Notes under the pieces: generated by a model
What the model was told of the DNA's origin: nothing
Database searches by the model: none
What the model saw: only the letters and a program-made list of their open reading frames with translations
Made by a program: the position numbers and the translations under genes
Shown: piece by piece, positions 1 to 54,496 of the stretch
How positions within the stretch are numbered: position 1 is the stretch's first letter
Layout: the number at the start of each line of letters is the position of its first letter
NCBI GenBank assembly: GCA_902793695.1
Contig: CADBEI010000012.1
Span: forward strand, 1 to 54,496
Direction: 5' to 3'
Source of the DNA: an uncultured Pseudomonadota bacterium
GTDB lineage: Bacteria; Pseudomonadota; Alphaproteobacteria; RF32; CAG-239
Length of the DNA stretch: 54,496 bases

Positions 1-31
1 CTAAAAATTTAGAGAATGAGTCAGATACGAA

Positions 32-80
32 GAAGGATTTTTTCGCCGTGTACAAAAAAGTACACAAGAAAAAATCCTTC
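32..80. terminator. Long palindrome downstream of the AsmA-like gene
   Basis: A near-perfect inverted repeat: GAAGGATTTTTTC at 32-44 pairs with GAAAAAATCCTTC at 68-80, and an inner stem GTGTAC (48-53) pairs with GTACAC (60-65). It lies just past the stop of the minus-strand gene at 106-1059 and could act as its terminator or mRNA 3' stabiliser. The stem is AT-rich with no clean T tail after a GC stem, so a short dispersed palindromic repeat is the alternative. Confidence 0.5.
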
Positions 81-105
81 AAGTAGATGACCATTATATA
101 AATTT

Positions 106-1059
106 TTATTTAAAGAGGTTGCCTATACCGTCAGACACACTCTTTACTCCGCCGGAAACTGCATCGCTGGCACCTTGCGCCGCTTTGCCTGCAACATCGG
201 TAGCGGCACCGGCTGCACCTTTGGCAGCGTCGGTAGCGGCATTAACGGCGCCGTTAGCCAAATCGCCAACTCCGCCGAGCAGTTCACTCAGGTCGACTTT
301 GGAAACAGCGCTGACCGTGGTTTTCAAAATTTCTTGAAACACACGAGCCAGACCGTCACCGATGGTTATACCCTGCTTTTCAGTACCTACATTATTGATG
401 GTAACCGTCGGCAAAGGCACGCTCAAAGACTTGGAAACACCGAGCAATCCGGCCGCAACAGTAGCGGTTCCGTCTTCCACTACCACTTTTTTAATTGCGA
501 CATTATATTGCACCGCATCTTTATCGGCCGGTTTCGGTTCTTCTTTTTTAGCCGAAGATGCTGTATTTTTCTTAATGTTAGCCATAACGTCGTTAGCGTT
601 GTTACGGTTGAGATTCATCAACTCATAAGTTACCTCCGGTTTACTGATTCTTACTTCATCGATAACAATGGTTTTCACTTTCGGACCGGTTTTCTTGGCG
701 GTTTCCATCAGCGCTTTTTTCACCGATTCCACATCAACTTTAACCGCGGCCGTACCGAGATTGATGATTAAATCTTTGCTGTAACCGTTCGGATTGCCGA
801 CCGTGATGTCGCTGACCGAACCGCGGCCGTCTTTGAGCGAAACATCAATCCGCCCGATGTTGACGTCGGTACCCACCACCTGCGAGCCGTAAATGTGTAC
901 CATTTGGCGCACTTTGGAGTGCCAGTCAAAATAATTATAAGCCCAATAAGCACCGCCGATAATCAATACCAGCAACAATACGATTGCGCCGATAAGCCAT
1001 TTAAATGTTTTTCTCAGCCATTTGGATTTTTTCTTCGGCTGATTTTCTTTTTCTGCCAT
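106..1059 (-). CDS. AsmA-like single-pass inner-membrane protein
   Basis: A 317-residue protein with a basic cytoplasmic N terminus (about 1-20), one transmembrane helix (about 21-43) and a periplasmic domain. The periplasmic part, with segments such as VNIGRIDVSLKDGRGSVSDI and GNPNGYSKDLI, resembles the N-terminal chorein-like region of the AsmA family, whose large members take part in phospholipid transport and outer-membrane biogenesis; this protein is much shorter than those. The last 60 residues are an Ala/Gly-rich low-complexity tail (repeats like AATDAAKGAAGAATDVAGKA), probably amphipathic helix. The start at 1059 is supported by a GGAG box about 7 nt upstream. It stands alone between a palindrome and tRNA-Lys. 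The family call is from pattern only and the role is inferred. Confidence 0.6.
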   Translation of the reverse strand: MAEKENQPKKKSKWLRKTFKWLIGAIVLLLVLIIGGAYWAYNYFDWHSKVRQMVHIYGSQVVGTDVNIGRIDVSLKDGRGSVSDITVGNPNGYSKDLIINLGTAAVKVDVESVKKALMETAKKTGPKVKTIVIDEVRISKPEVTYELMNLNRNNANDVMANIKKNTASSAKKEEPKPADKDAVQYNVAIKKVVVEDGTATVAAGLLGVSKSLSVPLPTVTINNVGTEKQGITIGDGLARVFQEILKTTVSAVSKVDLSELLGGVGDLANGAVNAATDAAKGAAGAATDVAGKAAQGASDAVSGGVKSVSDGIGNLFK

Positions 1060-1150
1060 ATTTTTTCTCCTTTGAAATGTTATGAATAAGGGTATGTTAT
1101 AACCGTATTACTAAAATTTCCATAAAAAACTTATTTTTTGAAAAAATATG

Positions 1151-1179
1151 TTGCAAAATAAAATATAATGCATTATACA
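1151..1179 (+). promoter_or_regulatory. Sigma-70 promoter of tRNA-Lys
   Basis: TTGCAA at 1151-1156, a 17-bp spacer, and TATACA at 1174-1179. The predicted start of transcription falls about 12 bp before the mature tRNA. Confidence 0.65.
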
Positions 1180-1198
1180 GGTGGTGTTTACGGATTAT

Positions 1199-1275
1199 GC
1201 GTGCGTAGCTCAGTTGGCTAGAGCAACTGACTCTTAATCAGTGGGTCCAGGGTTCGAATCCCTGCGCGCGTACCA
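1199..1275 (+). tRNA. tRNA-Lys (anticodon CTT)
   Basis: A full cloverleaf of 77 nt with encoded CCA (1273-1275). The D arm begins at TAGCTCAG, the anticodon stem is CTGA/TCAG around loop CTCTTAA with anticodon CTT, and the T arm is CAGGG-TTCGAAT-CCCTG. The acceptor stem has two G-T pairs, including the terminal one. It is followed by a terminator, then by a GC-rich element and a partial copy of this tRNA's own 3' end at 1436-1454. Confidence 0.95.
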
Positions 1276-1281
1276 GATAAT

Positions 1282-1315
1282 AAAATAAAGCACCACACAA
1301 GTGGTGCTTTATTTT
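1282..1315 (+). terminator. Terminator of tRNA-Lys
   Basis: A 15-bp stem centred on GCACCAC/GTGGTGC with loop ACAA (1297-1300), flanked by AT pairs and followed by T-rich sequence, starting 7 nt after the CCA end. Confidence 0.85.
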
Positions 1316-1355
1316 ATTATCTTCGCGTTGTGGGGTTCGAACACTGGAATAAAGG

Positions 1356-1440
1356 GTTCGACGACGAATGAGAGGCGGGCGAAAGAACGCCGGTGAGCAA
1401 CAGCGAGCGAATGAGAAGAACATAGCGCAGCGAAGTAATC
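1356..1440 (+). repeat. Short GC-rich element downstream of tRNA-Lys, copy 1
   Basis: This stretch shares spaced blocks with the complement of 39582-39662 downstream of tRNA-Trp. The blocks are GTTCGACG (1356-1363), AGGCG-GCG-AAG (1373-1385), CGCCGGT (1388-1394) and AGCG-AGCGAA--AATC (1424-1440). The spacing between the first three blocks is identical at both sites (17 and 15 bp). Both copies point the same way relative to the tRNA. It is richer in GC than its surroundings and shows no credible protein. Similarity is by eye; a third copy was not found here. Confidence 0.6.
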
Positions 1441-1454
1441 CTAAAGCGCGTACC
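1436..1454 (+). repeat. Partial duplicate of the tRNA-Lys 3' end
   Basis: AATCC, a diverged four-base stretch, then GCGCGTACCA repeats the tRNA-Lys 3' end (AATCC at 1258-1262 and GCGCGTACCA at 1266-1275). No anticodon or D arm precedes it, so it is not a tRNA gene. It marks the distal edge of the GC-rich element, as happens with an exact copy at tRNA-Trp. Confidence 0.6.
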
Positions 1455-1459
1455 AATAG

Positions 1460-1487
1460 AAAAACCACCCTTCGGGGTGGTTTTTTG
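1460..1487 (+). terminator. Second terminator of the tRNA-Lys locus
   Basis: AAAACCACCC (1461-1470), tetraloop TTCG, GGGTGGTTTT (1475-1484) with a T run. It can also serve the minus-strand cupin gene, because the stem is flanked by A on one side and T on the other. Confidence 0.85.
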
Positions 1488-1517
1488 GTATAAGACAAGT
1501 TATAATTAGATAACCGT

Positions 1518-1941
1518 TTATTCCTTAATGATGCTTAGGCTATCCTTTTTATCGCCGACATAGGTAACCACGATTTCTGCATCTTCGGAGCCGGTGCTTT
1601 CACCATGTGCTTTCACCATAGTGCCAAATATCTACCAATTCCACAATCGGATCTCCCGGTTTCAAAACCAACACATCCCCACTTTCCGAGTGCACTGTCA
1701 ATTCTCCTTTAGTCAGATACCCGATATTCAATACAGGATGCTTGTGCATTGCCAGTTTTTCCCCGACAGGAATAGTAATCCGCAACATCGTTATTTGTGG
1801 ATTCTCTATATGAATCGGTTTAATTGCCTGATTATTCCAATGAACATCTGTTTGAATCAGCGTTTCGGAATCAGCTGCGTACGCTACCGTAGAAGTCATA
1901 ACACAAACAGACAACAACAAATATTTAATATATTTTTTCAT
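1518..1941 (-). pseudogene. Frameshifted secreted cupin-domain protein
   Basis: The start at 1941 opens a small exported cupin with a signal peptide (residues 1-22, ending AYA-AD) and a double-stranded beta-helix motif including MHKHP and KGELTVHSESGDVLVLKPGD. Cupins of this kind bind a metal through His residues; the function is not known. The open frame stops after WHYGEST-W (113 codons) because GTGCTTTCACCAT occurs twice in tandem at 1594-1606 and 1607-1619. Removing one 13-bp copy restores 136 residues ending in GSEDAEIVVTYVGDKKDSL and IIKE with a stop at 1518-1520. The remaining sequence is intact, so the lesion is recent, reversible, or an assembly error. Confidence 0.8.
1594..1619. repeat. 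13-bp perfect tandem duplication in the cupin gene
   Basis: GTGCTTTCACCAT twice with no spacer. The unit is not a multiple of three and shifts the cupin frame by one base. Confidence 0.95.
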
Positions 1942-1989
1942 TGCAGAATTATTCCTTTTGTTAAATATGATATATTATTCATAAAAAGA

Positions 1990-2607
1990 CTATTGCACCG
2001 AAGTGCCTTGTTTTTTGGCACCTGATGCTTGTTTCATCTTTTCGATAACCTGCGGCGTCACATCCACCACATATTCAGTACTGATGGCAATGGCACTCGA
2101 TAAGAAGATGGTATGCACGTTATTCTCGCGCGCCACTTCTTCCAATGCCTTATTTATAGCATCCAGCACCACCTGCATCGATTCGGAATACTTGTTAATC
2201 AGCTCATCGCGACGCATTTTCAGCGAGCGCAAATACATATCGGAAAACTCCTCCTTTACCTGAGCCTCTTTCAAAGTTTTTATTTTTTCCTGTGCATCGG
2301 CTACTTCCTGTTCAAGCGAGGCGATATCGGATTCGAATTGCCGGCTGCTGGCAGGTATTCCGGCCGCAAGCAGAGTTTCTTCCATATTATAAACATAGAT
2401 CTTGCGATTATCATCAACACGCTTGGCCAATTTATCTTCTATTTGCGATGTATTTTCCTCAACTTTGGCAATTCTTTGCTCCAAAGAATAAGTAAAAAAC
2501 ACCAACCCGAGCAAAGCCAAACAGGCCGCTCCCGCCACCATACGCGACACTCGAATACCTTTTTTATTTTTCTCAGAATTTTTATTTTGCTCAGTCTTCT
2601 CTGCCAT
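1990..2607 (-). CDS. Membrane-anchored Skp/OmpH-like periplasmic chaperone
   Basis: A 205-residue protein from the ATG at 2607 (GAGG about 10 nt upstream); an earlier in-frame start at 2622 would add five residues. It has a Lys-rich cytoplasmic N terminus, one transmembrane helix (about 24-42), a long coiled coil, and a C-terminal region with AIAISTEYVVDVTPQVIEKM, which resembles the end of Skp/OmpH proteins (a beta core ending in -YVVDVTPEV-). Skp chaperones hold unfolded outer-membrane proteins in the periplasm and are normally soluble; here the signal sequence seems to be kept as an anchor. The gene sits just after the 3' end of the giant trimeric adhesin and could be its dedicated chaperone, as inner-membrane helpers such as SadB and TpgA accompany other trimeric autotransporters. 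That pairing is inference. Confidence 0.6.
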   Translation of the reverse strand: MAEKTEQNKNSEKNKKGIRVSRMVAGAACLALLGLVFFTYSLEQRIAKVEENTSQIEDKLAKRVDDNRKIYVYNMEETLLAAGIPASSRQFESDIASLEQEVADAQEKIKTLKEAQVKEEFSDMYLRSLKMRRDELINKYSESMQVVLDAINKALEEVARENNVHTIFLSSAIAISTEYVVDVTPQVIEKMKQASGAKKQGTSVQ

Positions 2608-2635
2608 TTCTTCAAACCTCATTTATAAACACTCA

Positions 2636-2669
2636 AAAGTATAGGGAGAATTGTCTCTCCCTATACTTT
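2636..2669 (-). terminator. Stem-loop between the adhesin and Skp-like gene
   Basis: A perfect 14-bp stem: AAAGTATAGGGAGA at 2636-2649 against TCTCCCTATACTTT at 2656-2669, loop of 6 nt. It lies after the adhesin stop codon and before the Skp-like gene, so it can end most adhesin transcription while allowing some readthrough. The T run on the minus strand is short. Confidence 0.65.
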
Positions 2670-2682
2670 ATTGTTTGTATTA

Positions 2683-5600
2683 TCAGAATGTATAAGTTAC
2701 ACCCACACGATACATTGCATCGCTATCCTGACCTAACGAAGCACCTGCGTTCAACAGGAGATGATCCGTAAGATAGTGGAAACCGCCGATGGCAACGCCT
2801 TGAGTTCCTTTATATCCACCGAGACCGAGAGAAAGCGATGTCTTACCATCCGAACGAGCATTCGGAACAAGTGCCGACAAAGCTGCTGCCGAAGCAAAGC
2901 CGCCACGCATCTCTTTACGCATATCACTCAACTGATGTGCAACCTGATTGACCGCGCTGCTCATACCATATATTTGAGCATCCAATCTCTGAACCGCGTC
3001 AGTCATAGATACCGCATCAGACAGCAGATATGTATTCTTAAGTTGAGAAACATCGCCCAACGCATTGTTAACTGCTGCAATATTGGCATTAACGCTGTTA
3101 CCGGCCTTAACCCCGTTAATCGGGTTTTTACCCAAATCGGCAGCTGAACCGATACTCTTATCCAACGCGCTGATTGCCGCAGCTGTACTGCTGTTTTGGC
3201 TGACAACATTGGTGCTGGTGTAGCTTCTGTTACCGATAGCATTATCCAACGAAACCAAATAGTCCTCAATCGTCGTACCTCTGGCCAAGTTGGTATTATT
3301 ACCGACCGTAGATACAACACGTGTGCTGTTCACCGTACCGTCGGCATTAGCCAAACCGTGAATTCTGCCCATGGTGCTGTCGATATTGTTGAGAACTTCG
3401 ACCACACTCTGCGGATTATATTCATCGCCTTTGCCGTTGGTCAGGTTTTTCAACTCTTTGGATAATCCCTTCAAATCACCGATAGTGCTGTTAACCGCGG
3501 CAATGTTGGTATTAACCGTGTTGGATCTGCTCACACCGTTCATACTGTTACCGAGTTGTTCAGCAGTACCGATAGTGTTGCTCACGTGATTGATTGCCTG
3601 TAAGAAACTCTCTGCCTCAATCGTCGAGAGATATGTCGATACGCGTGCCGACCACTTACCGGTATCCGGATCAATTTCACCGCCCATGGCCGATGATACT
3701 GTCGCCGCCACGGTAGCGGTTGTCGCCAAAGTAGTCGCGCTTGCGGTAGACGGTGTAACTGCCGTTCCCGTATCAATACTATCAACTGGATTACCGCCGA
3801 GAGAAAGACCTGCCGCCGTAATATTACCGTCACTGATTTCAACACTGTTGTTGTCACCTCTGAACGTTACCGTACCGGTCTGATTATTAACCTCAACGGT
3901 TGTACCGATATTGACTCTGTCACCCGTGATATCAACACGAGTACCGCTGCCACCGTTTGTGGTATCAACTATCACACCGGTAGTGGATGTACCGATAACC
4001 GTTTTTGCGGCCTGATCGCCGATTGCTACCGTATCAATGGTGCCGGCATCGTTGTCACCGTGAATTTCCGGCTTGGTTACATAATCGCTCGAAATAGACT
4101 GTTTTGCAGCTTCCAAAGCATTATTTAACGCACGCAGGTTCTGGTTAACCGTGTTGCTTGCCGACAATTCGGTTTGAGTACCTGTTGTCAGCTGGTTGGC
4201 TTTGCCGATGGTATCGCTGACCACATTAACCGCATCTATAACCGTATGAACATCGTTCTTTGTCTTATAATAAGTGGAAACAGTCGCCGTCCATTCACCG
4301 GTGGTAGTATCAAAGTCACCGCCGAAGCTGTCTTTGATGTTAGAAATTTCCGTATTTGCTTCACCGACCAAAGTATTAACCTTGTTGATGGCATTAACCA
4401 CATTCTTGTCTTCACCCGACTCCCAAGTTCCGGCCAAAGTGCTGGTATCGCCGATGGCGGTATTTAATGCGGTAATGTTAGCGTTAACCGTGTTTTCTTT
4501 ACGAACATTATTAATCGGAAGTATTGACAGGTCTGACGTGTTATATCCCAAGTCGGTAATGCTGCCTATGGTGTTGCTGACGTGATTTACCGCATCCATC
4601 ATCTTATTGACTGTTATCGTACTTCTGTAAGTCGATGCACTGGCCGACCAGTTACCATCTCCGTCAAATCCGTTACCGCCAAAGCTGTCCTTAACATCAG
4701 AAACATCAGAACTGGTGTTATTTACCAAAGTGTTAACCTTATTGATGGCATTCACCACATTCTTGTCTTCGCTCGGATCCCAAGTTCCGGCTAAAGTATC
4801 GGTATCGCCGATAGCCGTGTTCAACGCTGCAATATTGGCATTAACCGTATTGCTCTTATCTACGCCGTTCTTCGGCTCTTTCGGGTTGCTCGGATCACTG
4901 TTGTCGTAACCCAAATCGGCAACCGTACCGATAACATCAACAACGTGATTTACCGCTCCCATCACCGAAGTAACCGGAACCGCCGTCAGATCTTTATAAG
5001 TCTGAATATTGCTGCCCCATTTACCGGTGGTGGCGTTAAATTCTCCGCCCAAACCATCTTTGACATTATCCGCCAACGAGGCAATGGCATGCGTTACGTC
5101 GCTCTTGTCTTTGATACCGTTGGAAGCATCACTGCCGAGAGCACTCTTATCGCCGATGGCACTGTCCAAAGCACTCAGTTTATTCACAACGTGATCGCCG
5201 CTACCTTCAAAATTACCGGTTGTCAGACCTGATACATTGCCCACAGCCGTATCCAAAGCGCTCAACTTAGCTTCAACCGTGTCACCGCTGCCGTCAAAGT
5301 TACCCGTTGTCAAACCGGCCACATTGCCGACTGTGGCATAAACCGTAGCCGTGGTAGCCATGGTATCAGTCGCACCGCTCGTTATCGGTGCCGTACCCGC
5401 ATCAACCTTGGAAACAGGTGTCGTATTGTTGGTCAAAACCAAACCGGTCGTCTTTACGGTACCGGCAGCTTCAATTGCGCCGTTTTGAACCTTAACAGTG
5501 TTGCTGCCGCTACCGAATGTGGTCAGACCTGTTTCATTATCAATCGCCACTTTATCACCGAGATTAATCTTATCGGCAACAACATCAATCTTTTTACCGG

Positions 5601-8600
5601 TTGCGGTATCATCAATCTTAATACCTGTGGTTTCCGTACCGATTTCGGTCTTGTCGGCAAACTGGCCGATTTTAACAACATCGCCGGTTTCACCGTCTCT
5701 ACCGAATACTTCTGCCTTAGTCACATAATCGCCGTCGATGGCTTTAACCGTTTCGTTTACTTTGTTGATGGCATTTACAAGATTCTTGTTATCGCCGACC
5801 AAACCTAAATCACTGTCCAGATTGTCGATATCTCCTTCAACTTTCTGAGCTCGTGTAACTTCTTGAACTACCGCAGTATCGACAGCCTCTATTGCGTGTA
5901 CCAAATCTACGGCATTCTTGGCATTTCCGGTATAACCTGACGTTGAGTTGAAGATACTCTTATCGCCGATAACCGTATTCAGTACGGCAAGGTTGGCATT
6001 AACCGTATTGCTCTTCAGCAATCCGTTTTTCGGAGCAATCGGATTATCCGGATCATCCGGATTAGGCATATAGCCCAAATCCGCAGCCGTACCGATAACA
6101 TCAGAAACGTGGGTTATACCATCCAAAAGACTGTTAATCGTAACTTGATTCTGATCCTTATAAGTTTGAATCTGACCAGACCACGCACCGGTTCCGGCAT
6201 TAAACGAACCACCCATGCCACCGGCAACATTATCTGCCAACGAGGCAATAGCGTTTGTCAGTTTGTTTCTGGAACTGATACCCTTGGAGGAATCGTTGCC
6301 CAAAGCGCTGAACGAACCGATTACATCATCCAACTTGAAAAGTTTATCGGCTACCGTGCCGCCCGTACCTTGGAAGTTGCCGGTATTCAAGCTTGCAACG
6401 TTACCCACTGTTCTGGCCACGGTTTGCGTAGTTGCCAAAGTTGTTGCCGAACCTTCGGTCAGCGGATTCGTACTATTGGCATCAATCCGTGTAATCGTCT
6501 GCGAAGTATATGCTTGCTCATCAGCACCGTTTTTGATAACCAAACCGGCCGTTGTTACGTTGCCTGCGGCCTCCAATGCACCATTCTGAATCTTAACGGT
6601 GTTGTTACCCGTTCCGATCGTGGTCAAACCGCTTTCGTTATTGATTGCCACCTTATCGCCGAGCTTAATCGTACCGGCTTTAACTTCAACGCTGTTTTTC
6701 GCTTCGGTCATATCAACTTTAATACCGGTCGTCGTCGTACCGATGGTTGCCGTATCGGCAAGCTCACCCAGAACCACGTGGTCACCGGTTGTATCTTCAT
6801 CACCGTGAACTTCCAGCTTGGTTGCATAACCGGACATATAACCCGAAGCGTTTTGCAAATCGTAGTTAACCTTGTTGATGGCGTTAACCACATTCTTTTC
6901 CACACCGCTCTCCAAAGTAACATTCAAGTCATTCACATCACCGATGGCATCATTCAAAGCGGCAATATTGGCATTGACCGAATTTTCTTTGCGAACATTG
7001 TTGGCCGGAATTATGGTAGCATCATCCGGATCATATCCCAAATCCTCATCCGTACCGAACTTATTCTTAATCGTGTAGGTTTGCTGACCCAAGTAATTAA
7101 TGGCATCGCCGATTTTTCTGCTTACGCCGTCAGCCAAAATATTGCTGGTTTCCGTACCTACTGCCGTAAAGTTGGCTCTTTGTGAACCCTCATCACCGAG
7201 CACCCAAGTCTTCTTGGCCATATCATCGGTTGCTTCGGTAATCGCATTCTTAATAACGCGGCTGCTGGCGATGGTATCATCATCGTCGGTCAAGGCCGCC
7301 GTACCAGTCAATACCTTAGTCAATTCCGCATTATTGAAGGTTAACTTTTCACCGTCTTTAATGGTTACGCCCTTATTGGCCGTAATCAGACCGGAAGCCG
7401 TCAAAGTTGTGGTATTAACTCCGGCATTTGCCGTAATCAATCCCTCTGACGTAATTGCACCTGATGTATTGAGTGTAGTGGTTCTGATACCGCCGTCAAC
7501 CTGCATCTGGCCGTCAAATACCGACGAACCGTCATCACCGTTGAGCGTAATCGCCGCATCACCGACTTTGCCGATTGTGAGCGTCTTACCGTCAATATCC
7601 GTTTCATAAGTAACGGTAACCGGTTGTTCCTCAATTATTTGCTGTTCAGTCTTGGTAAACTTCTGCTGAGCCTTAAAGGTCTTGGTGGCGGTAATATCTT
7701 GTGTTCCGTCTGTGGTTACAACACCTTTAACCGCCACATTGTGACCGTTGACGCTGATGTTACCGCTCGTAGTGCTTTCGCCGATTAAAATATCAACTGC
7801 ATTGTTGGTAGGTTGCAACGCTTCACCGTTAACCATAACCGATGTCAAAGCACTGTTATTAACCGTGTATAACCCTTGGTTCAAACGGGTAATTGCCGCA
7901 CCGATGGTTGTATCGGTATCGCTGTTGATATACTGATTATCAGCAGTACCGAACTTATATTGACCGTTCTTGGAATTGTCATAAACCGTAGAAGCCAAAG
8001 CTTTGGTGGTAACCAACGTATAGTCGTTGCCGCCGTCGCCGGCCGTACCCAAATCCAAACTGCCGGTATATGTGCCCTTCATAATGCGGTCTTCGGAATC
8101 AAACTTCACACCGCCGGTTGCCGCAATGTAGCCGGATGTAGTCAAACTTACATCGGTTGCCGCACCGTTATTGATAGTCAGAGCACCGCTCATGGTATCG
8201 CCGGTCTTGCTGACCTTGTTTGAAGCGGCATTGGTAACATATTCACGTACCGCACCGCTGGAAATCAGTTTACCGTCGTTGGCATATCCGCTCGGAACTC
8301 CCGGTACTTCAATGTCATCGGCATCCATAACCACGGCGAGATTAACCGCATTATCAACCTTATCCAAAGCCGTACCGTTTATCTTTACGTTTTGCAACGC
8401 GGTATCCGCCTTACCCAAAGAAGTCTGTACACCTTGTTCCAATTTAGCCAAGGTTACATTCTCATTAAGAATCTTATCCGTGGTCACGGCATCATCATTG
8501 AGCTGTGTACTGTCAATTGACTTCTCTGCAATCTTGTCACCGCGGATATACTTAACATTGCTTACGGTTGTGGTCCAATCGCCGGTATTCATCTTGTCGT

Positions 8601-9762
8601 CCAACTGAGCCTGAATCGTCTTGTCGGTATTGATACCGCTCAACTGATTGAGCTCTGTGGTGGTAACATTTGATGACACCATCTTCTTCTGGCTGTTGGA
8701 AACGATAACTCTGTCGCCGTCCGCCACCGCAATACTGTCAACCACATTCTTAACCGCTTTTGCCGTAACCAACTGCGATTTCAGTTCTTCTTCGTCGGTA
8801 GAGGTAACTTCGTTTACAATCTGCGAAACAGCTTGTGTACCGTTCAGATTGAAGGTTGCTGCCGTGCTGCCCTGTGCACCGTTACCGACATTCAGTGCCT
8901 GACCGTTGGCAATTGTCGCACCGCCGCCCAATGTAGCCAAACCGGCCACATTCAGAGTGCCTTGGAAATCGGCATTACCTGTTTGAGCATCCAACGCAAC
9001 TTTAGTGTCGCTGCCGTTCTTCATGGTCAGCGCCTTACCGTCAACAACCGTGGTGTAAGTATTGGCGCCGCTGGTCTTTTCAAAGTTTTGTGCCACCTTG
9101 AAAGTCTTGGTACCGGTAATATCTTCCGGACCTGTCTTATGAACAACGGTGTCATCGATACCCTCAACATAGTTGCGTACCGCGCCGCTCGTAATCAGAT
9201 TGCCGTCATTGACATAAACGCCGTCGGTAATCAGATTAATCTGTTCAACCGTCGCCACCGCATTGGCAATCGTATCGGCATTGGTCTTTACCACGCCGGC
9301 CATCTTGGTCAGATTATCGCCGACATTGGCATTTGCTTCAATAATCGTGACATTATTGTTAGTCTTGATTTCCGCCGCCGGAGTTGCCGCACTTTGAGTT
9401 ACAAAGTCACCGAGATCAATCGCCACATCATCGGCGGAATTGGCATTAAACGTGTGTTCCACATCGTTAATCGTCAGCTTCAAATCACCCGTACCGACAT
9501 AGTTCTTAACCGCCTGCGAGGTTGCCAAAGCGTTGGCCGAACCTTCGCCGATACTATTAACTATACTGGTAACTACTGTTGATTCATCGCCAAAACTTAA
9601 ACCGCCGGTGGTTGCATCGCTGCTCAAAGTCGTCTTACCGCCCACGGTCACGTTGCCGTTGATTGCCGTCGTATCGTCGCCCTCGGTAATCGTAATCTGG
9701 TCACCGAGTTTAATTGTTTCGGCAACAACCTCAATTTTCTTGCCCGACGGAGTATCATCCAT
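2683..9762 (-). CDS. Giant trimeric autotransporter adhesin, C-terminal fragment with YadA anchor
   Basis: This is the distal 2,359 codons of the adhesin locus at 2683-18787. The last 95 residues form a YadA-type membrane anchor: a coiled-coil neck (SSAVNQVAHQLSDMRKEMRG), then beta strands ending in the aromatic YRVGVTYTF, as needed for insertion of type Vc (trimeric) autotransporters. Upstream are tandem passenger modules. One repeated unit has the pattern GG-F----G-W----TYKD, then H-V---IGTA-DLG and NTVNANIAALN-AIGD; another runs YVTKAEVHG, ADKT-IGT-TTGIKID, then PITSG--DTMATTATVYATVGNV. The first Met (9762) is internal to a passenger module; there is no signal peptide or ribosome site. The true frame continues upstream to a break near 9840. 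As it stands this fragment would not be exported unless the frame is restored. Confidence 0.85.
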   Translation of the reverse strand: MDDTPSGKKIEVVAETIKLGDQITITEGDDTTAINGNVTVGGKTTLSSDATTGGLSFGDESTVVTSIVNSIGEGSANALATSQAVKNYVGTGDLKLTINDVEHTFNANSADDVAIDLGDFVTQSAATPAAEIKTNNNVTIIEANANVGDNLTKMAGVVKTNADTIANAVATVEQINLITDGVYVNDGNLITSGAVRNYVEGIDDTVVHKTGPEDITGTKTFKVAQNFEKTSGANTYTTVVDGKALTMKNGSDTKVALDAQTGNADFQGTLNVAGLATLGGGATIANGQALNVGNGAQGSTAATFNLNGTQAVSQIVNEVTSTDEEELKSQLVTAKAVKNVVDSIAVADGDRVIVSNSQKKMVSSNVTTTELNQLSGINTDKTIQAQLDDKMNTGDWTTTVSNVKYIRGDKIAEKSIDSTQLNDDAVTTDKILNENVTLAKLEQGVQTSLGKADTALQNVKINGTALDKVDNAVNLAVVMDADDIEVPGVPSGYANDGKLISSGAVREYVTNAASNKVSKTGDTMSGALTINNGAATDVSLTTSGYIAATGGVKFDSEDRIMKGTYTGSLDLGTAGDGGNDYTLVTTKALASTVYDNSKNGQYKFGTADNQYINSDTDTTIGAAITRLNQGLYTVNNSALTSVMVNGEALQPTNNAVDILIGESTTSGNISVNGHNVAVKGVVTTDGTQDITATKTFKAQQKFTKTEQQIIEEQPVTVTYETDIDGKTLTIGKVGDAAITLNGDDGSSVFDGQMQVDGGIRTTTLNTSGAITSEGLITANAGVNTTTLTASGLITANKGVTIKDGEKLTFNNAELTKVLTGTAALTDDDDTIASSRVIKNAITEATDDMAKKTWVLGDEGSQRANFTAVGTETSNILADGVSRKIGDAINYLGQQTYTIKNKFGTDEDLGYDPDDATIIPANNVRKENSVNANIAALNDAIGDVNDLNVTLESGVEKNVVNAINKVNYDLQNASGYMSGYATKLEVHGDEDTTGDHVVLGELADTATIGTTTTGIKVDMTEAKNSVEVKAGTIKLGDKVAINNESGLTTIGTGNNTVKIQNGALEAAGNVTTAGLVIKNGADEQAYTSQTITRIDANSTNPLTEGSATTLATTQTVARTVGNVASLNTGNFQGTGGTVADKLFKLDDVIGSFSALGNDSSKGISSRNKLTNAIASLADNVAGGMGGSFNAGTGAWSGQIQTYKDQNQVTINSLLDGITHVSDVIGTAADLGYMPNPDDPDNPIAPKNGLLKSNTVNANLAVLNTVIGDKSIFNSTSGYTGNAKNAVDLVHAIEAVDTAVVQEVTRAQKVEGDIDNLDSDLGLVGDNKNLVNAINKVNETVKAIDGDYVTKAEVFGRDGETGDVVKIGQFADKTEIGTETTGIKIDDTATGKKIDVVADKINLGDKVAIDNETGLTTFGSGSNTVKVQNGAIEAAGTVKTTGLVLTNNTTPVSKVDAGTAPITSGATDTMATTATVYATVGNVAGLTTGNFDGSGDTVEAKLSALDTAVGNVSGLTTGNFEGSGDHVVNKLSALDSAIGDKSALGSDASNGIKDKSDVTHAIASLADNVKDGLGGEFNATTGKWGSNIQTYKDLTAVPVTSVMGAVNHVVDVIGTVADLGYDNSDPSNPKEPKNGVDKSNTVNANIAALNTAIGDTDTLAGTWDPSEDKNVVNAINKVNTLVNNTSSDVSDVKDSFGGNGFDGDGNWSASASTYRSTITVNKMMDAVNHVSNTIGSITDLGYNTSDLSILPINNVRKENTVNANITALNTAIGDTSTLAGTWESGEDKNVVNAINKVNTLVGEANTEISNIKDSFGGDFDTTTGEWTATVSTYYKTKNDVHTVIDAVNVVSDTIGKANQLTTGTQTELSASNTVNQNLRALNNALEAAKQSISSDYVTKPEIHGDNDAGTIDTVAIGDQAAKTVIGTSTTGVIVDTTNGGSGTRVDITGDRVNIGTTVEVNNQTGTVTFRGDNNSVEISDGNITAAGLSLGGNPVDSIDTGTAVTPSTASATTLATTATVAATVSSAMGGEIDPDTGKWSARVSTYLSTIEAESFLQAINHVSNTIGTAEQLGNSMNGVSRSNTVNTNIAAVNSTIGDLKGLSKELKNLTNGKGDEYNPQSVVEVLNNIDSTMGRIHGLANADGTVNSTRVVSTVGNNTNLARGTTIEDYLVSLDNAIGNRSYTSTNVVSQNSSTAAAISALDKSIGSAADLGKNPINGVKAGNSVNANIAAVNNALGDVSQLKNTYLLSDAVSMTDAVQRLDAQIYGMSSAVNQVAHQLSDMRKEMRGGFASAAALSALVPNARSDGKTSLSLGLGGYKGTQGVAIGGFHYLTDHLLLNAGASLGQDSDAMYRVGVTYTF

Positions 9763-9827
9763 CTTAATACCGGTTGTTGCTGTGCCGATTTCGGTCTTAT
9801 CCGCTTTATCGCCGATTTTAACCGTAT

Positions 9828-10646
9828 CTACCGTACTGGAATGAGCACATATTTATCGGTTAAGTCTTGTTTTACTTCTGTCAACGCACCGCTCAAAGCA
9901 CCGATATTGGCATTAATCGTCTTGTTGGCGCTCACACCGTTGGCTGTGCCGAGTTCGGCCGCCGTACCGATGACATTGGCACCGGCAATATGCTTAACTG
10001 CCGCCATAACATCGGTTACTTCAACCGGATTCGCGTCCTTATATGTTTGAACAGAATCGCTCCATACACCGGTGTTCGCATCAAACGTGTTGCCCAGCGC
10101 CGCCTTGATATGCGTAATATCCGTACCGGCCGCTGTAGTCAGGTTGTTAATTTTGTTGATGGCATTCACTACATTTTTGGTAACACCCTGATCCATTTCA
10201 ACGTTGATGTTTGATACGTTGCCCACTTTATTATTTAAAGCGGCAAGTTTATCTGCAACCGTATCACCGCTGCCGGCAAAGTTACCGCTGTCCAAAGCAA
10301 CCGCATTGCCTACCGTTGCGTAAACCGTTGCCGTGGTAGCCATGGTATCGGCCGCACCGCTCGTTATCGGTGCCGCACCGCCGTCAACTTTAGACACCGG
10401 AGTTGTCGCGTTGTCGCTCAAAATCAAACCGGCCGTCTTTACGGTGCCCGAAGTTTCAATCGTACCGTTCTGAATCTTAACGGTTTCACCCGCATTGCTG
10501 AATGTGGTGGCACCATTGGTATTGTTGACCGTCACTTTGTCACCGAGCTTAATCGTATCGGCAATAACTTCAATCTTTTTACCGTCATTGGTCGTATCAA
10601 TTTTGATTCCCGTCGTTGCCGTACCGATATTGGTCTTATCCGCCAA
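9828..10646 (-). CDS. Trimeric autotransporter adhesin, middle fragment
   Basis: A 272-codon open stretch of passenger modules (ADKTNIGTATTGIKID, TGVWSDSVQTYKD, IGTAAELGTANGVSANKTIN) with no start signals of its own. Its 5' side joins the N-terminal fragment if one copy of the 41-bp duplication at 10657-10738 is removed: the join reads EVHGVDGETGDTV, then NLGELADKTNIG. Its 3' side ends DKYVLIPVR-stop, where other copies of the module read YVTKAEVHG plus about ten residues. The spacing to the next conserved point is about 25 bp short, so a deletion that is not a multiple of three is likely. Confidence 0.75.
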   Translation of the reverse strand: MADKTNIGTATTGIKIDTTNDGKKIEVIADTIKLGDKVTVNNTNGATTFSNAGETVKIQNGTIETSGTVKTAGLILSDNATTPVSKVDGGAAPITSGAADTMATTATVYATVGNAVALDSGNFAGSGDTVADKLAALNNKVGNVSNINVEMDQGVTKNVVNAINKINNLTTAAGTDITHIKAALGNTFDANTGVWSDSVQTYKDANPVEVTDVMAAVKHIAGANVIGTAAELGTANGVSANKTINANIGALSGALTEVKQDLTDKYVLIPVR

Positions 10647-10656
10647 TTCGCCGAGA

Positions 10657-10738
10657 TTTACCGTATCGCCGGTTTCGCCGTCAACACCGTGAACTTCTTT
10701 ACCGTATCGCCGGTTTCGCCGTCAACACCGTGAACTTC
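10657..10738. repeat. 41-bp perfect tandem duplication in the adhesin gene
   Basis: Copy 1 is 10657-10697 and copy 2 is 10698-10738, each running from TTTACCGTATCGCC to CCGTGAACTTC. On the coding strand the second-read copy shifts frame and produces the stop at 10658. The unit contains part of the EVHGVDGETGDTV passenger motif. Confidence 0.95.
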
Positions 10739-13700
10739 TGCCTTGGTGGCATAACCCTCTTGTACACCCGTCAACGCGTTATTCAAAGCGGCAATGTTTT
10801 CGTTAACCGTCTTTGTCTTGCTCACGCCGTTGGCCGGAGTTACCGTCGGATCGGAGCTGTCATAACCCAAGTCTTCGGCATCGCCGATAACATCGGATAC
10901 ATAATTGATTGCTCCCATAATGGTTGTAAAGTCTTTCGGGGCCGGTGCATCAGATTCCTGTGCAACTTTATAGGCCGTCACCGAACCTTTCCACGAACCG
11001 TTTTCTTGGAAAGTACCGCCGGTTGCCGCTTCAATATTATCGGCCAAAGATTCAACCGCATTGGTCACGGATGTTACATCGGTAATCGCGTTGTTGCGCG
11101 GTGTCGGCCAAGTACCGATTCTATCGCCATCGCCCAAACCGTTGATTTCAATCTGCATATTATTATCAACGGTGGTAGAACGGGTAATTTCATTATTCAG
11201 TCTCGTGAGTAATTCATCAACATCGCCGCTGATACCCGTAATAACAATATCTTTCACATACGAGTCAAGGCTTTCGATTGCCGCCACCACATTGGTAGAA
11301 CCTTTAACCACCGTATCGCGATAATCCGGTTCCGAAAATCTGCCGACATTACCGATAGCGCTGTTCAATGCCGCCAAGTTGGCATTAACCGAATTGCTGT
11401 CGCTTAAACCGTTCTTCGGAGCCACCTCGCCGGCATAGCCCAAATCGGCTCTGGTGCCGATGTTGCTCACAACCTGCGACAACACACCTGTAATCGCGGT
11501 TGCACCGTTAATCTGACCATACTTAATCGGACTGTTATCCAAAATCGTCGCCTTCCAAGTACCGGTGGCATCAAACATACCGCCCATACCTCTTTCAACG
11601 TTGGCAGCCAAAGAATCGACCGCAACCGTAATGTTGCTCTTATCGCTGATAGCATTGTGCGTAAACGGACCGGAACCTACCCAGTTGCCCAAGTTGGTTA
11701 CATTCGTATTCAAGGTGTTGACGGTGTCGCCCATATTCGTCACCGCAGTATCCAATGTGCTTACGTTAGTGCTCAAGTCATTTACCGTACCGCCCAACGT
11801 GGTTACCGTGTCACCGAGGTTTGTGATATTGGTTTGCAGTTGTTCGTCTCTGGCAACCGATTCGTTTTTCGCCGTTGTCAAGGCGTTGCTTAAAACACCG
11901 ATATTCTTATTCACCGTATTGTTGGCACTCACGCCGTTGGCCGTACCGAGGTCTGCTGCCGTACCGATATTGCTGTTAAGTTTCAACACCGTATCAAATA
12001 TATTATCATATACAAGTGCTTCGGAATCTTTGTATGTCTTCATACTGCCCGACCATACGCCGGAAGAAGTCATATCACCGCCCAATCCGTTGCCGATATT
12101 GGTAACTTTGGCATTTAAATTCTCTACACTTGTATTCAAAGTGGTTACACGTCCGCCAATTGTATTGATATTGGTCTGCAACGTGTTTTCTTTGCCGGTG
12201 GCGCGATCAATTTCGTTTGTCAACGCCTCACTCAAAGCACCGATATTGGCATTAATCGTATTGTTGGCACTTACGCCGTTAGCCGTACCGAGTTCGGCCG
12301 CCGTACCGATAACACCGACAACGTGGTCAACTGCACCCATAACCGTGCTGACAGGTACCGCCGCACTGTCTTTATAAGTCTGTACCGTACCCGACCAATC
12401 GCCGCTATCATCAAACGAACCACCCATACCGGTACCGATTTTGTTAACTCTGGTCGAGATATTGTTTACGTTGTTGGTAAGGTTGGTAACACTGGTCTTA
12501 ACCGTGTTGATGGAGCCGCTCAACTCTGTTTCTTTTTCGGTTGCGCGCGTAATTTCCTGTTCCAACGCCGTATTTATCTGCGTTTCTCTGTTGGTGGCAC
12601 GATTGATTTCACCGGTCAGCGCACTGTTCAAAGCACCGATATTCTTATTAATTGTATTGTTGGCACTTACACCGTTGGTCGCCGCACCGAGTTCGGCCGC
12701 CGTACCGATAACATTGGCACCGGCAACGTGTCTTATAGCCTCCAGCAAATTACTTACCTGAACATCACTTGCGTCCTTATAGGTTCTTATACTGCCGGAC
12801 CATACGCCGCCTTCTGTCAAAGAACCGCCCATACCCGCACCGATGTTATTAACTTTGTTGGTCAGGTTTGTGACATTGGTATTAACTGTCGTAACTCTGC
12901 CGTCAACCGTGTTGATTGCTGTCTGCAAATCAGCTTCGGCACCTGTTGCGCGATTGATTTCGGAACTCAATGCCTGATCCACGGCCTTAATGGCATCAAC
13001 TGCCGTCGTGCTGTTTTTCGCCGCACCGACATAACTGTCGGCAATAAACGTACCGACATTGCCGAGTTTGCTGTTAATAGCCCCGATATTGGCATTGATT
13101 GTTTTGCTGGCACTCACACCGTTAATCGGCGTGGTTGTAGCTGTTTGTCCCAATTCGGCAGCCGTACCGATAACGTTGGCACCGGCCACATATTTCACAG
13201 CCTCCATTACGCTGCTGACAGGAACATCGGCCGTATCTTTATAAGTTCTGATGGAATCGCTCCATACGCCCGAACCTTCCGTAAACGTACCGCCCATACC
13301 GTTTGCCACGTTTGTAGCAAGCGAATTAACCGCATTGGTAATTCTCGTTCTTTGGCTGACGGTAATCGCAGGGTGAGTCAAAGCACCCAAATCGCCGATG
13401 CCATCGCCGATATTGCTGACATAGCTGTCAATCTTGGTAATTGCATCAACCACATCAGTAGCATTTTTCGCCAAATTGTTATAGCTGTTGGATTTAAATA
13501 TGCTTACATCACCCATAGCTTTATTGAGAGCGGCAAGGTTGGCATTAACCGTATTACTCTTGCTTAAACCGTTTTTCGGAGTTGATGTTCCGGTATAACC
13601 CAAATCGGCCACCGAACCGATAGTGTTGCTGATATGGTCGATTGCGTCGGTAATTTTATATACGGTAAGCGGATTCGTATCTTTATAAGTCTGAACATTG

Positions 13701-16700
13701 CCCGACCATACACCGTCACCGTTAAACGAACCGCCCATACCGGCAGAAACGTTGCCGGCAAGCGAGTTAATCGCATTGGTAACCGACGATCTGCTGCTGA
13801 CGGCATTGGAGGTTATATTACCCAAATTACCAACGGTCGTGGTTAATGTGTTCAAATTATTGGTCAAGTTATTTTCAACTTGTGTTGCACGCGAAATTTC
13901 GCCGGCAATATTGGCCGCATTGGTTTCTTCGGCCGACTGGGCACGCGATGTTTCTGCGGTAATAGCCGTTCGCAAAGTGGCTTCGGCATCAAGCGCACGC
14001 GTATTTTCGTCGTATGTTGCCTGATCCACGGCATTAATTGCCGCCACCAAATTACCGGCACCGGTTGCATGACCTCTCAAATTAGCCAACACACCTTCAA
14101 CACCTCTGGCACGTGTTACTTCGTTATCAATCTTAGTATCAAGTTGTCCTTCGGCAGCGGTTGCGCGTTCCGTTTCATGCGTAATGTCACCGCTCAATGC
14201 CGCTTCTGCGCGGGTAGCACGTCTGTTTTCCGCCGTTAACGAATTACTCAACGCCGTCAAATTTTTATTGACCGTGTTACTTACACTCAAACCGTTGGCA
14301 GGTGCTGAGCCAAAATCTTCCACTGTGCCGATGGCATCGCTGACATGTTGTACCGCACCCAATAAATTATAAACTGTTTTATTACCTAAGTAGGTTGAAG
14401 CGGTTCCGGACCATGTACCTCTGTTATTAAACGTACCGCCCATACCGTTTGCCACGTTTGTGGCGAGTGAGTTAACCGCTTTGGTTACTTTTGTTTTATC
14501 ACTGATGGCGTTATGTCTCAAATCGCTCAAATCACCGATATCAGTTCCGGTAGTTTGAATTTCCGCATCCAAACCATCCACCGTGCTCTTCAATGAGTTA
14601 ATGGCGTTAACCAGATTTACATCCAAACCTTCATCAATTGTTACCTGCAAATAGTTTAAGTCACCCTCAACTTTTTTGGCGCGCGTCACTTCATTATTAA
14701 TAGCCGTACGCAGTTTACCTTCTTCCGTAACCGCACGAGTATTTTCGTTGGTAATTGCCGTATTTAAAGTTGTTTCGGCTGTTTTGGCTCGATTCACTTC
14801 TTTGGTCAGAGCATTATCAACCGCATTGACTGCCGCCACCAAGTTACTCTTACCGGAGGCACTTCCCGTTAAATTATTCAAATTACCGATATGGGTTTCG
14901 TTGGTTTTAATCTGTCCGTCCAAAGTCAGCACGGCGGTTGTCAAATCTCCGGCCCCATAAACGTAATTGCCGGTGCCCAAATTGGCAATATTGCCGATTG
15001 CCGTTTCGGTATTACCGATACGAGTTTTAGCCTTATCAATGGCGTTATCCAATGCCACTAACTGACCGGAAACGGTTTTGGAAAGATAGTTCAAGTTTGT
15101 ACGATTACCGACCGTAGAAACAGTATCTGTTGAATTTACGGTACCGTTACTGTTGGCTAAACCGTGAATCAAACCGGTCGTGTAAGACATATTATTAAGT
15201 GCTTGCACAATATTTGACGGGCTACCGGAACTGCCGTAAGTCAGGTTTTTGTTTGCCGTATCAATTTGGCTGCGATACCCTACTTCACTGCGCAAAGTAT
15301 TAAGGTTATTACGGTTGGTCAACATACCCGAATAGGTGGTAGCCAACTGCACATCGAGTTTGTTGATGTTGGCGGCAATATTGGTACTGGTATTACCGTT
15401 ATACGGACCGACATAGTTACCGCTGGCAACCTTACCGATTGCCTGGTCGATTGCTTCAAATGTATCGCCGATGGTCGGAACCGCATCAAAACTGCCGGCA
15501 CCGTCCCCGCTGTCTGATACAGGCGTACTTGTGGTAATATTGCCGAAACGAACCTGCCATGTATCAATCTTGGAATCGATTCGTTTCAGATTTTCTGCCA
15601 CTGTATTATTGTTACGGCCGAACTGTGTATCAAACAGATAGTTTGTACCGTTCAGCGTCCCCAAAGCATTTGCCACCGTTCTGGTGGAAGCAATGGTATT
15701 TTCATCGCCGTAATGGCTGTTGTTATCATATAAGTTATCACTGCCGGAAAATGTATCCATAATCCGACCGTTAAATTGGATTGTATTACGCTTGCTGGCA
15801 TCCGCATCCAAATTATAATCGGTCGTACCCATATACAGCTTTTTGCCGTTGGCAATGGTAATGCCGTCTTTATTAAGAGTATTTACTGCCGTGCCGCTCG
15901 CATTTTTAACGATAATCGTACCGGTTCCGTCGGATTCGGTCAAAATATTGACAGCCTGCTTATTACTGCCGTTGGTGAGCGTAATTGAGTTCTTGGTCTG
16001 TTCGTTTCTCAAGTTAGTACCGTCGGTCAGCTTAAACGTACCACCGGAAGTTGTTGATTTCAACTCTGCCATCAAAGTCGGATCGGTGGTGGCACTGCCA
16101 CCGGCGTACATTGATAAAGCACCTTGAGGAGTGGTATCGCCGGAATTAACCATTGTTATACCGGATTTACCGAAACTGTTGTTTAAATATAACTGACTGC
16201 CGTCAGCCGTACTTTGCATATTGACCATCGGAGTTGCGCTGGTACCGCTGTTATAACGGGAAAGCGTTATCTGTCCGTTGGTGTCGTTCGGACGATTCAT
16301 AACCGCCACCGGTGCATTACCGCCGCGATTATACACAACTATATCGCCTTTACTGCCATCCAACTTAATTTGCGGAGTGGCATTGGTTCCGGCATACATT
16401 GTAAAGGTTTTGGCATCATCAACACGGATATTGTTTTTGAAAATAGAATTTGCATTAACCGTCAACTGGTCGGTAGCCGCATTACCAAGAGCAATATCAT
16501 CACCGTTGATATAGGTTTTGGCGTTAACCGTCAGTGTATCGGTGCCTTCAGCATTACCGAGCGTCGTATTGCCGTCAACCTTTAAATTACCGTAAGTCCA
16601 GATATCGCCGGTATCATAGGCCATTGTTATCCGGTTAGCATCGCCGTTTTTCACCGTAATACTGTTCTTAAAGGTTGAAGCAGCATTAACCAACAACTTA

Positions 16701-18787
16701 TCACTGGCCGCATTACCGAGTGTGGTATCGCCGTTGATGGTAGCATTGCCGTCTGCCGTAATATTACCGGTGGCACTGATGTTTTTGGTAGCCGAAATAT
16801 TGCCGGCAACCGCAACATCATTATTGAAATTTGATTTGGCATTAACCGTCAATGTATCCGTTGCCGCCGTATCGCCGAGGGTGGTATTGCCCTTAACGTT
16901 CAAAGTCCCGTTGGTTGAAACATTACCTGTGGCCTTATCCACGCTAAAGTTGGTGGTATCACCGTTATTGACGTACAAATTGCCTTTTATGGTAGTATTA
17001 CCGCCAATGGCAGCCGTACCCGCAACCGAGAGATTCCTACCTGCCAAAATATCGTTTGTTGCACTGATATTGTTTCCGGCCGTCACATTACCGGTAGTTG
17101 CCGAAATATTGCCGTTGGAAGAAATGATGTTGCTGCTGGCCGTAACAGTACCGGTAACACCGACATTATTTTTGAAAGAAGATATGGCATTAACCGTCAA
17201 TGTATCCGTTGCCGCGTTATTACCGAGCGTAGTATTGCCGTCAACATTTAAATTACCGTAAGTCCAGATATCGCCGGTACCAGAGTTAATTGTAACCCTA
17301 TTTGCATCACTGCCGTTTTTAACCGTGATGTTGCCCTTATATGTTGACGTTGCATTAACCGTCAACGTATCACTGACATTATCACCAATGGTAGTATTTC
17401 CTTTAACGGTGCTGTTACCAGTAATTGTAGCATTACCACCGACTGTAGTATTACCGCCAATGGCAGCCGTACCCGTAACCGTGAGATTTTTGCCTGCCGA
17501 AATATCGTTTGTTGCAATGATATTGTTTCCGGCCGTCACATTACCGGTAGTTGCCGAAATATTGCCACCGGAAGAAATGATGTTACTGCTGGCCGTAACA
17601 GTACCGGTAACCCCGACATTATTTTTGAAAGAAGATATAGCATTAACCGTCAACGAGTCTTGGGACGCACTATTACCGAGCGTAGTGTTACCGTTAACCA
17701 CGACATTATTGGTAAAAGTATTGGTAGTACCGCTCCATGTATTATTGGCAGCCAACAGCGCGCCGATAGAATTACCGACCGTTCTCGTGGTGGCAAATGT
17801 GGTAGTATTGCCCGTACCTGTAGCAATAAACGTTCCTCCTTGATCAATTGCATTAGCAGTATTATTGCCGATTTTAATGGAAGAGTGATTGGAAGTACCG
17901 TTCAAAATGTTGGTATCGGCAGTGGAGCGTGCTGTTGTTTCGTTGGAAACAGCCGTAGCGCGAGCGCTTGCTTCTGCCGCCACAGACGCCGCAACCGTAC
18001 TTGTTGTGGCAACTTTTTGCGTACTTCCGCTACTTGCGGTGGTATATACGCCATTTTCATCAACACTGTCCAACGTTTCGTTACCGAGAAGCAATTTTGT
18101 GAAATTTTCAGTACCGTTTGTAAGTTCCTTTCTTCTATCCAAAACATATTGGTGCGATGCAATCGTATCAAATGTCAAAGTAACCGGATCAGACTGATTC
18201 AAAGTAAAGCTTTTTGTCTCGCCTTGATCGGCAAATTTAATGGTAATTTTAGCATCATTAGCTGGAGTAACATCATTTGCGGTTATATAATGTTTATTAA
18301 GCACCCAATTTTGCACATCTGTCTTAGCTTGAGGTATAGCTGTATCTTTTAAATAGTTCAAGGAGTAGTGTACATCGGCAATAAAGTTACCGACAATGAA
18401 GTAGTCGTTATTACTGGTCGAGCTAGGATCACTTGAATCATAGACAGTTGCTTCACCCGTGCTTCCATCTGGCTTTTCGTGAACATAAACACCGGTAGTG
18501 TTACCTGTCCATGCCATGTCACTATATTGGCCGTCCATGTTACTTCCAAGCAGATAACCGTCAACCATATACGATGAATCTGCTATCCACCCGTATGAGC
18601 CGGAACGTCCGTGTTCCCGACTCCATTCCAAGTTGGCACCCTCTTCCCAAGAATCACCGGCCACTGCTTCACTTGGTATAATTGCTGCCCCTAAAGCAAA
18701 CAAACCGACATTGATAAGCCAACATTTTTTCAGCACACTGCGATATTGCGCTGTTAAAAGCCCAATGGCAGTTCTCGTATACTTCAT
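10658..18787 (-). CDS. Giant trimeric autotransporter adhesin, N-terminal fragment
   Basis: 2,709 codons from ATG at 18787, preceded by GGAGGAG and a strong promoter. The first 43 residues are a long signal peptide with a basic, polar extension before the hydrophobic core (VGLFALGAAIIPSEAVA), typical of type V autotransporters. Next comes an N-terminal head of unknown type, then about 600 residues of short beta-rich repeats of the form NTTLGN-A-TDTLTVNA, FKNNV-VTGTVTASSNI, GNISATTGNVTAGNN. These are followed by coiled-coil segments (EVNRAKTAETTLNTAITNEN and similar) alternating with W-TYKD and NTVNANIGALN modules. It ends out of frame in the 41-bp duplication at 10657-10738. Rejoined with the next two fragments, the gene would encode about 5,360 residues. 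Its role as a surface adhesin is inferred from architecture. Confidence 0.85.
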   Translation of the reverse strand: MKYTRTAIGLLTAQYRSVLKKCWLINVGLFALGAAIIPSEAVAGDSWEEGANLEWSREHGRSGSYGWIADSSYMVDGYLLGSNMDGQYSDMAWTGNTTGVYVHEKPDGSTGEATVYDSSDPSSTSNNDYFIVGNFIADVHYSLNYLKDTAIPQAKTDVQNWVLNKHYITANDVTPANDAKITIKFADQGETKSFTLNQSDPVTLTFDTIASHQYVLDRRKELTNGTENFTKLLLGNETLDSVDENGVYTTASSGSTQKVATTSTVAASVAAEASARATAVSNETTARSTADTNILNGTSNHSSIKIGNNTANAIDQGGTFIATGTGNTTTFATTRTVGNSIGALLAANNTWSGTTNTFTNNVVVNGNTTLGNSASQDSLTVNAISSFKNNVGVTGTVTASSNIISSGGNISATTGNVTAGNNIIATNDISAGKNLTVTGTAAIGGNTTVGGNATITGNSTVKGNTTIGDNVSDTLTVNATSTYKGNITVKNGSDANRVTINSGTGDIWTYGNLNVDGNTTLGNNAATDTLTVNAISSFKNNVGVTGTVTASSNIISSNGNISATTGNVTAGNNISATNDILAGRNLSVAGTAAIGGNTTIKGNLYVNNGDTTNFSVDKATGNVSTNGTLNVKGNTTLGDTAATDTLTVNAKSNFNNDVAVAGNISATKNISATGNITADGNATINGDTTLGNAASDKLLVNAASTFKNSITVKNGDANRITMAYDTGDIWTYGNLKVDGNTTLGNAEGTDTLTVNAKTYINGDDIALGNAATDQLTVNANSIFKNNIRVDDAKTFTMYAGTNATPQIKLDGSKGDIVVYNRGGNAPVAVMNRPNDTNGQITLSRYNSGTSATPMVNMQSTADGSQLYLNNSFGKSGITMVNSGDTTPQGALSMYAGGSATTDPTLMAELKSTTSGGTFKLTDGTNLRNEQTKNSITLTNGSNKQAVNILTESDGTGTIIVKNASGTAVNTLNKDGITIANGKKLYMGTTDYNLDADASKRNTIQFNGRIMDTFSGSDNLYDNNSHYGDENTIASTRTVANALGTLNGTNYLFDTQFGRNNNTVAENLKRIDSKIDTWQVRFGNITTSTPVSDSGDGAGSFDAVPTIGDTFEAIDQAIGKVASGNYVGPYNGNTSTNIAANINKLDVQLATTYSGMLTNRNNLNTLRSEVGYRSQIDTANKNLTYGSSGSPSNIVQALNNMSYTTGLIHGLANSNGTVNSTDTVSTVGNRTNLNYLSKTVSGQLVALDNAIDKAKTRIGNTETAIGNIANLGTGNYVYGAGDLTTAVLTLDGQIKTNETHIGNLNNLTGSASGKSNLVAAVNAVDNALTKEVNRAKTAETTLNTAITNENTRAVTEEGKLRTAINNEVTRAKKVEGDLNYLQVTIDEGLDVNLVNAINSLKSTVDGLDAEIQTTGTDIGDLSDLRHNAISDKTKVTKAVNSLATNVANGMGGTFNNRGTWSGTASTYLGNKTVYNLLGAVQHVSDAIGTVEDFGSAPANGLSVSNTVNKNLTALSNSLTAENRRATRAEAALSGDITHETERATAAEGQLDTKIDNEVTRARGVEGVLANLRGHATGAGNLVAAINAVDQATYDENTRALDAEATLRTAITAETSRAQSAEETNAANIAGEISRATQVENNLTNNLNTLTTTVGNLGNITSNAVSSRSSVTNAINSLAGNVSAGMGGSFNGDGVWSGNVQTYKDTNPLTVYKITDAIDHISNTIGSVADLGYTGTSTPKNGLSKSNTVNANLAALNKAMGDVSIFKSNSYNNLAKNATDVVDAITKIDSYVSNIGDGIGDLGALTHPAITVSQRTRITNAVNSLATNVANGMGGTFTEGSGVWSDSIRTYKDTADVPVSSVMEAVKYVAGANVIGTAAELGQTATTTPINGVSASKTINANIGAINSKLGNVGTFIADSYVGAAKNSTTAVDAIKAVDQALSSEINRATGAEADLQTAINTVDGRVTTVNTNVTNLTNKVNNIGAGMGGSLTEGGVWSGSIRTYKDASDVQVSNLLEAIRHVAGANVIGTAAELGAATNGVSANNTINKNIGALNSALTGEINRATNRETQINTALEQEITRATEKETELSGSINTVKTSVTNLTNNVNNISTRVNKIGTGMGGSFDDSGDWSGTVQTYKDSAAVPVSTVMGAVDHVVGVIGTAAELGTANGVSANNTINANIGALSEALTNEIDRATGKENTLQTNINTIGGRVTTLNTSVENLNAKVTNIGNGLGGDMTSSGVWSGSMKTYKDSEALVYDNIFDTVLKLNSNIGTAADLGTANGVSANNTVNKNIGVLSNALTTAKNESVARDEQLQTNITNLGDTVTTLGGTVNDLSTNVSTLDTAVTNMGDTVNTLNTNVTNLGNWVGSGPFTHNAISDKSNITVAVDSLAANVERGMGGMFDATGTWKATILDNSPIKYGQINGATAITGVLSQVVSNIGTRADLGYAGEVAPKNGLSDSNSVNANLAALNSAIGNVGRFSEPDYRDTVVKGSTNVVAAIESLDSYVKDIVITGISGDVDELLTRLNNEITRSTTVDNNMQIEINGLGDGDRIGTWPTPRNNAITDVTSVTNAVESLADNIEAATGGTFQENGSWKGSVTAYKVAQESDAPAPKDFTTIMGAINYVSDVIGDAEDLGYDSSDPTVTPANGVSKTKTVNENIAALNNALTGVQEGYATKAEVHGVDGETGDTVKKFTVLTAKPAIR

Positions 18788-18845
18788 AGCACGTCTCCTC
18801 CAAATAATTACGCTACAATATTATTTAAAATATAACATTTACCGC

Positions 18846-18874
18846 ATTTTATCCACAATTTCACCAAAAGTCAA
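18846..18874 (-). promoter_or_regulatory. Sigma-70 promoter of the giant adhesin
   Basis: On the minus strand TTGACT (18869-18874), a 17-bp spacer, then TAAAAT (18846-18851), giving a 5' leader of about 50 nt before the adhesin ATG at 18787. The leader is AT-rich and ends in GGAGGAG. Confidence 0.75.
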
Positions 18875-18981
18875 ACATTATTCTTTGACATAATATATAT
18901 TTTAGTACAAACACACCATTAACATTTTGTTTTTACTTGATTTTATAATTTTATTTTCTTTAAACCGAAAAAAGTCACGTC

Positions 18982-19187
18982 ATTACGAGCCCGTCAGGGC
19001 GTGGTAATCTCATTACATCGCCTTGTTTCAAAACCAATATTGTCATACCTCGCACGGCGCATTTAAATTGTTGTCATCGCTCGGTCTGCGCTGTGCGTCA
19101 GACCGTCCAGCGATCTGATCACATTATATTGCGCTACGCAAAGATAATATCCCTTGACGAAGTGACGCACCGCGCACTTCGAGGGAT
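18982..19187. repeat. Non-coding cluster of three hairpins, probable dispersed repeat
   Basis: The 440-bp gap between the adhesin and msbA-like gene holds no gene. It contains three inverted repeats: 18982-19008 (ATTACgaGCCC / GGGCgtgGTAAT), 19077-19113 (CGGTCTG / CAGACCG with outer TCGCT / AGCGA) and 19149-19187 (ATCCCTtgaCGAAGTG / CACTTCGAGGGAT). The CGTCATTACGAGC and TGTCAT...GGGATGACA style is like intergenic repeats common in alphaproteobacterial and rickettsial genomes. It is locally GC-richer than the flanks and looks like a degenerate composite of small palindromic elements. Confidence 0.55.
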
Positions 19188-19227
19188 GACATAACATCTT
19201 TGCATAGTGCTGTATTCTAAAACTGTT

Positions 19228-20988
19228 TTATTTCAGTTGCGCTTTATACAGTGCGCCGTAAATACTGTCCGGATTGTTTAACAATTCTTCGTGCGAACCG
19301 CTTTCCACGATTTTGCCGTAATTAATGACCACGATTTTATCGGCATGACGCACCGTCGAAAGCCGATGCGCAATCACGATAACCGTCCGGTCTTTCATCA
19401 AATTTTCTATGGCCTTTTGCACCACCGCTTCCGACTTGTTATCCAGTGCCGATGTGGCCTCATCCAAAATCACAATCGGCGCATTTTTCAAAAATGCCCG
19501 TGCAATCGCAATCCGCTGTTTTTGCCCGCCGGAAAGCAACACGCCGCGCTCGCCAATATCCGTATCCAACCCTTTAGTCAACTTCGGTACAAAATCGTTC
19601 AAATAAGCCATTTCCACGGCTCTTTGCAATTCTTCTTCGGTAGCGTTTTCTTTGCCCAGCATTATGTTATGGCGAATAGTGCCGGAAAACAGAAAATTAT
19701 CCTGAAATACCACGGAAATATTGTCTCTGAGCGATTCCAGCGTATATGAGCGAATATCGCGTCCGTTAATCAAAATATTACCTGAAGTTACATCATAAAA
19801 ACGCGGCAACAAGCTGGCAAACGTAGACTTTCCGCCGCCGGAATTACCCACCAGCGCCACCGTCTCTCCGTGTTTTATGTTTAAGTTAATGTTTTGCAAT
19901 ACCGGTTTACCCTTAACATATTCAAAACATACGTTTTTATACTCAATTTGTTTAATATCGTTCAGCTCTGTCGCGTCTTCGGCATTGTGAACCAGCGTTT
20001 CCGCCTGCAACAAATCAAACACCCGTTCCATCGCCATCAATGCAATCTGTACATTATTGAAGCTGTTGCCGATACCTTTAATCGGGTTATACAACAAAAT
20101 CAGTGCCGCAATAAACGATACAAAATTACCGGCCGTAATTTGGTGCGACAAAATCAAATAACTGCCCACCCAAATCACCGCGGCAATACCGAGCGAAACA
20201 ATAAAATGCATCAACGGCGAAAGCATACCTGTACGTTGAATCATTTTCATATTGAGCTTAAACACCCGCCGCAACGCGTCATCAAAGCGCGTATTTTCAT
20301 AGTCGAATAAATTATACGAACAAATTACCCTATTTCCGCCGAAAGCCTCATTGTAATGCGTCACCACTTCGGCGTTGGTATAAACTGTTTTCTGGTTGAT
20401 ATCCTTAATCCGTTTGCGCACTTTTGTCAGCGGAAACAACGCACAAAACAGCACTGCCACCGCAATGAGTGCCAACTGCCACGAATTATAAAACAACACG
20501 GCAACCAAAGAAATCGACGAGAAAAAACGCGTGCAAAACTGTTTTAAATTGGCAAGCAATCCGCTACACGCCGCCTCTACGTCATTATTAAAACGCATTA
20601 CCACGTTGCCGGAAGTGTTGGTATCAAAATAACCGGCATCAAAGCGCAACAACTTGCCGAACAAACTGATTTTGACATCGCTGGCAATACGCTGTCCTAC
20701 CCATGTGTTCAAATACATGGCGGTAAATGTCAAAATCCCTTGCAAAGCGCTGAATCCGATGATCACCAACGGTATCCACAGCGTGTTGGTATTTTTCTCA
20801 ATCATCATCACATCCATATACGGTTTTAATGCCCACGCAATCACCGCATCGAGTGCGCCCACCGGAATCGTAATCAACACCGCGGCCAGAGCCCATCCCC
20901 AATACGGACGAACGTATGGCCACATCTGTCGATAGTCGCGAATAAAATTGGTATTCGCAAATTTTGCAAAAAGTTTCTTAATCATCAT
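19228..20988 (-). CDS. msbA: MsbA-type lipid/LPS ABC exporter
   Basis: A 586-residue half-transporter. The N-terminal part (about 1-330) is a six-helix type IV exporter membrane domain. The C-terminal nucleotide-binding domain has Walker A VGNSGGGKST (about 380), the signature LLSGGQKQR (about 485), Walker B IVILDEATSALD (about 504) and the switch His in IAHRLST (about 542). All ATPase motifs are intact. Length and layout fit MsbA, which flips lipid A-core across the inner membrane as a homodimer using ATP; other lipid or peptide exporters of the same fold cannot be excluded from sequence alone. It is transcribed alone from a clear promoter, well separated from the adhesin. Confidence 0.8.
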   Translation of the reverse strand: MMIKKLFAKFANTNFIRDYRQMWPYVRPYWGWALAAVLITIPVGALDAVIAWALKPYMDVMMIEKNTNTLWIPLVIIGFSALQGILTFTAMYLNTWVGQRIASDVKISLFGKLLRFDAGYFDTNTSGNVVMRFNNDVEAACSGLLANLKQFCTRFFSSISLVAVLFYNSWQLALIAVAVLFCALFPLTKVRKRIKDINQKTVYTNAEVVTHYNEAFGGNRVICSYNLFDYENTRFDDALRRVFKLNMKMIQRTGMLSPLMHFIVSLGIAAVIWVGSYLILSHQITAGNFVSFIAALILLYNPIKGIGNSFNNVQIALMAMERVFDLLQAETLVHNAEDATELNDIKQIEYKNVCFEYVKGKPVLQNINLNIKHGETVALVGNSGGGKSTFASLLPRFYDVTSGNILINGRDIRSYTLESLRDNISVVFQDNFLFSGTIRHNIMLGKENATEEELQRAVEMAYLNDFVPKLTKGLDTDIGERGVLLSGGQKQRIAIARAFLKNAPIVILDEATSALDNKSEAVVQKAIENLMKDRTVIVIAHRLSTVRHADKIVVINYGKIVESGSHEELLNNPDSIYGALYKAQLK

Positions 20989-21008
20989 TTTCTTTCACGT
21001 TTGGCCTC

Positions 21009-21036
21009 ATTATAGGAAAAAATTTGCAAAAGTAAA
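21009..21036 (-). promoter_or_regulatory. Promoter of the MsbA-type exporter
   Basis: Minus strand TTTACT (21031-21036), a 16-bp spacer and consensus TATAAT (21009-21014), about 20 nt upstream of the ATG. Confidence 0.6.
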
Positions 21037-21140
21037 CAACTATTCGCGACTGTTTGCTTTTATCCTTAACAAAATGCCGAAAAAAACGGCGCCGGAATTA
21101 TTCCGACACCGTCCCGAATGTATATTATCGTTGCAATAAA

Positions 21141-21758
21141 TTAACGCCCTCTGTCCGCTATGTTCATCATCAGGTTCAGATTATGAGCCTTTTTATCCAA
21201 CGAGCGTTTGAGCCAGTCGGCATTGGTAGCAATTCCCAACATTCTGGCCTTGGCGACTTCTTGCGCCCGTTGTGCGCTGAGTGCGTTTTTCATCATAATT
21301 TTTTTGATGGAATCTTTATCGTCAAAAACCGGCTCCGACACTTCAATATTGCCGTCTTTGCCGAACTTGGCGCGACGCATACTCTGATCCGTAATTGTCG
21401 AAACATTACCTTTATCGTCGTAACTTATCGTATTGCCGTCGGCATCGATAACCGAAGAAATTTTGCCGTCTTTATAATGCACTTCGTTACCCTGTGCATC
21501 ACGGAAATAATCTATTTTGCCGTCAACATATTGTACATACGTTCCGTCATCACTTTCAATATGTTCAATTTTTCCTTCTTTGTATTTGGCATAAGTGTTA
21601 TCTTTCGTAACCATTGAAGTTATCTGAGAATCTTCATAATTCACCGTAGTTCCGTTTTGGGTCCGAGCGTATATCACTCTGCCGTCAGTGGCGGTACGAC
21701 CGATTACCGTCCCGCTTTCCAAAGTTTCCACCGTTCTGTTTTTAATTGCTATTCCCAT
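21141..21758 (-). CDS. Unknown protein with YD/RHS-like short repeats
   Basis: A 205-residue protein from the ATG at 21758 (AAGGAG 8 nt upstream; a GTG at 21767 is in frame but overlaps that box). The central part is a series of roughly 18-residue beta-hairpin repeats: YAKYKEGKIEHIESDDG, YVQYVDGKIDYFRDAQG, VHYKDGKISSVIDADG, ISYDDKGNVSTITDQ. This is the antigen-like or YD-type pattern that forms extended beta structures. The C-terminal third is helical and basic. There is no signal peptide or transmembrane helix, so it is probably cytoplasmic. A similar hairpin pattern occurs in the 138-residue reading frame at 47788-48204. Function is not recognised. Confidence 0.6.
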   Translation of the reverse strand: MGIAIKNRTVETLESGTVIGRTATDGRVIYARTQNGTTVNYEDSQITSMVTKDNTYAKYKEGKIEHIESDDGTYVQYVDGKIDYFRDAQGNEVHYKDGKISSVIDADGNTISYDDKGNVSTITDQSMRRAKFGKDGNIEVSEPVFDDKDSIKKIMMKNALSAQRAQEVAKARMLGIATNADWLKRSLDKKAHNLNLMMNIADRGR

Positions 21759-21947
21759 ATCACGCACTCCTTATTTAGGCCATCCGCTTTGTATCTTAAC
21801 ATATTTTTTACCATTAATCAAGTTTTTTTCGTCAAACGCCGAAAATTTAACAAATTTGTAACACATACAACAAAGTATTTTTATGATTAAAGAAAATAAA
21901 ACACCGGCGACACTTGTTCCCTATAGCATTCCGACGGATTACAAAAT

Positions 21948-21981
21948 AAAAACCTCTCTGCAACTACGCAGAGAGGTTTTT
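21948..21981 (-). terminator. Bidirectional terminator
   Basis: AAAAACCTCTCTGC at 21948-21961 pairs perfectly with GCAGAGAGGTTTTT at 21968-21981. It immediately follows the minus-strand operon ending at 21984. Confidence 0.9.
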
Positions 21982-21983
21982 AT

Positions 21984-22652
21984 TTAACCTAAAGATTCAT
22001 CACATACCCTGTAAGAAATCCAGTTGAAAACACCGTCTTCCACCGGATATGGCGGATCGTAGTCATTGATAAGCGCGGCAGATCTTGCCTGCATAATCTT
22101 GCCGTTATTCTGCTCGGGGCCGGCGTATTTCTTTACAATACCGGCGCCGAAATCGACAACATTATCGAACCTTATCGACGGGGAATTACTGTTCTGGCAA
22201 ATAAAATCTCCGTCCGCCCACAAATCGACATCAATGCCGTTCTCTTGTAATATCCGCAACGTAGCATCAAATGCTTTTCTCTGCACATATGCCTCTTGCA
22301 AAATGTCAAGCGTCGGCACCACAAAACCGCGAGCATAAACGCTTTCTGCCGTAAAAATGCGGCCAACCGTATTTTTTGCAGCGGGATAATACTTTTCGCG
22401 CATTGCTTTCAGCTCTGTTTCGACAGCGATGAAACCGTGGTCGTAAATTGATGCCGGTTTACTGCCGTCACGCATTACCTTTGCACAATAACACTCATTT
22501 TCCACCGCCACACCGAATACTTTGGTGATTTTGGTCGTGTCGAGAAAAGGCAATCTCACCATTTCTCCTTTTGAACCCAAATACACAACCGGAAGCGGTG
22601 TCGGTATCCATTCTTTTTTTCTGAGCGGCAGCACGCTCTGCTCTTTTTCCAT
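21984..22652 (-). CDS. Hypothetical protein, second gene of a two-gene operon
   Basis: 222 residues, soluble, no signal peptide. Visible features are several Cys residues (ENECYCAKV, FICQNS, YRVCDES) and a C-terminal region (NSNSPSIRFDNVVDFGAGIV, then DGVFNWISYRVCDESLG) that reads like a small beta domain ending a DUF1566- or formylglycine-type fold, but I do not recognise the family. It starts 6 bp after the stop of the upstream gene at 22659-23432, so the two are co-transcribed, and a strong terminator follows. Confidence 0.55.
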   Translation of the reverse strand: MEKEQSVLPLRKKEWIPTPLPVVYLGSKGEMVRLPFLDTTKITKVFGVAVENECYCAKVMRDGSKPASIYDHGFIAVETELKAMREKYYPAAKNTVGRIFTAESVYARGFVVPTLDILQEAYVQRKAFDATLRILQENGIDVDLWADGDFICQNSNSPSIRFDNVVDFGAGIVKKYAGPEQNNGKIMQARSAALINDYDPPYPVEDGVFNWISYRVCDESLG

Positions 22653-22658
22653 AATTCG

Positions 22659-23432
22659 TCATTTTTTGAAATTTGCACAAATGATTTTTGCCGACTTCGA
22701 CTTCGGCGTCGATTCGAATTTTGTTTTTTGAGACGGCGAATCCTTATTTAAAGCAAACACCATCTTGTTATAATCCAAATACAACTTGCCGTCGTCGTCC
22801 TGCATCAGCTTGTAGTAGTAGCCGTTGTTTTTGAAAATTCCGCCCACCGGAACTTCTTCGCGAACAAACGCGTTCAAATCATACTCTTCCACATAATGCT
22901 GATCTTCCGAAAATACCGGTAAATAACTGCAACCGTCATCATAAACTATTCCCCAACACGTCAGGGCATAAGTACGTTTGTTTTCTTCAAGCAGATAAAG
23001 ATTGGATAAGAAAATATTTTCTATACCTTTCTCCTTATATGTCTGCCGTTCGACTTCTTCCACCACAGCCTGCGTGGCATACGCCCGCAAGCGCCTGATG
23101 GTATGATTTCCGGTTTTTGCCTTGTACAGATAGTAACTTTCCCCGTTATAGCAAAAAATATCGCTGTCGGGTTTAATCACTTCTATTGTTCTGATATCAC
23201 CGATATCATCTTCAAAATCACTCTCAACTTCAAAGAACGCCCGCACGATTGACACCACTCCCGATTGCAGCGCGGAAGGATCCATCCACACGATGTGTTC
23301 TTGATCTTGAGCTGTTTTCATACGAACCAAAACCGCCGTATCCGCTTCCAGATACAAATCGGCTTGCGCTTTGCAATATACCATACAAAGTGCGTCGGCC
23401 TGAATTGAGGCCCTAAACAAATCCATCTCCAT
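22659..23432 (-). CDS. Hypothetical protein, paralogue of the gene at 23539-24228
   Basis: 257 residues, acidic, soluble. The C-terminal third has VPVGGIFKNNGYYYKLMQ followed by KLYLDYNKM. This matches VGENFSAFGKYYQVKR and EWYLDYSPL in the gene at 23539-24228, so the two share a C-terminal domain and a similar length: an old tandem duplication. The last residues are basic and Ser-rich (PSQKTKFESTPKSKSAKI). An earlier ATG lies only two codons before a second one. A promoter sits just upstream. Function unknown. Confidence 0.55.
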   Translation of the reverse strand: MEMDLFRASIQADALCMVYCKAQADLYLEADTAVLVRMKTAQDQEHIVWMDPSALQSGVVSIVRAFFEVESDFEDDIGDIRTIEVIKPDSDIFCYNGESYYLYKAKTGNHTIRRLRAYATQAVVEEVERQTYKEKGIENIFLSNLYLLEENKRTYALTCWGIVYDDGCSYLPVFSEDQHYVEEYDLNAFVREEVPVGGIFKNNGYYYKLMQDDDGKLYLDYNKMVFALNKDSPSQKTKFESTPKSKSAKIICANFKK

Positions 23433-23458
23433 ATATATAAAAAATTTTGTTTATAAAC

Positions 23459-23486
23459 AGCATACACCTATTTACGTTTTTGTCAA
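23459..23486 (-). promoter_or_regulatory. Promoter of the 23432-21984 operon
   Basis: Minus strand TTGACA (23481-23486), a 16-bp spacer, TATGCT (23459-23464). Confidence 0.65.
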
Positions 23487-23510
23487 CAAAAAATATTAAA
23501 TCGCACAAAA

Positions 23511-23540
23511 AAAAGAGGAGCACTATGCCCCTCTTCTTTT
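23511..23540 (-). terminator. Terminator of the gene at 23539-24228
   Basis: AAAGAGG-GCA paired with TGC-CCTCTT with loop CTA, followed by A on the plus strand (T run on the minus strand), directly at the end of the coding region. Confidence 0.8.
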
Positions 23541-24228
23541 AACTACGACTTGCAACCTGTAACGGACTATAGTCCAGATACCACTCGTTAGTGGTATGCG
23601 TTCGCTTTACCTGATAATACTTTCCGAAGGCGCTGAAGTTCTCACCGACTTCCAAATTCTTGTAGACGGCATCGTTCAGCAAATCGAAACCCTCCAGCCT
23701 CAGCCCGTCGCGCAGGTCCATAAAGGTGATGGCGAAGTCCGTATCGCAATCCATGCAACGTACACACCATGCGGCAGAAAGATACTCTCGTGTTTCGGCA
23801 TCCAGCACCCTAACCGGTGTTACCGTAACCACATTGTATCCCTTGGACTGGCACGCAGCTCTCACCAGCTCCTCGTTGTTGAACAGAAGAACTGCCCTGA
23901 TACCAAGCTCCCCCACGCTGTTGATAAACGTTCTGAAGTAGGTATCCTGATAGCCAAACAGCTCATTGCCCGTCATCTTTTGCAGACCGTAGCGCTGGCC
24001 GACAGGCAAAGGAGGTTCTCTGCGAATGACCGGCATGATGCGCACAACACGTTCTCCATGTTTACACACCCAGCAGGCCATTTCCTTACCTTCTGAGTTA
24101 ATCACTCGGCACAGCTCAACCGTGCCTCTAAATCCATCCTTCACAAAAAGCCGTCTGGCAGCTTTTGTAGAGGAAATTACACGCTCACTTGCCGCGATTG
24201 TGCAATTACAAAATGACAACCTATTCAT
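23539..24228 (-). CDS. Hypothetical protein, Cys-containing paralogue
   Basis: 229 residues, no membrane segment. Several Cys residues lie in pairs or near-pairs (SFCNC near the N terminus, ACWVCKHGE at about 51, AAWCVRCMDCDTD at about 154), which could bind a metal or form disulfides. The C terminus (NFSAFGKYYQVKR, EWYLDYSPL) is shared with the gene at 22659-23432. It has its own promoter and terminator. The family is not recognised. Confidence 0.55.
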   Translation of the reverse strand: MNRLSFCNCTIAASERVISSTKAARRLFVKDGFRGTVELCRVINSEGKEMACWVCKHGERVVRIMPVIRREPPLPVGQRYGLQKMTGNELFGYQDTYFRTFINSVGELGIRAVLLFNNEELVRAACQSKGYNVVTVTPVRVLDAETREYLSAAWCVRCMDCDTDFAITFMDLRDGLRLEGFDLLNDAVYKNLEVGENFSAFGKYYQVKRTHTTNEWYLDYSPLQVASRS

Positions 24229-24254
24229 ATCCCAATAATTTTTGGTACGAGACC

Positions 24255-24283
24255 ATAGTAGCTTGCTTTATTATTTTTGTCAA
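24255..24283 (-). promoter_or_regulatory. Promoter of the gene at 23539-24228
   Basis: Minus strand TTGACA (24278-24283), 17-bp spacer, TACTAT (24255-24260), about 25 nt before the ATG at 24228. Confidence 0.7.
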
Positions 24284-24310
24284 GCTATTTTTAGACAAAT
24301 TATAACATTT

Positions 24311-24691
24311 TTATTTATGATGCCCGTGCGAAGGTGCGGAATGCCCGCCACCGTGGTGCGAACCGCCGCTATGATGTCCTCCGCCGCCGTGATGCGGTGC
24401 CGGTTGCGGTTTATGTCCGCCGCCGTGGTGCGGTGCCGGATGATGATGGTGCGGCGGATTATAGTGATGCGGCCGCGAATGATAGTAATGGTAACGCGGA
24501 TAAATAGGGCTGTCATAATAAATTACCGCCGGTTGCTCATACACCACCGTCGGAGCGCTCGAAACATACGTTGTTGAATACGCCGGCGCATATCCGTCGG
24601 AAACCACATACGAATCTTCGTAGTAATAGTCTGCCGGAACATAGCATCCGCTCAATCCCAGACAAATCATTATCGCAAATATTTTTTTCAT
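24311..24691 (-). CDS. His/Gly-rich lipoprotein
   Basis: 126 residues from ATG at 24691 (GGGAG 9 nt upstream; the longer frame to 24733 lacks a ribosome site). A lipoprotein signal peptide ends in the lipobox LSGC (Cys16), followed by a Tyr-rich segment (YYYEDSYVVSDGY). From about residue 65 on the chain is dominated by His, Gly and Pro (PPHHHHPAPHHGGGHKP and repeats of HHGGG). Such tails bind nickel, zinc or copper in other bacterial proteins, so a metal-buffering or metal-sensing role at the envelope is plausible. The repeats are coded by variable GGT/CAC-type triplets, so the length may vary between strains. Confidence 0.65.
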   Translation of the reverse strand: MKKIFAIMICLGLSGCYVPADYYYEDSYVVSDGYAPAYSTTYVSSAPTVVYEQPAVIYYDSPIYPRYHYYHSRPHHYNPPHHHHPAPHHGGGHKPQPAPHHGGGGHHSGGSHHGGGHSAPSHGHHK

Positions 24692-24795
24692 GGCAAAACT
24701 CCCTTTCTTATATATATCCCTATCATGCGGCAAAAAAAATCAAATGTAAATATAAAAAACATCCGTTTAGGTATGTATAATTTAAAAATATTGTC

Positions 24796-24823
24796 TTGAC
24801 ATTTTTGTCAAAACTGCTATACT
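24796..24823 (+). promoter_or_regulatory. Promoter of the small membrane-protein gene at 24933
   Basis: TTGACA (24796-24801), 16-bp spacer, TATACT (24818-24823). Confidence 0.65.
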
Positions 24824-24932
24824 GATTATGTTTTTAAGTTATTTGCATATAATTATGTTGTTCATCTTTTCATTTTGAAGGGACGACATTCAGTGCATAA
24901 TAACTCCAAGAGTGTCGAACCAAAAAAAATAT

Positions 24933-25277
24933 ATGATGAAAAAAATTGCTTTCGTCGGGCTGTGCCTGACTGTGATGTTCCTGATGGTAGTGTTTGCTGA
25001 TAACCGTAACATCCTCGGCGAGGAAGGTATGGGCTGGGGTATGTCATTTATTGCCGTGATTTGCGCTACAGCTGCAGCAGCGGCCAATGATAAGTACATA
25101 TCGGCAATAAACCTTTTTATAGGTCTTGCCATAACGTCTACCCTGGGAAGCACATCATTTATCATCTATATTATCGGGCTTATCCTGATAGTGTGGATGG
25201 TTGTTTCTTTTTCCGAGGTTCGGAAGATGATTACCGGACTTTGGGAACCGGAAAGAAACGACGATGAAGAAAAATAA
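24933..25277 (+). CDS. Small integral membrane protein, unknown
   Basis: 114 residues from the ATG at 24933 (a second ATG follows at once; a GTG at 24912 would add seven residues). Three to four hydrophobic segments: the N-terminal one (FVGLCLTVMFLMVVFA), a second around WGMSFIAVICATAAAAA, and a C-terminal pair ending in IYIIGLILIVWMVVSF, followed by a charged tail (WEPERNDDEEK). No clear ribosome site is seen. It is preceded by a good promoter and followed by a terminator, so it is a single-gene unit. Function unknown. Confidence 0.5.
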   Translation: MMKKIAFVGLCLTVMFLMVVFADNRNILGEEGMGWGMSFIAVICATAAAAANDKYISAINLFIGLAITSTLGSTSFIIYIIGLILIVWMVVSFSEVRKMITGLWEPERNDDEEK

Positions 25278-25318
25278 AGAAAAAGCGTCTGTGCTCGTCA
25301 CACAGGCGCTTTTTCTTT
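25276..25318 (+). terminator. Terminator after the small membrane protein
   Basis: An 18-bp stem, AAAGAAAAAGCGTCTGTG at 25276-25293 with CACAGGCGCTTTTTCTTT at 25301-25318, including one G-T pair. Confidence 0.9.
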
Positions 25319-25350
25319 TGCATATAATGTGCATAAACTGCCGTAATTCT

Positions 25351-25378
25351 TTGAAAAAATCAATCGTATTGTTAAAAT
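25351..25378 (+). promoter_or_regulatory. Promoter of the glycosyltransferase-thrS pair
   Basis: TTGAAA (25351-25356), 16-bp spacer, TAAAAT (25373-25378). Transcription would start about 25 nt before the ATG at 25411, which supports that start over the longer open frame from 25264. Confidence 0.6.
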
Positions 25379-25410
25379 ACTCCCGATTCGCAATAGAAAC
25401 AGAGGGAAAT

Positions 25411-26565
25411 ATGGCACCAAAAGAAAATAACAAACCGGTAGTTTTGCAAGTCCTGCCCGAGCTCAATCAGGGCGGAGTCGAACTCGGCACCATAGAAATC
25501 GCTTCCGAGTTACAAAAGCGCGGTATCAAAAATTTTGTGGCTTCGGCGGGCGGACGGATGTTGCCGCAATTGGAGCATCTGAAAGTCAAACACTTTACCC
25601 TGCCGCTCAAAACCAAAAATATTTTCAAAATGTGGCTTAACACCAAAAAGCTCGAAAAAATCATCAAAGAAAACGGCATTACCATCGTGCACGCCCGTTC
25701 GCGCGCACCGGCTTGGAGTGCTTATTGGGCAGCCCAAAACTGCGGCGTACATTTTATGACCACCTTCCACGGCACCTACGGTTTGGGCCCACGCGGCATC
25801 AAAAAATTCTATAACCGCATTATGACCTACGGCGAGCGCGTTATTGCCATTTCCAATCACATCAAAGAGCACATCATCAAAAACTACGGCACCGATGAGA
25901 ACAAAATCCGCCTGATTTCCCGTTGTGTGAATATGGAAAACTTTGATGTGGAAAACACCTCTGCCGAGCGTATGATTAAATTTTTGGAAGAAAATCAGAT
26001 TCCTTCCGACAAGCCGCTCATCACCCTCATCGGTCGTCTTACCAACTGGAAAGGCCAAAAACTTTTGATTGAAGCTTTGAACAAAATCAAGGACGAAGAC
26101 TTTTTCTGCCTGTTAATCGGCGACGACCAAGGACGCACCAAATATACCGATGAGTTGCATGAGATGATAGAAAAATACGATATGGCCGACCGGTTTGCAT
26201 TTATCCGCCATGTTTCCGACGTTCCGGCGGCGATGATGGTATCGGATATCGTACTATCCACCTCGATTGAGCCGGAAGCTTTCGGTCGCATAGCCATTGA
26301 AGGGCAAGCCATGGGACGCATAGTGATTGCATCCAACATCGGCGGCTCCAAAGAAACGGTTATTGACGGCGTTACCGGCAAGCTTTTTGCCAGTGAAAAT
26401 GCCGATGATTTGGCCGCCGCCATTAAATGGGGATTATCGCTTTCTACCGCCGAACGTGAAAAAATCGGCGCTGCGGCGATAAAAAATGTAAAAGAACATT
26501 TTACAAAACAAATTATGTGTGATAAAACAATCAAGGTTTATGAAGAACTCATGAATCAAAAGTAG
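25411..26565 (+). CDS. GT4-family glycosyltransferase
   Basis: 384 residues from ATG at 25411 (GAGGG 6 nt upstream). Two Rossmann domains of the GT-B fold. The N-terminal one begins VLQVLPELNQGGVELGTIEIA, the acceptor-side Gly-rich loop common in lipopolysaccharide glycosyltransferases. The C-terminal donor domain has LITLIGRLTNWKGQKLLIEA and the E-x7-E-like element SIEPEAFGRIAIEGQAMGR, which binds the sugar nucleotide. It probably adds a sugar to a lipopolysaccharide core or a similar surface glycan at the cytoplasmic face. thrS follows 29 bp later, so they may be co-transcribed. Substrate unknown. Confidence 0.8.
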   Translation: MAPKENNKPVVLQVLPELNQGGVELGTIEIASELQKRGIKNFVASAGGRMLPQLEHLKVKHFTLPLKTKNIFKMWLNTKKLEKIIKENGITIVHARSRAPAWSAYWAAQNCGVHFMTTFHGTYGLGPRGIKKFYNRIMTYGERVIAISNHIKEHIIKNYGTDENKIRLISRCVNMENFDVENTSAERMIKFLEENQIPSDKPLITLIGRLTNWKGQKLLIEALNKIKDEDFFCLLIGDDQGRTKYTDELHEMIEKYDMADRFAFIRHVSDVPAAMMVSDIVLSTSIEPEAFGRIAIEGQAMGRIVIASNIGGSKETVIDGVTGKLFASENADDLAAAIKWGLSLSTAEREKIGAAAIKNVKEHFTKQIMCDKTIKVYEELMNQK

Positions 26566-26594
26566 AAATTTTAATAGTGAAAAGGTAGAAAACA

Positions 26595-28526
26595 ATGGTT
26601 AAAATTAAATTGCCTGATGGCAGTATATTAGAAGAAAAAGACGGTATTTCCGGATTGGAAATAGCGCAAAAAATCAGTTCCGGCTTGGCAAAAGCCGCAT
26701 TGGCAGTCAAAATTGACGACAAATTACAAGATTTAAACACCCCTATAACTACCGATTCTACACTCACTATTATCACCGCTAAAGATAAGGACGGTTTACA
26801 CATTTTAAGACACTCTTGCGCCCACGTTATGGCAGAAGCCGTACAGGAAATCTGGCCTGATACACAGGTCACCATCGGTCCGGCCATCGAAAACGGATTC
26901 TATTACGACTTTGCCCGCAAAGAACCGTTTACCACCGAGGATTTTGCCTTAATTGAGGCGAAAATGCACGAAATCGTTAAACGCGACGAAAAAATCGAAC
27001 GTATCGTAATGCCGCGCAACGACGCAATTAAATTCTTCAAAGATAAAGGTGAACATTATAAGGTAGAAATTATTGAAGATTTACCTGAAGATGAAATCAT
27101 AACCCTTTATCGTCAGGGCAATTATACCGATTTGTGCCGCGGTCCGCACGTTCCGTCAACCGCCAAAATCGGCGATGCCTTCAAACTGATGAAGGTTGCC
27201 GGTGCTTATTGGCGCGGCGATTCCAATAACGAAATGCTGCAACGCTTGTATGCTACCGCTTGGGCCAACAAAAAAGACTTGGATGCCTACATCACAATGA
27301 TGGAAGAAGCCGCCAAACGTGATCACCGCAAGCTCGGCAAAGAAATGGATTTGTTCCACTTTGAACCGGAATATGCGCCGGGTGCCGTGTTCTGGCACGA
27401 CAAAGGTTTCCGCATTTATCGCAAATTGATTGAATATATGCGCAACCGCCAAGAGCACAACGGCTATATTGAAATTGAAACCCCGCGTGTTATGAACCGC
27501 GTTTTGTGGGAAACTTCCGGTCACTGGGATAAATACGGCGCACACAACTATTCCGGCGAAATGGAAGACGGCAGTATGTTCTGCGTCAAACCGATGAACT
27601 GCCCTGGCGGATTGCTTGTTTATAAACAGGGCGTTAAATCTTATCGCGACCTGCCGCTTCGTATGGCCGAGTTCGGCAAGGTTAACCGCTATGAGGCTTC
27701 CGGCGCTTTGATGGGCTTGATGCGCGTGCGTGAATTTACGCAAGATGATGCTCATATTTTCTGCACACCGGAACAAATGGAAGAAGAATGCATCAACACC
27801 ATGAAGCTGATTTTTGATATATATAAAGACTTTGGTTTTGACAGCGTAAAGATTTATCTTTCAACCCGTCCGGACAGCATTTATCGTATCGGCAGTGACG
27901 AAATTTGGGATTTGTGTGAAAACTCGTTGGCACACGCTCTCGAAAAACACGGTTATGCTTATGAAATCAATCCGGGCGAAGGCGCCTTCTATGGTCCGAA
28001 ACTCGAATTTATTTTGAAAGATGCCATCGGTCGTGAATGGCAATGCGGCACTATTCAGGTGGATATGAACTTGCCGGAACGCTTTGATATTTCCTATATC
28101 GGCGAAGATGGTGAAAAACATCGTCCGGTGATGTTGCACCGCGCTTTATTCGGCTCAATCGAACGCTTTTTGGGTATTTTGATTGAACATCACGCCGGCA
28201 AATTGCCGCTGTGGCTGTCACCGTTGCCGATTGTGGTAGCGCCGATTGTCAGTGAATTTGACGGTTATGCCGAAGAAATCGTGGCTGAATTGGATAAGGT
28301 GGGAATTAAGGCACAATCCGACTTGCGCAACGAAAAAATCAATTATAAAGTGCGCGAACACTCGCTCTCCAAAATTCCGGTAATCGTGGTTGTCGGCGCC
28401 AAAGAAAAAGAAAACCACAGCGTGACGATTCGCCGCTTGGGCAGTGAAAAGCAAGAAACCATGTCGCTTGCCGACTTTATCAAACAAATGCAAAAAGAAT
28501 CGGAAATGCCGCATCGCTTTGAATAA
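26595..28526 (+). CDS. thrS: Threonyl-tRNA synthetase
   Basis: 643 residues, the usual bacterial length. Domains in order: TGS (1-62), the editing domain with HxxxH in RHSCAHVMAEA (about 75) and the TDLCRGPHV stretch that completes its zinc-like site, the class II catalytic core with MNCPGG and RMAEFG--NRYEASG (motif 2) and LHRALFGSIERF (motif 3), and a C-terminal anticodon-binding domain with IPVIVVVGAKEKE. It charges tRNA-Thr with threonine in the cytoplasm; a cognate tRNA-Thr(TGT) lies at 46919-46994. No T-box or leader peptide was seen upstream. A terminator follows. Confidence 0.97.
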   Translation: MVKIKLPDGSILEEKDGISGLEIAQKISSGLAKAALAVKIDDKLQDLNTPITTDSTLTIITAKDKDGLHILRHSCAHVMAEAVQEIWPDTQVTIGPAIENGFYYDFARKEPFTTEDFALIEAKMHEIVKRDEKIERIVMPRNDAIKFFKDKGEHYKVEIIEDLPEDEIITLYRQGNYTDLCRGPHVPSTAKIGDAFKLMKVAGAYWRGDSNNEMLQRLYATAWANKKDLDAYITMMEEAAKRDHRKLGKEMDLFHFEPEYAPGAVFWHDKGFRIYRKLIEYMRNRQEHNGYIEIETPRVMNRVLWETSGHWDKYGAHNYSGEMEDGSMFCVKPMNCPGGLLVYKQGVKSYRDLPLRMAEFGKVNRYEASGALMGLMRVREFTQDDAHIFCTPEQMEEECINTMKLIFDIYKDFGFDSVKIYLSTRPDSIYRIGSDEIWDLCENSLAHALEKHGYAYEINPGEGAFYGPKLEFILKDAIGREWQCGTIQVDMNLPERFDISYIGEDGEKHRPVMLHRALFGSIERFLGILIEHHAGKLPLWLSPLPIVVAPIVSEFDGYAEEIVAELDKVGIKAQSDLRNEKINYKVREHSLSKIPVIVVVGAKEKENHSVTIRRLGSEKQETMSLADFIKQMQKESEMPHRFE

Positions 28527-28547
28527 AGCTTTCCGAGACGAACAATA

Positions 28548-28585
28548 AAAAATCCCTCGTGGCGGTTAAGCAACGGGGGATTTTT
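28548..28585 (+). terminator. Terminator of thrS
   Basis: AAAAATCCC-CGT (28548-28560) paired with ACG-GGGATTTTT (28573-28585), shared with the convergent operon ending at 28604. Confidence 0.85.
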
Positions 28586-28603
28586 AAAGTTTATACATCG
28601 TAA

Positions 28604-28948
28604 TCAGAACAGCCACGGCATATAGGCATTGCAAAAGAAGAAAGCAATGAGAGCCAAACCGAAGAACCACGGCCAACTTTTGACCATACGGCGAAAGCCG
28701 TCTTTGGGATAGGCAAACTCATATTCATCGATGCAGTTTTCAGATGCGCCTTCATCATATGCAAACCAACTCCAAAGGCCGAAAGCCAACGTTGTTGCCC
28801 CATAAAAAGGACAGGTAAAATACCACACGGCAAACACCGCCGCAAGTCCGAGCAACACTATAATAGTGTAGTTTCGCTGATACCGATTGTAGATTTCCTT
28901 AAATCTTCGGATATGCTCGGGAACTTCTTCAACTTTTTTCTTTGTCAT
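28604..28948 (-). CDS. Small membrane protein of the acyl-carrier operon
   Basis: 114 residues from ATG at 28948 (a GTG two codons earlier is in frame). A cytoplasmic N-terminal helix rich in charge (KKKVEEVPEHIRRFKEIYNRY) is followed by two close transmembrane segments (YTIIVLLGLAAVFAVWYFTC and a second around FYGATTLAFGLWSWFAY), an acidic loop, and a last hydrophobic helix (WPWFFGLALIAFFFCNAYM). It begins 6 nt after the stop of the acyl-carrier-like gene, so the two are translated from one message. Function unknown. Confidence 0.55.
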   Translation of the reverse strand: MTKKKVEEVPEHIRRFKEIYNRYQRNYTIIVLLGLAAVFAVWYFTCPFYGATTLAFGLWSWFAYDEGASENCIDEYEFAYPKDGFRRMVKSWPWFFGLALIAFFFCNAYMPWLF

Positions 28949-28954
28949 AAGCAC

Positions 28955-29251
28955 TTACGCATTAATACTCAGATGATAGTTGACCGTATCAATAAAGCTC
29001 TGCACGGTCTGCTCTTTGTTGAATGGGTATTCCATCAGCGGATTATGTATGTCAACGACTATACCGCATTGATTATACAGCTCATCAAACATATCTTCAA
29101 AATCCAACGAGTCCATCCCGAACTCATCGCGAAGATTTGTCTTCAGCAACTTCTCATCGGGCATACTTGCAATACCTTCACAAAGTCCGGAATAATCGCT
29201 GAGCACTTCCAGCAAAATCTTCCGAACCTCAGTCACACCAATTTGTTTCAT
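28955..29251 (-). CDS. Acyl-carrier-protein-like protein
   Basis: 98 residues with the four-helix acyl carrier pattern. The conserved attachment motif is present as FGMDSLDFEDMFDEL, with Ser48 as the expected site for the 4'-phosphopantetheine arm. Helix 1 (VRKILLEVLSDYSGL) and the acidic helix 2 agree. It diverges strongly from the AcpP of fatty-acid synthesis, and no ketosynthase, ligase or acyltransferase gene is adjacent. It lies second to last in a minus-strand run of four small genes (30071 to 28604), between membrane proteins. A role in carrying an acyl or aminoacyl group to an envelope substrate is a guess. Confidence 0.7.
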   Translation of the reverse strand: MKQIGVTEVRKILLEVLSDYSGLCEGIASMPDEKLLKTNLRDEFGMDSLDFEDMFDELYNQCGIVVDIHNPLMEYPFNKEQTVQSFIDTVNYHLSINA

Positions 29252-29263
29252 AGACCAAGACGT

Positions 29264-29515
29264 TTAACGCAAATCTAATTTATACATTTGGCGACCTTGT
29301 TCTGCTTCCTCGGGAGTAGGGTCGCGATAGAACAGCGACTGCTTAATCCCGATAGAAGTGATTTGCCATTTGTCATCAACGTGCCGAATAAAGCCCAAGT
29401 TGTAGAACTGTTGCAGCAATTCGGAATCAATCAGAGATTGGGCATCTACCCAATTGCCTTGCTGTATTTGCACTAAATGCAACAAAGCCTTTTTTCTGTC
29501 AGTTATCATATGCAT
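29264..29515 (-). CDS. Small winged-helix-like hypothetical protein
   Basis: 83 residues (an ATG two codons in is also possible), soluble. The sequence NWVDAQSLIDSELLQQFYNLGFIRHVDDKWQITSIG reads as helix-turn-helix followed by a beta wing, the pattern of a small winged-helix domain, but no DNA-binding family is recognised. It is between a four-helix membrane protein gene and the acyl-carrier-like gene, with gaps of 25 and 12 bp, and so belongs to that operon. Confidence 0.5.
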   Translation of the reverse strand: MHMITDRKKALLHLVQIQQGNWVDAQSLIDSELLQQFYNLGFIRHVDDKWQITSIGIKQSLFYRDPTPEEAEQGRQMYKLDLR

Positions 29516-29540
29516 TTATGTTTTAATGTTTAACGTTTAC

Positions 29541-30071
29541 TTAGTAGCCGCCATAATACAAAACACAGATCGCCGCGATGATAAGGGCGGTAATACCATA
29601 GAGGTTAATCGCCGGTTCAAGACCGTTGAAAATCATCGCAAAGTATGCGCCGATGCAGTAGAACAGATAAGCATATACTCCGATAGCAAGCCAAAATGTA
29701 TCAACACCGAGCTTGTGCAATCTCCACATGGCCGAAAAAAGCAGGACTAAACAGCCGACTAAGATACCCGCGTGGAAATACCAGACAACACTGACATAAA
29801 GTCCCATAATTGCCAGCATACCCACGAAAATATTGCCATTTCCTTTATGCTCGGTCAATCCGGCCGCGATAAACGGGGGAAGAACCAATAACATACCGAG
29901 AATAGTATCGGTCATCATACCACAGTCTTCAGCCGACGAAAACAGTCCGCTAATCCAAAAGATTAGGCTCTGCACACCGGTTATGACCGCGGCAACTCCG
30001 AGGAAGAGCAGAATACCCCACACAACTACCTCATCAAACCATTTACTGAAGAAATCTTTAACCTTTCCCAT
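29541..30071 (-). CDS. Polytopic membrane protein, first gene of the acyl-carrier operon
   Basis: 176 residues with about five transmembrane helices, starting at FDEVVVWGILLFLGVAAVIT and ending at INLYGITALIIAAICVLYYGGY, and an N-terminal amphipathic segment (KVKDFFSKWF). There is no recognisable transporter motif. It opens the four-gene minus-strand run that includes the acyl-carrier-like protein. Upstream lie 217 bp of AT-rich non-coding DNA that should hold the promoter. Function unknown. Confidence 0.5.
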   Translation of the reverse strand: MGKVKDFFSKWFDEVVVWGILLFLGVAAVITGVQSLIFWISGLFSSAEDCGMMTDTILGMLLVLPPFIAAGLTEHKGNGNIFVGMLAIMGLYVSVVWYFHAGILVGCLVLLFSAMWRLHKLGVDTFWLAIGVYAYLFYCIGAYFAMIFNGLEPAINLYGITALIIAAICVLYYGGY

Positions 30072-30288
30072 AATGTAATTGCACGGGCTTTTACCGCAGG
30101 CAAGCTGTCTGTTAAATGTTTATATTTTAAAATTAAATGATTACTGATATATGTATTCTTTGTTTCAAACAAAGAACCGATTTCCAATTATATCTTCATA
30201 ATTTGATTGTTAATTGCCAAAATAAATAAAATTTTTGCAAAAGTCAAGTCCAACTTAAATCATCGGCACAGCGCTTTATTGCTGATTT

Positions 30289-31857
30289 CTAATCACAAAG
30301 AGAAAATACAACTTTCAGTGCATCGGCGGCGGATGAGGTTATTCCTCCGGCATATCCCGCCCCCTCGCCGCACGGAAATATACCGCGAATATTGCACTGC
30401 ATGGTGTCGTCGCGCACAATCCGCACCGGCGACGAACTGCGGGTTTCCACACCGGTCAGCACCGCATCATGAGTATCAAATCCGCGCAACTTTTTTGCCA
30501 TCTCGACAATTCCCGAGCGCATGGCCTCCGCAATCTCTGCCGGATAAAGTGCCCCAAAATCGCACCACGCTACTTCCGGCGCATAACTCGGCCGCACTTC
30601 TCCGCCGCGCTTACTCGCTTTTTCTTGCAAAAAATCCCCGACCGTTTGTGCCGGCGCATGATAATTTTTTCCGCCCAAAACAAACGCCCGTTCTTCCAAC
30701 TTGCGCTGAAAATACATACCGGCCAGCGGATGCTTACTGCCGAAATCGGTCTCGCCCACTCCGACCAACAGCGCGGCATTGGCATTTTCCTTATCGCGGG
30801 CAAATTCGCTCATACCGTTGGTAACCACGCGCCCTTCCTCCGACGACGCCGCCACCACCGTACCGCCCGGACACATACAAAATGTATATACCGAATGCCC
30901 GTTCGGCAAATGTACCGCTAATTTATAATCGGCCGCACCCAAATACGGGCTTTGCGCCGCCGCTCCGTATTGCGCCGTATTAATCATCGCTTGTTTATGC
31001 TCGATTCGCGCCCCTACCGAAAACGGTTTTTGCGTCATATAAACACCACAACGGTGCAACATTTCAAACGTATCGCGTGCACTGTGGCCGATTGCCAGAA
31101 AGAGCCGCGATGTCGGTAATTCATAAACTTCCCCGCCGTGCCTGATTTTTATTGCCGTCAGCCGCGAGTCCTTAATTATCAAATCTTCCAACTTACTGCA
31201 AAAACGATATTCTCCGCCGAGTTCTTCAATTTTGCGACGAATATTGCGTACCACAATCCGTAAATTATCCGTACCGATATGCGGTTTGGCCAAGTACAAA
31301 ATTTCGGCGGGTGCACCGGCTTCGTATAATTCGTGCATTACTTTGGCGGTAAACTTATCTTTTTTAATCCCACTCATCAACTTGCCGTCGGAAAAAGTAC
31401 CGGCACCGCCTTCGCCGAATTGCACATTGGTTTCCGTATCCAAGCTGCCGGTCTGCCAAAAAGTTTCCACCTTTTGCCGACGCGTATCCACATCGGCACC
31501 ACGCTCCAAAATAATCGGGCATAAACCGGCCTCTGCCAATGCCAAACCGGCAAACATTCCGGCCGGACCGCTCCCGACCACAACCGGACGCACTCCGTCA
31601 CTTTTTATCTTGAAAGTCAACTTTTCTTCCGGCGGCAGAACCTCTATATCTTTATCCGCCGGTTTTCTGTTCGCAAAATTGCAATCCACGCTGTAAACAA
31701 AGTGCACGTTATGCTTGTTACGCGCATCAACCGATTTTTTGGAAACGGTAAAATCGCGGATTTCTTCAACCCGACAATGCAATTTTTCCGCCGCAGATTT
31801 CTTTAAATCGTCATCTGTTGCCGTCAGCGGCATTTTAATATTATTGATGCGTAACAT
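30289..31857 (-). CDS. FAD-dependent dehydrogenase (COG2509-type)
   Basis: 522 residues from ATG at 31857 (GAGAGGGAAA directly upstream; a start four codons earlier is weaker). The N-terminal 85 residues are a small alpha/beta domain. The FAD-binding Rossmann motif is VVVGSGPAGMFAGLALAEAG (G95, G97, G100), followed by LERG and the family hallmark FGEGGAGTFSDGKL. The C terminus carries GIFPCGEGAGYAGGITSSA, which completes the flavin site. Proteins of this family are uncharacterised oxidoreductases widespread in bacteria; the electron donor and substrate are unknown. It is transcribed alone. Confidence 0.8.
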   Translation of the reverse strand: MLRINNIKMPLTATDDDLKKSAAEKLHCRVEEIRDFTVSKKSVDARNKHNVHFVYSVDCNFANRKPADKDIEVLPPEEKLTFKIKSDGVRPVVVGSGPAGMFAGLALAEAGLCPIILERGADVDTRRQKVETFWQTGSLDTETNVQFGEGGAGTFSDGKLMSGIKKDKFTAKVMHELYEAGAPAEILYLAKPHIGTDNLRIVVRNIRRKIEELGGEYRFCSKLEDLIIKDSRLTAIKIRHGGEVYELPTSRLFLAIGHSARDTFEMLHRCGVYMTQKPFSVGARIEHKQAMINTAQYGAAAQSPYLGAADYKLAVHLPNGHSVYTFCMCPGGTVVAASSEEGRVVTNGMSEFARDKENANAALLVGVGETDFGSKHPLAGMYFQRKLEERAFVLGGKNYHAPAQTVGDFLQEKASKRGGEVRPSYAPEVAWCDFGALYPAEIAEAMRSGIVEMAKKLRGFDTHDAVLTGVETRSSSPVRIVRDDTMQCNIRGIFPCGEGAGYAGGITSSAADALKVVFSLCD

Positions 31858-31906
31858 TTTCCCTCTCAAACATCCGCATCATAGCCGCAAAAAAACAAAT
31901 ACGCAA

Positions 31907-32218
31907 CTATTCTTTTGCCGTATCATCGGCGGAAAAACGCAACATATTCCACAGCGGACGACGGTAAATCCACAAATTTATAATTCCGAGTGCAAACGCC
32001 AACGCCCCGAAAACATACAGAAAAAAATACCAATTAAAATTGTCGGCAGTCAGCATGACTTCCTGTTGTTTTATCCTCAAAGCAAATAAAGCTCCCGCCG
32101 TCAAAAATCCGGCGCATATAAAAGCAAATGTCCAAATTTTACGCACTGTCTCCCGATTACCGACAACGGCGGAACCGATATAAACAAGCACAAGTACTGC
32201 CAAAACATAAATTTCCAT
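31907..32218 (-). CDS. Small three-helix membrane protein
   Basis: 103 residues from ATG at 32218 (AAGGGGA 7 nt upstream). Three hydrophobic segments, about 3-19, 31-46 and 63-83, with short loops and a polar tail (FSADDTAKE). No family recognised; it might be a small inner-membrane accessory protein. It lies between the FAD dehydrogenase and a lipoprotein terminator, and may be co-transcribed with the dehydrogenase (gap 49 bp). Confidence 0.5.
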   Translation of the reverse strand: MEIYVLAVLVLVYIGSAVVGNRETVRKIWTFAFICAGFLTAGALFALRIKQQEVMLTADNFNWYFFLYVFGALAFALGIINLWIYRRPLWNMLRFSADDTAKE

Positions 32219-32284
32219 TTTTTATCCCCTTAATTTAGCAAATAAGCTCCGAATCCCAAAATTCAACGCAATATAAAAAATAAA

Positions 32285-32318
32285 AAAAGGAACCTGCCGC
32301 TTAAAGCAGATTCCTTTT
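32285..32318 (-). terminator. Terminator of the lipoprotein gene
   Basis: AAAAGGAA--TGC paired with GCA--TTCCTTTT with an 8-nt loop, 8 bp beyond the lipoprotein stop codon. Confidence 0.75.
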
Positions 32319-32325
32319 CTTTTGT

Positions 32326-33078
32326 TCAGAGCTTTTTAATAGCCACCACCTCATTCGGGAACAGAGTGTATACGCTATACACGACTCTGTCACCGATATT
32401 GATGGAACTATCCAACTTACTCTTTTTCACAAAAATCAGGTCACCGTTTTCCAGCTCCAAGAACAAAGTATCTATCGGCCAGATAGTGATACTGTATCTG
32501 ATTTCCATGGAAAAGAGGTGCTTTACCGTGCCCTCAATCGGATCCGAGGCTACCAAATACTGCCCGATATCAACGTGTTCGTTGTATTCGGGAGTTTCGG
32601 CTACATCACCGACATCAACTCCGTTAATCCTCGCAATTTCGTGAGGACAGAACGAGAATACACCGAAGGAGATTTGGTCGCCGACGTGTAATTCCTTGTT
32701 GTAACGCAGACGCAACATATAGAAATAATTTCCATCGCTGACCTGCATCACATAGGCCTTGAAAGGCCACGGAATCTCGCGGCGCATAACAACCGAATAC
32801 AATCTGGTAATCGTCAGCAAAGATGGATTGTTGGTTACATCCGGATCGCTCTGATTGCCGTTGTTGCCGTTGTTGCCGGAATTTCCGTTGTTGTCGTTGT
32901 TGTTCCCGTTGTTGTCGTTGTCATCGGGCTTATTACCGTCGGGTTTGGTCTCGTCCGGTTTGGTCGGATGGTGATGATGGTGTTCCCACTCATATCTCTC
33001 CTCATCGTACCACGGCTCGGGCTCACAGGCTACACATAACACCGTTAAGACAGCCAAGAAGAATAATACTTTTTTCAT
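32326..33078 (-). CDS. Lipoprotein with Asn/Gly-rich stalk
   Basis: 250 residues from ATG at 33078. The signal peptide ends in a lipobox VACE (Cys18). Next come an acidic segment with a His run (EHHHHHPTKP), a low-complexity stalk of Asn, Gly and Asp (NGNNNDNNGNSGNNGN), and a C-terminal domain of about 170 residues. That domain has two similar halves: YFYMLRLRYNKELHVGDQIS and FGVFSFCPHEIARING match LIFVKKSKLDSSINIGDRVV and YSVYTLFPNEVVAIKK, so it is an internal duplication. It is likely surface-exposed or periplasmic. The stalk is coded by TTG/CCG-type triplet repeats that could vary in number. Function unknown. Confidence 0.65.
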   Translation of the reverse strand: MKKVLFFLAVLTVLCVACEPEPWYDEERYEWEHHHHHPTKPDETKPDGNKPDDNDNNGNNNDNNGNSGNNGNNGNQSDPDVTNNPSLLTITRLYSVVMRREIPWPFKAYVMQVSDGNYFYMLRLRYNKELHVGDQISFGVFSFCPHEIARINGVDVGDVAETPEYNEHVDIGQYLVASDPIEGTVKHLFSMEIRYSITIWPIDTLFLELENGDLIFVKKSKLDSSINIGDRVVYSVYTLFPNEVVAIKKL

Positions 33079-33102
33079 ACGCAATAATACTTGTTTGCGC
33101 TG

Positions 33103-33130
33103 ATTATAACATTTTTTGACAAAAAGTAAA
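33103..33130 (-). promoter_or_regulatory. Promoter of the Asn-rich lipoprotein
   Basis: Minus strand TTTACT (33125-33130), 16-bp spacer, consensus TATAAT (33103-33108). Confidence 0.65.
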
Positions 33131-33163
33131 TAAAAAAATGCGATATTGTATAAATAATTGTTT

Positions 33164-34864
33164 TTATTGCTCTAAATCAAAGTCATCACTTTTTTTCATT
33201 ACCGCATCAACCCACCGAATAAATGCCGTTTCGCTGTCTTGAAAATTTTCCTCGGCCTTTGCCTGCCGGTTGTTCCACAAAACTTTAAAATCAACCTTAG
33301 ATACCGTCGGATAATTAGCTAGTGCCAGCGCCAGATTTATTTCGGTCGTCAACGCCGTATCCGTACGATTTATACCGGAACGAATACGCCAATAAGGAGC
33401 GGTTTTGGCGGTACGATAACCTTCAAATGACGGCATAATAAAATACAGCGGCGTATACATATTCAACCTGTCTTGTACCGAATTTCCCAGTGCATCCTGT
33501 TTTTTCAAATCGATGGCATATTCCCGACCGAGTGAGCTGTCTTTAAAAATTTTTGCCATATATTTATCAAAGTGATTTCCTTTGCCGTTACCATCGCCGA
33601 ACAGAATATTCTCCGAGCGCGAACGATCCGGCGCATCAAATGCTCCCAACGGCTTTGTTGCTTGTTTCATCAGCCGTACAAAATCTTCAACACTGCGAAT
33701 AACATACCGATTGTTTGAGATGTCATATTTTATCCAACTCAATTCATCGTTTAACCGACGCAAATACCGCTCTTTATCTAAATAAAAGCCGGTATAATTT
33801 TTCATAAACGACGGCACCGTATTTTCATCAATCTGCAGCGGATATTTGCTGGTTTGCAAAAACTCATTCAAAGAATCTTCAATCAATTCTTTAATAAACT
33901 GATAGTAACCGCCTTCTTGATATATACCGCGTTCCGAATATTGCAACAACAGCGGTTTTCCGTGCATATCGCGGAAACCTGCATTATTAACGTATGTTGC
34001 ATACTCACGTGCCATTTTCTGCGAAAGTTTCTGCTGACTTTCGCTTAAATCCGCACGCGTTGCCCCCATATTCCACTCATAAGCTTCATTGGCCGCATCA
34101 AAATTAGTCAACGGCGACCAAGCCATAACTCCGTATATGCGCTCGTTTCCACGCTCCAATGCCCCGATATCCTTAAAATACGGACGAAACAGCGGGCTGT
34201 CGGCAGTTGTCCCCACCAGAGAAGCCAATCCTCCGCCGGCCTCAGCACCAAACACGAAGATACAATCGGTATTAGCCGGTATATATTCCCGATTATGCCG
34301 CAAATAACGTATTGCTGCTTTAATATCTACCAAACTTGCCGGTGCTCCGTGTTCTTTACCTCTGAAACCGACGTGTACGTATATATGACCGGCTTTAGTA
34401 TGTGCACTGACATTTTTGTACTCCGTCAATGCCGGATTTGCCTCATATTCCGAAGTTTCAATCGGTATGACAATCGGCGCGGTTTTAATTGTATAATCAC
34501 CGATTTCGGCACTTTCGTTCGGTTCGCAACCGTAGGTTTGCGGTCCGTTGGCACGACACTTCATAAATTCTGCCGGCACAAACAACGCCATTCTTTCGTA
34601 TTTCTCATCTTCCGGACGTTGTGCATACAAAATACCCAACTGATAATAAACATTATCCGCCTCATTATAGTGCCAACTCGCCATATTGATAATTTCGCCG
34701 TATTCCGAATTTATCGGTCGTTTGTGTTCATCAGCCGTCGCACTGTCCACGCTGTCCAATAGCTCATTTTCCACACTTTTATGATGTGTTTTGAACAAAT
34801 AAGCTGCGTATCCGGCCAAAAGAAGAGCCGCAATAATCGAAAATAACAATACTTTCTGACGCAT
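33164..34864 (-). CDS. Tannase/feruloyl-esterase-fold protein lacking catalytic residues
   Basis: 566 residues from ATG at 34864 (GGAG 8 nt upstream; the longer frame to 34936 adds an unsupported 24 residues). One N-terminal hydrophobic helix anchors or exports it. The body matches a bacterial alpha/beta-hydrolase family related to tannases and feruloyl esterases: DIKAAIRYLRHNREYIPANTD, then the nucleophile-elbow position, SSLGREYAIDLK, and APYWRIRSGINRTDTALTTE near the C terminus. The elbow reads FGAEAGGG, so Glu208 stands where Ser is expected (GxSxGG). The C-terminal segment that usually has WGxGH reads WNNRQ, so the His is also absent. The Asp (RTDTAL) remains. It is probably a binding protein or pseudoenzyme. 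Confidence 0.7.
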   Translation of the reverse strand: MRQKVLLFSIIAALLLAGYAAYLFKTHHKSVENELLDSVDSATADEHKRPINSEYGEIINMASWHYNEADNVYYQLGILYAQRPEDEKYERMALFVPAEFMKCRANGPQTYGCEPNESAEIGDYTIKTAPIVIPIETSEYEANPALTEYKNVSAHTKAGHIYVHVGFRGKEHGAPASLVDIKAAIRYLRHNREYIPANTDCIFVFGAEAGGGLASLVGTTADSPLFRPYFKDIGALERGNERIYGVMAWSPLTNFDAANEAYEWNMGATRADLSESQQKLSQKMAREYATYVNNAGFRDMHGKPLLLQYSERGIYQEGGYYQFIKELIEDSLNEFLQTSKYPLQIDENTVPSFMKNYTGFYLDKERYLRRLNDELSWIKYDISNNRYVIRSVEDFVRLMKQATKPLGAFDAPDRSRSENILFGDGNGKGNHFDKYMAKIFKDSSLGREYAIDLKKQDALGNSVQDRLNMYTPLYFIMPSFEGYRTAKTAPYWRIRSGINRTDTALTTEINLALALANYPTVSKVDFKVLWNNRQAKAEENFQDSETAFIRWVDAVMKKSDDFDLEQ

Positions 34865-34901
34865 TTTACACTCCGTCGTTAGTAATACCAAACATACAAA
34901 G

Positions 34902-34930
34902 AGCATATTGCATCCGACCAACACTGTCAA
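34902..34930 (-). promoter_or_regulatory. Promoter of the tannase-fold gene
   Basis: Minus strand TTGACA (34925-34930), 17-bp spacer, TATGCT (34902-34907), about 35 nt before the ATG at 34864. Confidence 0.7.
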
Positions 34931-35033
34931 ACGCAAATGAGCCCGTTGTGCGTATTTTTGAAAGCATAATTAACCGTTTAAAAAATAATCCGTGTTATTT
35001 TTTATTGAAAATTGATTTTAAGGAGATATTGAT

Positions 35034-35549
35034 ATGCGCCCGCTTCAACTGTTTTTATCGCTATTGCTTCTGTTATCGTGTTCGCCCGAAAATACAAACG
35101 AATCCACCGAGAATAAGGCGAACATTGATAATATTCTGGTAGAAAAAGCTCATCGCAAATTATATCTGCGTCAGGGCAAAAATATCGTCAAAACCTATAA
35201 AATATCTTTAGGTCGAAATCCTGTCGGTGCCAAGGTCAAATCCGGCGATAATAAAACTCCCGAAGGGGCATATTATATTGTCAGCCATAATCCGCACAGC
35301 AAGTTCCATCTGTCCCTGCGGATTTCTTACCCGAACAGCGCACAAATCAAAGCTGCCGAAGAAGGCAACTATTCTACCGGCGGCGATATTATGATTCACG
35401 GTTTTCCCAACAAAGTTCCGACCGCAGTTTTTAATTTGTTCCATAAGTTCAAAGACTGGACTGCCGGCTGTATTGCCGTGACAAATACCGAAATTGAGGA
35501 GATTTACAACTTGGTTAAAGACGGCACACCGATAACCATAAAGCCGTAA
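35034..35549 (+). CDS. L,D-transpeptidase (YkuD) lipoprotein
   Basis: 171 residues from ATG at 35034 (AAGGAGAT 7 nt upstream). A lipoprotein signal ends in LLSC (Cys16). The YkuD domain spans about 33-170, with HGFP (His122) and the catalytic Cys146 in DWTAGCIAVTN. Enzymes of this family cross-link peptidoglycan through 3-3 bonds or attach proteins to it, in the periplasm, by acyl transfer to the Cys. At 171 residues it is a minimal, single-domain member without LysM. It has its own terminator. Confidence 0.85.
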   Translation: MRPLQLFLSLLLLLSCSPENTNESTENKANIDNILVEKAHRKLYLRQGKNIVKTYKISLGRNPVGAKVKSGDNKTPEGAYYIVSHNPHSKFHLSLRISYPNSAQIKAAEEGNYSTGGDIMIHGFPNKVPTAVFNLFHKFKDWTAGCIAVTNTEIEEIYNLVKDGTPITIKP

Positions 35550-35556
35550 TTCAAGC

Positions 35557-35584
35557 AATAACCGCCCGAACGGGCGGTTATTTT
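35557..35584 (+). terminator. Terminator between the L,D-transpeptidase and glyS
   Basis: AATAACCGCCCG (35557-35568) and CGGGCGGTTATT (35571-35582), perfect stem, convergent genes on both sides. Confidence 0.9.
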
Positions 35585-35607
35585 CAAATAAAAATTCAAT
35601 ACCGACA

Positions 35608-37671
35608 TTACAGAATAAATCTGTGCATCAGTGTCGAAATATCAGCCAGCAACGCTATGCGATTTTGGCGTTCGCGCAAGTCATCCGAGAGCACCATATT
35701 GTTATCAAAGAAAGTATTAATCGGCGCGCAAACATTACTCATAACCTTCACAAAATCGGCATAATCCTTTTGCGCCAGATATTGCTCCGCCACCGCTTTA
35801 GCTGCAGCAAATGCTTCAGCCGCACGTTTTTCATCTGCGTTATTGACCAGAGCCATATCAAATTCGGTCTGCTTCTTCTCTTTCATCAAATTATCGATAC
35901 GTTGCAGAGTTTGCGCAAACAACTTAAACGGCTCAGCCTCCAGCAAAGTGCTGATAACCTGTGCTTTGGATTCTATTTCCGCCACATTAATCGTCGCCAA
36001 ATCAATCCGATTGATGACGTCGGTGATCGAATAATGCAAATCTTCGTTCAACATCACCGATAAACGCTGTTTGATAAAGCCGATTACATAATCAACAAAG
36101 TCAGCTTTGCTCATATTTTCAGCCTTATAATAGCCTTCATACAAATCAGCAACTTCGGCCACAAAATCAGCCAATGCGATATTAAAGCCGAATTTACGGA
36201 TAATCAGCAAAATACCGATTGTCTGGCGGCGCAACGCAAACGGGTCTTGCGAGCCGGTCGGTTTCAAATTAACCGCGCATAAGCCCAATACGGAATCCAA
36301 CTTATCGGCAATTGCCATAACGGCACCGAGTTCGGTTTCCGGCAATCTATCGCCGGCAAAACGCGGCAAATATTGTTCTTCAATAGCTTTGGAAACACTT
36401 TGTTCATAGCCTTCTTCGGCAGCATAAATACTGCCCATAATCCCCTGAAGCTCGGAAAATTCACCCACCACGGTTGAAACCAAATCGGCTTTCATAATCG
36501 CCGCCACCGTATCAATTTGCTTATCCGCACCGAGCGCCGATTTTTGTGCCAACAAATGCGCCAACGCGGCAACGCGTTTCATTTTTTCGGCATAACTTCC
36601 CAACTTGGTCTGAAACACCACTTGCGGCAATTTCTTCGCTTTATCCGCCAACGTGGTCTTTTTATCTTCGTGATAGAAAAATTCGCCGTCTTTCAAACGC
36701 GCCGTCAACACACGCTGATTTCCCTTGGTAACACCGTCAATACCATAATCATCGCCGTTGCGCACAAACACAAAACAATTTGCCAATTTACCGTTGCGAT
36801 ATGCCGGAAAATAGCGCTGATGGTCTTTCATCGGCGTAATCACAATCGGGTCCGGCATCGCCAAAAATGCCTCATCAAACCGCCCGAGCGCCGCCGTCGG
36901 ATATTCCACCAAATTTACGATTTCATCAAGTAAACTCTCATCTATCGGCACTTGAATGTCGTTCTTTTGTTCCAAATCATGAATTTGCTGTAAAATCAAC
37001 TTCTTGCGCTCATCTTGGTTCACAATCACAAAAGCTTCTTTAACCTTAGCAAAGTAGTCGTCAACCGATGTAATCGTATATTTTTTATCCGCCAACATTC
37101 TGTGACCTTGCGTAAAGTCAGCCGCGTTCAAAAATTCCAGCGCAAAATCCAACCGCCGTGATCCCAAAAACGAGAGCAGCCAGCGTATCGGGCGAATATA
37201 TTTGCCGACAAACACATTCCAACGCATCGGATTCGGCTGATATACCGACATAATCAAATCCGGCAGAATCTTTTCCAAAATTTCGCCGGTATCTTTTGCC
37301 GCCGTTTTCTGAACGGCAAAAATATATTCAACGCCCTTGATATCCTTAACGAAAGTATCATCCAAAGTCAGTTTGCGACCGGCCAAAAAGCCTTCCAACG
37401 CCTTGGTCGGTTTGCCGTTTTCATCATACGCACTCTTTTGCGCCGGACCTTTGACTTCCACTTCCTGACCGGCCACCTGCAAAGCAACGTTTTCGATATA
37501 TAAAACCAAGCGGCGTGGTGTATAAAACACTTTCAGTCCGTCAAATTCAATCAAATTCTCGGACAAAGCCTTTTGCGTGTTGTCGCGCAGACTTTCGGCC
37601 ATTCTTTTGACATATTGAGCCGGAATTTCTTCTATTCCGATTTCCAGTAAAAACTTTTCACTTGCTGTCAT
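35608..37671 (-). CDS. glyS: Glycyl-tRNA synthetase beta subunit
   Basis: 687 residues, the usual length. It begins SEKFLLEIGIEEIPAQYVKRM, the typical GlyS start, contains HRMLADKKY and IVITPMKDHQRYFP, and ends with a C-terminal anticodon-binding region (DFVKVMSNVCAPINTFFDNN). The beta subunit recognises tRNA-Gly and pairs with the catalytic alpha subunit as an alpha2-beta2 tetramer. AAAGGAG lies 9 nt before the start, and the gene follows glyQ by 13 bp. Confidence 0.97.
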   Translation of the reverse strand: MTASEKFLLEIGIEEIPAQYVKRMAESLRDNTQKALSENLIEFDGLKVFYTPRRLVLYIENVALQVAGQEVEVKGPAQKSAYDENGKPTKALEGFLAGRKLTLDDTFVKDIKGVEYIFAVQKTAAKDTGEILEKILPDLIMSVYQPNPMRWNVFVGKYIRPIRWLLSFLGSRRLDFALEFLNAADFTQGHRMLADKKYTITSVDDYFAKVKEAFVIVNQDERKKLILQQIHDLEQKNDIQVPIDESLLDEIVNLVEYPTAALGRFDEAFLAMPDPIVITPMKDHQRYFPAYRNGKLANCFVFVRNGDDYGIDGVTKGNQRVLTARLKDGEFFYHEDKKTTLADKAKKLPQVVFQTKLGSYAEKMKRVAALAHLLAQKSALGADKQIDTVAAIMKADLVSTVVGEFSELQGIMGSIYAAEEGYEQSVSKAIEEQYLPRFAGDRLPETELGAVMAIADKLDSVLGLCAVNLKPTGSQDPFALRRQTIGILLIIRKFGFNIALADFVAEVADLYEGYYKAENMSKADFVDYVIGFIKQRLSVMLNEDLHYSITDVINRIDLATINVAEIESKAQVISTLLEAEPFKLFAQTLQRIDNLMKEKKQTEFDMALVNNADEKRAAEAFAAAKAVAEQYLAQKDYADFVKVMSNVCAPINTFFDNNMVLSDDLRERQNRIALLADISTLMHRFIL

Positions 37672-37684
37672 TTGAAAAACTCCT

Positions 37685-38527
37685 TTAGCACTCTTGCGAC
37701 AAATACGACTTGGCTATTTCTTTCATCAGGTTACGAATGCGAGCAATGTAGTTAGCACGCTCGGTAACGCTGATTGCCCCTTTAGCATCCAACACATTAA
37801 ACGTGTGCGAACACTTCAGCGCAAAATCATACGCGGTATAGATATTTCCGAGCGAAGTCAAACGCTTGGATTCCGCTTCATAATTATCAAAGTCGATAAA
37901 CAGCTGCTTTTCGTTGCACAACTCAAAACAATATTTTGAATGGTCATATTCGCGATGATGATAAATATCGCCGTATTTTTCGGCCGGACTGTATTGCAAA
38001 TCATACACGTTTTCCACATTTTGCAAATACATTGCTATGCGCTCCAATCCATAGGTAATTTCCGCCGTAATCGGCTTACAGGTCATACCGCCGATTTCCT
38101 GAAAAAAGGTAAATTGCGTAATTTCCATACCGTCAAGCCACACTTCCCAACCTTTACCGAAAGCCCCCAAAGTCGGAGATTCCCAGTTGTCTTCCACAAA
38201 GCGAATATCGTGCTCTTTTTTGTTAAAACCGATATATTCCAAACTTTTGATATATATATCCACAATATCAATCGGCGACGGTTTAATAATCACCTGAAAC
38301 TGATGGTGTTGATACAAACGGTTAGGATTATCGCCGTATCTGCCGTCGGCCGGACGACGTGACGGTTCAACATAAGCGCGCGCCACCGGTTTTTCGCCGA
38401 GAGCGCCGAAAAAAGTCAGCGGATTCATGGTACCGGCGCCCTTTTCCACATCATAAGGTTCGCCGATGGTACACCCCTGTTCCAGCCAAAAATCCTGCAA
38501 TTTACGTTTTAATTCCTGAAAATTCAT
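37685..38527 (-). CDS. glyQ: Glycyl-tRNA synthetase alpha subunit
   Basis: 280 residues from ATG at 38527 (GAGG 7 nt upstream; a GTG four codons earlier is in frame). It has the class II core of Gly[20 protein letters not shown], then [41 protein letters not shown], and [13 protein letters not shown] (motif 3). It activates glycine with ATP and transfers it to tRNA-Gly together with GlyS. The segment upstream of the gene joins copy C of the tRNA-Trp terminator repeat at 38616-38670. Confidence 0.97.
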
Positions 38528-38615
38528 TAAGTGCCTCACTTATTTATAATTCTGCGGGATTGTACCCACAAAAAAAAGTCATGTCAACAGATATTTATTT
38601 TTTGCCGCAAATCCA

Positions 38616-38670
38616 CTGCCTCACTCAAAAACACCAAAACCGCCCAAACGGGCGGCTTGTCGTTTTTGGC
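38616..38670 (-). repeat. tRNA-Trp 3'-end/terminator repeat, copy C
   Basis: 55 bp identical to 39686-39740, which holds the terminator of tRNA-Trp, its CCA and the discriminator base. Here it stops exactly after the discriminator base (GGC on the plus strand) and then runs into TAGAGGGC. The other side continues into the glyQ flank, so this copy probably keeps the original downstream flank of tRNA-Trp, displaced by the inserted units. Confidence 0.9.
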
Positions 38671-39528
38671 TAGAGGGCTTACAGTTTGTGAACTGATTAT
38701 TGATTTATTAATAAAGTTTTTGTAACAAGAAAAAAGAGGAAAAAATGAAACACTTTATTAAAAATTCAAAAAATGAGGATATATGCGTTCAAATCTCTGA
38801 ACCTATTATAAATATTTCGCGATCCAAAATGGCAATAATTTGTCATGGGATAACCGGCTATAAAGAACAAGATGTTATTTTACAAACTGTAAAAACGTTA
38901 AATAATTGCGGTTATTATGTTGTTACTTTTGATTGTCGTAATTCCCGCGGTGAAAGCTTTAATAACCACTCATGTGCGACACTTTCATCAATGTATGACG
39001 ATATACAAACTGTAATAAATTGGCTGAAAACAAAAAATTTCTATATAGAACCTTTTTTATTGGCTGGTCATTCTTTAGGTGGTTCGGTTATATTAAATTT
39101 TGCAGAACAAAATCCCAATAAAGTAGAAGGTTTAATATTATTATCCTCCATCTTTGACGGAAATGAACTATCTCAAAATACACAAGAAAACTCTCCGAAA
39201 TTTTTTCAACAGCTTCAGAATGGTGGAATTATTCGCCGCAGAAATAATATAGATTGCTACTTAGACAGCACCTATTTACAAGATTTGCAAAATTATAATT
39301 TTTATGCAAACATTCAAAATTTGAATATGCCAGTATTGATTGTTACCGGAGATCAAGATATTGCCTCGGCACGAGAAGACAATGAGCGCTTTTATAAATG
39401 CTTAAACTGTAAAAAAGAATTTTATATCTTGCACAATTGCTCGCATGTATACGATACGTTGCAAAATCAATCTGATTTAAATGATAAGATTACAAAATTC
39501 ATAACATATTGATTCTAATACTGATTTC
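38671..39528. mobile_element. AT-rich hydrolase unit inserted between tRNA-Trp repeats
   Basis: 858 bp lying exactly between repeat copies C and B. It is visibly AT-richer than all neighbouring genes and codes for one alpha/beta hydrolase. It has no transposase, integrase or terminal inverted repeats. The bounding direct repeats contain the tRNA-Trp 3' end and terminator, as in integration at a tRNA attachment site, with the integrase supplied elsewhere. This is inference; unequal recombination of repeats is an alternative. Confidence 0.5.
38745..39512 (+). CDS. AT-rich alpha/beta hydrolase, probably acquired
   Basis: 255 residues from ATG at 38745 (AAGAGG 7 nt upstream). A serine-hydrolase fold of the Hydrolase_4/lysophospholipase-like type: oxyanion-hole region ICHGITGYKEQ, FDCRNSRGES, nucleophile elbow AGHSLGGS (Ser110), acid in VTGDQDIAS (Asp203 or Asp205) and His234 in NCSHVYD. 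The triad is intact, so it should be an active cytoplasmic esterase or acyl-hydrolase; the substrate is unknown. Codons favour A/T at third positions (AAT, AAA, TTA), unlike the flanking aminoacyl-tRNA synthetase genes. Together with its position between repeats of the tRNA-Trp 3' end this points to horizontal transfer. Confidence 0.85.
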   Translation: MKHFIKNSKNEDICVQISEPIINISRSKMAIICHGITGYKEQDVILQTVKTLNNCGYYVVTFDCRNSRGESFNNHSCATLSSMYDDIQTVINWLKTKNFYIEPFLLAGHSLGGSVILNFAEQNPNKVEGLILLSSIFDGNELSQNTQENSPKFFQQLQNGGIIRRRNNIDCYLDSTYLQDLQNYNFYANIQNLNMPVLIVTGDQDIASAREDNERFYKCLNCKKEFYILHNCSHVYDTLQNQSDLNDKITKFITY

Positions 39529-39585
39529 AAACACCAAAACCGCCCAAACGGGCGGCTTGTCGTTTTTGGCAGGGGCAGAACGATT
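39529..39585 (-). repeat. tRNA-Trp 3'-end/terminator repeat, copy B
   Basis: 57 bp identical to 39699-39755: the last 21 nt of tRNA-Trp including CCA, followed by the complete terminator. There is no anticodon arm, so it is not a gene. It separates the GC-rich element from the hydrolase unit. Confidence 0.95.
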
Positions 39586-39662
39586 GTTTCGCTCCGCTCC
39601 TCCTTCGCTCTCATCGCTTCGCGACCGGCGCGCTTCCGCTCGCCTTTCGTTTGGCGTCGAAC
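39582..39662 (-). repeat. Short GC-rich element downstream of tRNA-Trp, copy 2
   Basis: Read on the minus strand it has GTTCGACG (39662-39655), AGGCGAGCGGAAG (39645-39633), CGCCGGT (39630-39624) and AGCGGAGCGAAACAATC (39598-39582). These blocks match the element at 1356-1440 downstream of tRNA-Lys, with the same spacing for the first three blocks. It ends by running into repeat copy B. It shows no coding capacity beyond Arg/Ser/Glu-rich shadow frames. Confidence 0.6.
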
Positions 39663-39698
39663 GCTCTTCCCGCGTTCTCATCACTCTGCCTCACTCAA

Positions 39699-39755
39699 AA
39701 ACACCAAAACCGCCCAAACGGGCGGCTTGTCGTTTTTGGCAGGGGCAGAACGATT
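39699..39755 (-). repeat. tRNA-Trp 3'-end/terminator repeat, copy A (in the tRNA)
   Basis: The functional copy: the last 19 nt of tRNA-Trp including CCA (39755-39737), then CCGCCC-GTTT-GGGCGG (39725-39710 on the minus strand) with T-rich tail acting as its terminator. The CCA end can also pair with the TTTTGG after the stem. Confidence 0.9.
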
Positions 39756-39812
39756 CGAACGCTCGACACTTGGTTTTGGAGACCAATGCTCTACCAACTG
39801 AGCTATACCCCT
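39737..39812 (-). tRNA. tRNA-Trp (anticodon CCA)
   Basis: 76 nt with encoded CCA. Acceptor AGGGGTA pairs with TGCCCCT (one T-G pair), the D arm has TAGCTCAGTTGGTAGAGC, the anticodon stem TTGGT/ACCAA carries anticodon CCA, and the T loop is TTCGAAT. Discriminator G. Confidence 0.95.
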
Positions 39813-39826
39813 ATGAAACTGAAACG

Positions 39827-39855
39827 CTTATAAAACATTTCTGCGCGCAAATCAA
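39827..39855 (-). promoter_or_regulatory. Promoter of tRNA-Trp
   Basis: Minus strand TTGATT (39850-39855), 17-bp spacer, TATAAG (39827-39832), about 14 nt before the tRNA. Confidence 0.7.
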
Positions 39856-39991
39856 GAACTTTTTTCATAATCCGCACATTTATTATTTTTGTGTATTTTT
39901 GTTACTCATTTTTTTCAATCTGACAAGCTCAAAGAGCAAACCTTTGAAGCTCGCTCTTTAAACACCTGCATACATTCTGCCCGAATAAGCT

Positions 39992-41125
39992 TTACAAAAA
40001 CGGCTCCGGATAAACGGCACCGCCGTCTTTCATCAATTTACCCTGTTCGCGCTTGATTTTATAATCGGATTCGGCGCCGACGTTGCGCTCAAAAATCGCG
40101 CCGTAATTGCCGACAATTGCCACCGCTTGATCCAACCATTTCGGAAAAAGCCCCAAGCCGTTCCACAGTTGCGGATTATCGCCCATCAAATTCCGTATCT
40201 CCGGATTGTTATGTCCGCGGAAAAAGTTCAAATTTTTGGCGTTCATTCCATATTGTTCCGCCAGTTGCAAGCCGTTAATCACCCATTTTACGGCCAAGCC
40301 GAAATCATTATTGCCACGTGCTACCGACGCCATCACCGGCGCCACCGAAATCGGCTCCGGAAAGATTTTGAAATTACTTTTTGCCATTACCTGTTTCATT
40401 CCGCTGAGATAAACCGCGCCGGCGGTTGCCATATCGCAACGTTTGAGCAAAAATCCCTCGCGCATCGCTTTTACCGTTGGAAACATTAAAGTTTTTGCTT
40501 CCAAATTATGCTCATTATTGAATGCCTCAAAGTTACGCGAATAATCGGTTCCCTCGGCCACACAGATTTTTTTGCCGATAAAATCTTCGTTTTTATCCCC
40601 GTCTTTCTCCGACATCATCAGCATTTGCGGCTCATAATAAAGCACACCGACCGGCATTATGTTTTTACTGATTTCCGACTTGGCGGACACCGGCGCACCG
40701 CTGAGCATAACGTCTATTCTGCCGGAATTGAGTGCACGTGAAACCTCACTGGCCTCCACATTCACCATTTCAATATGGTCAGCATCTCCCACCACTGCCA
40801 ACGCAATCGCTTTGCAGAAATCGGCATCAATTCCCCGCCACATTTCGTCTTCGCGATAGGCAAAACATTTGAGTTGCAGGTTTGTACCGCAACGGATTCT
40901 GTCGCGTTGCTTTACTCGCCGCAAAGTAGATATACCTTGTGCCTCCCGCTGCGCTTTTTGAATGGCAATCAACTCTTGCCGCTCTGCCTGTTTCTCTTTG
41001 TTTTCCGGATGAACTGCCGGTTGTACTATCGGTATAACCTGTGCCCCGTCCAAAACTTTTTGTGCCTGAGCCTCAAATCCGGTAAATCCGGCCAAAATGA
41101 TAAATAAACTAAAAAACACTTTCAT
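39992..41125 (-). CDS. Periplasmic amino-acid ABC transporter binding protein (AapJ-like)
   Basis: 377 residues with a signal peptide (1-21, GFEAQAQ). The SBP_bac_3 fold begins about residue 75: VKQRDRIRCGTNLQLKCFAY, DADFCKAIALAVVGD, GRIDVMLSGAPVSA, and ICVAEGTDYSRNF. The C-terminal PEIRNLMGD and IVGNYGAIFERNVGAES are hallmarks of the AapJ/BztA general L-amino-acid binding proteins of alphaproteobacteria. The 50 residues after the signal peptide are a charged, Gln-rich helix (KEKQAERQELIAIQKAQREAQ) not typical of the family. No permease or ATPase gene is adjacent, so it is an orphan component. Confidence 0.8.
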   Translation of the reverse strand: MKVFFSLFIILAGFTGFEAQAQKVLDGAQVIPIVQPAVHPENKEKQAERQELIAIQKAQREAQGISTLRRVKQRDRIRCGTNLQLKCFAYREDEMWRGIDADFCKAIALAVVGDADHIEMVNVEASEVSRALNSGRIDVMLSGAPVSAKSEISKNIMPVGVLYYEPQMLMMSEKDGDKNEDFIGKKICVAEGTDYSRNFEAFNNEHNLEAKTLMFPTVKAMREGFLLKRCDMATAGAVYLSGMKQVMAKSNFKIFPEPISVAPVMASVARGNNDFGLAVKWVINGLQLAEQYGMNAKNLNFFRGHNNPEIRNLMGDNPQLWNGLGLFPKWLDQAVAIVGNYGAIFERNVGAESDYKIKREQGKLMKDGGAVYPEPFL

Positions 41126-41181
41126 TTTTTTTCCAGTATGCTAAAATGGTTTTATGTAATGATAACCTCAGAGGTTTTAAA

Positions 41182-41859
41182 ATGAAGTTAAAACACTGTT
41201 TATATTTGATGTTTTTTTTGCTTGGCGCTTTATTGTTGCCGACAGTCGCATTTGCCGCGGAAAATTTTACGTCTGAAGAAGCCCGCACTTGGGCAGACAG
41301 TAAAGGCCGCGAAGTTCTGAATATTCTCACTTCGGAAAATTCGGCGGAGAAATACCAAAAACTCGATGAAATTTTGCAAAACGACATTGATATTGACCAT
41401 GCCGCCCGCTTCGTTATCGGCAAATATTGGAAGCAGATGACGGAAAAACAACGCACGGAATATATGGATATTTTCAAAAAATATACCGCGGCTTTATATA
41501 AAAGCTACCCGCTTGATATTGAAAAGGGTGCCGTAACCTATGCCATTGATAAGGTATTAGCCGATAAACAACTGCAAAACGTGTATTGCACGGTGTATGT
41601 CAAAGCGATTGAGAAAAATGTTGACGATGCATCCAAGGGCGGAATTCACGTTATTTTCTCGTTGGTTAAAAACGATGATAAAATTCAGGTGCGTGATTTA
41701 AAAATAACGGAAACCAGCTTTTTGTTGGCGTATCGCGAGCGTTTTTATAAAATATTGCACGAAGACGATGATGATGACATTGATTGGTTTTTGGAAGACT
41801 TAAAACAAATCACCGCCGATTTGGAAAAAGAAAACGCCAAAATACAAAGTAGCAAATAA
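41182..41859 (+). CDS. mlaC: MlaC/Ttg2D-family phospholipid-binding protein
   Basis: 225 residues from ATG at 41182 (AGAGG 8 nt upstream; the frame is open to 41146). Signal peptide 1-23 (AFAAEN). Family features are LDEILQNDIDIDHAARFVIGKYWKQM, TEKQRTEYMDIFKKYTAALY, and the strand-rich centre. The MlaC family shuttles phospholipids between outer and inner membranes in the Mla system. The usual mlaFED genes are not next to it, and it is longer at the acidic, Lys-rich C terminus (HEDDDDDIDWFLEDLKQITA) than E. coli MlaC. Divergent from the amino-acid binding protein gene. Confidence 0.8.
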   Translation: MKLKHCLYLMFFLLGALLLPTVAFAAENFTSEEARTWADSKGREVLNILTSENSAEKYQKLDEILQNDIDIDHAARFVIGKYWKQMTEKQRTEYMDIFKKYTAALYKSYPLDIEKGAVTYAIDKVLADKQLQNVYCTVYVKAIEKNVDDASKGGIHVIFSLVKNDDKIQVRDLKITETSFLLAYRERFYKILHEDDDDDIDWFLEDLKQITADLEKENAKIQSSK

Positions 41860-41860
41860 A

Positions 41861-43108
41861 TCAGGCTTCTTTACCGCCCACATTGCGACCAATTTTAACA
41901 AACAATTCAGAGGTTTCTTTGGCCGCATCCTGCGCTGATTTCCCTCTGATTTTTTTATAAGTCATCAAGTCTTCGGCACTGATGCCTCCTGTTGTTTCGT
42001 TGGTACCTTCATTCATACGTTTTCTAACCAGATTGCGGGCATGATCCAAGTGGGTAACAACGTTACTTTTGACTTTATCCTCTTGCGCCCGCTTTTCCAT
42101 AACTTGGCGTTTTTTAAAGAAATCAACAAAGTTTTCCAAATTACGCGGAGTGGTTAAATCAAATTTTTTAATGTCATTACCCTTTTGTCCTTTGATATGC
42201 AAGCCGATATCCACCGCCTGATATGGTTTTAAGATTTCAATATCTTCCGGCTTATGTGTGGTAAATATAATGGTTTTTCCCTGCTCGCCGAGCTTTTTGA
42301 AATGATTTAACACAATATCGGTCATCCGCTTATCCAAAAGCGATGTCGGTTCGTCAAAAATCATAATCGGCGAATCTTTAATAAGGGCTTGAGCAATACT
42401 TAGGCGCGCTTTTTCTCCGGCGGAATCCGAACTGTTGGTATCCAATCGCCGCGGTTGCATTTTGCCGGTAGGCTGTCCGTCTTTGCCAATCTCCGGCTCT
42501 TCCGCAACAATCTCCAGCATCTTTTTGATTTCTTCCACTTTCTTTTCATCTGCTTGCGGATTACCCAAACGAATATATTCATCAATCGTTACCATATCCA
42601 GTTGCGGATTAGCCTCGGCAAAAGCAATATTTTTATTTACTTCCAAGCGTTTAAAATCACGATAATCCTGCCCTACAAAATTGCCGTTTTCATTGGTCGT
42701 ACCGATACGAATTGCACCATCAGTAACGTGATCTCCGTGATTGAGCAAAGTAATCAGCGTACTTTTACCGGCACCGCTGGCCCCGCTCAAAAGCGTTATT
42801 CCAGGTCCGAATCTTATATCTTCCTTTGTTGTAAACGCCGTTTTATCGCCATATTCACCGTAAACCGGACTTTTTTCATCCTTATTACGAAAACGATAGG
42901 CTATATTGTCTATCTGCAATACATTAGCATTGGTTTTGACATTTTCATTGCCGTAAACAAAATCTTTGATACCTTTTTTATATCTTCTGAACATGGTGGC
43001 AAAAGTTTCTTTATATTCATCAATGCCCAATTTTGCGGAAAAGGCTGAGTTGAGTGAAGCCACAGTGGTAGTATAATGCCGCACCTGCAGCAACGGCACC
43101 GGCCGCAA
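41861..43108 (-). CDS. Split ABC protein, nucleotide-binding part
   Basis: 415 codons from a TTG at 43108 with no ribosome site. The NBD has Walker A LLSGASGAGKST (109-117), a degenerate signature SSDSAGEKARLSIAQAL instead of LSGGQ, Walker B IMIFDEPTSLLD and switch His in FTTHKPEDI. A long C-terminal charged extension follows (KRQVMEKRAQEDKVKSNVV). It overlaps the gene at 43020-43949 by 89 bp; in its own frame the codons before 43075 continue the upstream membrane protein (GAALYY then TTVASLNSAFSAKL). A one-base change in TACTACCACTG would join the two into one exporter-like polypeptide of about 695 residues. The transported substrate is unknown. Confidence 0.65.
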   Translation of the reverse strand: MRPVPLLQVRHYTTTVASLNSAFSAKLGIDEYKETFATMFRRYKKGIKDFVYGNENVKTNANVLQIDNIAYRFRNKDEKSPVYGEYGDKTAFTTKEDIRFGPGITLLSGASGAGKSTLITLLNHGDHVTDGAIRIGTTNENGNFVGQDYRDFKRLEVNKNIAFAEANPQLDMVTIDEYIRLGNPQADEKKVEEIKKMLEIVAEEPEIGKDGQPTGKMQPRRLDTNSSDSAGEKARLSIAQALIKDSPIMIFDEPTSLLDKRMTDIVLNHFKKLGEQGKTIIFTTHKPEDIEILKPYQAVDIGLHIKGQKGNDIKKFDLTTPRNLENFVDFFKKRQVMEKRAQEDKVKSNVVTHLDHARNLVRKRMNEGTNETTGGISAEDLMTYKKIRGKSAQDAAKETSELFVKIGRNVGGKEA

Positions 43109-43949
43109 TTTCTATGCCTTTTAATCCCAGAAGATACTTGCTCAGCGTTTTCAAAAAGTTGCGACTTGGTTTAAGTGCCGATTGCTGTTTTTGTTGCAAT
43201 GAAGAATATGATTGCTCGTCGGCCATGGTTTTGGCGCGCATTTGTGAATTAACCAACATTTGACGCGTGTGTGCCAAAACATTATTACGCGCCTGAACAA
43301 TCTCATCTTTATTTTCTACTTTTTTACCCTTCAAGCGCTTTTGAATAAAATATTCTCCGATTCCGGCAACGGCAGAACTGCCCAAAACCGCAGCCGAAGC
43401 GGTAGCAACCGATACCGGCAAGAACGGAGCAACGGACGCCGCAGATAAACTTCCGACGGTCAGTGCTGCCCCGACAGCAACACCGGTGTAACCTATCCAT
43501 TGTTTGGCGTTTTGCATCATATACATTCCGGCACACTCGCCCATGCGTTGTGCATAATTGGCAATCTTTTCCGGATTAAGCATTTTTTGCTCCATTTCCG
43601 GACGGGTATCATAGTCGCGCAAAATCTTATTTTGCATTTTAAATGAAATGCGATCGTAGACATAATTGGCAACGTTATCAAATATTCCGGTTATCCCGAC
43701 ACCGGCATAATCGGCACCTAATTTACCGCCGAGCCAACCGTAGCCCCTGGATGCAAACTGCGGAACAACTTTACGTAAGGTATCGGCAATGGCGGCGACA
43801 CCGGCCAAGCCGTACATGGTAATTTTCTCTCTGGTGGAAATTACCGAGCGAATCATTTTTCTGGCTTCGGCAATTTCCTCCTTTGTCAGGACGATTTTTT
43901 CTTCATTGCCCTGCATTTTTTTTGCCTTATTTTCCAATTCTTGTACCAT
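43020..43949 (-). CDS. Split ABC protein, membrane part
   Basis: 309 codons from ATG at 43949. A charged N-terminal region (1-40) precedes an alpha-helical portion that resembles a worn type IV exporter membrane domain: VANYVYDRISFKMQNKILRDYD and EKIANYAQRMGECAGMYMMQ (the usual YxYDRxxFxL and GxLxxR regions), then hydrophobic stretches at about 147-195 and 288-304. The last 17 residues after GAALYY (HCGFTQLSLFRKIGH) are out of frame with the NBD. It has its own promoter. It is either one frameshifted gene or two overlapping genes; the first seems more likely. Confidence 0.6.
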   Translation of the reverse strand: MVQELENKAKKMQGNEEKIVLTKEEIAEARKMIRSVISTREKITMYGLAGVAAIADTLRKVVPQFASRGYGWLGGKLGADYAGVGITGIFDNVANYVYDRISFKMQNKILRDYDTRPEMEQKMLNPEKIANYAQRMGECAGMYMMQNAKQWIGYTGVAVGAALTVGSLSAASVAPFLPVSVATASAAVLGSSAVAGIGEYFIQKRLKGKKVENKDEIVQARNNVLAHTRQMLVNSQMRAKTMADEQSYSSLQQKQQSALKPSRNFLKTLSKYLLGLKGIEIAAGAVAAGAALYYHCGFTQLSLFRKIGH

Positions 43950-43973
43950 GTATTAATCCTTACCTTTTCTTAA

Positions 43974-44002
43974 TTTGTACCACGAATGATTAATTTTGTC
44001 AA
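43974..44002 (-). promoter_or_regulatory. Promoter of the split ABC gene
   Basis: Minus strand TTGACA (43997-44002), 17-bp spacer, TACAAA (43974-43979), about 25 nt before the ATG at 43949. Confidence 0.55.
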
Positions 44003-44145
44003 GTGCCATTTTGTTACGTTTCTGTTAAATTAGCCGCTAAACCCGCAGTCAGTAAAAAATTATCCGCCACGTGTATTTTAGTATTGAATTTACAAAGTAA
44101 ACTTTGTATTATGCCGTAATTAAACAAACAAATTTAGGTAATAAA

Positions 44146-45468
44146 ATGTCAGAAATTAAAGTAAGATTTGCCCCGAGCCCTACCGGTTTTATGCATATCG
44201 GCAACACACGTACGGCGCTGTTTAACTGGCTCTTGGCTAAAAAACTGGGCGGAAAGTTTATGCTCCGTATTGATGATACGGACTTTGCCCGCTCCAAAAA
44301 AGAATATGAAGATGCCATGCGTGAAAGCTTGAAGTGGCTCGGTTTTGATTGGTGCGAAGAAGCGCGTCAATCCGCACGTTTCGAACGCTATGATGCCATG
44401 CGCGACAAGCTGATTGTTCAAGGTCGCATTTATCCGTGTTACGACACACCGGAAGAATTGCAAATCAAACGCAAACGCGCCATGTCCAAAGGCGAAGCGC
44501 CGATTTATGACCGTCAGGCCTTGCGCTATACGCCGGATGATATTGCACGTTTTGAAGCCGAAGGACGCAAACCGCACTACCGATTCAAGCTCAATCCGGG
44601 GATTATCGAATGGGAAGATATTGTGCGCGGACATTGCCAATATGAGGCAGAAAAATTAAGCGACCCGATTATCATTCGCGAAGACGGCAGTTATCTGTAT
44701 CACTTCCCGTCCTGCATTGACGATTCCGATTTCGGCATTACCCACATTGTGCGCGGCGAAGACCACGTTACCAATACGGCGGCACAAATCCAGATGTTTG
44801 AGGCCATCGGCGGCAAAGTTCCGACTTTTGCTCATCTGCCGCTTTTGACCGGTGTTGAAGGCAAACTTTCAAAGCGTTTGGGTAGTTTGGGTGTGCGCGA
44901 ACTCAAAGCCGAAGGTGTGGAGGCATTGGCAATCTGTTCCTTCTTGGCCAAACTCGGCACCTCGGATGCCATTGAGCCGTATTATTCGCTTGAAGAACTG
45001 GCGCAATCGTTGGATTTTGCCAAACTCGGCCGTTCGCAACCGAAGTTTGATGAAGAAGAACTCAAACATTTCAACACCAAATTCGTACGTTCCATGCCGT
45101 ATGCCGCAGTTAAAGACCGCGTTGACGTCAGCGAAGAATTCTGGAACAAAGTGCGCCCGAATTTAAATGTGGTTGATGACATTAAGGCTTGGGCTGATAT
45201 TTGCCATCACGAAGTAACTCCGGTTATGGAAGATAAAGCATTGACCGATTTGGCTGCTTCGGTATTACCGCCGGAACCGTGGGATGAAAACACGTTCAAT
45301 GAGTGGCTTAATGAAGTTAAAGCACAAAGCGGCAAAAAAGGTAAAGATTTGTTTCACCCGATTCGCAAGGCTTTAACCGCGCTCGATAACGGACCTGAGC
45401 TGAAAACTCTGTTGCCTCTCATCGGCTATGAAAGAACCTTAAAACGTCTCAAAGGCGAAAAAGCATAA
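44146..45468 (+). CDS. gltX: Glutamyl-tRNA synthetase
   Basis: 440 residues from ATG at 44146 (AGGTAAT upstream; the open frame from 44104 adds 14 unsupported residues). Class I signature FAPSPTGFMHIGN (HIGN 17-20), KLSKR (240-244) as the second ATP-binding motif, and an all-helical C-terminal anticodon domain. It is shorter than the 470-residue E. coli enzyme, as in one of the two GltX types of alphaproteobacteria, so it could charge tRNA-Glu only or also tRNA-Gln for the amidation route. cysS follows 14 bp later. Confidence 0.95.
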   Translation: MSEIKVRFAPSPTGFMHIGNTRTALFNWLLAKKLGGKFMLRIDDTDFARSKKEYEDAMRESLKWLGFDWCEEARQSARFERYDAMRDKLIVQGRIYPCYDTPEELQIKRKRAMSKGEAPIYDRQALRYTPDDIARFEAEGRKPHYRFKLNPGIIEWEDIVRGHCQYEAEKLSDPIIIREDGSYLYHFPSCIDDSDFGITHIVRGEDHVTNTAAQIQMFEAIGGKVPTFAHLPLLTGVEGKLSKRLGSLGVRELKAEGVEALAICSFLAKLGTSDAIEPYYSLEELAQSLDFAKLGRSQPKFDEEELKHFNTKFVRSMPYAAVKDRVDVSEEFWNKVRPNLNVVDDIKAWADICHHEVTPVMEDKALTDLAASVLPPEPWDENTFNEWLNEVKAQSGKKGKDLFHPIRKALTALDNGPELKTLLPLIGYERTLKRLKGEKA

Positions 45469-45482
45469 TATAAGGAAAAAGT

Positions 45483-46859
45483 ATGACACAAATTTATTTG
45501 CACGATACATTAAAACAACGCAAAGTTCCGTTTACACCGCTTGATGAAAACAATGTGCGAGTATATGTATGCGGCCCGACCGTTTATGACAAAGCCCATC
45601 TCGGCAACGCCAAAACTCCGGTAATTTACGATGTATTGTATCGCCTGTTGTGTTATGTTTACGGCAAAGAACACGTGACTTATGTTTCCAACATTACCGA
45701 TGTTGACGACAAGATTTTGAACAAGCACAAAGAAACCGGAAAATCCATTCGCGAGATTACCGAACAAACTTATAATTGGTATATTGATGATATGGCAAAA
45801 CTCAACGTGCTCGCTCCGAATTATCGTCCGCGCGCCACCGAATATATTGCCGATATGATTGAGCTCGTCAAAAAACTGCTTGCAAACGGCCACGCCTATG
45901 AATCCGAAAAACAGGTTTTGTTTGATGTGGATTCAATGCCGGCATACGGTCGTCTTTCCGGTCGTTCGATGAAGGAAATGCTGGCCGGTGCACGTATTGA
46001 AGTAGCCGATTATAAAAAGAATCCGGCCGATTTTATTTTGTGGAAGCCGTCGGATGCCGACCAGCCGGGGTGGGACAGTCCGTGGGGTTACGGTCGTCCG
46101 GGGTGGCATTTGGAATGCTCGGCGATGAGTTCCAAATTGCTCGGCAACGATTTTGATATTCACGGCGGCGGCTCCGATTTGATTTTTCCGCACCACGAAA
46201 ATGAGTTGGCGCAATCTTGCGGCGCGTTTCCGGGAACGAATTTTGCCCATTATTGGGTACACACCGGTATGTTGATGATAAACGGTGTCAAAATGAGTAA
46301 ATCACTCGGCAATTTTTACACGGTCGATGAAATCTTGGCGCAATATCCGGCCGAGGCTTTGCGCCTGCTGTTTTTAACCACGCACTATCATCAGCCGTTT
46401 AATTTTACGTTTGAGGGATTACAGAACGCTAAAAGCATTTTGGACAAGTTCTACAACGCTTTGCTGAAAAATGCCGATGTGCCGACCAAAGAAGTGGCGC
46501 CAAATCCGAAAGTTATTGAAGCGCTGGCCGATGATTTGAATACCCCGTTGGCTTTATCTTATCTGCACGAAACCGTAAATAATCTGAACAAGGCCGAAAC
46601 TGCCGAAGAGCGTACTGCGCTCAAATCCGAACTTATGGCCAGTGCCTATATGTTGGGGCTGTTGTATAACGAACCGGAAGCTTGGTTTAAGGGCAAAAAT
46701 AATGATGAATCGGCTGAAATCGAGGAGTTGATTCAACAACGTGCCGCAGCCAAAAAGAACAAAGATTGGGCCACCGCTGACGCCATTCGCAATTCGCTGA
46801 AAGAACGCGGCATCATTTTGGAAGATTCGCCATCCGGCACTACTTGGAAAAAAGCATAA
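45483..46859 (+). CDS. cysS: Cysteinyl-tRNA synthetase
   Basis: 458 residues. Class I: the zinc ligand Cys30 in YVCGPTVYDKAHLGN, HLGN (39-42), the other zinc ligands around Cys212 and HHEN (237-240), the tryptophan-rich PGWHLECSAMSS, and KMSKSLGN (270-277). C-terminal helical DALR-type domain. Ribosome site AAGGAAAAA. In tandem with gltX, and tRNA-Thr starts 59 bp downstream from its own promoter. Confidence 0.97.
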   Translation: MTQIYLHDTLKQRKVPFTPLDENNVRVYVCGPTVYDKAHLGNAKTPVIYDVLYRLLCYVYGKEHVTYVSNITDVDDKILNKHKETGKSIREITEQTYNWYIDDMAKLNVLAPNYRPRATEYIADMIELVKKLLANGHAYESEKQVLFDVDSMPAYGRLSGRSMKEMLAGARIEVADYKKNPADFILWKPSDADQPGWDSPWGYGRPGWHLECSAMSSKLLGNDFDIHGGGSDLIFPHHENELAQSCGAFPGTNFAHYWVHTGMLMINGVKMSKSLGNFYTVDEILAQYPAEALRLLFLTTHYHQPFNFTFEGLQNAKSILDKFYNALLKNADVPTKEVAPNPKVIEALADDLNTPLALSYLHETVNNLNKAETAEERTALKSELMASAYMLGLLYNEPEAWFKGKNNDESAEIEELIQQRAAAKKNKDWATADAIRNSLKERGIILEDSPSGTTWKKA

Positions 46860-46874
46860 GCGGCAAAAATAATG

Positions 46875-46903
46875 TTGACAAGCAAAAAAACATAAGTTAT
46901 AAG
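46875..46903 (+). promoter_or_regulatory. Promoter of tRNA-Thr (and possibly truA)
   Basis: Consensus TTGACA (46875-46880), 17-bp spacer, TATAAG (46898-46903), about 15 nt before the tRNA. Confidence 0.8.
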
Positions 46904-46918
46904 AGTTACGAATTAAGC

Positions 46919-46994
46919 GCCGACATAGCTCAGTTGGTAGAGCAACTGATTTGTAATCAGTGGGTCGGGAGTTCGAGTCTCTCTGTCGGCACCA
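46919..46994 (+). tRNA. tRNA-Thr (anticodon TGT)
   Basis: 76 nt with encoded CCA. Acceptor GCCGACA/TGTCGGC is perfect; D arm TAGCTCAGTTGGTAGAGC; anticodon stem CTGAT/ATCAG around TTTGTAA (anticodon TGT); T loop TTCGAGT. Unlike tRNA-Lys and tRNA-Trp it has no GC-rich element behind it. Confidence 0.95.
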
Positions 46995-46998
46995 ATGT

Positions 46999-47026
46999 AA
47001 AAAGCCACCTTATTGGTGGCTTTTTT
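46999..47026 (+). terminator. Terminator of tRNA-Thr
   Basis: AAAAAGCCACC (46999-47009) with GGTGGCTTTTTT (47015-47026). Confidence 0.9.
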
Positions 47027-47050
47027 AAGTTATGTCCGAAAGGAAAAAAT

Positions 47051-47791
47051 ATGCGCTATAAAATTACGGTAGAATATGACGGTACCAATCTTGTCGGCTG
47101 GCAAAAACAGCGTGAAGGTCCGAGTGTACAAGAATTTTTGGAAAAAGCTATTCTCGGATTTTCGCACCAAACCACCGAAGTTTTTTGCGCCGGTCGTACC
47201 GATGCCGGTGTTCACGCTTTGGGACAAGTGGCGCATTTTGACTTGGATACGGACTTAAGCGAATACAAAATGCAAGAAAGCATTAATGCCCTGTTGCGCG
47301 AACTACAAGCACCGGTTGCCGTGCTCAAAACCGAAAAAGTCGGCCCCGATTTTCACGCGCGCTTTTCCGCCAAAGGTCGCGGCTATATCTATCGTATCCT
47401 CAACCGCCGCGGCGCCAGCCCGTTGCTCGTCAATCGCGTCTGGCACGTTACTTATCCGCTCGATGTGGAAGCTATGCGACAAGGTGCGCAATATCTCCTC
47501 GGACATCACGATTTCAGTTCGTTTCGCGGTTCCGGCTGTCAGGCCAAATCGCCGCTTAAAACTTTAGATAAATTGGATATTACACAAAACGGCGATGAAA
47601 TAATTTTTACGGTTGAAGCGCGCTCGTTTATTTATCATCAGGTACGCAATATGGTTGGTACGTTAATGCAGGTCGGCAACGGCAAACTGCAACCAGAAGA
47701 CGTCAAACACATTTTGGAAGCCTGTGACCGTAAAAAAGCCGGCATCAGTGCGCCGGCTTACGGATTATACTTAAACAAAGTTATGTATTAA
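47051..47791 (+). CDS. truA: tRNA pseudouridine synthase A
   Basis: 246 residues from ATG at 47051 (AAAGGAAAAAAT directly upstream; the open frame back to 46844 runs through the tRNA and is not translated). The catalytic Asp51 lies in CAGRTDAGVHALGQV. The sequence also has FHARFSAKGRGYIYRI and the C-terminal RSFIYHQVRNMVGTL. It makes pseudouridine at positions 38-40 of the tRNA anticodon arm. Its stop codon overlaps by 4 bp with the convergent gene at 47788. Confidence 0.97.
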   Translation: MRYKITVEYDGTNLVGWQKQREGPSVQEFLEKAILGFSHQTTEVFCAGRTDAGVHALGQVAHFDLDTDLSEYKMQESINALLRELQAPVAVLKTEKVGPDFHARFSAKGRGYIYRILNRRGASPLLVNRVWHVTYPLDVEAMRQGAQYLLGHHDFSSFRGSGCQAKSPLKTLDKLDITQNGDEIIFTVEARSFIYHQVRNMVGTLMQVGNGKLQPEDVKHILEACDRKKAGISAPAYGLYLNKVMY

Positions 47792-48204
47792 GCATTGGTT
47801 TTTTGGTTGGATATAACTTGCTGTTGTGCTTGTTTTTCCGTTTGTTTCTTCAGTTCCTCCGTCAATTTCTTTGAAACGTTATCGCCGATACCGCCACCGG
47901 CGTATGTGCCGGATACATTACCTCCGTCATAATGCAAATTAAGCGTATTTCCTTGTGCATCCTTGAAAACGGTATACACACCGTCGCTCAACTTAACATC
48001 TTTCGTCATAAAGTTTGATACACTGTATTTGCCGTAACCGGATACCGTATATACCGCATTTCCTTTAGCATCATGAGTAAGAGTAATTGTTCTGTTGGCA
48101 TTGTCTTCCTTACTTTTTCCTTTGACGGCTTTCTTAACTCCGTCAGCAGCCTTATTTACCGTATCAGATATCCAATTTCCGGCTTTGTTTGCAGATTTTT
48201 TCAT
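47788..48204 (-). CDS. C-terminal part of a split coiled-coil protein
   Basis: 138 codons from ATG at 48204, which overlaps the stop of the upstream gene as ATGA. A basic helical start (MKKSANKAGNWISDTVNKAA) is followed by beta-hairpin repeats (DAKGNAVYTVSGYGKYSVSN, DAQGNTLNLHYDGGNVSGTY) similar to the protein at 21141-21758, and a Gln/Lys-rich helical end. Deleting one copy of the 17-bp duplication at 48211-48244 fuses it in frame behind NGGNIF of the 568-residue protein (NIFNKMKKSANKAGN). It is therefore most likely the C-terminal domain of that protein rather than a separate gene. Confidence 0.55.
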   Translation of the reverse strand: MKKSANKAGNWISDTVNKAADGVKKAVKGKSKEDNANRTITLTHDAKGNAVYTVSGYGKYSVSNFMTKDVKLSDGVYTVFKDAQGNTLNLHYDGGNVSGTYAGGGIGDNVSKKLTEELKKQTEKQAQQQVISNQKTNA

Positions 48205-49907
48205 TTTATTGAAAATATTTCCGCCGTGAAAATATTTCCGCCGTTTTTCTCTTTTTCCGCTTTTTTGGCGGCTTTTTGGGCGGCTTTTTGGGCGGCTTTT
48301 TCTGCTTTTTTGGCAGCTTTTTCTATTGCTTTTTGAGCGCGCTTAGCCTCTCTGTCTGCTTTGGCTTCGGCATTTTCCTTATCTCGCTGAGCCGTTTCTT
48401 TGGTTTCCTGCTTGACTTCATTTGCAGCTACGCTCATAACTTTTAAATCATAAGTTTCACCTGCTTTTTCATGAGTCTTTATTTTCTTCATAAATTCTTT
48501 CGGATCTTTTTTCAAAAGTTCGCGAGCGGCAGCCAAATCTTCTTCACGTTTTGAATTTTGTTCTACATTCTGTAAACCCTCTTGCTCTTTTTGGCTATTA
48601 AAGTCAGTGCTATATTTCATTTCTTTCACATTATTGAGCATTTGCCCCAAATTAAACTCATTACCGGTATTTACTCCCATACCTTTCAGTTGTTCTTCAG
48701 CACCACCTTTATCTGCGCCGGAATTGGTACGAGCATTGGAAACCGCTGCCGCCTCCTCTTCGCGCACGGTTTCGGCTTGCGGTGTTGTCGCAACATATTC
48801 GTCACGGTCGTTAATTTTTTTAACCTTAGCATTAAACGCCGCCCGATCATCAACCAGCGCGTTCAACTTATTAATCTGCTCCACTGATAATTGATTTTCC
48901 TGAAACCATTGTTTCAACAATCTGGTCGGAATATAGTCCCCTTTTGCGCCATGACGAATCATACTTGCATCAAATTTATACCCCATTCCTTCAAGTTCTT
49001 CTTTCAAGACCGTCGGTCCCATTTTGAGCGCATAATCCATATTGGCGGAAAGCGTCATATTACCGCCGGCACTGCCGCTGTTATCGGAAGTGCGGGAATG
49101 GTTTGTAGCGGCCGTGTTACCGAAACTGATATTGTTATCGGTTGTATGTTCCTGCTTTTTTGCCGATTCTTTAACGAGATTTTTTACTTCATCTGAATAA
49201 TTTTTTGCCGTTTCCGGATTATTAACCAAGTCAAGCACGGCAAGATAAATCTTGTGGCTCGGGTCGTCTTCTCTGGACGCTCCTTTCAAAAATCCCGTAA
49301 ATACTCTCTTTTGTTCATCCGAAAGCGGGCTCGGAAGTCCTCTGAGCATAACATCAGCCTGTTCCCGCGTCAGATTATCTATCGGTTGTTGCACCTTTTC
49401 CTCAGTATTAGTTCTCTCATTTGTTTTTTTCTGAACGTCCCTTACCATATTTTCGACATCTTCCGAATATTCTTTGCTGGCTACCAAAACAACCGCCGTT
49501 TTATAGTAGTCGTTGGCATACCCATTTTGTCTGGCATAGGCTTCCAATCTGTTTGCAAAGGCCTTCTTATCTTCCGGTGTTTTAAGCGCTCTGAGGTCTT
49601 TATCTACAACTTCATATAACTTTCCGCGATTCGTTCTGCTTTTGCCTTCAGTTTCTCTCTGTTTGATAAATTCATTGAAGATACCCTTTAAATCGTCTGA
49701 TACCTCTATTTTACCATGGGCTATACTATCAAGCATAGCGGTATAAACATCATAATTGGTCTTAGCCAACTGTTTTAGCTGTTCCTTAATATGACCTTCC
49801 CGACCTTCAGAAGACATATATCCCATACTGCCGTACTTTTTCAACCAATCTTCATATCCTGCAATTATATCTTCAATTGTCTTAACTTGCTCACTCTTAT
49901 CAGCCAT
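48201..49907 (-). CDS. Large charged coiled-coil protein, N-terminal part
   Basis: 568 codons from ATG at 49907 (GGGAG 9 nt upstream). A helical, hydrophilic protein without signal peptide or membrane helix; it contains two Asn/Thr/Ser-rich linkers and near its end the repeated KAEKAAQKAAQKAAKKAEKEK, an Ala/Lys helix like the TolA or histone-H1 type. The frame ends NGGNIFTAEIFSIK after a 17-bp tandem duplication; without it the chain continues into the gene at 47788-48204 for a total of about 695 residues. The two copies of motifs such as KAVVLVASKEYSEDVENMV and KIYLAVLDLVNNPETAKNYS suggest internal repeats. Function unknown; the name is descriptive. Confidence 0.6.
   Translation of the reverse strand: MADKSEQVKTIEDIIAGYEDWLKKYGSMGYMSSEGREGHIKEQLKQLAKTNYDVYTAMLDSIAHGKIEVSDDLKGIFNEFIKQRETEGKSRTNRGKLYEVVDKDLRALKTPEDKKAFANRLEAYARQNGYANDYYKTAVVLVASKEYSEDVENMVRDVQKKTNERTNTEEKVQQPIDNLTREQADVMLRGLPSPLSDEQKRVFTGFLKGASREDDPSHKIYLAVLDLVNNPETAKNYSDEVKNLVKESAKKQEHTTDNNISFGNTAATNHSRTSDNSGSAGGNMTLSANMDYALKMGPTVLKEELEGMGYKFDASMIRHGAKGDYIPTRLLKQWFQENQLSVEQINKLNALVDDRAAFNAKVKKINDRDEYVATTPQAETVREEEAAAVSNARTNSGADKGGAEEQLKGMGVNTGNEFNLGQMLNNVKEMKYSTDFNSQKEQEGLQNVEQNSKREEDLAAARELLKKDPKEFMKKIKTHEKAGETYDLKVMSVAANEVKQETKETAQRDKENAEAKADREAKRAQKAIEKAAKKAEKAAQKAAQKAAKKAEKEKNGGNIFTAEIFSIK
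48211..48244. repeat. 17-bp perfect tandem duplication
   Basis: GAAAATATTTCCGCCGT at 48211-48227 and again at 48228-48244. It shifts frame at the 3' end of the coiled-coil gene. Confidence 0.95.
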
Positions 49908-50084
49908 TTCTTTTCTCCCTGTTTAACGTTATTTATACTCTCTTTATATCACACTTTTTTCATTTTGTGTATTACATTTTTGTTACATTTTCTTTCGGCG
50001 CATTTTTTGCTTTGCAGAAACGCAACAAAAAGCTTGCACCGCCGTCTTATATCGTATAACCTGTTGCCAACAAAGGATAACAAA

Positions 50085-50741
50085 ATGATAGCTAAATTAC
50101 GCGGAATTATAGATTCAATCGGCGAAGATACTTGTATCATCGATGTCAACGGCGTCGGATACGCGGTTGCCGCTTCGGCCAAAACTTTGAGCAAATTGCA
50201 ACTCGGTGCAGAAACTACGCTCTTAACAATTATGACGGTACGCGAAGATGATATTTCGCTGTTCGGATTTGCCGATGCTTGGGAAAAAGAGTGGTTTAAC
50301 ACCCTGACCAAAGTGCAGGGAGTAGGTGCCAAAGTATGTTTGAGCATTCTCTCGGTATTAACCCCTACCCAACTTTCGCAGGCCATCGGAGCGCAAGACA
50401 AGGCCTCCTTCTGCCGTGCTTCCGGTGTCGGTCCCAAACTGGCGGCACGCATTGTGACCGAACTTAAAGATAAAATCGTTACCGTGCCGGTTGCCGCTTC
50501 CGCACATCCGCTGACTTCCGCTCCCGCCGATGAACCTGCCGCAGCTCAGATTGCCCCGCAGGCAGAAGTTGATTACACCAAAAGCGAAGATGTTACCTCG
50601 GCTTTGGTTAATCTCGGCTATCAGCGTTTGGAAGCTTATCACGCCGCAAGCAAAGTAGTTTCCGCCAATCCTGACGCCAATGTCGCCACCTTAATTCGAC
50701 TGGCGCTCAAAGAATTTGCCAACAAGGAATTTGAAGTATGA
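50085..50741 (+). CDS. ruvA: Holliday junction DNA helicase subunit RuvA
   Basis: 218 residues from ATG at 50085 (AAAGGATAACAAA upstream); the longer open frame from 49791 has no support. OB-fold domain I ([20 protein letters not shown]), helix-hairpin-helix domain II with [13 protein letters not shown] and [18 protein letters not shown], a variable linker, and the small C-terminal domain III ([21 protein letters not shown]) that contacts RuvB. It holds the four-way junction during branch migration. ruvB overlaps its stop (ATGA). ruvC is not upstream as it often is. Confidence 0.97.
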
Positions 50742-51799
50742 CCGATGATACTCGTATAGTAAGTCCCAAAGAACAGCCGGAAGACAGCCAAATCGGCAAC
50801 AATCCGATTAATCTGCGCCCGACCTCGCTTGACGATTTCGTCGGTCAGCGCGAAGTTTGCGACAACCTCAAAGTGTTCATAACCGCGGCTCGTCAGCGCG
50901 GTGAGGCTCTGGACCACGTTTTGCTGTTCGGCCCTCCGGGACTGGGCAAAACCACCTTATCTTCCATCGTAGCCAAAGAACTCGGTGTCGGTTTTCATGC
51001 CACTTCGGCGCCGATGATTTCCAAATCAGGTGACTTGGCGGCGATTTTAACCAACCTCGAACGTAACGATGTGCTGTTTATTGATGAAATCCACCGCTTA
51101 AATCCGGCAATTGAAGAAGTGCTTTATTCGGCGATGGAAGATTTTCAGCTAGATTTAATTATCGGCGAAGGGCCGTCGGCACGCTCGGTACGCATTGATT
51201 TGCAACCGTTTACTTTGGTTGGTGCCACCACTCGCTCCGGCTTGCTTTCCACCCCGTTGCGCGAACGCTTCGGTATTCCGCTCCGGCTTGATTTTTATTC
51301 ACACGAAGACTTAAAGAAAATCGTACAGCGTGGTGCCAGTCTGCTTAATATTGAAATTTCCGACAGCGGCGCCATGGAAATCGCCAAACGCTCGCGCGGC
51401 ACTCCGCGTATTGCCGGCAGGTTATTGCGACGTGTTCGTGACTTTGGTGCGGTTTCCGATAAAAAAGTCATTGATGAGCATATCTCCGATATGGCCTTAA
51501 AACGCCTTGATGTTGATGATTTCGGGCTGGATAATTTTGATCGCCGTTATCTTAATTGCATTGTCAAAAACTACGGCGGCGGACCTGTCGGAGCCGATAC
51601 TTTGGCCGCAGCACTTTCCGAAGAACGCGACACCATTGAAGAAGTGGTTGAGCCGTTCTTGCTCAAACTCGGCTTTTTGCAACGCACTCCGCGCGGCCGC
51701 ATAATTTCACAACTCGGCTACAAATATTTAGGGATTCGTATGCCGTCAAAACCGAGCAAACAATATGATTTATTGGAGGAAACCGATGCCGACTTTTAA
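50738..51799 (+). CDS. ruvB: Holliday junction DNA helicase ATPase RuvB
   Basis: 353 residues. AAA+ motor: [12 protein letters not shown], Walker [11 protein letters not shown] (65-73), Walker [10 protein letters not shown] (about 114-121), sensor [11 protein letters not shown] and arginine finger region [15 protein letters not shown], then winged-helix C terminus ending [12 protein letters not shown]. Drives branch migration with RuvA. Overlaps ruvA by 4 bp and ybgC by 14 bp, so the three are translationally coupled. Confidence 0.97.
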
Positions 51800-52238
51800 T
51801 CTTTTGCCGGCAGCCGGCACTGCCGTTGACAATATTTTTGCCTATCCGATTCGCGTATATTATGAAGACACCGATGCCGGCGGTATTGTTTATTATGCCA
51901 ATTATCTCAAATTTGCCGAGCGTGCCCGTACCGAATTTTTGCGCATGCTGTCCGTACATCAGCAACAGGATTTGGAACAAAAACAAACCGGATTTATCGT
52001 ACGCTCCTGCCATATTGAATACTTAAAATCCGCCGTATTGGATGATGCGTTGATTGTGACCTGTCAAGTTGCCGAAATCGGTGCCGCCAGCTCTACGGTA
52101 ATGCAAGAAATACGCCGCGGAGATGACTTATTGGCCACTCTTGAAGTCAAAGTAATCTATATGGATGTTGCCTCGCATCGTCCTACCAGAATTCCGCCGG
52201 AAATGCGTGCAAAATTTTATGAATATGAGAAAAAATAA
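51786..52238 (+). CDS. ybgC: YbgC-family acyl-CoA thioesterase
   Basis: 150 residues from ATG at 51786, inside the end of ruvB, with GGAGG 6 nt upstream. Hot-dog fold with the catalytic motif [20 protein letters not shown] (acidic residues D28/D30) followed by [12 protein letters not shown]. YbgC enzymes hydrolyse short-chain or lipid-related acyl-CoA at the inner membrane and are usually linked with tol-pal; here tolQ does not follow, as a cation antiporter gene comes next. Confidence 0.92.
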
Positions 52239-52318
52239 AGATTTTTCGGTAGTTTAATCTTTTGTAAAAAATTTCCCGCTAGAATGAGCGCAATCACAAC
52301 ATTCTTAAGGAAAGAGTC

Positions 52319-54367
52319 ATGCACGGATTGCATCCCCTAATCGTTGATTTAACTTTGATTACGATTTATGCCGCCATTACCACGTTACTGTTCAAAAAAC
52401 TCAAACAGCCGATGGTTTTGGGATATTTGTTGGCCGGTATTTTTGCCGGTCCGTATTTCAATCTGGTGCCGACGGTTACCGATCACGCCAACCTCAGTTT
52501 GTGGGCGGATATCGGGGTGATTTTCCTTTTATTCAGTTTGGGTTTGGAGTTCAGCGTCAAAAAAATGTTTGCCGTCGGAAAATCGGCAATTATCACAGCA
52601 TTGCTCAATATCTTTTTAATGCTGTTTGTCGGCTATTACGTCGGAATGCTGATAGGCTGGAGCACCTCCGACAGTTTCTTCCTCGGCGCCATGATTTCCA
52701 TGTCTTCCACCACCATCATCATTAAAGCTTTTGACGACTTAAACATAAAAAAACAAAAGTTCACCGACTTGGTGTTCGGTATCCTGATAATTGAAGATAT
52801 CGCCGGAGTTTTGATGCTGGTTTTATTACCGACACTGGCCGTCGGCAACGATATCGACGGCAGCGAAATCGGGCTGAGTATCTTAAAACTCGCCGCCTTT
52901 TTAATTTTATGCTTTGTGACCGGCATTTATCTGATTCCGACCGCCTTACGCAAACTTCAAGACTTTGTGAACGATGAAATGCTGCTATTGGTCGCGGTTG
53001 CCCTTTGTCTGACTATGGTTTATTTGGCGGTATATTTTGGTTTTTCTTCGGCTTTGGGTGCATTTATTATGGGTTCAATACTCTCCGAAACCGGTGTCAT
53101 TCAACGCGTCGAACACATCATCAAACCGCTGAAAGACTTTTTCGGCGCCGTCTTTTTCGTAACCGTCGGTATGATGGTAAATCCGCAAATGTTCATCACT
53201 TATGCATACCCGATTGCGGTAATTACGTGCGTAGTTTTAATCGGTATGGTAATATTTTCTATTTTCGGCTTGGTTATATCCGGTCAAAGCTTAAAAACGG
53301 CGGTTTCCTGTGGCTTTTCGCTGGCACAAGTCGGTGAATTTGCCTTTATTATCGCCACCCTCGGCACCAGTCTGAATATCATCGACGACTTTGTATATCC
53401 GATTATCGTGGCCGTTTCGGTAATCACCACCTTCCTAACTCCGATTATGATAAAATCGGCGGCAAAATTCCAAAAATACTTGGAACAAACCCTGCCGGAC
53501 AGTTGGCTGACATTTATCAACCAGAACGCCAAATCGCACGCCGTCGCCTCCGAAGAAAACCAAATGTGGGCGGATTTATTCAAAATATCCTTTATTCGTA
53601 TGTTTATCTTTTCCTTTATTCTGGCAGCCATTATTGCCGTTGTAAAGTTCTGGATTCGGCCTTATGCCATGGAATGGATGCCGAATTTGGCCGCTCGCAT
53701 ATTGACAACGGCGATTGCCCTTTTACTGATGTCGCCGTTCCTGACCGGTTTGGCCGGCCGCAACATCTTGCCGTCGGTTACTGCCGATAATATTAAAAAT
53801 ACCGTCAAAGCGACCTCTGTCAAAACAAAAGAGAAACTGTGTTCCGTATTGCCGTACGAATATTTACAAAACTTATTTAAACGCCTCTTTCCGAACTTAA
53901 ATCTCCGCAAAAGACTTCACGTAACACCTTATCTTTTGCGGCGTCGACTGTTTTCTAATAATCAGGATGAGACCGTAACAAACACCGAAAAACACAAATT
54001 TATGATGCCGCAACACATAAAAACCGTTATTCATGACAACACCGAAACCGTCAAAGGCTCCGTAAAAAGCATTATTTCCAAAGACAGTGTATCCAGAATC
54101 TACACGGATTTATGGTTTGCCAACAAAATCTATCGCCCGTCGCTGCTGATTTTAACCAGTGTGCGCATGTTGGTCGTCTCTTTCTTTATCGTAACCGCAG
54201 TGCACCAGTTTTTAACCGAAAATCCTAAAGTAATCTTTTTATTGCTGTTGGCTTCAATTTGGCTGATTATGCGTTCACAATGGCTTTTCAATCAATATAT
54301 CAAAATAGAGAGCCACTTTCTGGATAACTTAAACGGTGACAACGAAACCGCTCAAACGGAAGAATAA
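52319..54367 (+). CDS. Kef-type monovalent cation/proton antiporter
   Basis: 682 residues from ATG at 52319 (AAGGAAAGAGTC upstream). CPA2-family core with about 12 helices (1-385): LKQPMVLGYLLAGIFAGP, IGVIFLLFSLGLEFS, the ion-binding region with SSTTIIIKA and LIIEDIAGVLML (the paired acidic residues), and ALGAFIMGSILSETGV. The region 385-682 lacks the RCK/TrkA_N nucleotide-binding domain of KefB/C. Instead there are two or three more hydrophobic segments and two basic cytoplasmic stretches, so it is a YbaL/RosB-like or divergent member. It exchanges K+ or Na+ for H+ at the inner membrane. Confidence 0.8.
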   Translation: MHGLHPLIVDLTLITIYAAITTLLFKKLKQPMVLGYLLAGIFAGPYFNLVPTVTDHANLSLWADIGVIFLLFSLGLEFSVKKMFAVGKSAIITALLNIFLMLFVGYYVGMLIGWSTSDSFFLGAMISMSSTTIIIKAFDDLNIKKQKFTDLVFGILIIEDIAGVLMLVLLPTLAVGNDIDGSEIGLSILKLAAFLILCFVTGIYLIPTALRKLQDFVNDEMLLLVAVALCLTMVYLAVYFGFSSALGAFIMGSILSETGVIQRVEHIIKPLKDFFGAVFFVTVGMMVNPQMFITYAYPIAVITCVVLIGMVIFSIFGLVISGQSLKTAVSCGFSLAQVGEFAFIIATLGTSLNIIDDFVYPIIVAVSVITTFLTPIMIKSAAKFQKYLEQTLPDSWLTFINQNAKSHAVASEENQMWADLFKISFIRMFIFSFILAAIIAVVKFWIRPYAMEWMPNLAARILTTAIALLLMSPFLTGLAGRNILPSVTADNIKNTVKATSVKTKEKLCSVLPYEYLQNLFKRLFPNLNLRKRLHVTPYLLRRRLFSNNQDETVTNTEKHKFMMPQHIKTVIHDNTETVKGSVKSIISKDSVSRIYTDLWFANKIYRPSLLILTSVRMLVVSFFIVTAVHQFLTENPKVIFLLLLASIWLIMRSQWLFNQYIKIESHFLDNLNGDNETAQTEE

Positions 54368-54372
54368 ACAGC

Positions 54373-54496
54373 CTATTCAGTGCGATAAACCTGATTGCCG
54401 TCCATCTCCCATTTGCCCGACAACCCCGCACATTTGGCGAAACCGTCGGCATCACCCATGCGCAGATAGTCCGTACAATTAACTCCGAAAACGGCG
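54373..54496 (-). CDS. 3' end of a gene running off the window (partial)
   Basis: The last 41 codons of a minus-strand gene: it reads AVFGVNCTDYLRMGDADGFA, KCAGLSGKWEMDGNQVYRTE then TAG (stop at 54373-54375). The reading frame stays open to the window edge with codon use like its neighbours, and it converges on the antiporter gene 5 bp away. Two Cys in this tail could be structural. The family cannot be named from this fragment. Confidence 0.5.
   Translation of the reverse strand, partial: AVFGVNCTDYLRMGDADGFAKCAGLSGKWEMDGNQVYRTE

Follow-up and report, generated by a model that had tools for sequence, protein, structure and literature searches.

What is the gene-less, GC-rich element that stands behind two unrelated tRNA genes of an uncultured alphaproteobacterium, and why does each copy end in a stretch of the tRNA that precedes it? 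We examined this question in a window of 54,496 nucleotides, the whole stretch of DNA analyzed, where a first-pass annotation had pointed out the element behind tRNA-Lys and tRNA-Trp. Both tRNA genes are intact as called by ARAGORN and Rfam; no such unit accompanies Thr(tgt), the remaining tRNA of the window. The block pattern given by the annotation matched exactly at both loci. The two inserts were also more alike than shuffled sequence, with a score of 24.5 against 11.0 ± 3.4 for dinucleotide shuffles, one of 2000 of which reached it. When the own genome (G000; 1.55 Mb in 47 contigs) was searched for the pattern, 9 places had three mismatches or fewer, compared with 1 for the reversed control. 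Copies behind the tRNAs of relatives were found as well, the pattern being present in 24 of the 26 genomes of the genus. The tail copy that closes the Lys element is real, but it lies at 1438–1455 and not at 1436–1454 as first placed.

Two parts of both units had escaped the annotation, namely an inverted copy of the T-arm and the splitting of the T-loop between positions 58 and 59 by the insert (Table 1). Across the family, a terminator stands first behind the tRNA. Next come an inverted, degenerate copy of the T-arm, extending in part to the acceptor, and a short loop of purines such as GAGAA. The 5′ half of the T-arm then runs as far as A58, where an insert of about 75 nt intervenes before positions 59–76 with CCA; in many cases the terminator is repeated behind these. 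The insert splits the direct T-arm copy exactly at 58|59. Units of about 165–190 bp occur in arrays of one to three.

Table 1. Parts of the two tRNA-linked units in the window.
Feature	Position	Strand	Basis
tRNA-Lys(ctt), host tRNA of the Lys unit	1199..1275	+	ARAGORN, RF00005
Lys locus, first terminator (21-bp perfect palindrome), separating the tRNA from the unit	1276..1321	+	sequence
Inverted copy of the tRNA-Lys T-arm (GGGGTTCGAACACTGG)	1332..1347	+	sequence comparison; family-wide statistic
Lys unit, direct copy of T-arm 5′ half, ending at position 58 (GGGTTCGA)	1354..1361	+	
Lys unit, structured insert, type B, four helices, between T-loop positions 58 and 59	1362..1437	+	
Lys unit, tail copy of tRNA positions 59–76 with CCA, 14/18	1438..1455	+	
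Lys locus, second terminator	1459..1489	+	sequence
tRNA-Trp(cca), host tRNA of the Trp unit	39737..39812	-	ARAGORN, RF00005
Trp locus, first terminator, 38 bp, identical to the second behind the unit tail	39699..39736	-	
Inverted copy of the tRNA-Trp T-arm and acceptor	39672..39690	-	
Trp unit, direct copy of T-arm 5′ half (GCGTTCGA)	39657..39664	-	
Trp unit, structured insert, type A	39585..39656	-	
Trp unit, tail copy of tRNA positions 59–76 with CCA, 18/18	39567..39584	-	
Trp locus, second terminator, identical copy of the first	39529..39566	-	

The T-stem and tail of each unit fit its own tRNA and not other tRNAs. Among 124 tRNA-unit pairs, the T-stem was identical to that of its own tRNA at 5/5 positions in 81, whereas comparisons with other tRNAs gave such identity in 83 of 2417. 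The tail matched its own tRNA at all 18 positions in 62 of the 124 pairs and another tRNA in 1 of 2417; the Trp tail of the window belongs to these full matches, while the Lys tail does not. The inverted copy has diverged further, with a mean match of 13.1/18 to its own tRNA compared with 10.6 to other tRNAs and 9.7 in direct orientation, and its acceptor part is weakly kept (4.55/7 versus 3.82/7).

The insert itself forms four conserved helices with strong covariation. The closing one, P1′, contains a tandem G.A pair that hardly varies; the others are P2, P3 and P4, the last of which is short. The P2 stem reads GGCG/CGCC or GGCA/TGCC, and its loops are mostly GNRA (about 80 of 113 distinct inserts). 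In an alignment of 118 copies representing these 113 inserts, 91.7% of the cells paired compared with 76.8% after shuffling, and cells changed on both sides numbered 206 versus 54, a value reached in 0 of 500 shuffles. Slid-partner controls paired at 43% or less. Fitting of the covariation alignment to the model makes these counts somewhat too high, but the first MAFFT alignment agrees with them. RNAalifold on the first alignment detected P2 alone, and the full structure was worked out manually and checked with the counts. The compensatory changes in the insert helices indicate selection on the fold. Mismatches of the G.T kind outnumbered those of the A.C kind by 29 to 8 in the insert helices and by 35 to 7 in the T-arm hairpin, and this excess identifies the folding strand as the tRNA-coding strand. 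It is more likely that the folding molecule is RNA rather than single-stranded DNA. G.U pairs are few in the fold (about 2%), and P4 often has 2-bp/GNA loops, which are also typical of stable single-stranded DNA hairpins.

To follow the units beyond the genus, a covariance model (R1) was built from 29 copies. It gave about 14 matches in G000. Of the 101 genomes sampled from the family, 96 had matches, which covered 15 of the 16 genera, and in the order sample the count was 117 of 125 genomes. In the class sample outside the family, matches with diverged inserts were found in 3 of 237 genomes, directly behind Glu, Arg and Pro tRNAs wherever the tRNA was visible. A block-pattern scan of genome contigs listed matches that were mostly chance in GC-rich genomes, together with at least four true relatives; the relatives named among the matches listed are the uncultured rumen Alphaproteobacteria RUG560, RUG803, RGIG5100 and SRR8387716 bin 37. 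Units were found behind 22 tRNA kinds. Of 186 units, 125 start 51–82 bp behind a tRNA, 24 are second copies and 14 run off a contig end; the remainder mostly begin with a tRNA tail displaced by islands. In a census of G000, where an N gap affects Leu(caa), 15 of the 35 tRNA genes that could be tested have a tail-ended unit, and the census of G000 and G002, a related species, added further tail-ended units with other inserts, types C and D.

The anatomy recalls a class of repeats described in Escherichia coli. A tRNA-linked repeat (TLR) is a unit behind a tRNA or rRNA gene that ends with 18–19 bp of that gene, and E. coli has 22 of them, distributed over ten loci, with one to five in tandem (PMC8144298). 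The first description of TLRs dates from 1978. No function has been confirmed for the copies in E. coli tRNA operons, and the only TLRs with known functions are rrA/B/F: read-through transcription yields their RNAs, which interact with Hfq and CsrA, and RNase E has been proposed as the enzyme that cuts them at the tail (PMC8144298). We compared the alphaproteobacterial units with the repeats of MG1655 tyrT. At this locus the tail is found at 18/18 three times, the inverted T-arm matches at 15/18 with GA at the junction, and a folded insert stands between GGTTCGA and ATCC. It was also downstream of a tyrosine tRNA gene of E. coli that TLRs were discovered. R1 finds all three tyrT repeats with 17.7–19.8 bits (E 5e-5 to 1.5e-4), the match lying mainly on the T-arm flanks, and RF00391, the Rfam family of RtT RNA, matches the same repeats. 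The 58|59 split recurs at gammaproteobacterial RF00391 loci behind Tyr, Pro, Lys, Ser and Gln tRNAs, where R1 is weak (best E 0.0016). In the reverse direction, the best RF00391 score in the own genome was 36.6 bits, for the Ser(cga) unit, under the gathering score of 45 bits.

The published definition of a TLR agrees with the units in their position directly downstream of a tRNA gene, in the 3′ identity of the tail and in their tandem arrangement, while the RF00391 cut-off is not reached in the own genome; the inverted T-arm, the 58|59 split and the 59–76 tail nevertheless agree with RtT anatomy. On these sequence grounds we classify the element as a TLR of a new alphaproteobacterial type, a variant rather than RtT itself. 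The platform is common to alpha- and gammaproteobacterial units, a statement kept apart from any shared descent of the inserts. Like the E. coli TLRs, the units lie directly behind an RNA gene, take their tail from its 3′ end, occur in tandem and need no protein gene; they differ in belonging to another class, in the fold of the insert, in standing usually behind a terminator of their own, and in occupying about 15 of 35 testable tRNA genes in one genome, and in having insert types A, B, C and D. The 178-bp RtT/tyrT repeat shares with them the inverted T-arm with its GA junction, the GGTTCGA/ATCC split, the 59–76 tail with CCA and a unit of about 170–180 bp. However, helix P2 is missing in RtT, and we claim no tpr-like ORF for the alphaproteobacterial units. 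RrA/RrB/RrF resemble them as units between two terminators (T1 and T2 of the E. coli rrn operons) behind a stable RNA gene with a 3′-end copy, but they follow 5S rRNA, not tRNA, and are without a comparable T-arm copy. In a simple test, E. coli rrnB gave a tail copy of 13/18 and no clear inverted copy of the 5S end, so the T-arm anatomy is confined to tRNA-linked TLRs. The tRNA-matched arms, the fixed 58|59 split and the compensatory base pairs together indicate that TLR architecture, present in 15 of 16 genera of a gut and rumen family, is a widespread and selected structure and not an enterobacterial oddity. The units also provide a large comparative set for TLRs, with a testable definition (inverted T-arm, T-loop split, tail 59–76).

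The platform and the insert do not change together. At the Trp locus, G000 and G002 have the platform and the downstream flank in common, and one type A insert in the former stands against two of type C in the latter. At the Lys locus, a shared diverged tail (AATCCTAAAGCGCG) frames a type B insert in G000 and a type C insert in G002. Inserts are exchanged on a stable platform between related species. Orthologous tRNA loci vary in unit presence between species of one genus, and copies decay, some of them being truncated.

From the anatomy, fold and strand of the unit we infer a possible course of its transcription, processing and function. We favor, as moderately probable, the reading that a TLR is read through, folds on the rebuilt T-arm/acceptor and is cut in the manner of a tRNA into a small RNA. 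Transcription would pass the tRNA terminator by read-through into the unit, and the inverted copy, the T-arm half and the tail would rebuild an acceptor/T-stem-like end with CCA. Processing of tRNA 3′ ends would then cut at the tail and release a small structured RNA, the amount of which would follow tRNA transcription and which might bind a protein or act as a sponge. Tandem copies would multiply and shrink by recombination between tails and T-arms, and inserts would be exchanged between units, as supported by the exchange of types A/C (Trp) and B/C (Lys) between G000 and G002 on shared platforms. Since a terminator lies between the tRNA and the unit, the small RNA may be rare. Decay, truncation and the differences in presence between species are explained at least equally well by an element that is dispensable or selfish. 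The weakly kept acceptor part of the inverted copy, the scarcity of G.U pairs and the GNA loops of P4 also count against the small-RNA reading, as does the absence of a confirmed function for the TLRs of E. coli tRNA operons.

A broader proposal, which we regard as possible although doubtful, is that TLRs are gene-less elements, without an enzyme of their own, that live on tRNA genes, across at least Alpha- and Gammaproteobacteria. A T-loop-specific RNA or single-stranded DNA insert would pass between units and colonize new tRNA genes, with the host tRNA itself as the source of the rebuilt platform. A more conventional form of mobility appears rather unlikely, in which a T-arm-recognizing recombinase moves the insert or the whole unit in trans as a non-autonomous element and the tail is a target duplication. 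The spread over 22 tRNA kinds, the exchange of inserts on a stable platform and the presence or absence of units between species are consistent with it. So is the finding that the nearest relative of an insert was in the same genome for 12.5 of 112 compared with 2.2 by chance, as are near-identical inserts behind Pro(tgg) and Arg(tct) of genome G057, with arms fitted to each tRNA. Relatedness at the same tRNA, however, was also strong (21.3 versus 7.2 by chance). A moving unit would bring foreign arms, whereas the observed arms fit the host tRNA on both sides, and the insert interrupts the presumed crossover site, which is not the case in att sites. Within the set compared, copies from different tRNAs of the same genome were no more than 91% alike. 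Tyrosine integrases are present, but RVT_1 reverse transcriptase and IS110 are absent from G000 and Y1 occurs there only as an IS200-type fragment. Each enzyme family was found in only 3–9 of 26 genomes, compared with the unit in 24 of 26. The first-pass annotation was right that a gene-less, tail-ended unit follows unrelated tRNAs; its suggestion that an integrase moves it in trans found no support, as the units lie directly behind tRNAs, or are displaced from one by an island, with arms that fit the host. The alternative that it named, copying of a tRNA read-through transcript, is a conceivable origin. Integrase mobility is not supported as the general cause of the units, and mobility of the insert by another route is the main rival to the small-RNA reading.

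We consider it unlikely that the units are functionless by-products of replication or repair, with hairpin-primed copying from the terminator making the inverted copy and template switching between units inserting the rest. The terminator and the inverted copy do form one continuous, long imperfect palindrome. In about 10 loci the duplication, comprising tail and trailer, stops at the T-tract of the terminator, 31–42 nt behind CCA, and array ends elsewhere are ragged, inside a unit. Nevertheless, the dinucleotide opposite T-loop positions 57–58 was TT or GA in 69 of 99 cases and the TC of the host in only 10, so the inverted copy is not freshly made, and the compensatory changes argue for selection on the fold. 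It is highly improbable, and largely refuted by anatomy and fold, that the units are what is left of the attachment sites of genomic islands that integrated in tRNA genes: some units are displaced by islands, but most stand 51–82 bp behind an intact tRNA without an integrase, islands insert upstream of units, and the folded, conserved insert would be left unexplained.

Several other candidates were considered and rejected. Y1 transposase, reverse transcriptase and IS110 are absent or too rare to be drivers. For an integron attC-like or other single-stranded DNA recombination site no supporting gene was found, and the GNRA loops and the G.U bias favor RNA, though not decisively. No cassette array with cargo between units was found, an apparent large insert in L346 being a run of N. 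A hammerhead or other self-cleaving ribozyme found no Rfam match; at gathering score Rfam reported the tRNAs alone in the window, and the Lys unit had no credible match in permissive mode. Dispersal of the MITE or REP kind, outside one context, was not seen, as nearly all placed copies are linked to a tRNA or displaced from one.

Most units that lack a tRNA begin with the tail of one, the islands having inserted in the tRNA upstream. On contig C1 of G000, a P4-type tyrosine integrase (L172 5732–6910, minus strand) lies on an island between the intact tRNA-Lys(ttt) at C1:7725 (7.7 kb) and its 3′ fragment at C1:15112–15159 (15.1 kb), which still has two units. Contig C24 shows the loss of a unit, at the T-arm repeats that once framed it in a tRNA-Arg fragment; G002 keeps this fragment. 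On contig C18 an IS200-type Y1 transposase fragment (L008, about 1200–1420) lies just behind the tRNA-Asn unit, and about 1.4 kb downstream there is another terminator with an inverted T-arm copy. In G004, three truncated units at Ser(tga), Trp and Pro(cgg) (L141, L261, L398) are joined to the same sequence, GGTTCATCGTCAAAGTTGGGGGCAAGAGTA, which is perhaps the end of an insertion sequence targeting units. In G019 (L249), where tRNA-Trp has no unit, a secE-like gene comes directly after it, and this order is probably the older one; unit-bearing species have other sequence there.

Two ORFs of 120–150 aa, at 39509–39961 (plus strand) of the window and at L172 7109–7498 (minus strand), are merely the antisense of a tRNA and its unit. 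Such antisense ORFs are likely sources of spurious hypothetical proteins, and TLR units account for some false ORFs and repeats behind tRNA genes. Finally, type D is a second, larger class of insert of about 150–200 nt, with a AACAACCTCAAAATGTTGTT hairpin and conserved GGGCGAAG...CGAGTGACCGAAGC. It was observed at L406, L409, L410, L411, L418, L428, L431, L438 and L445, behind Asp, Met, Gly, Gln, Ser(gct) and Phe tRNAs, and the Ser(gct) copies of G000 and G002 keep its layout with different stem sequences.
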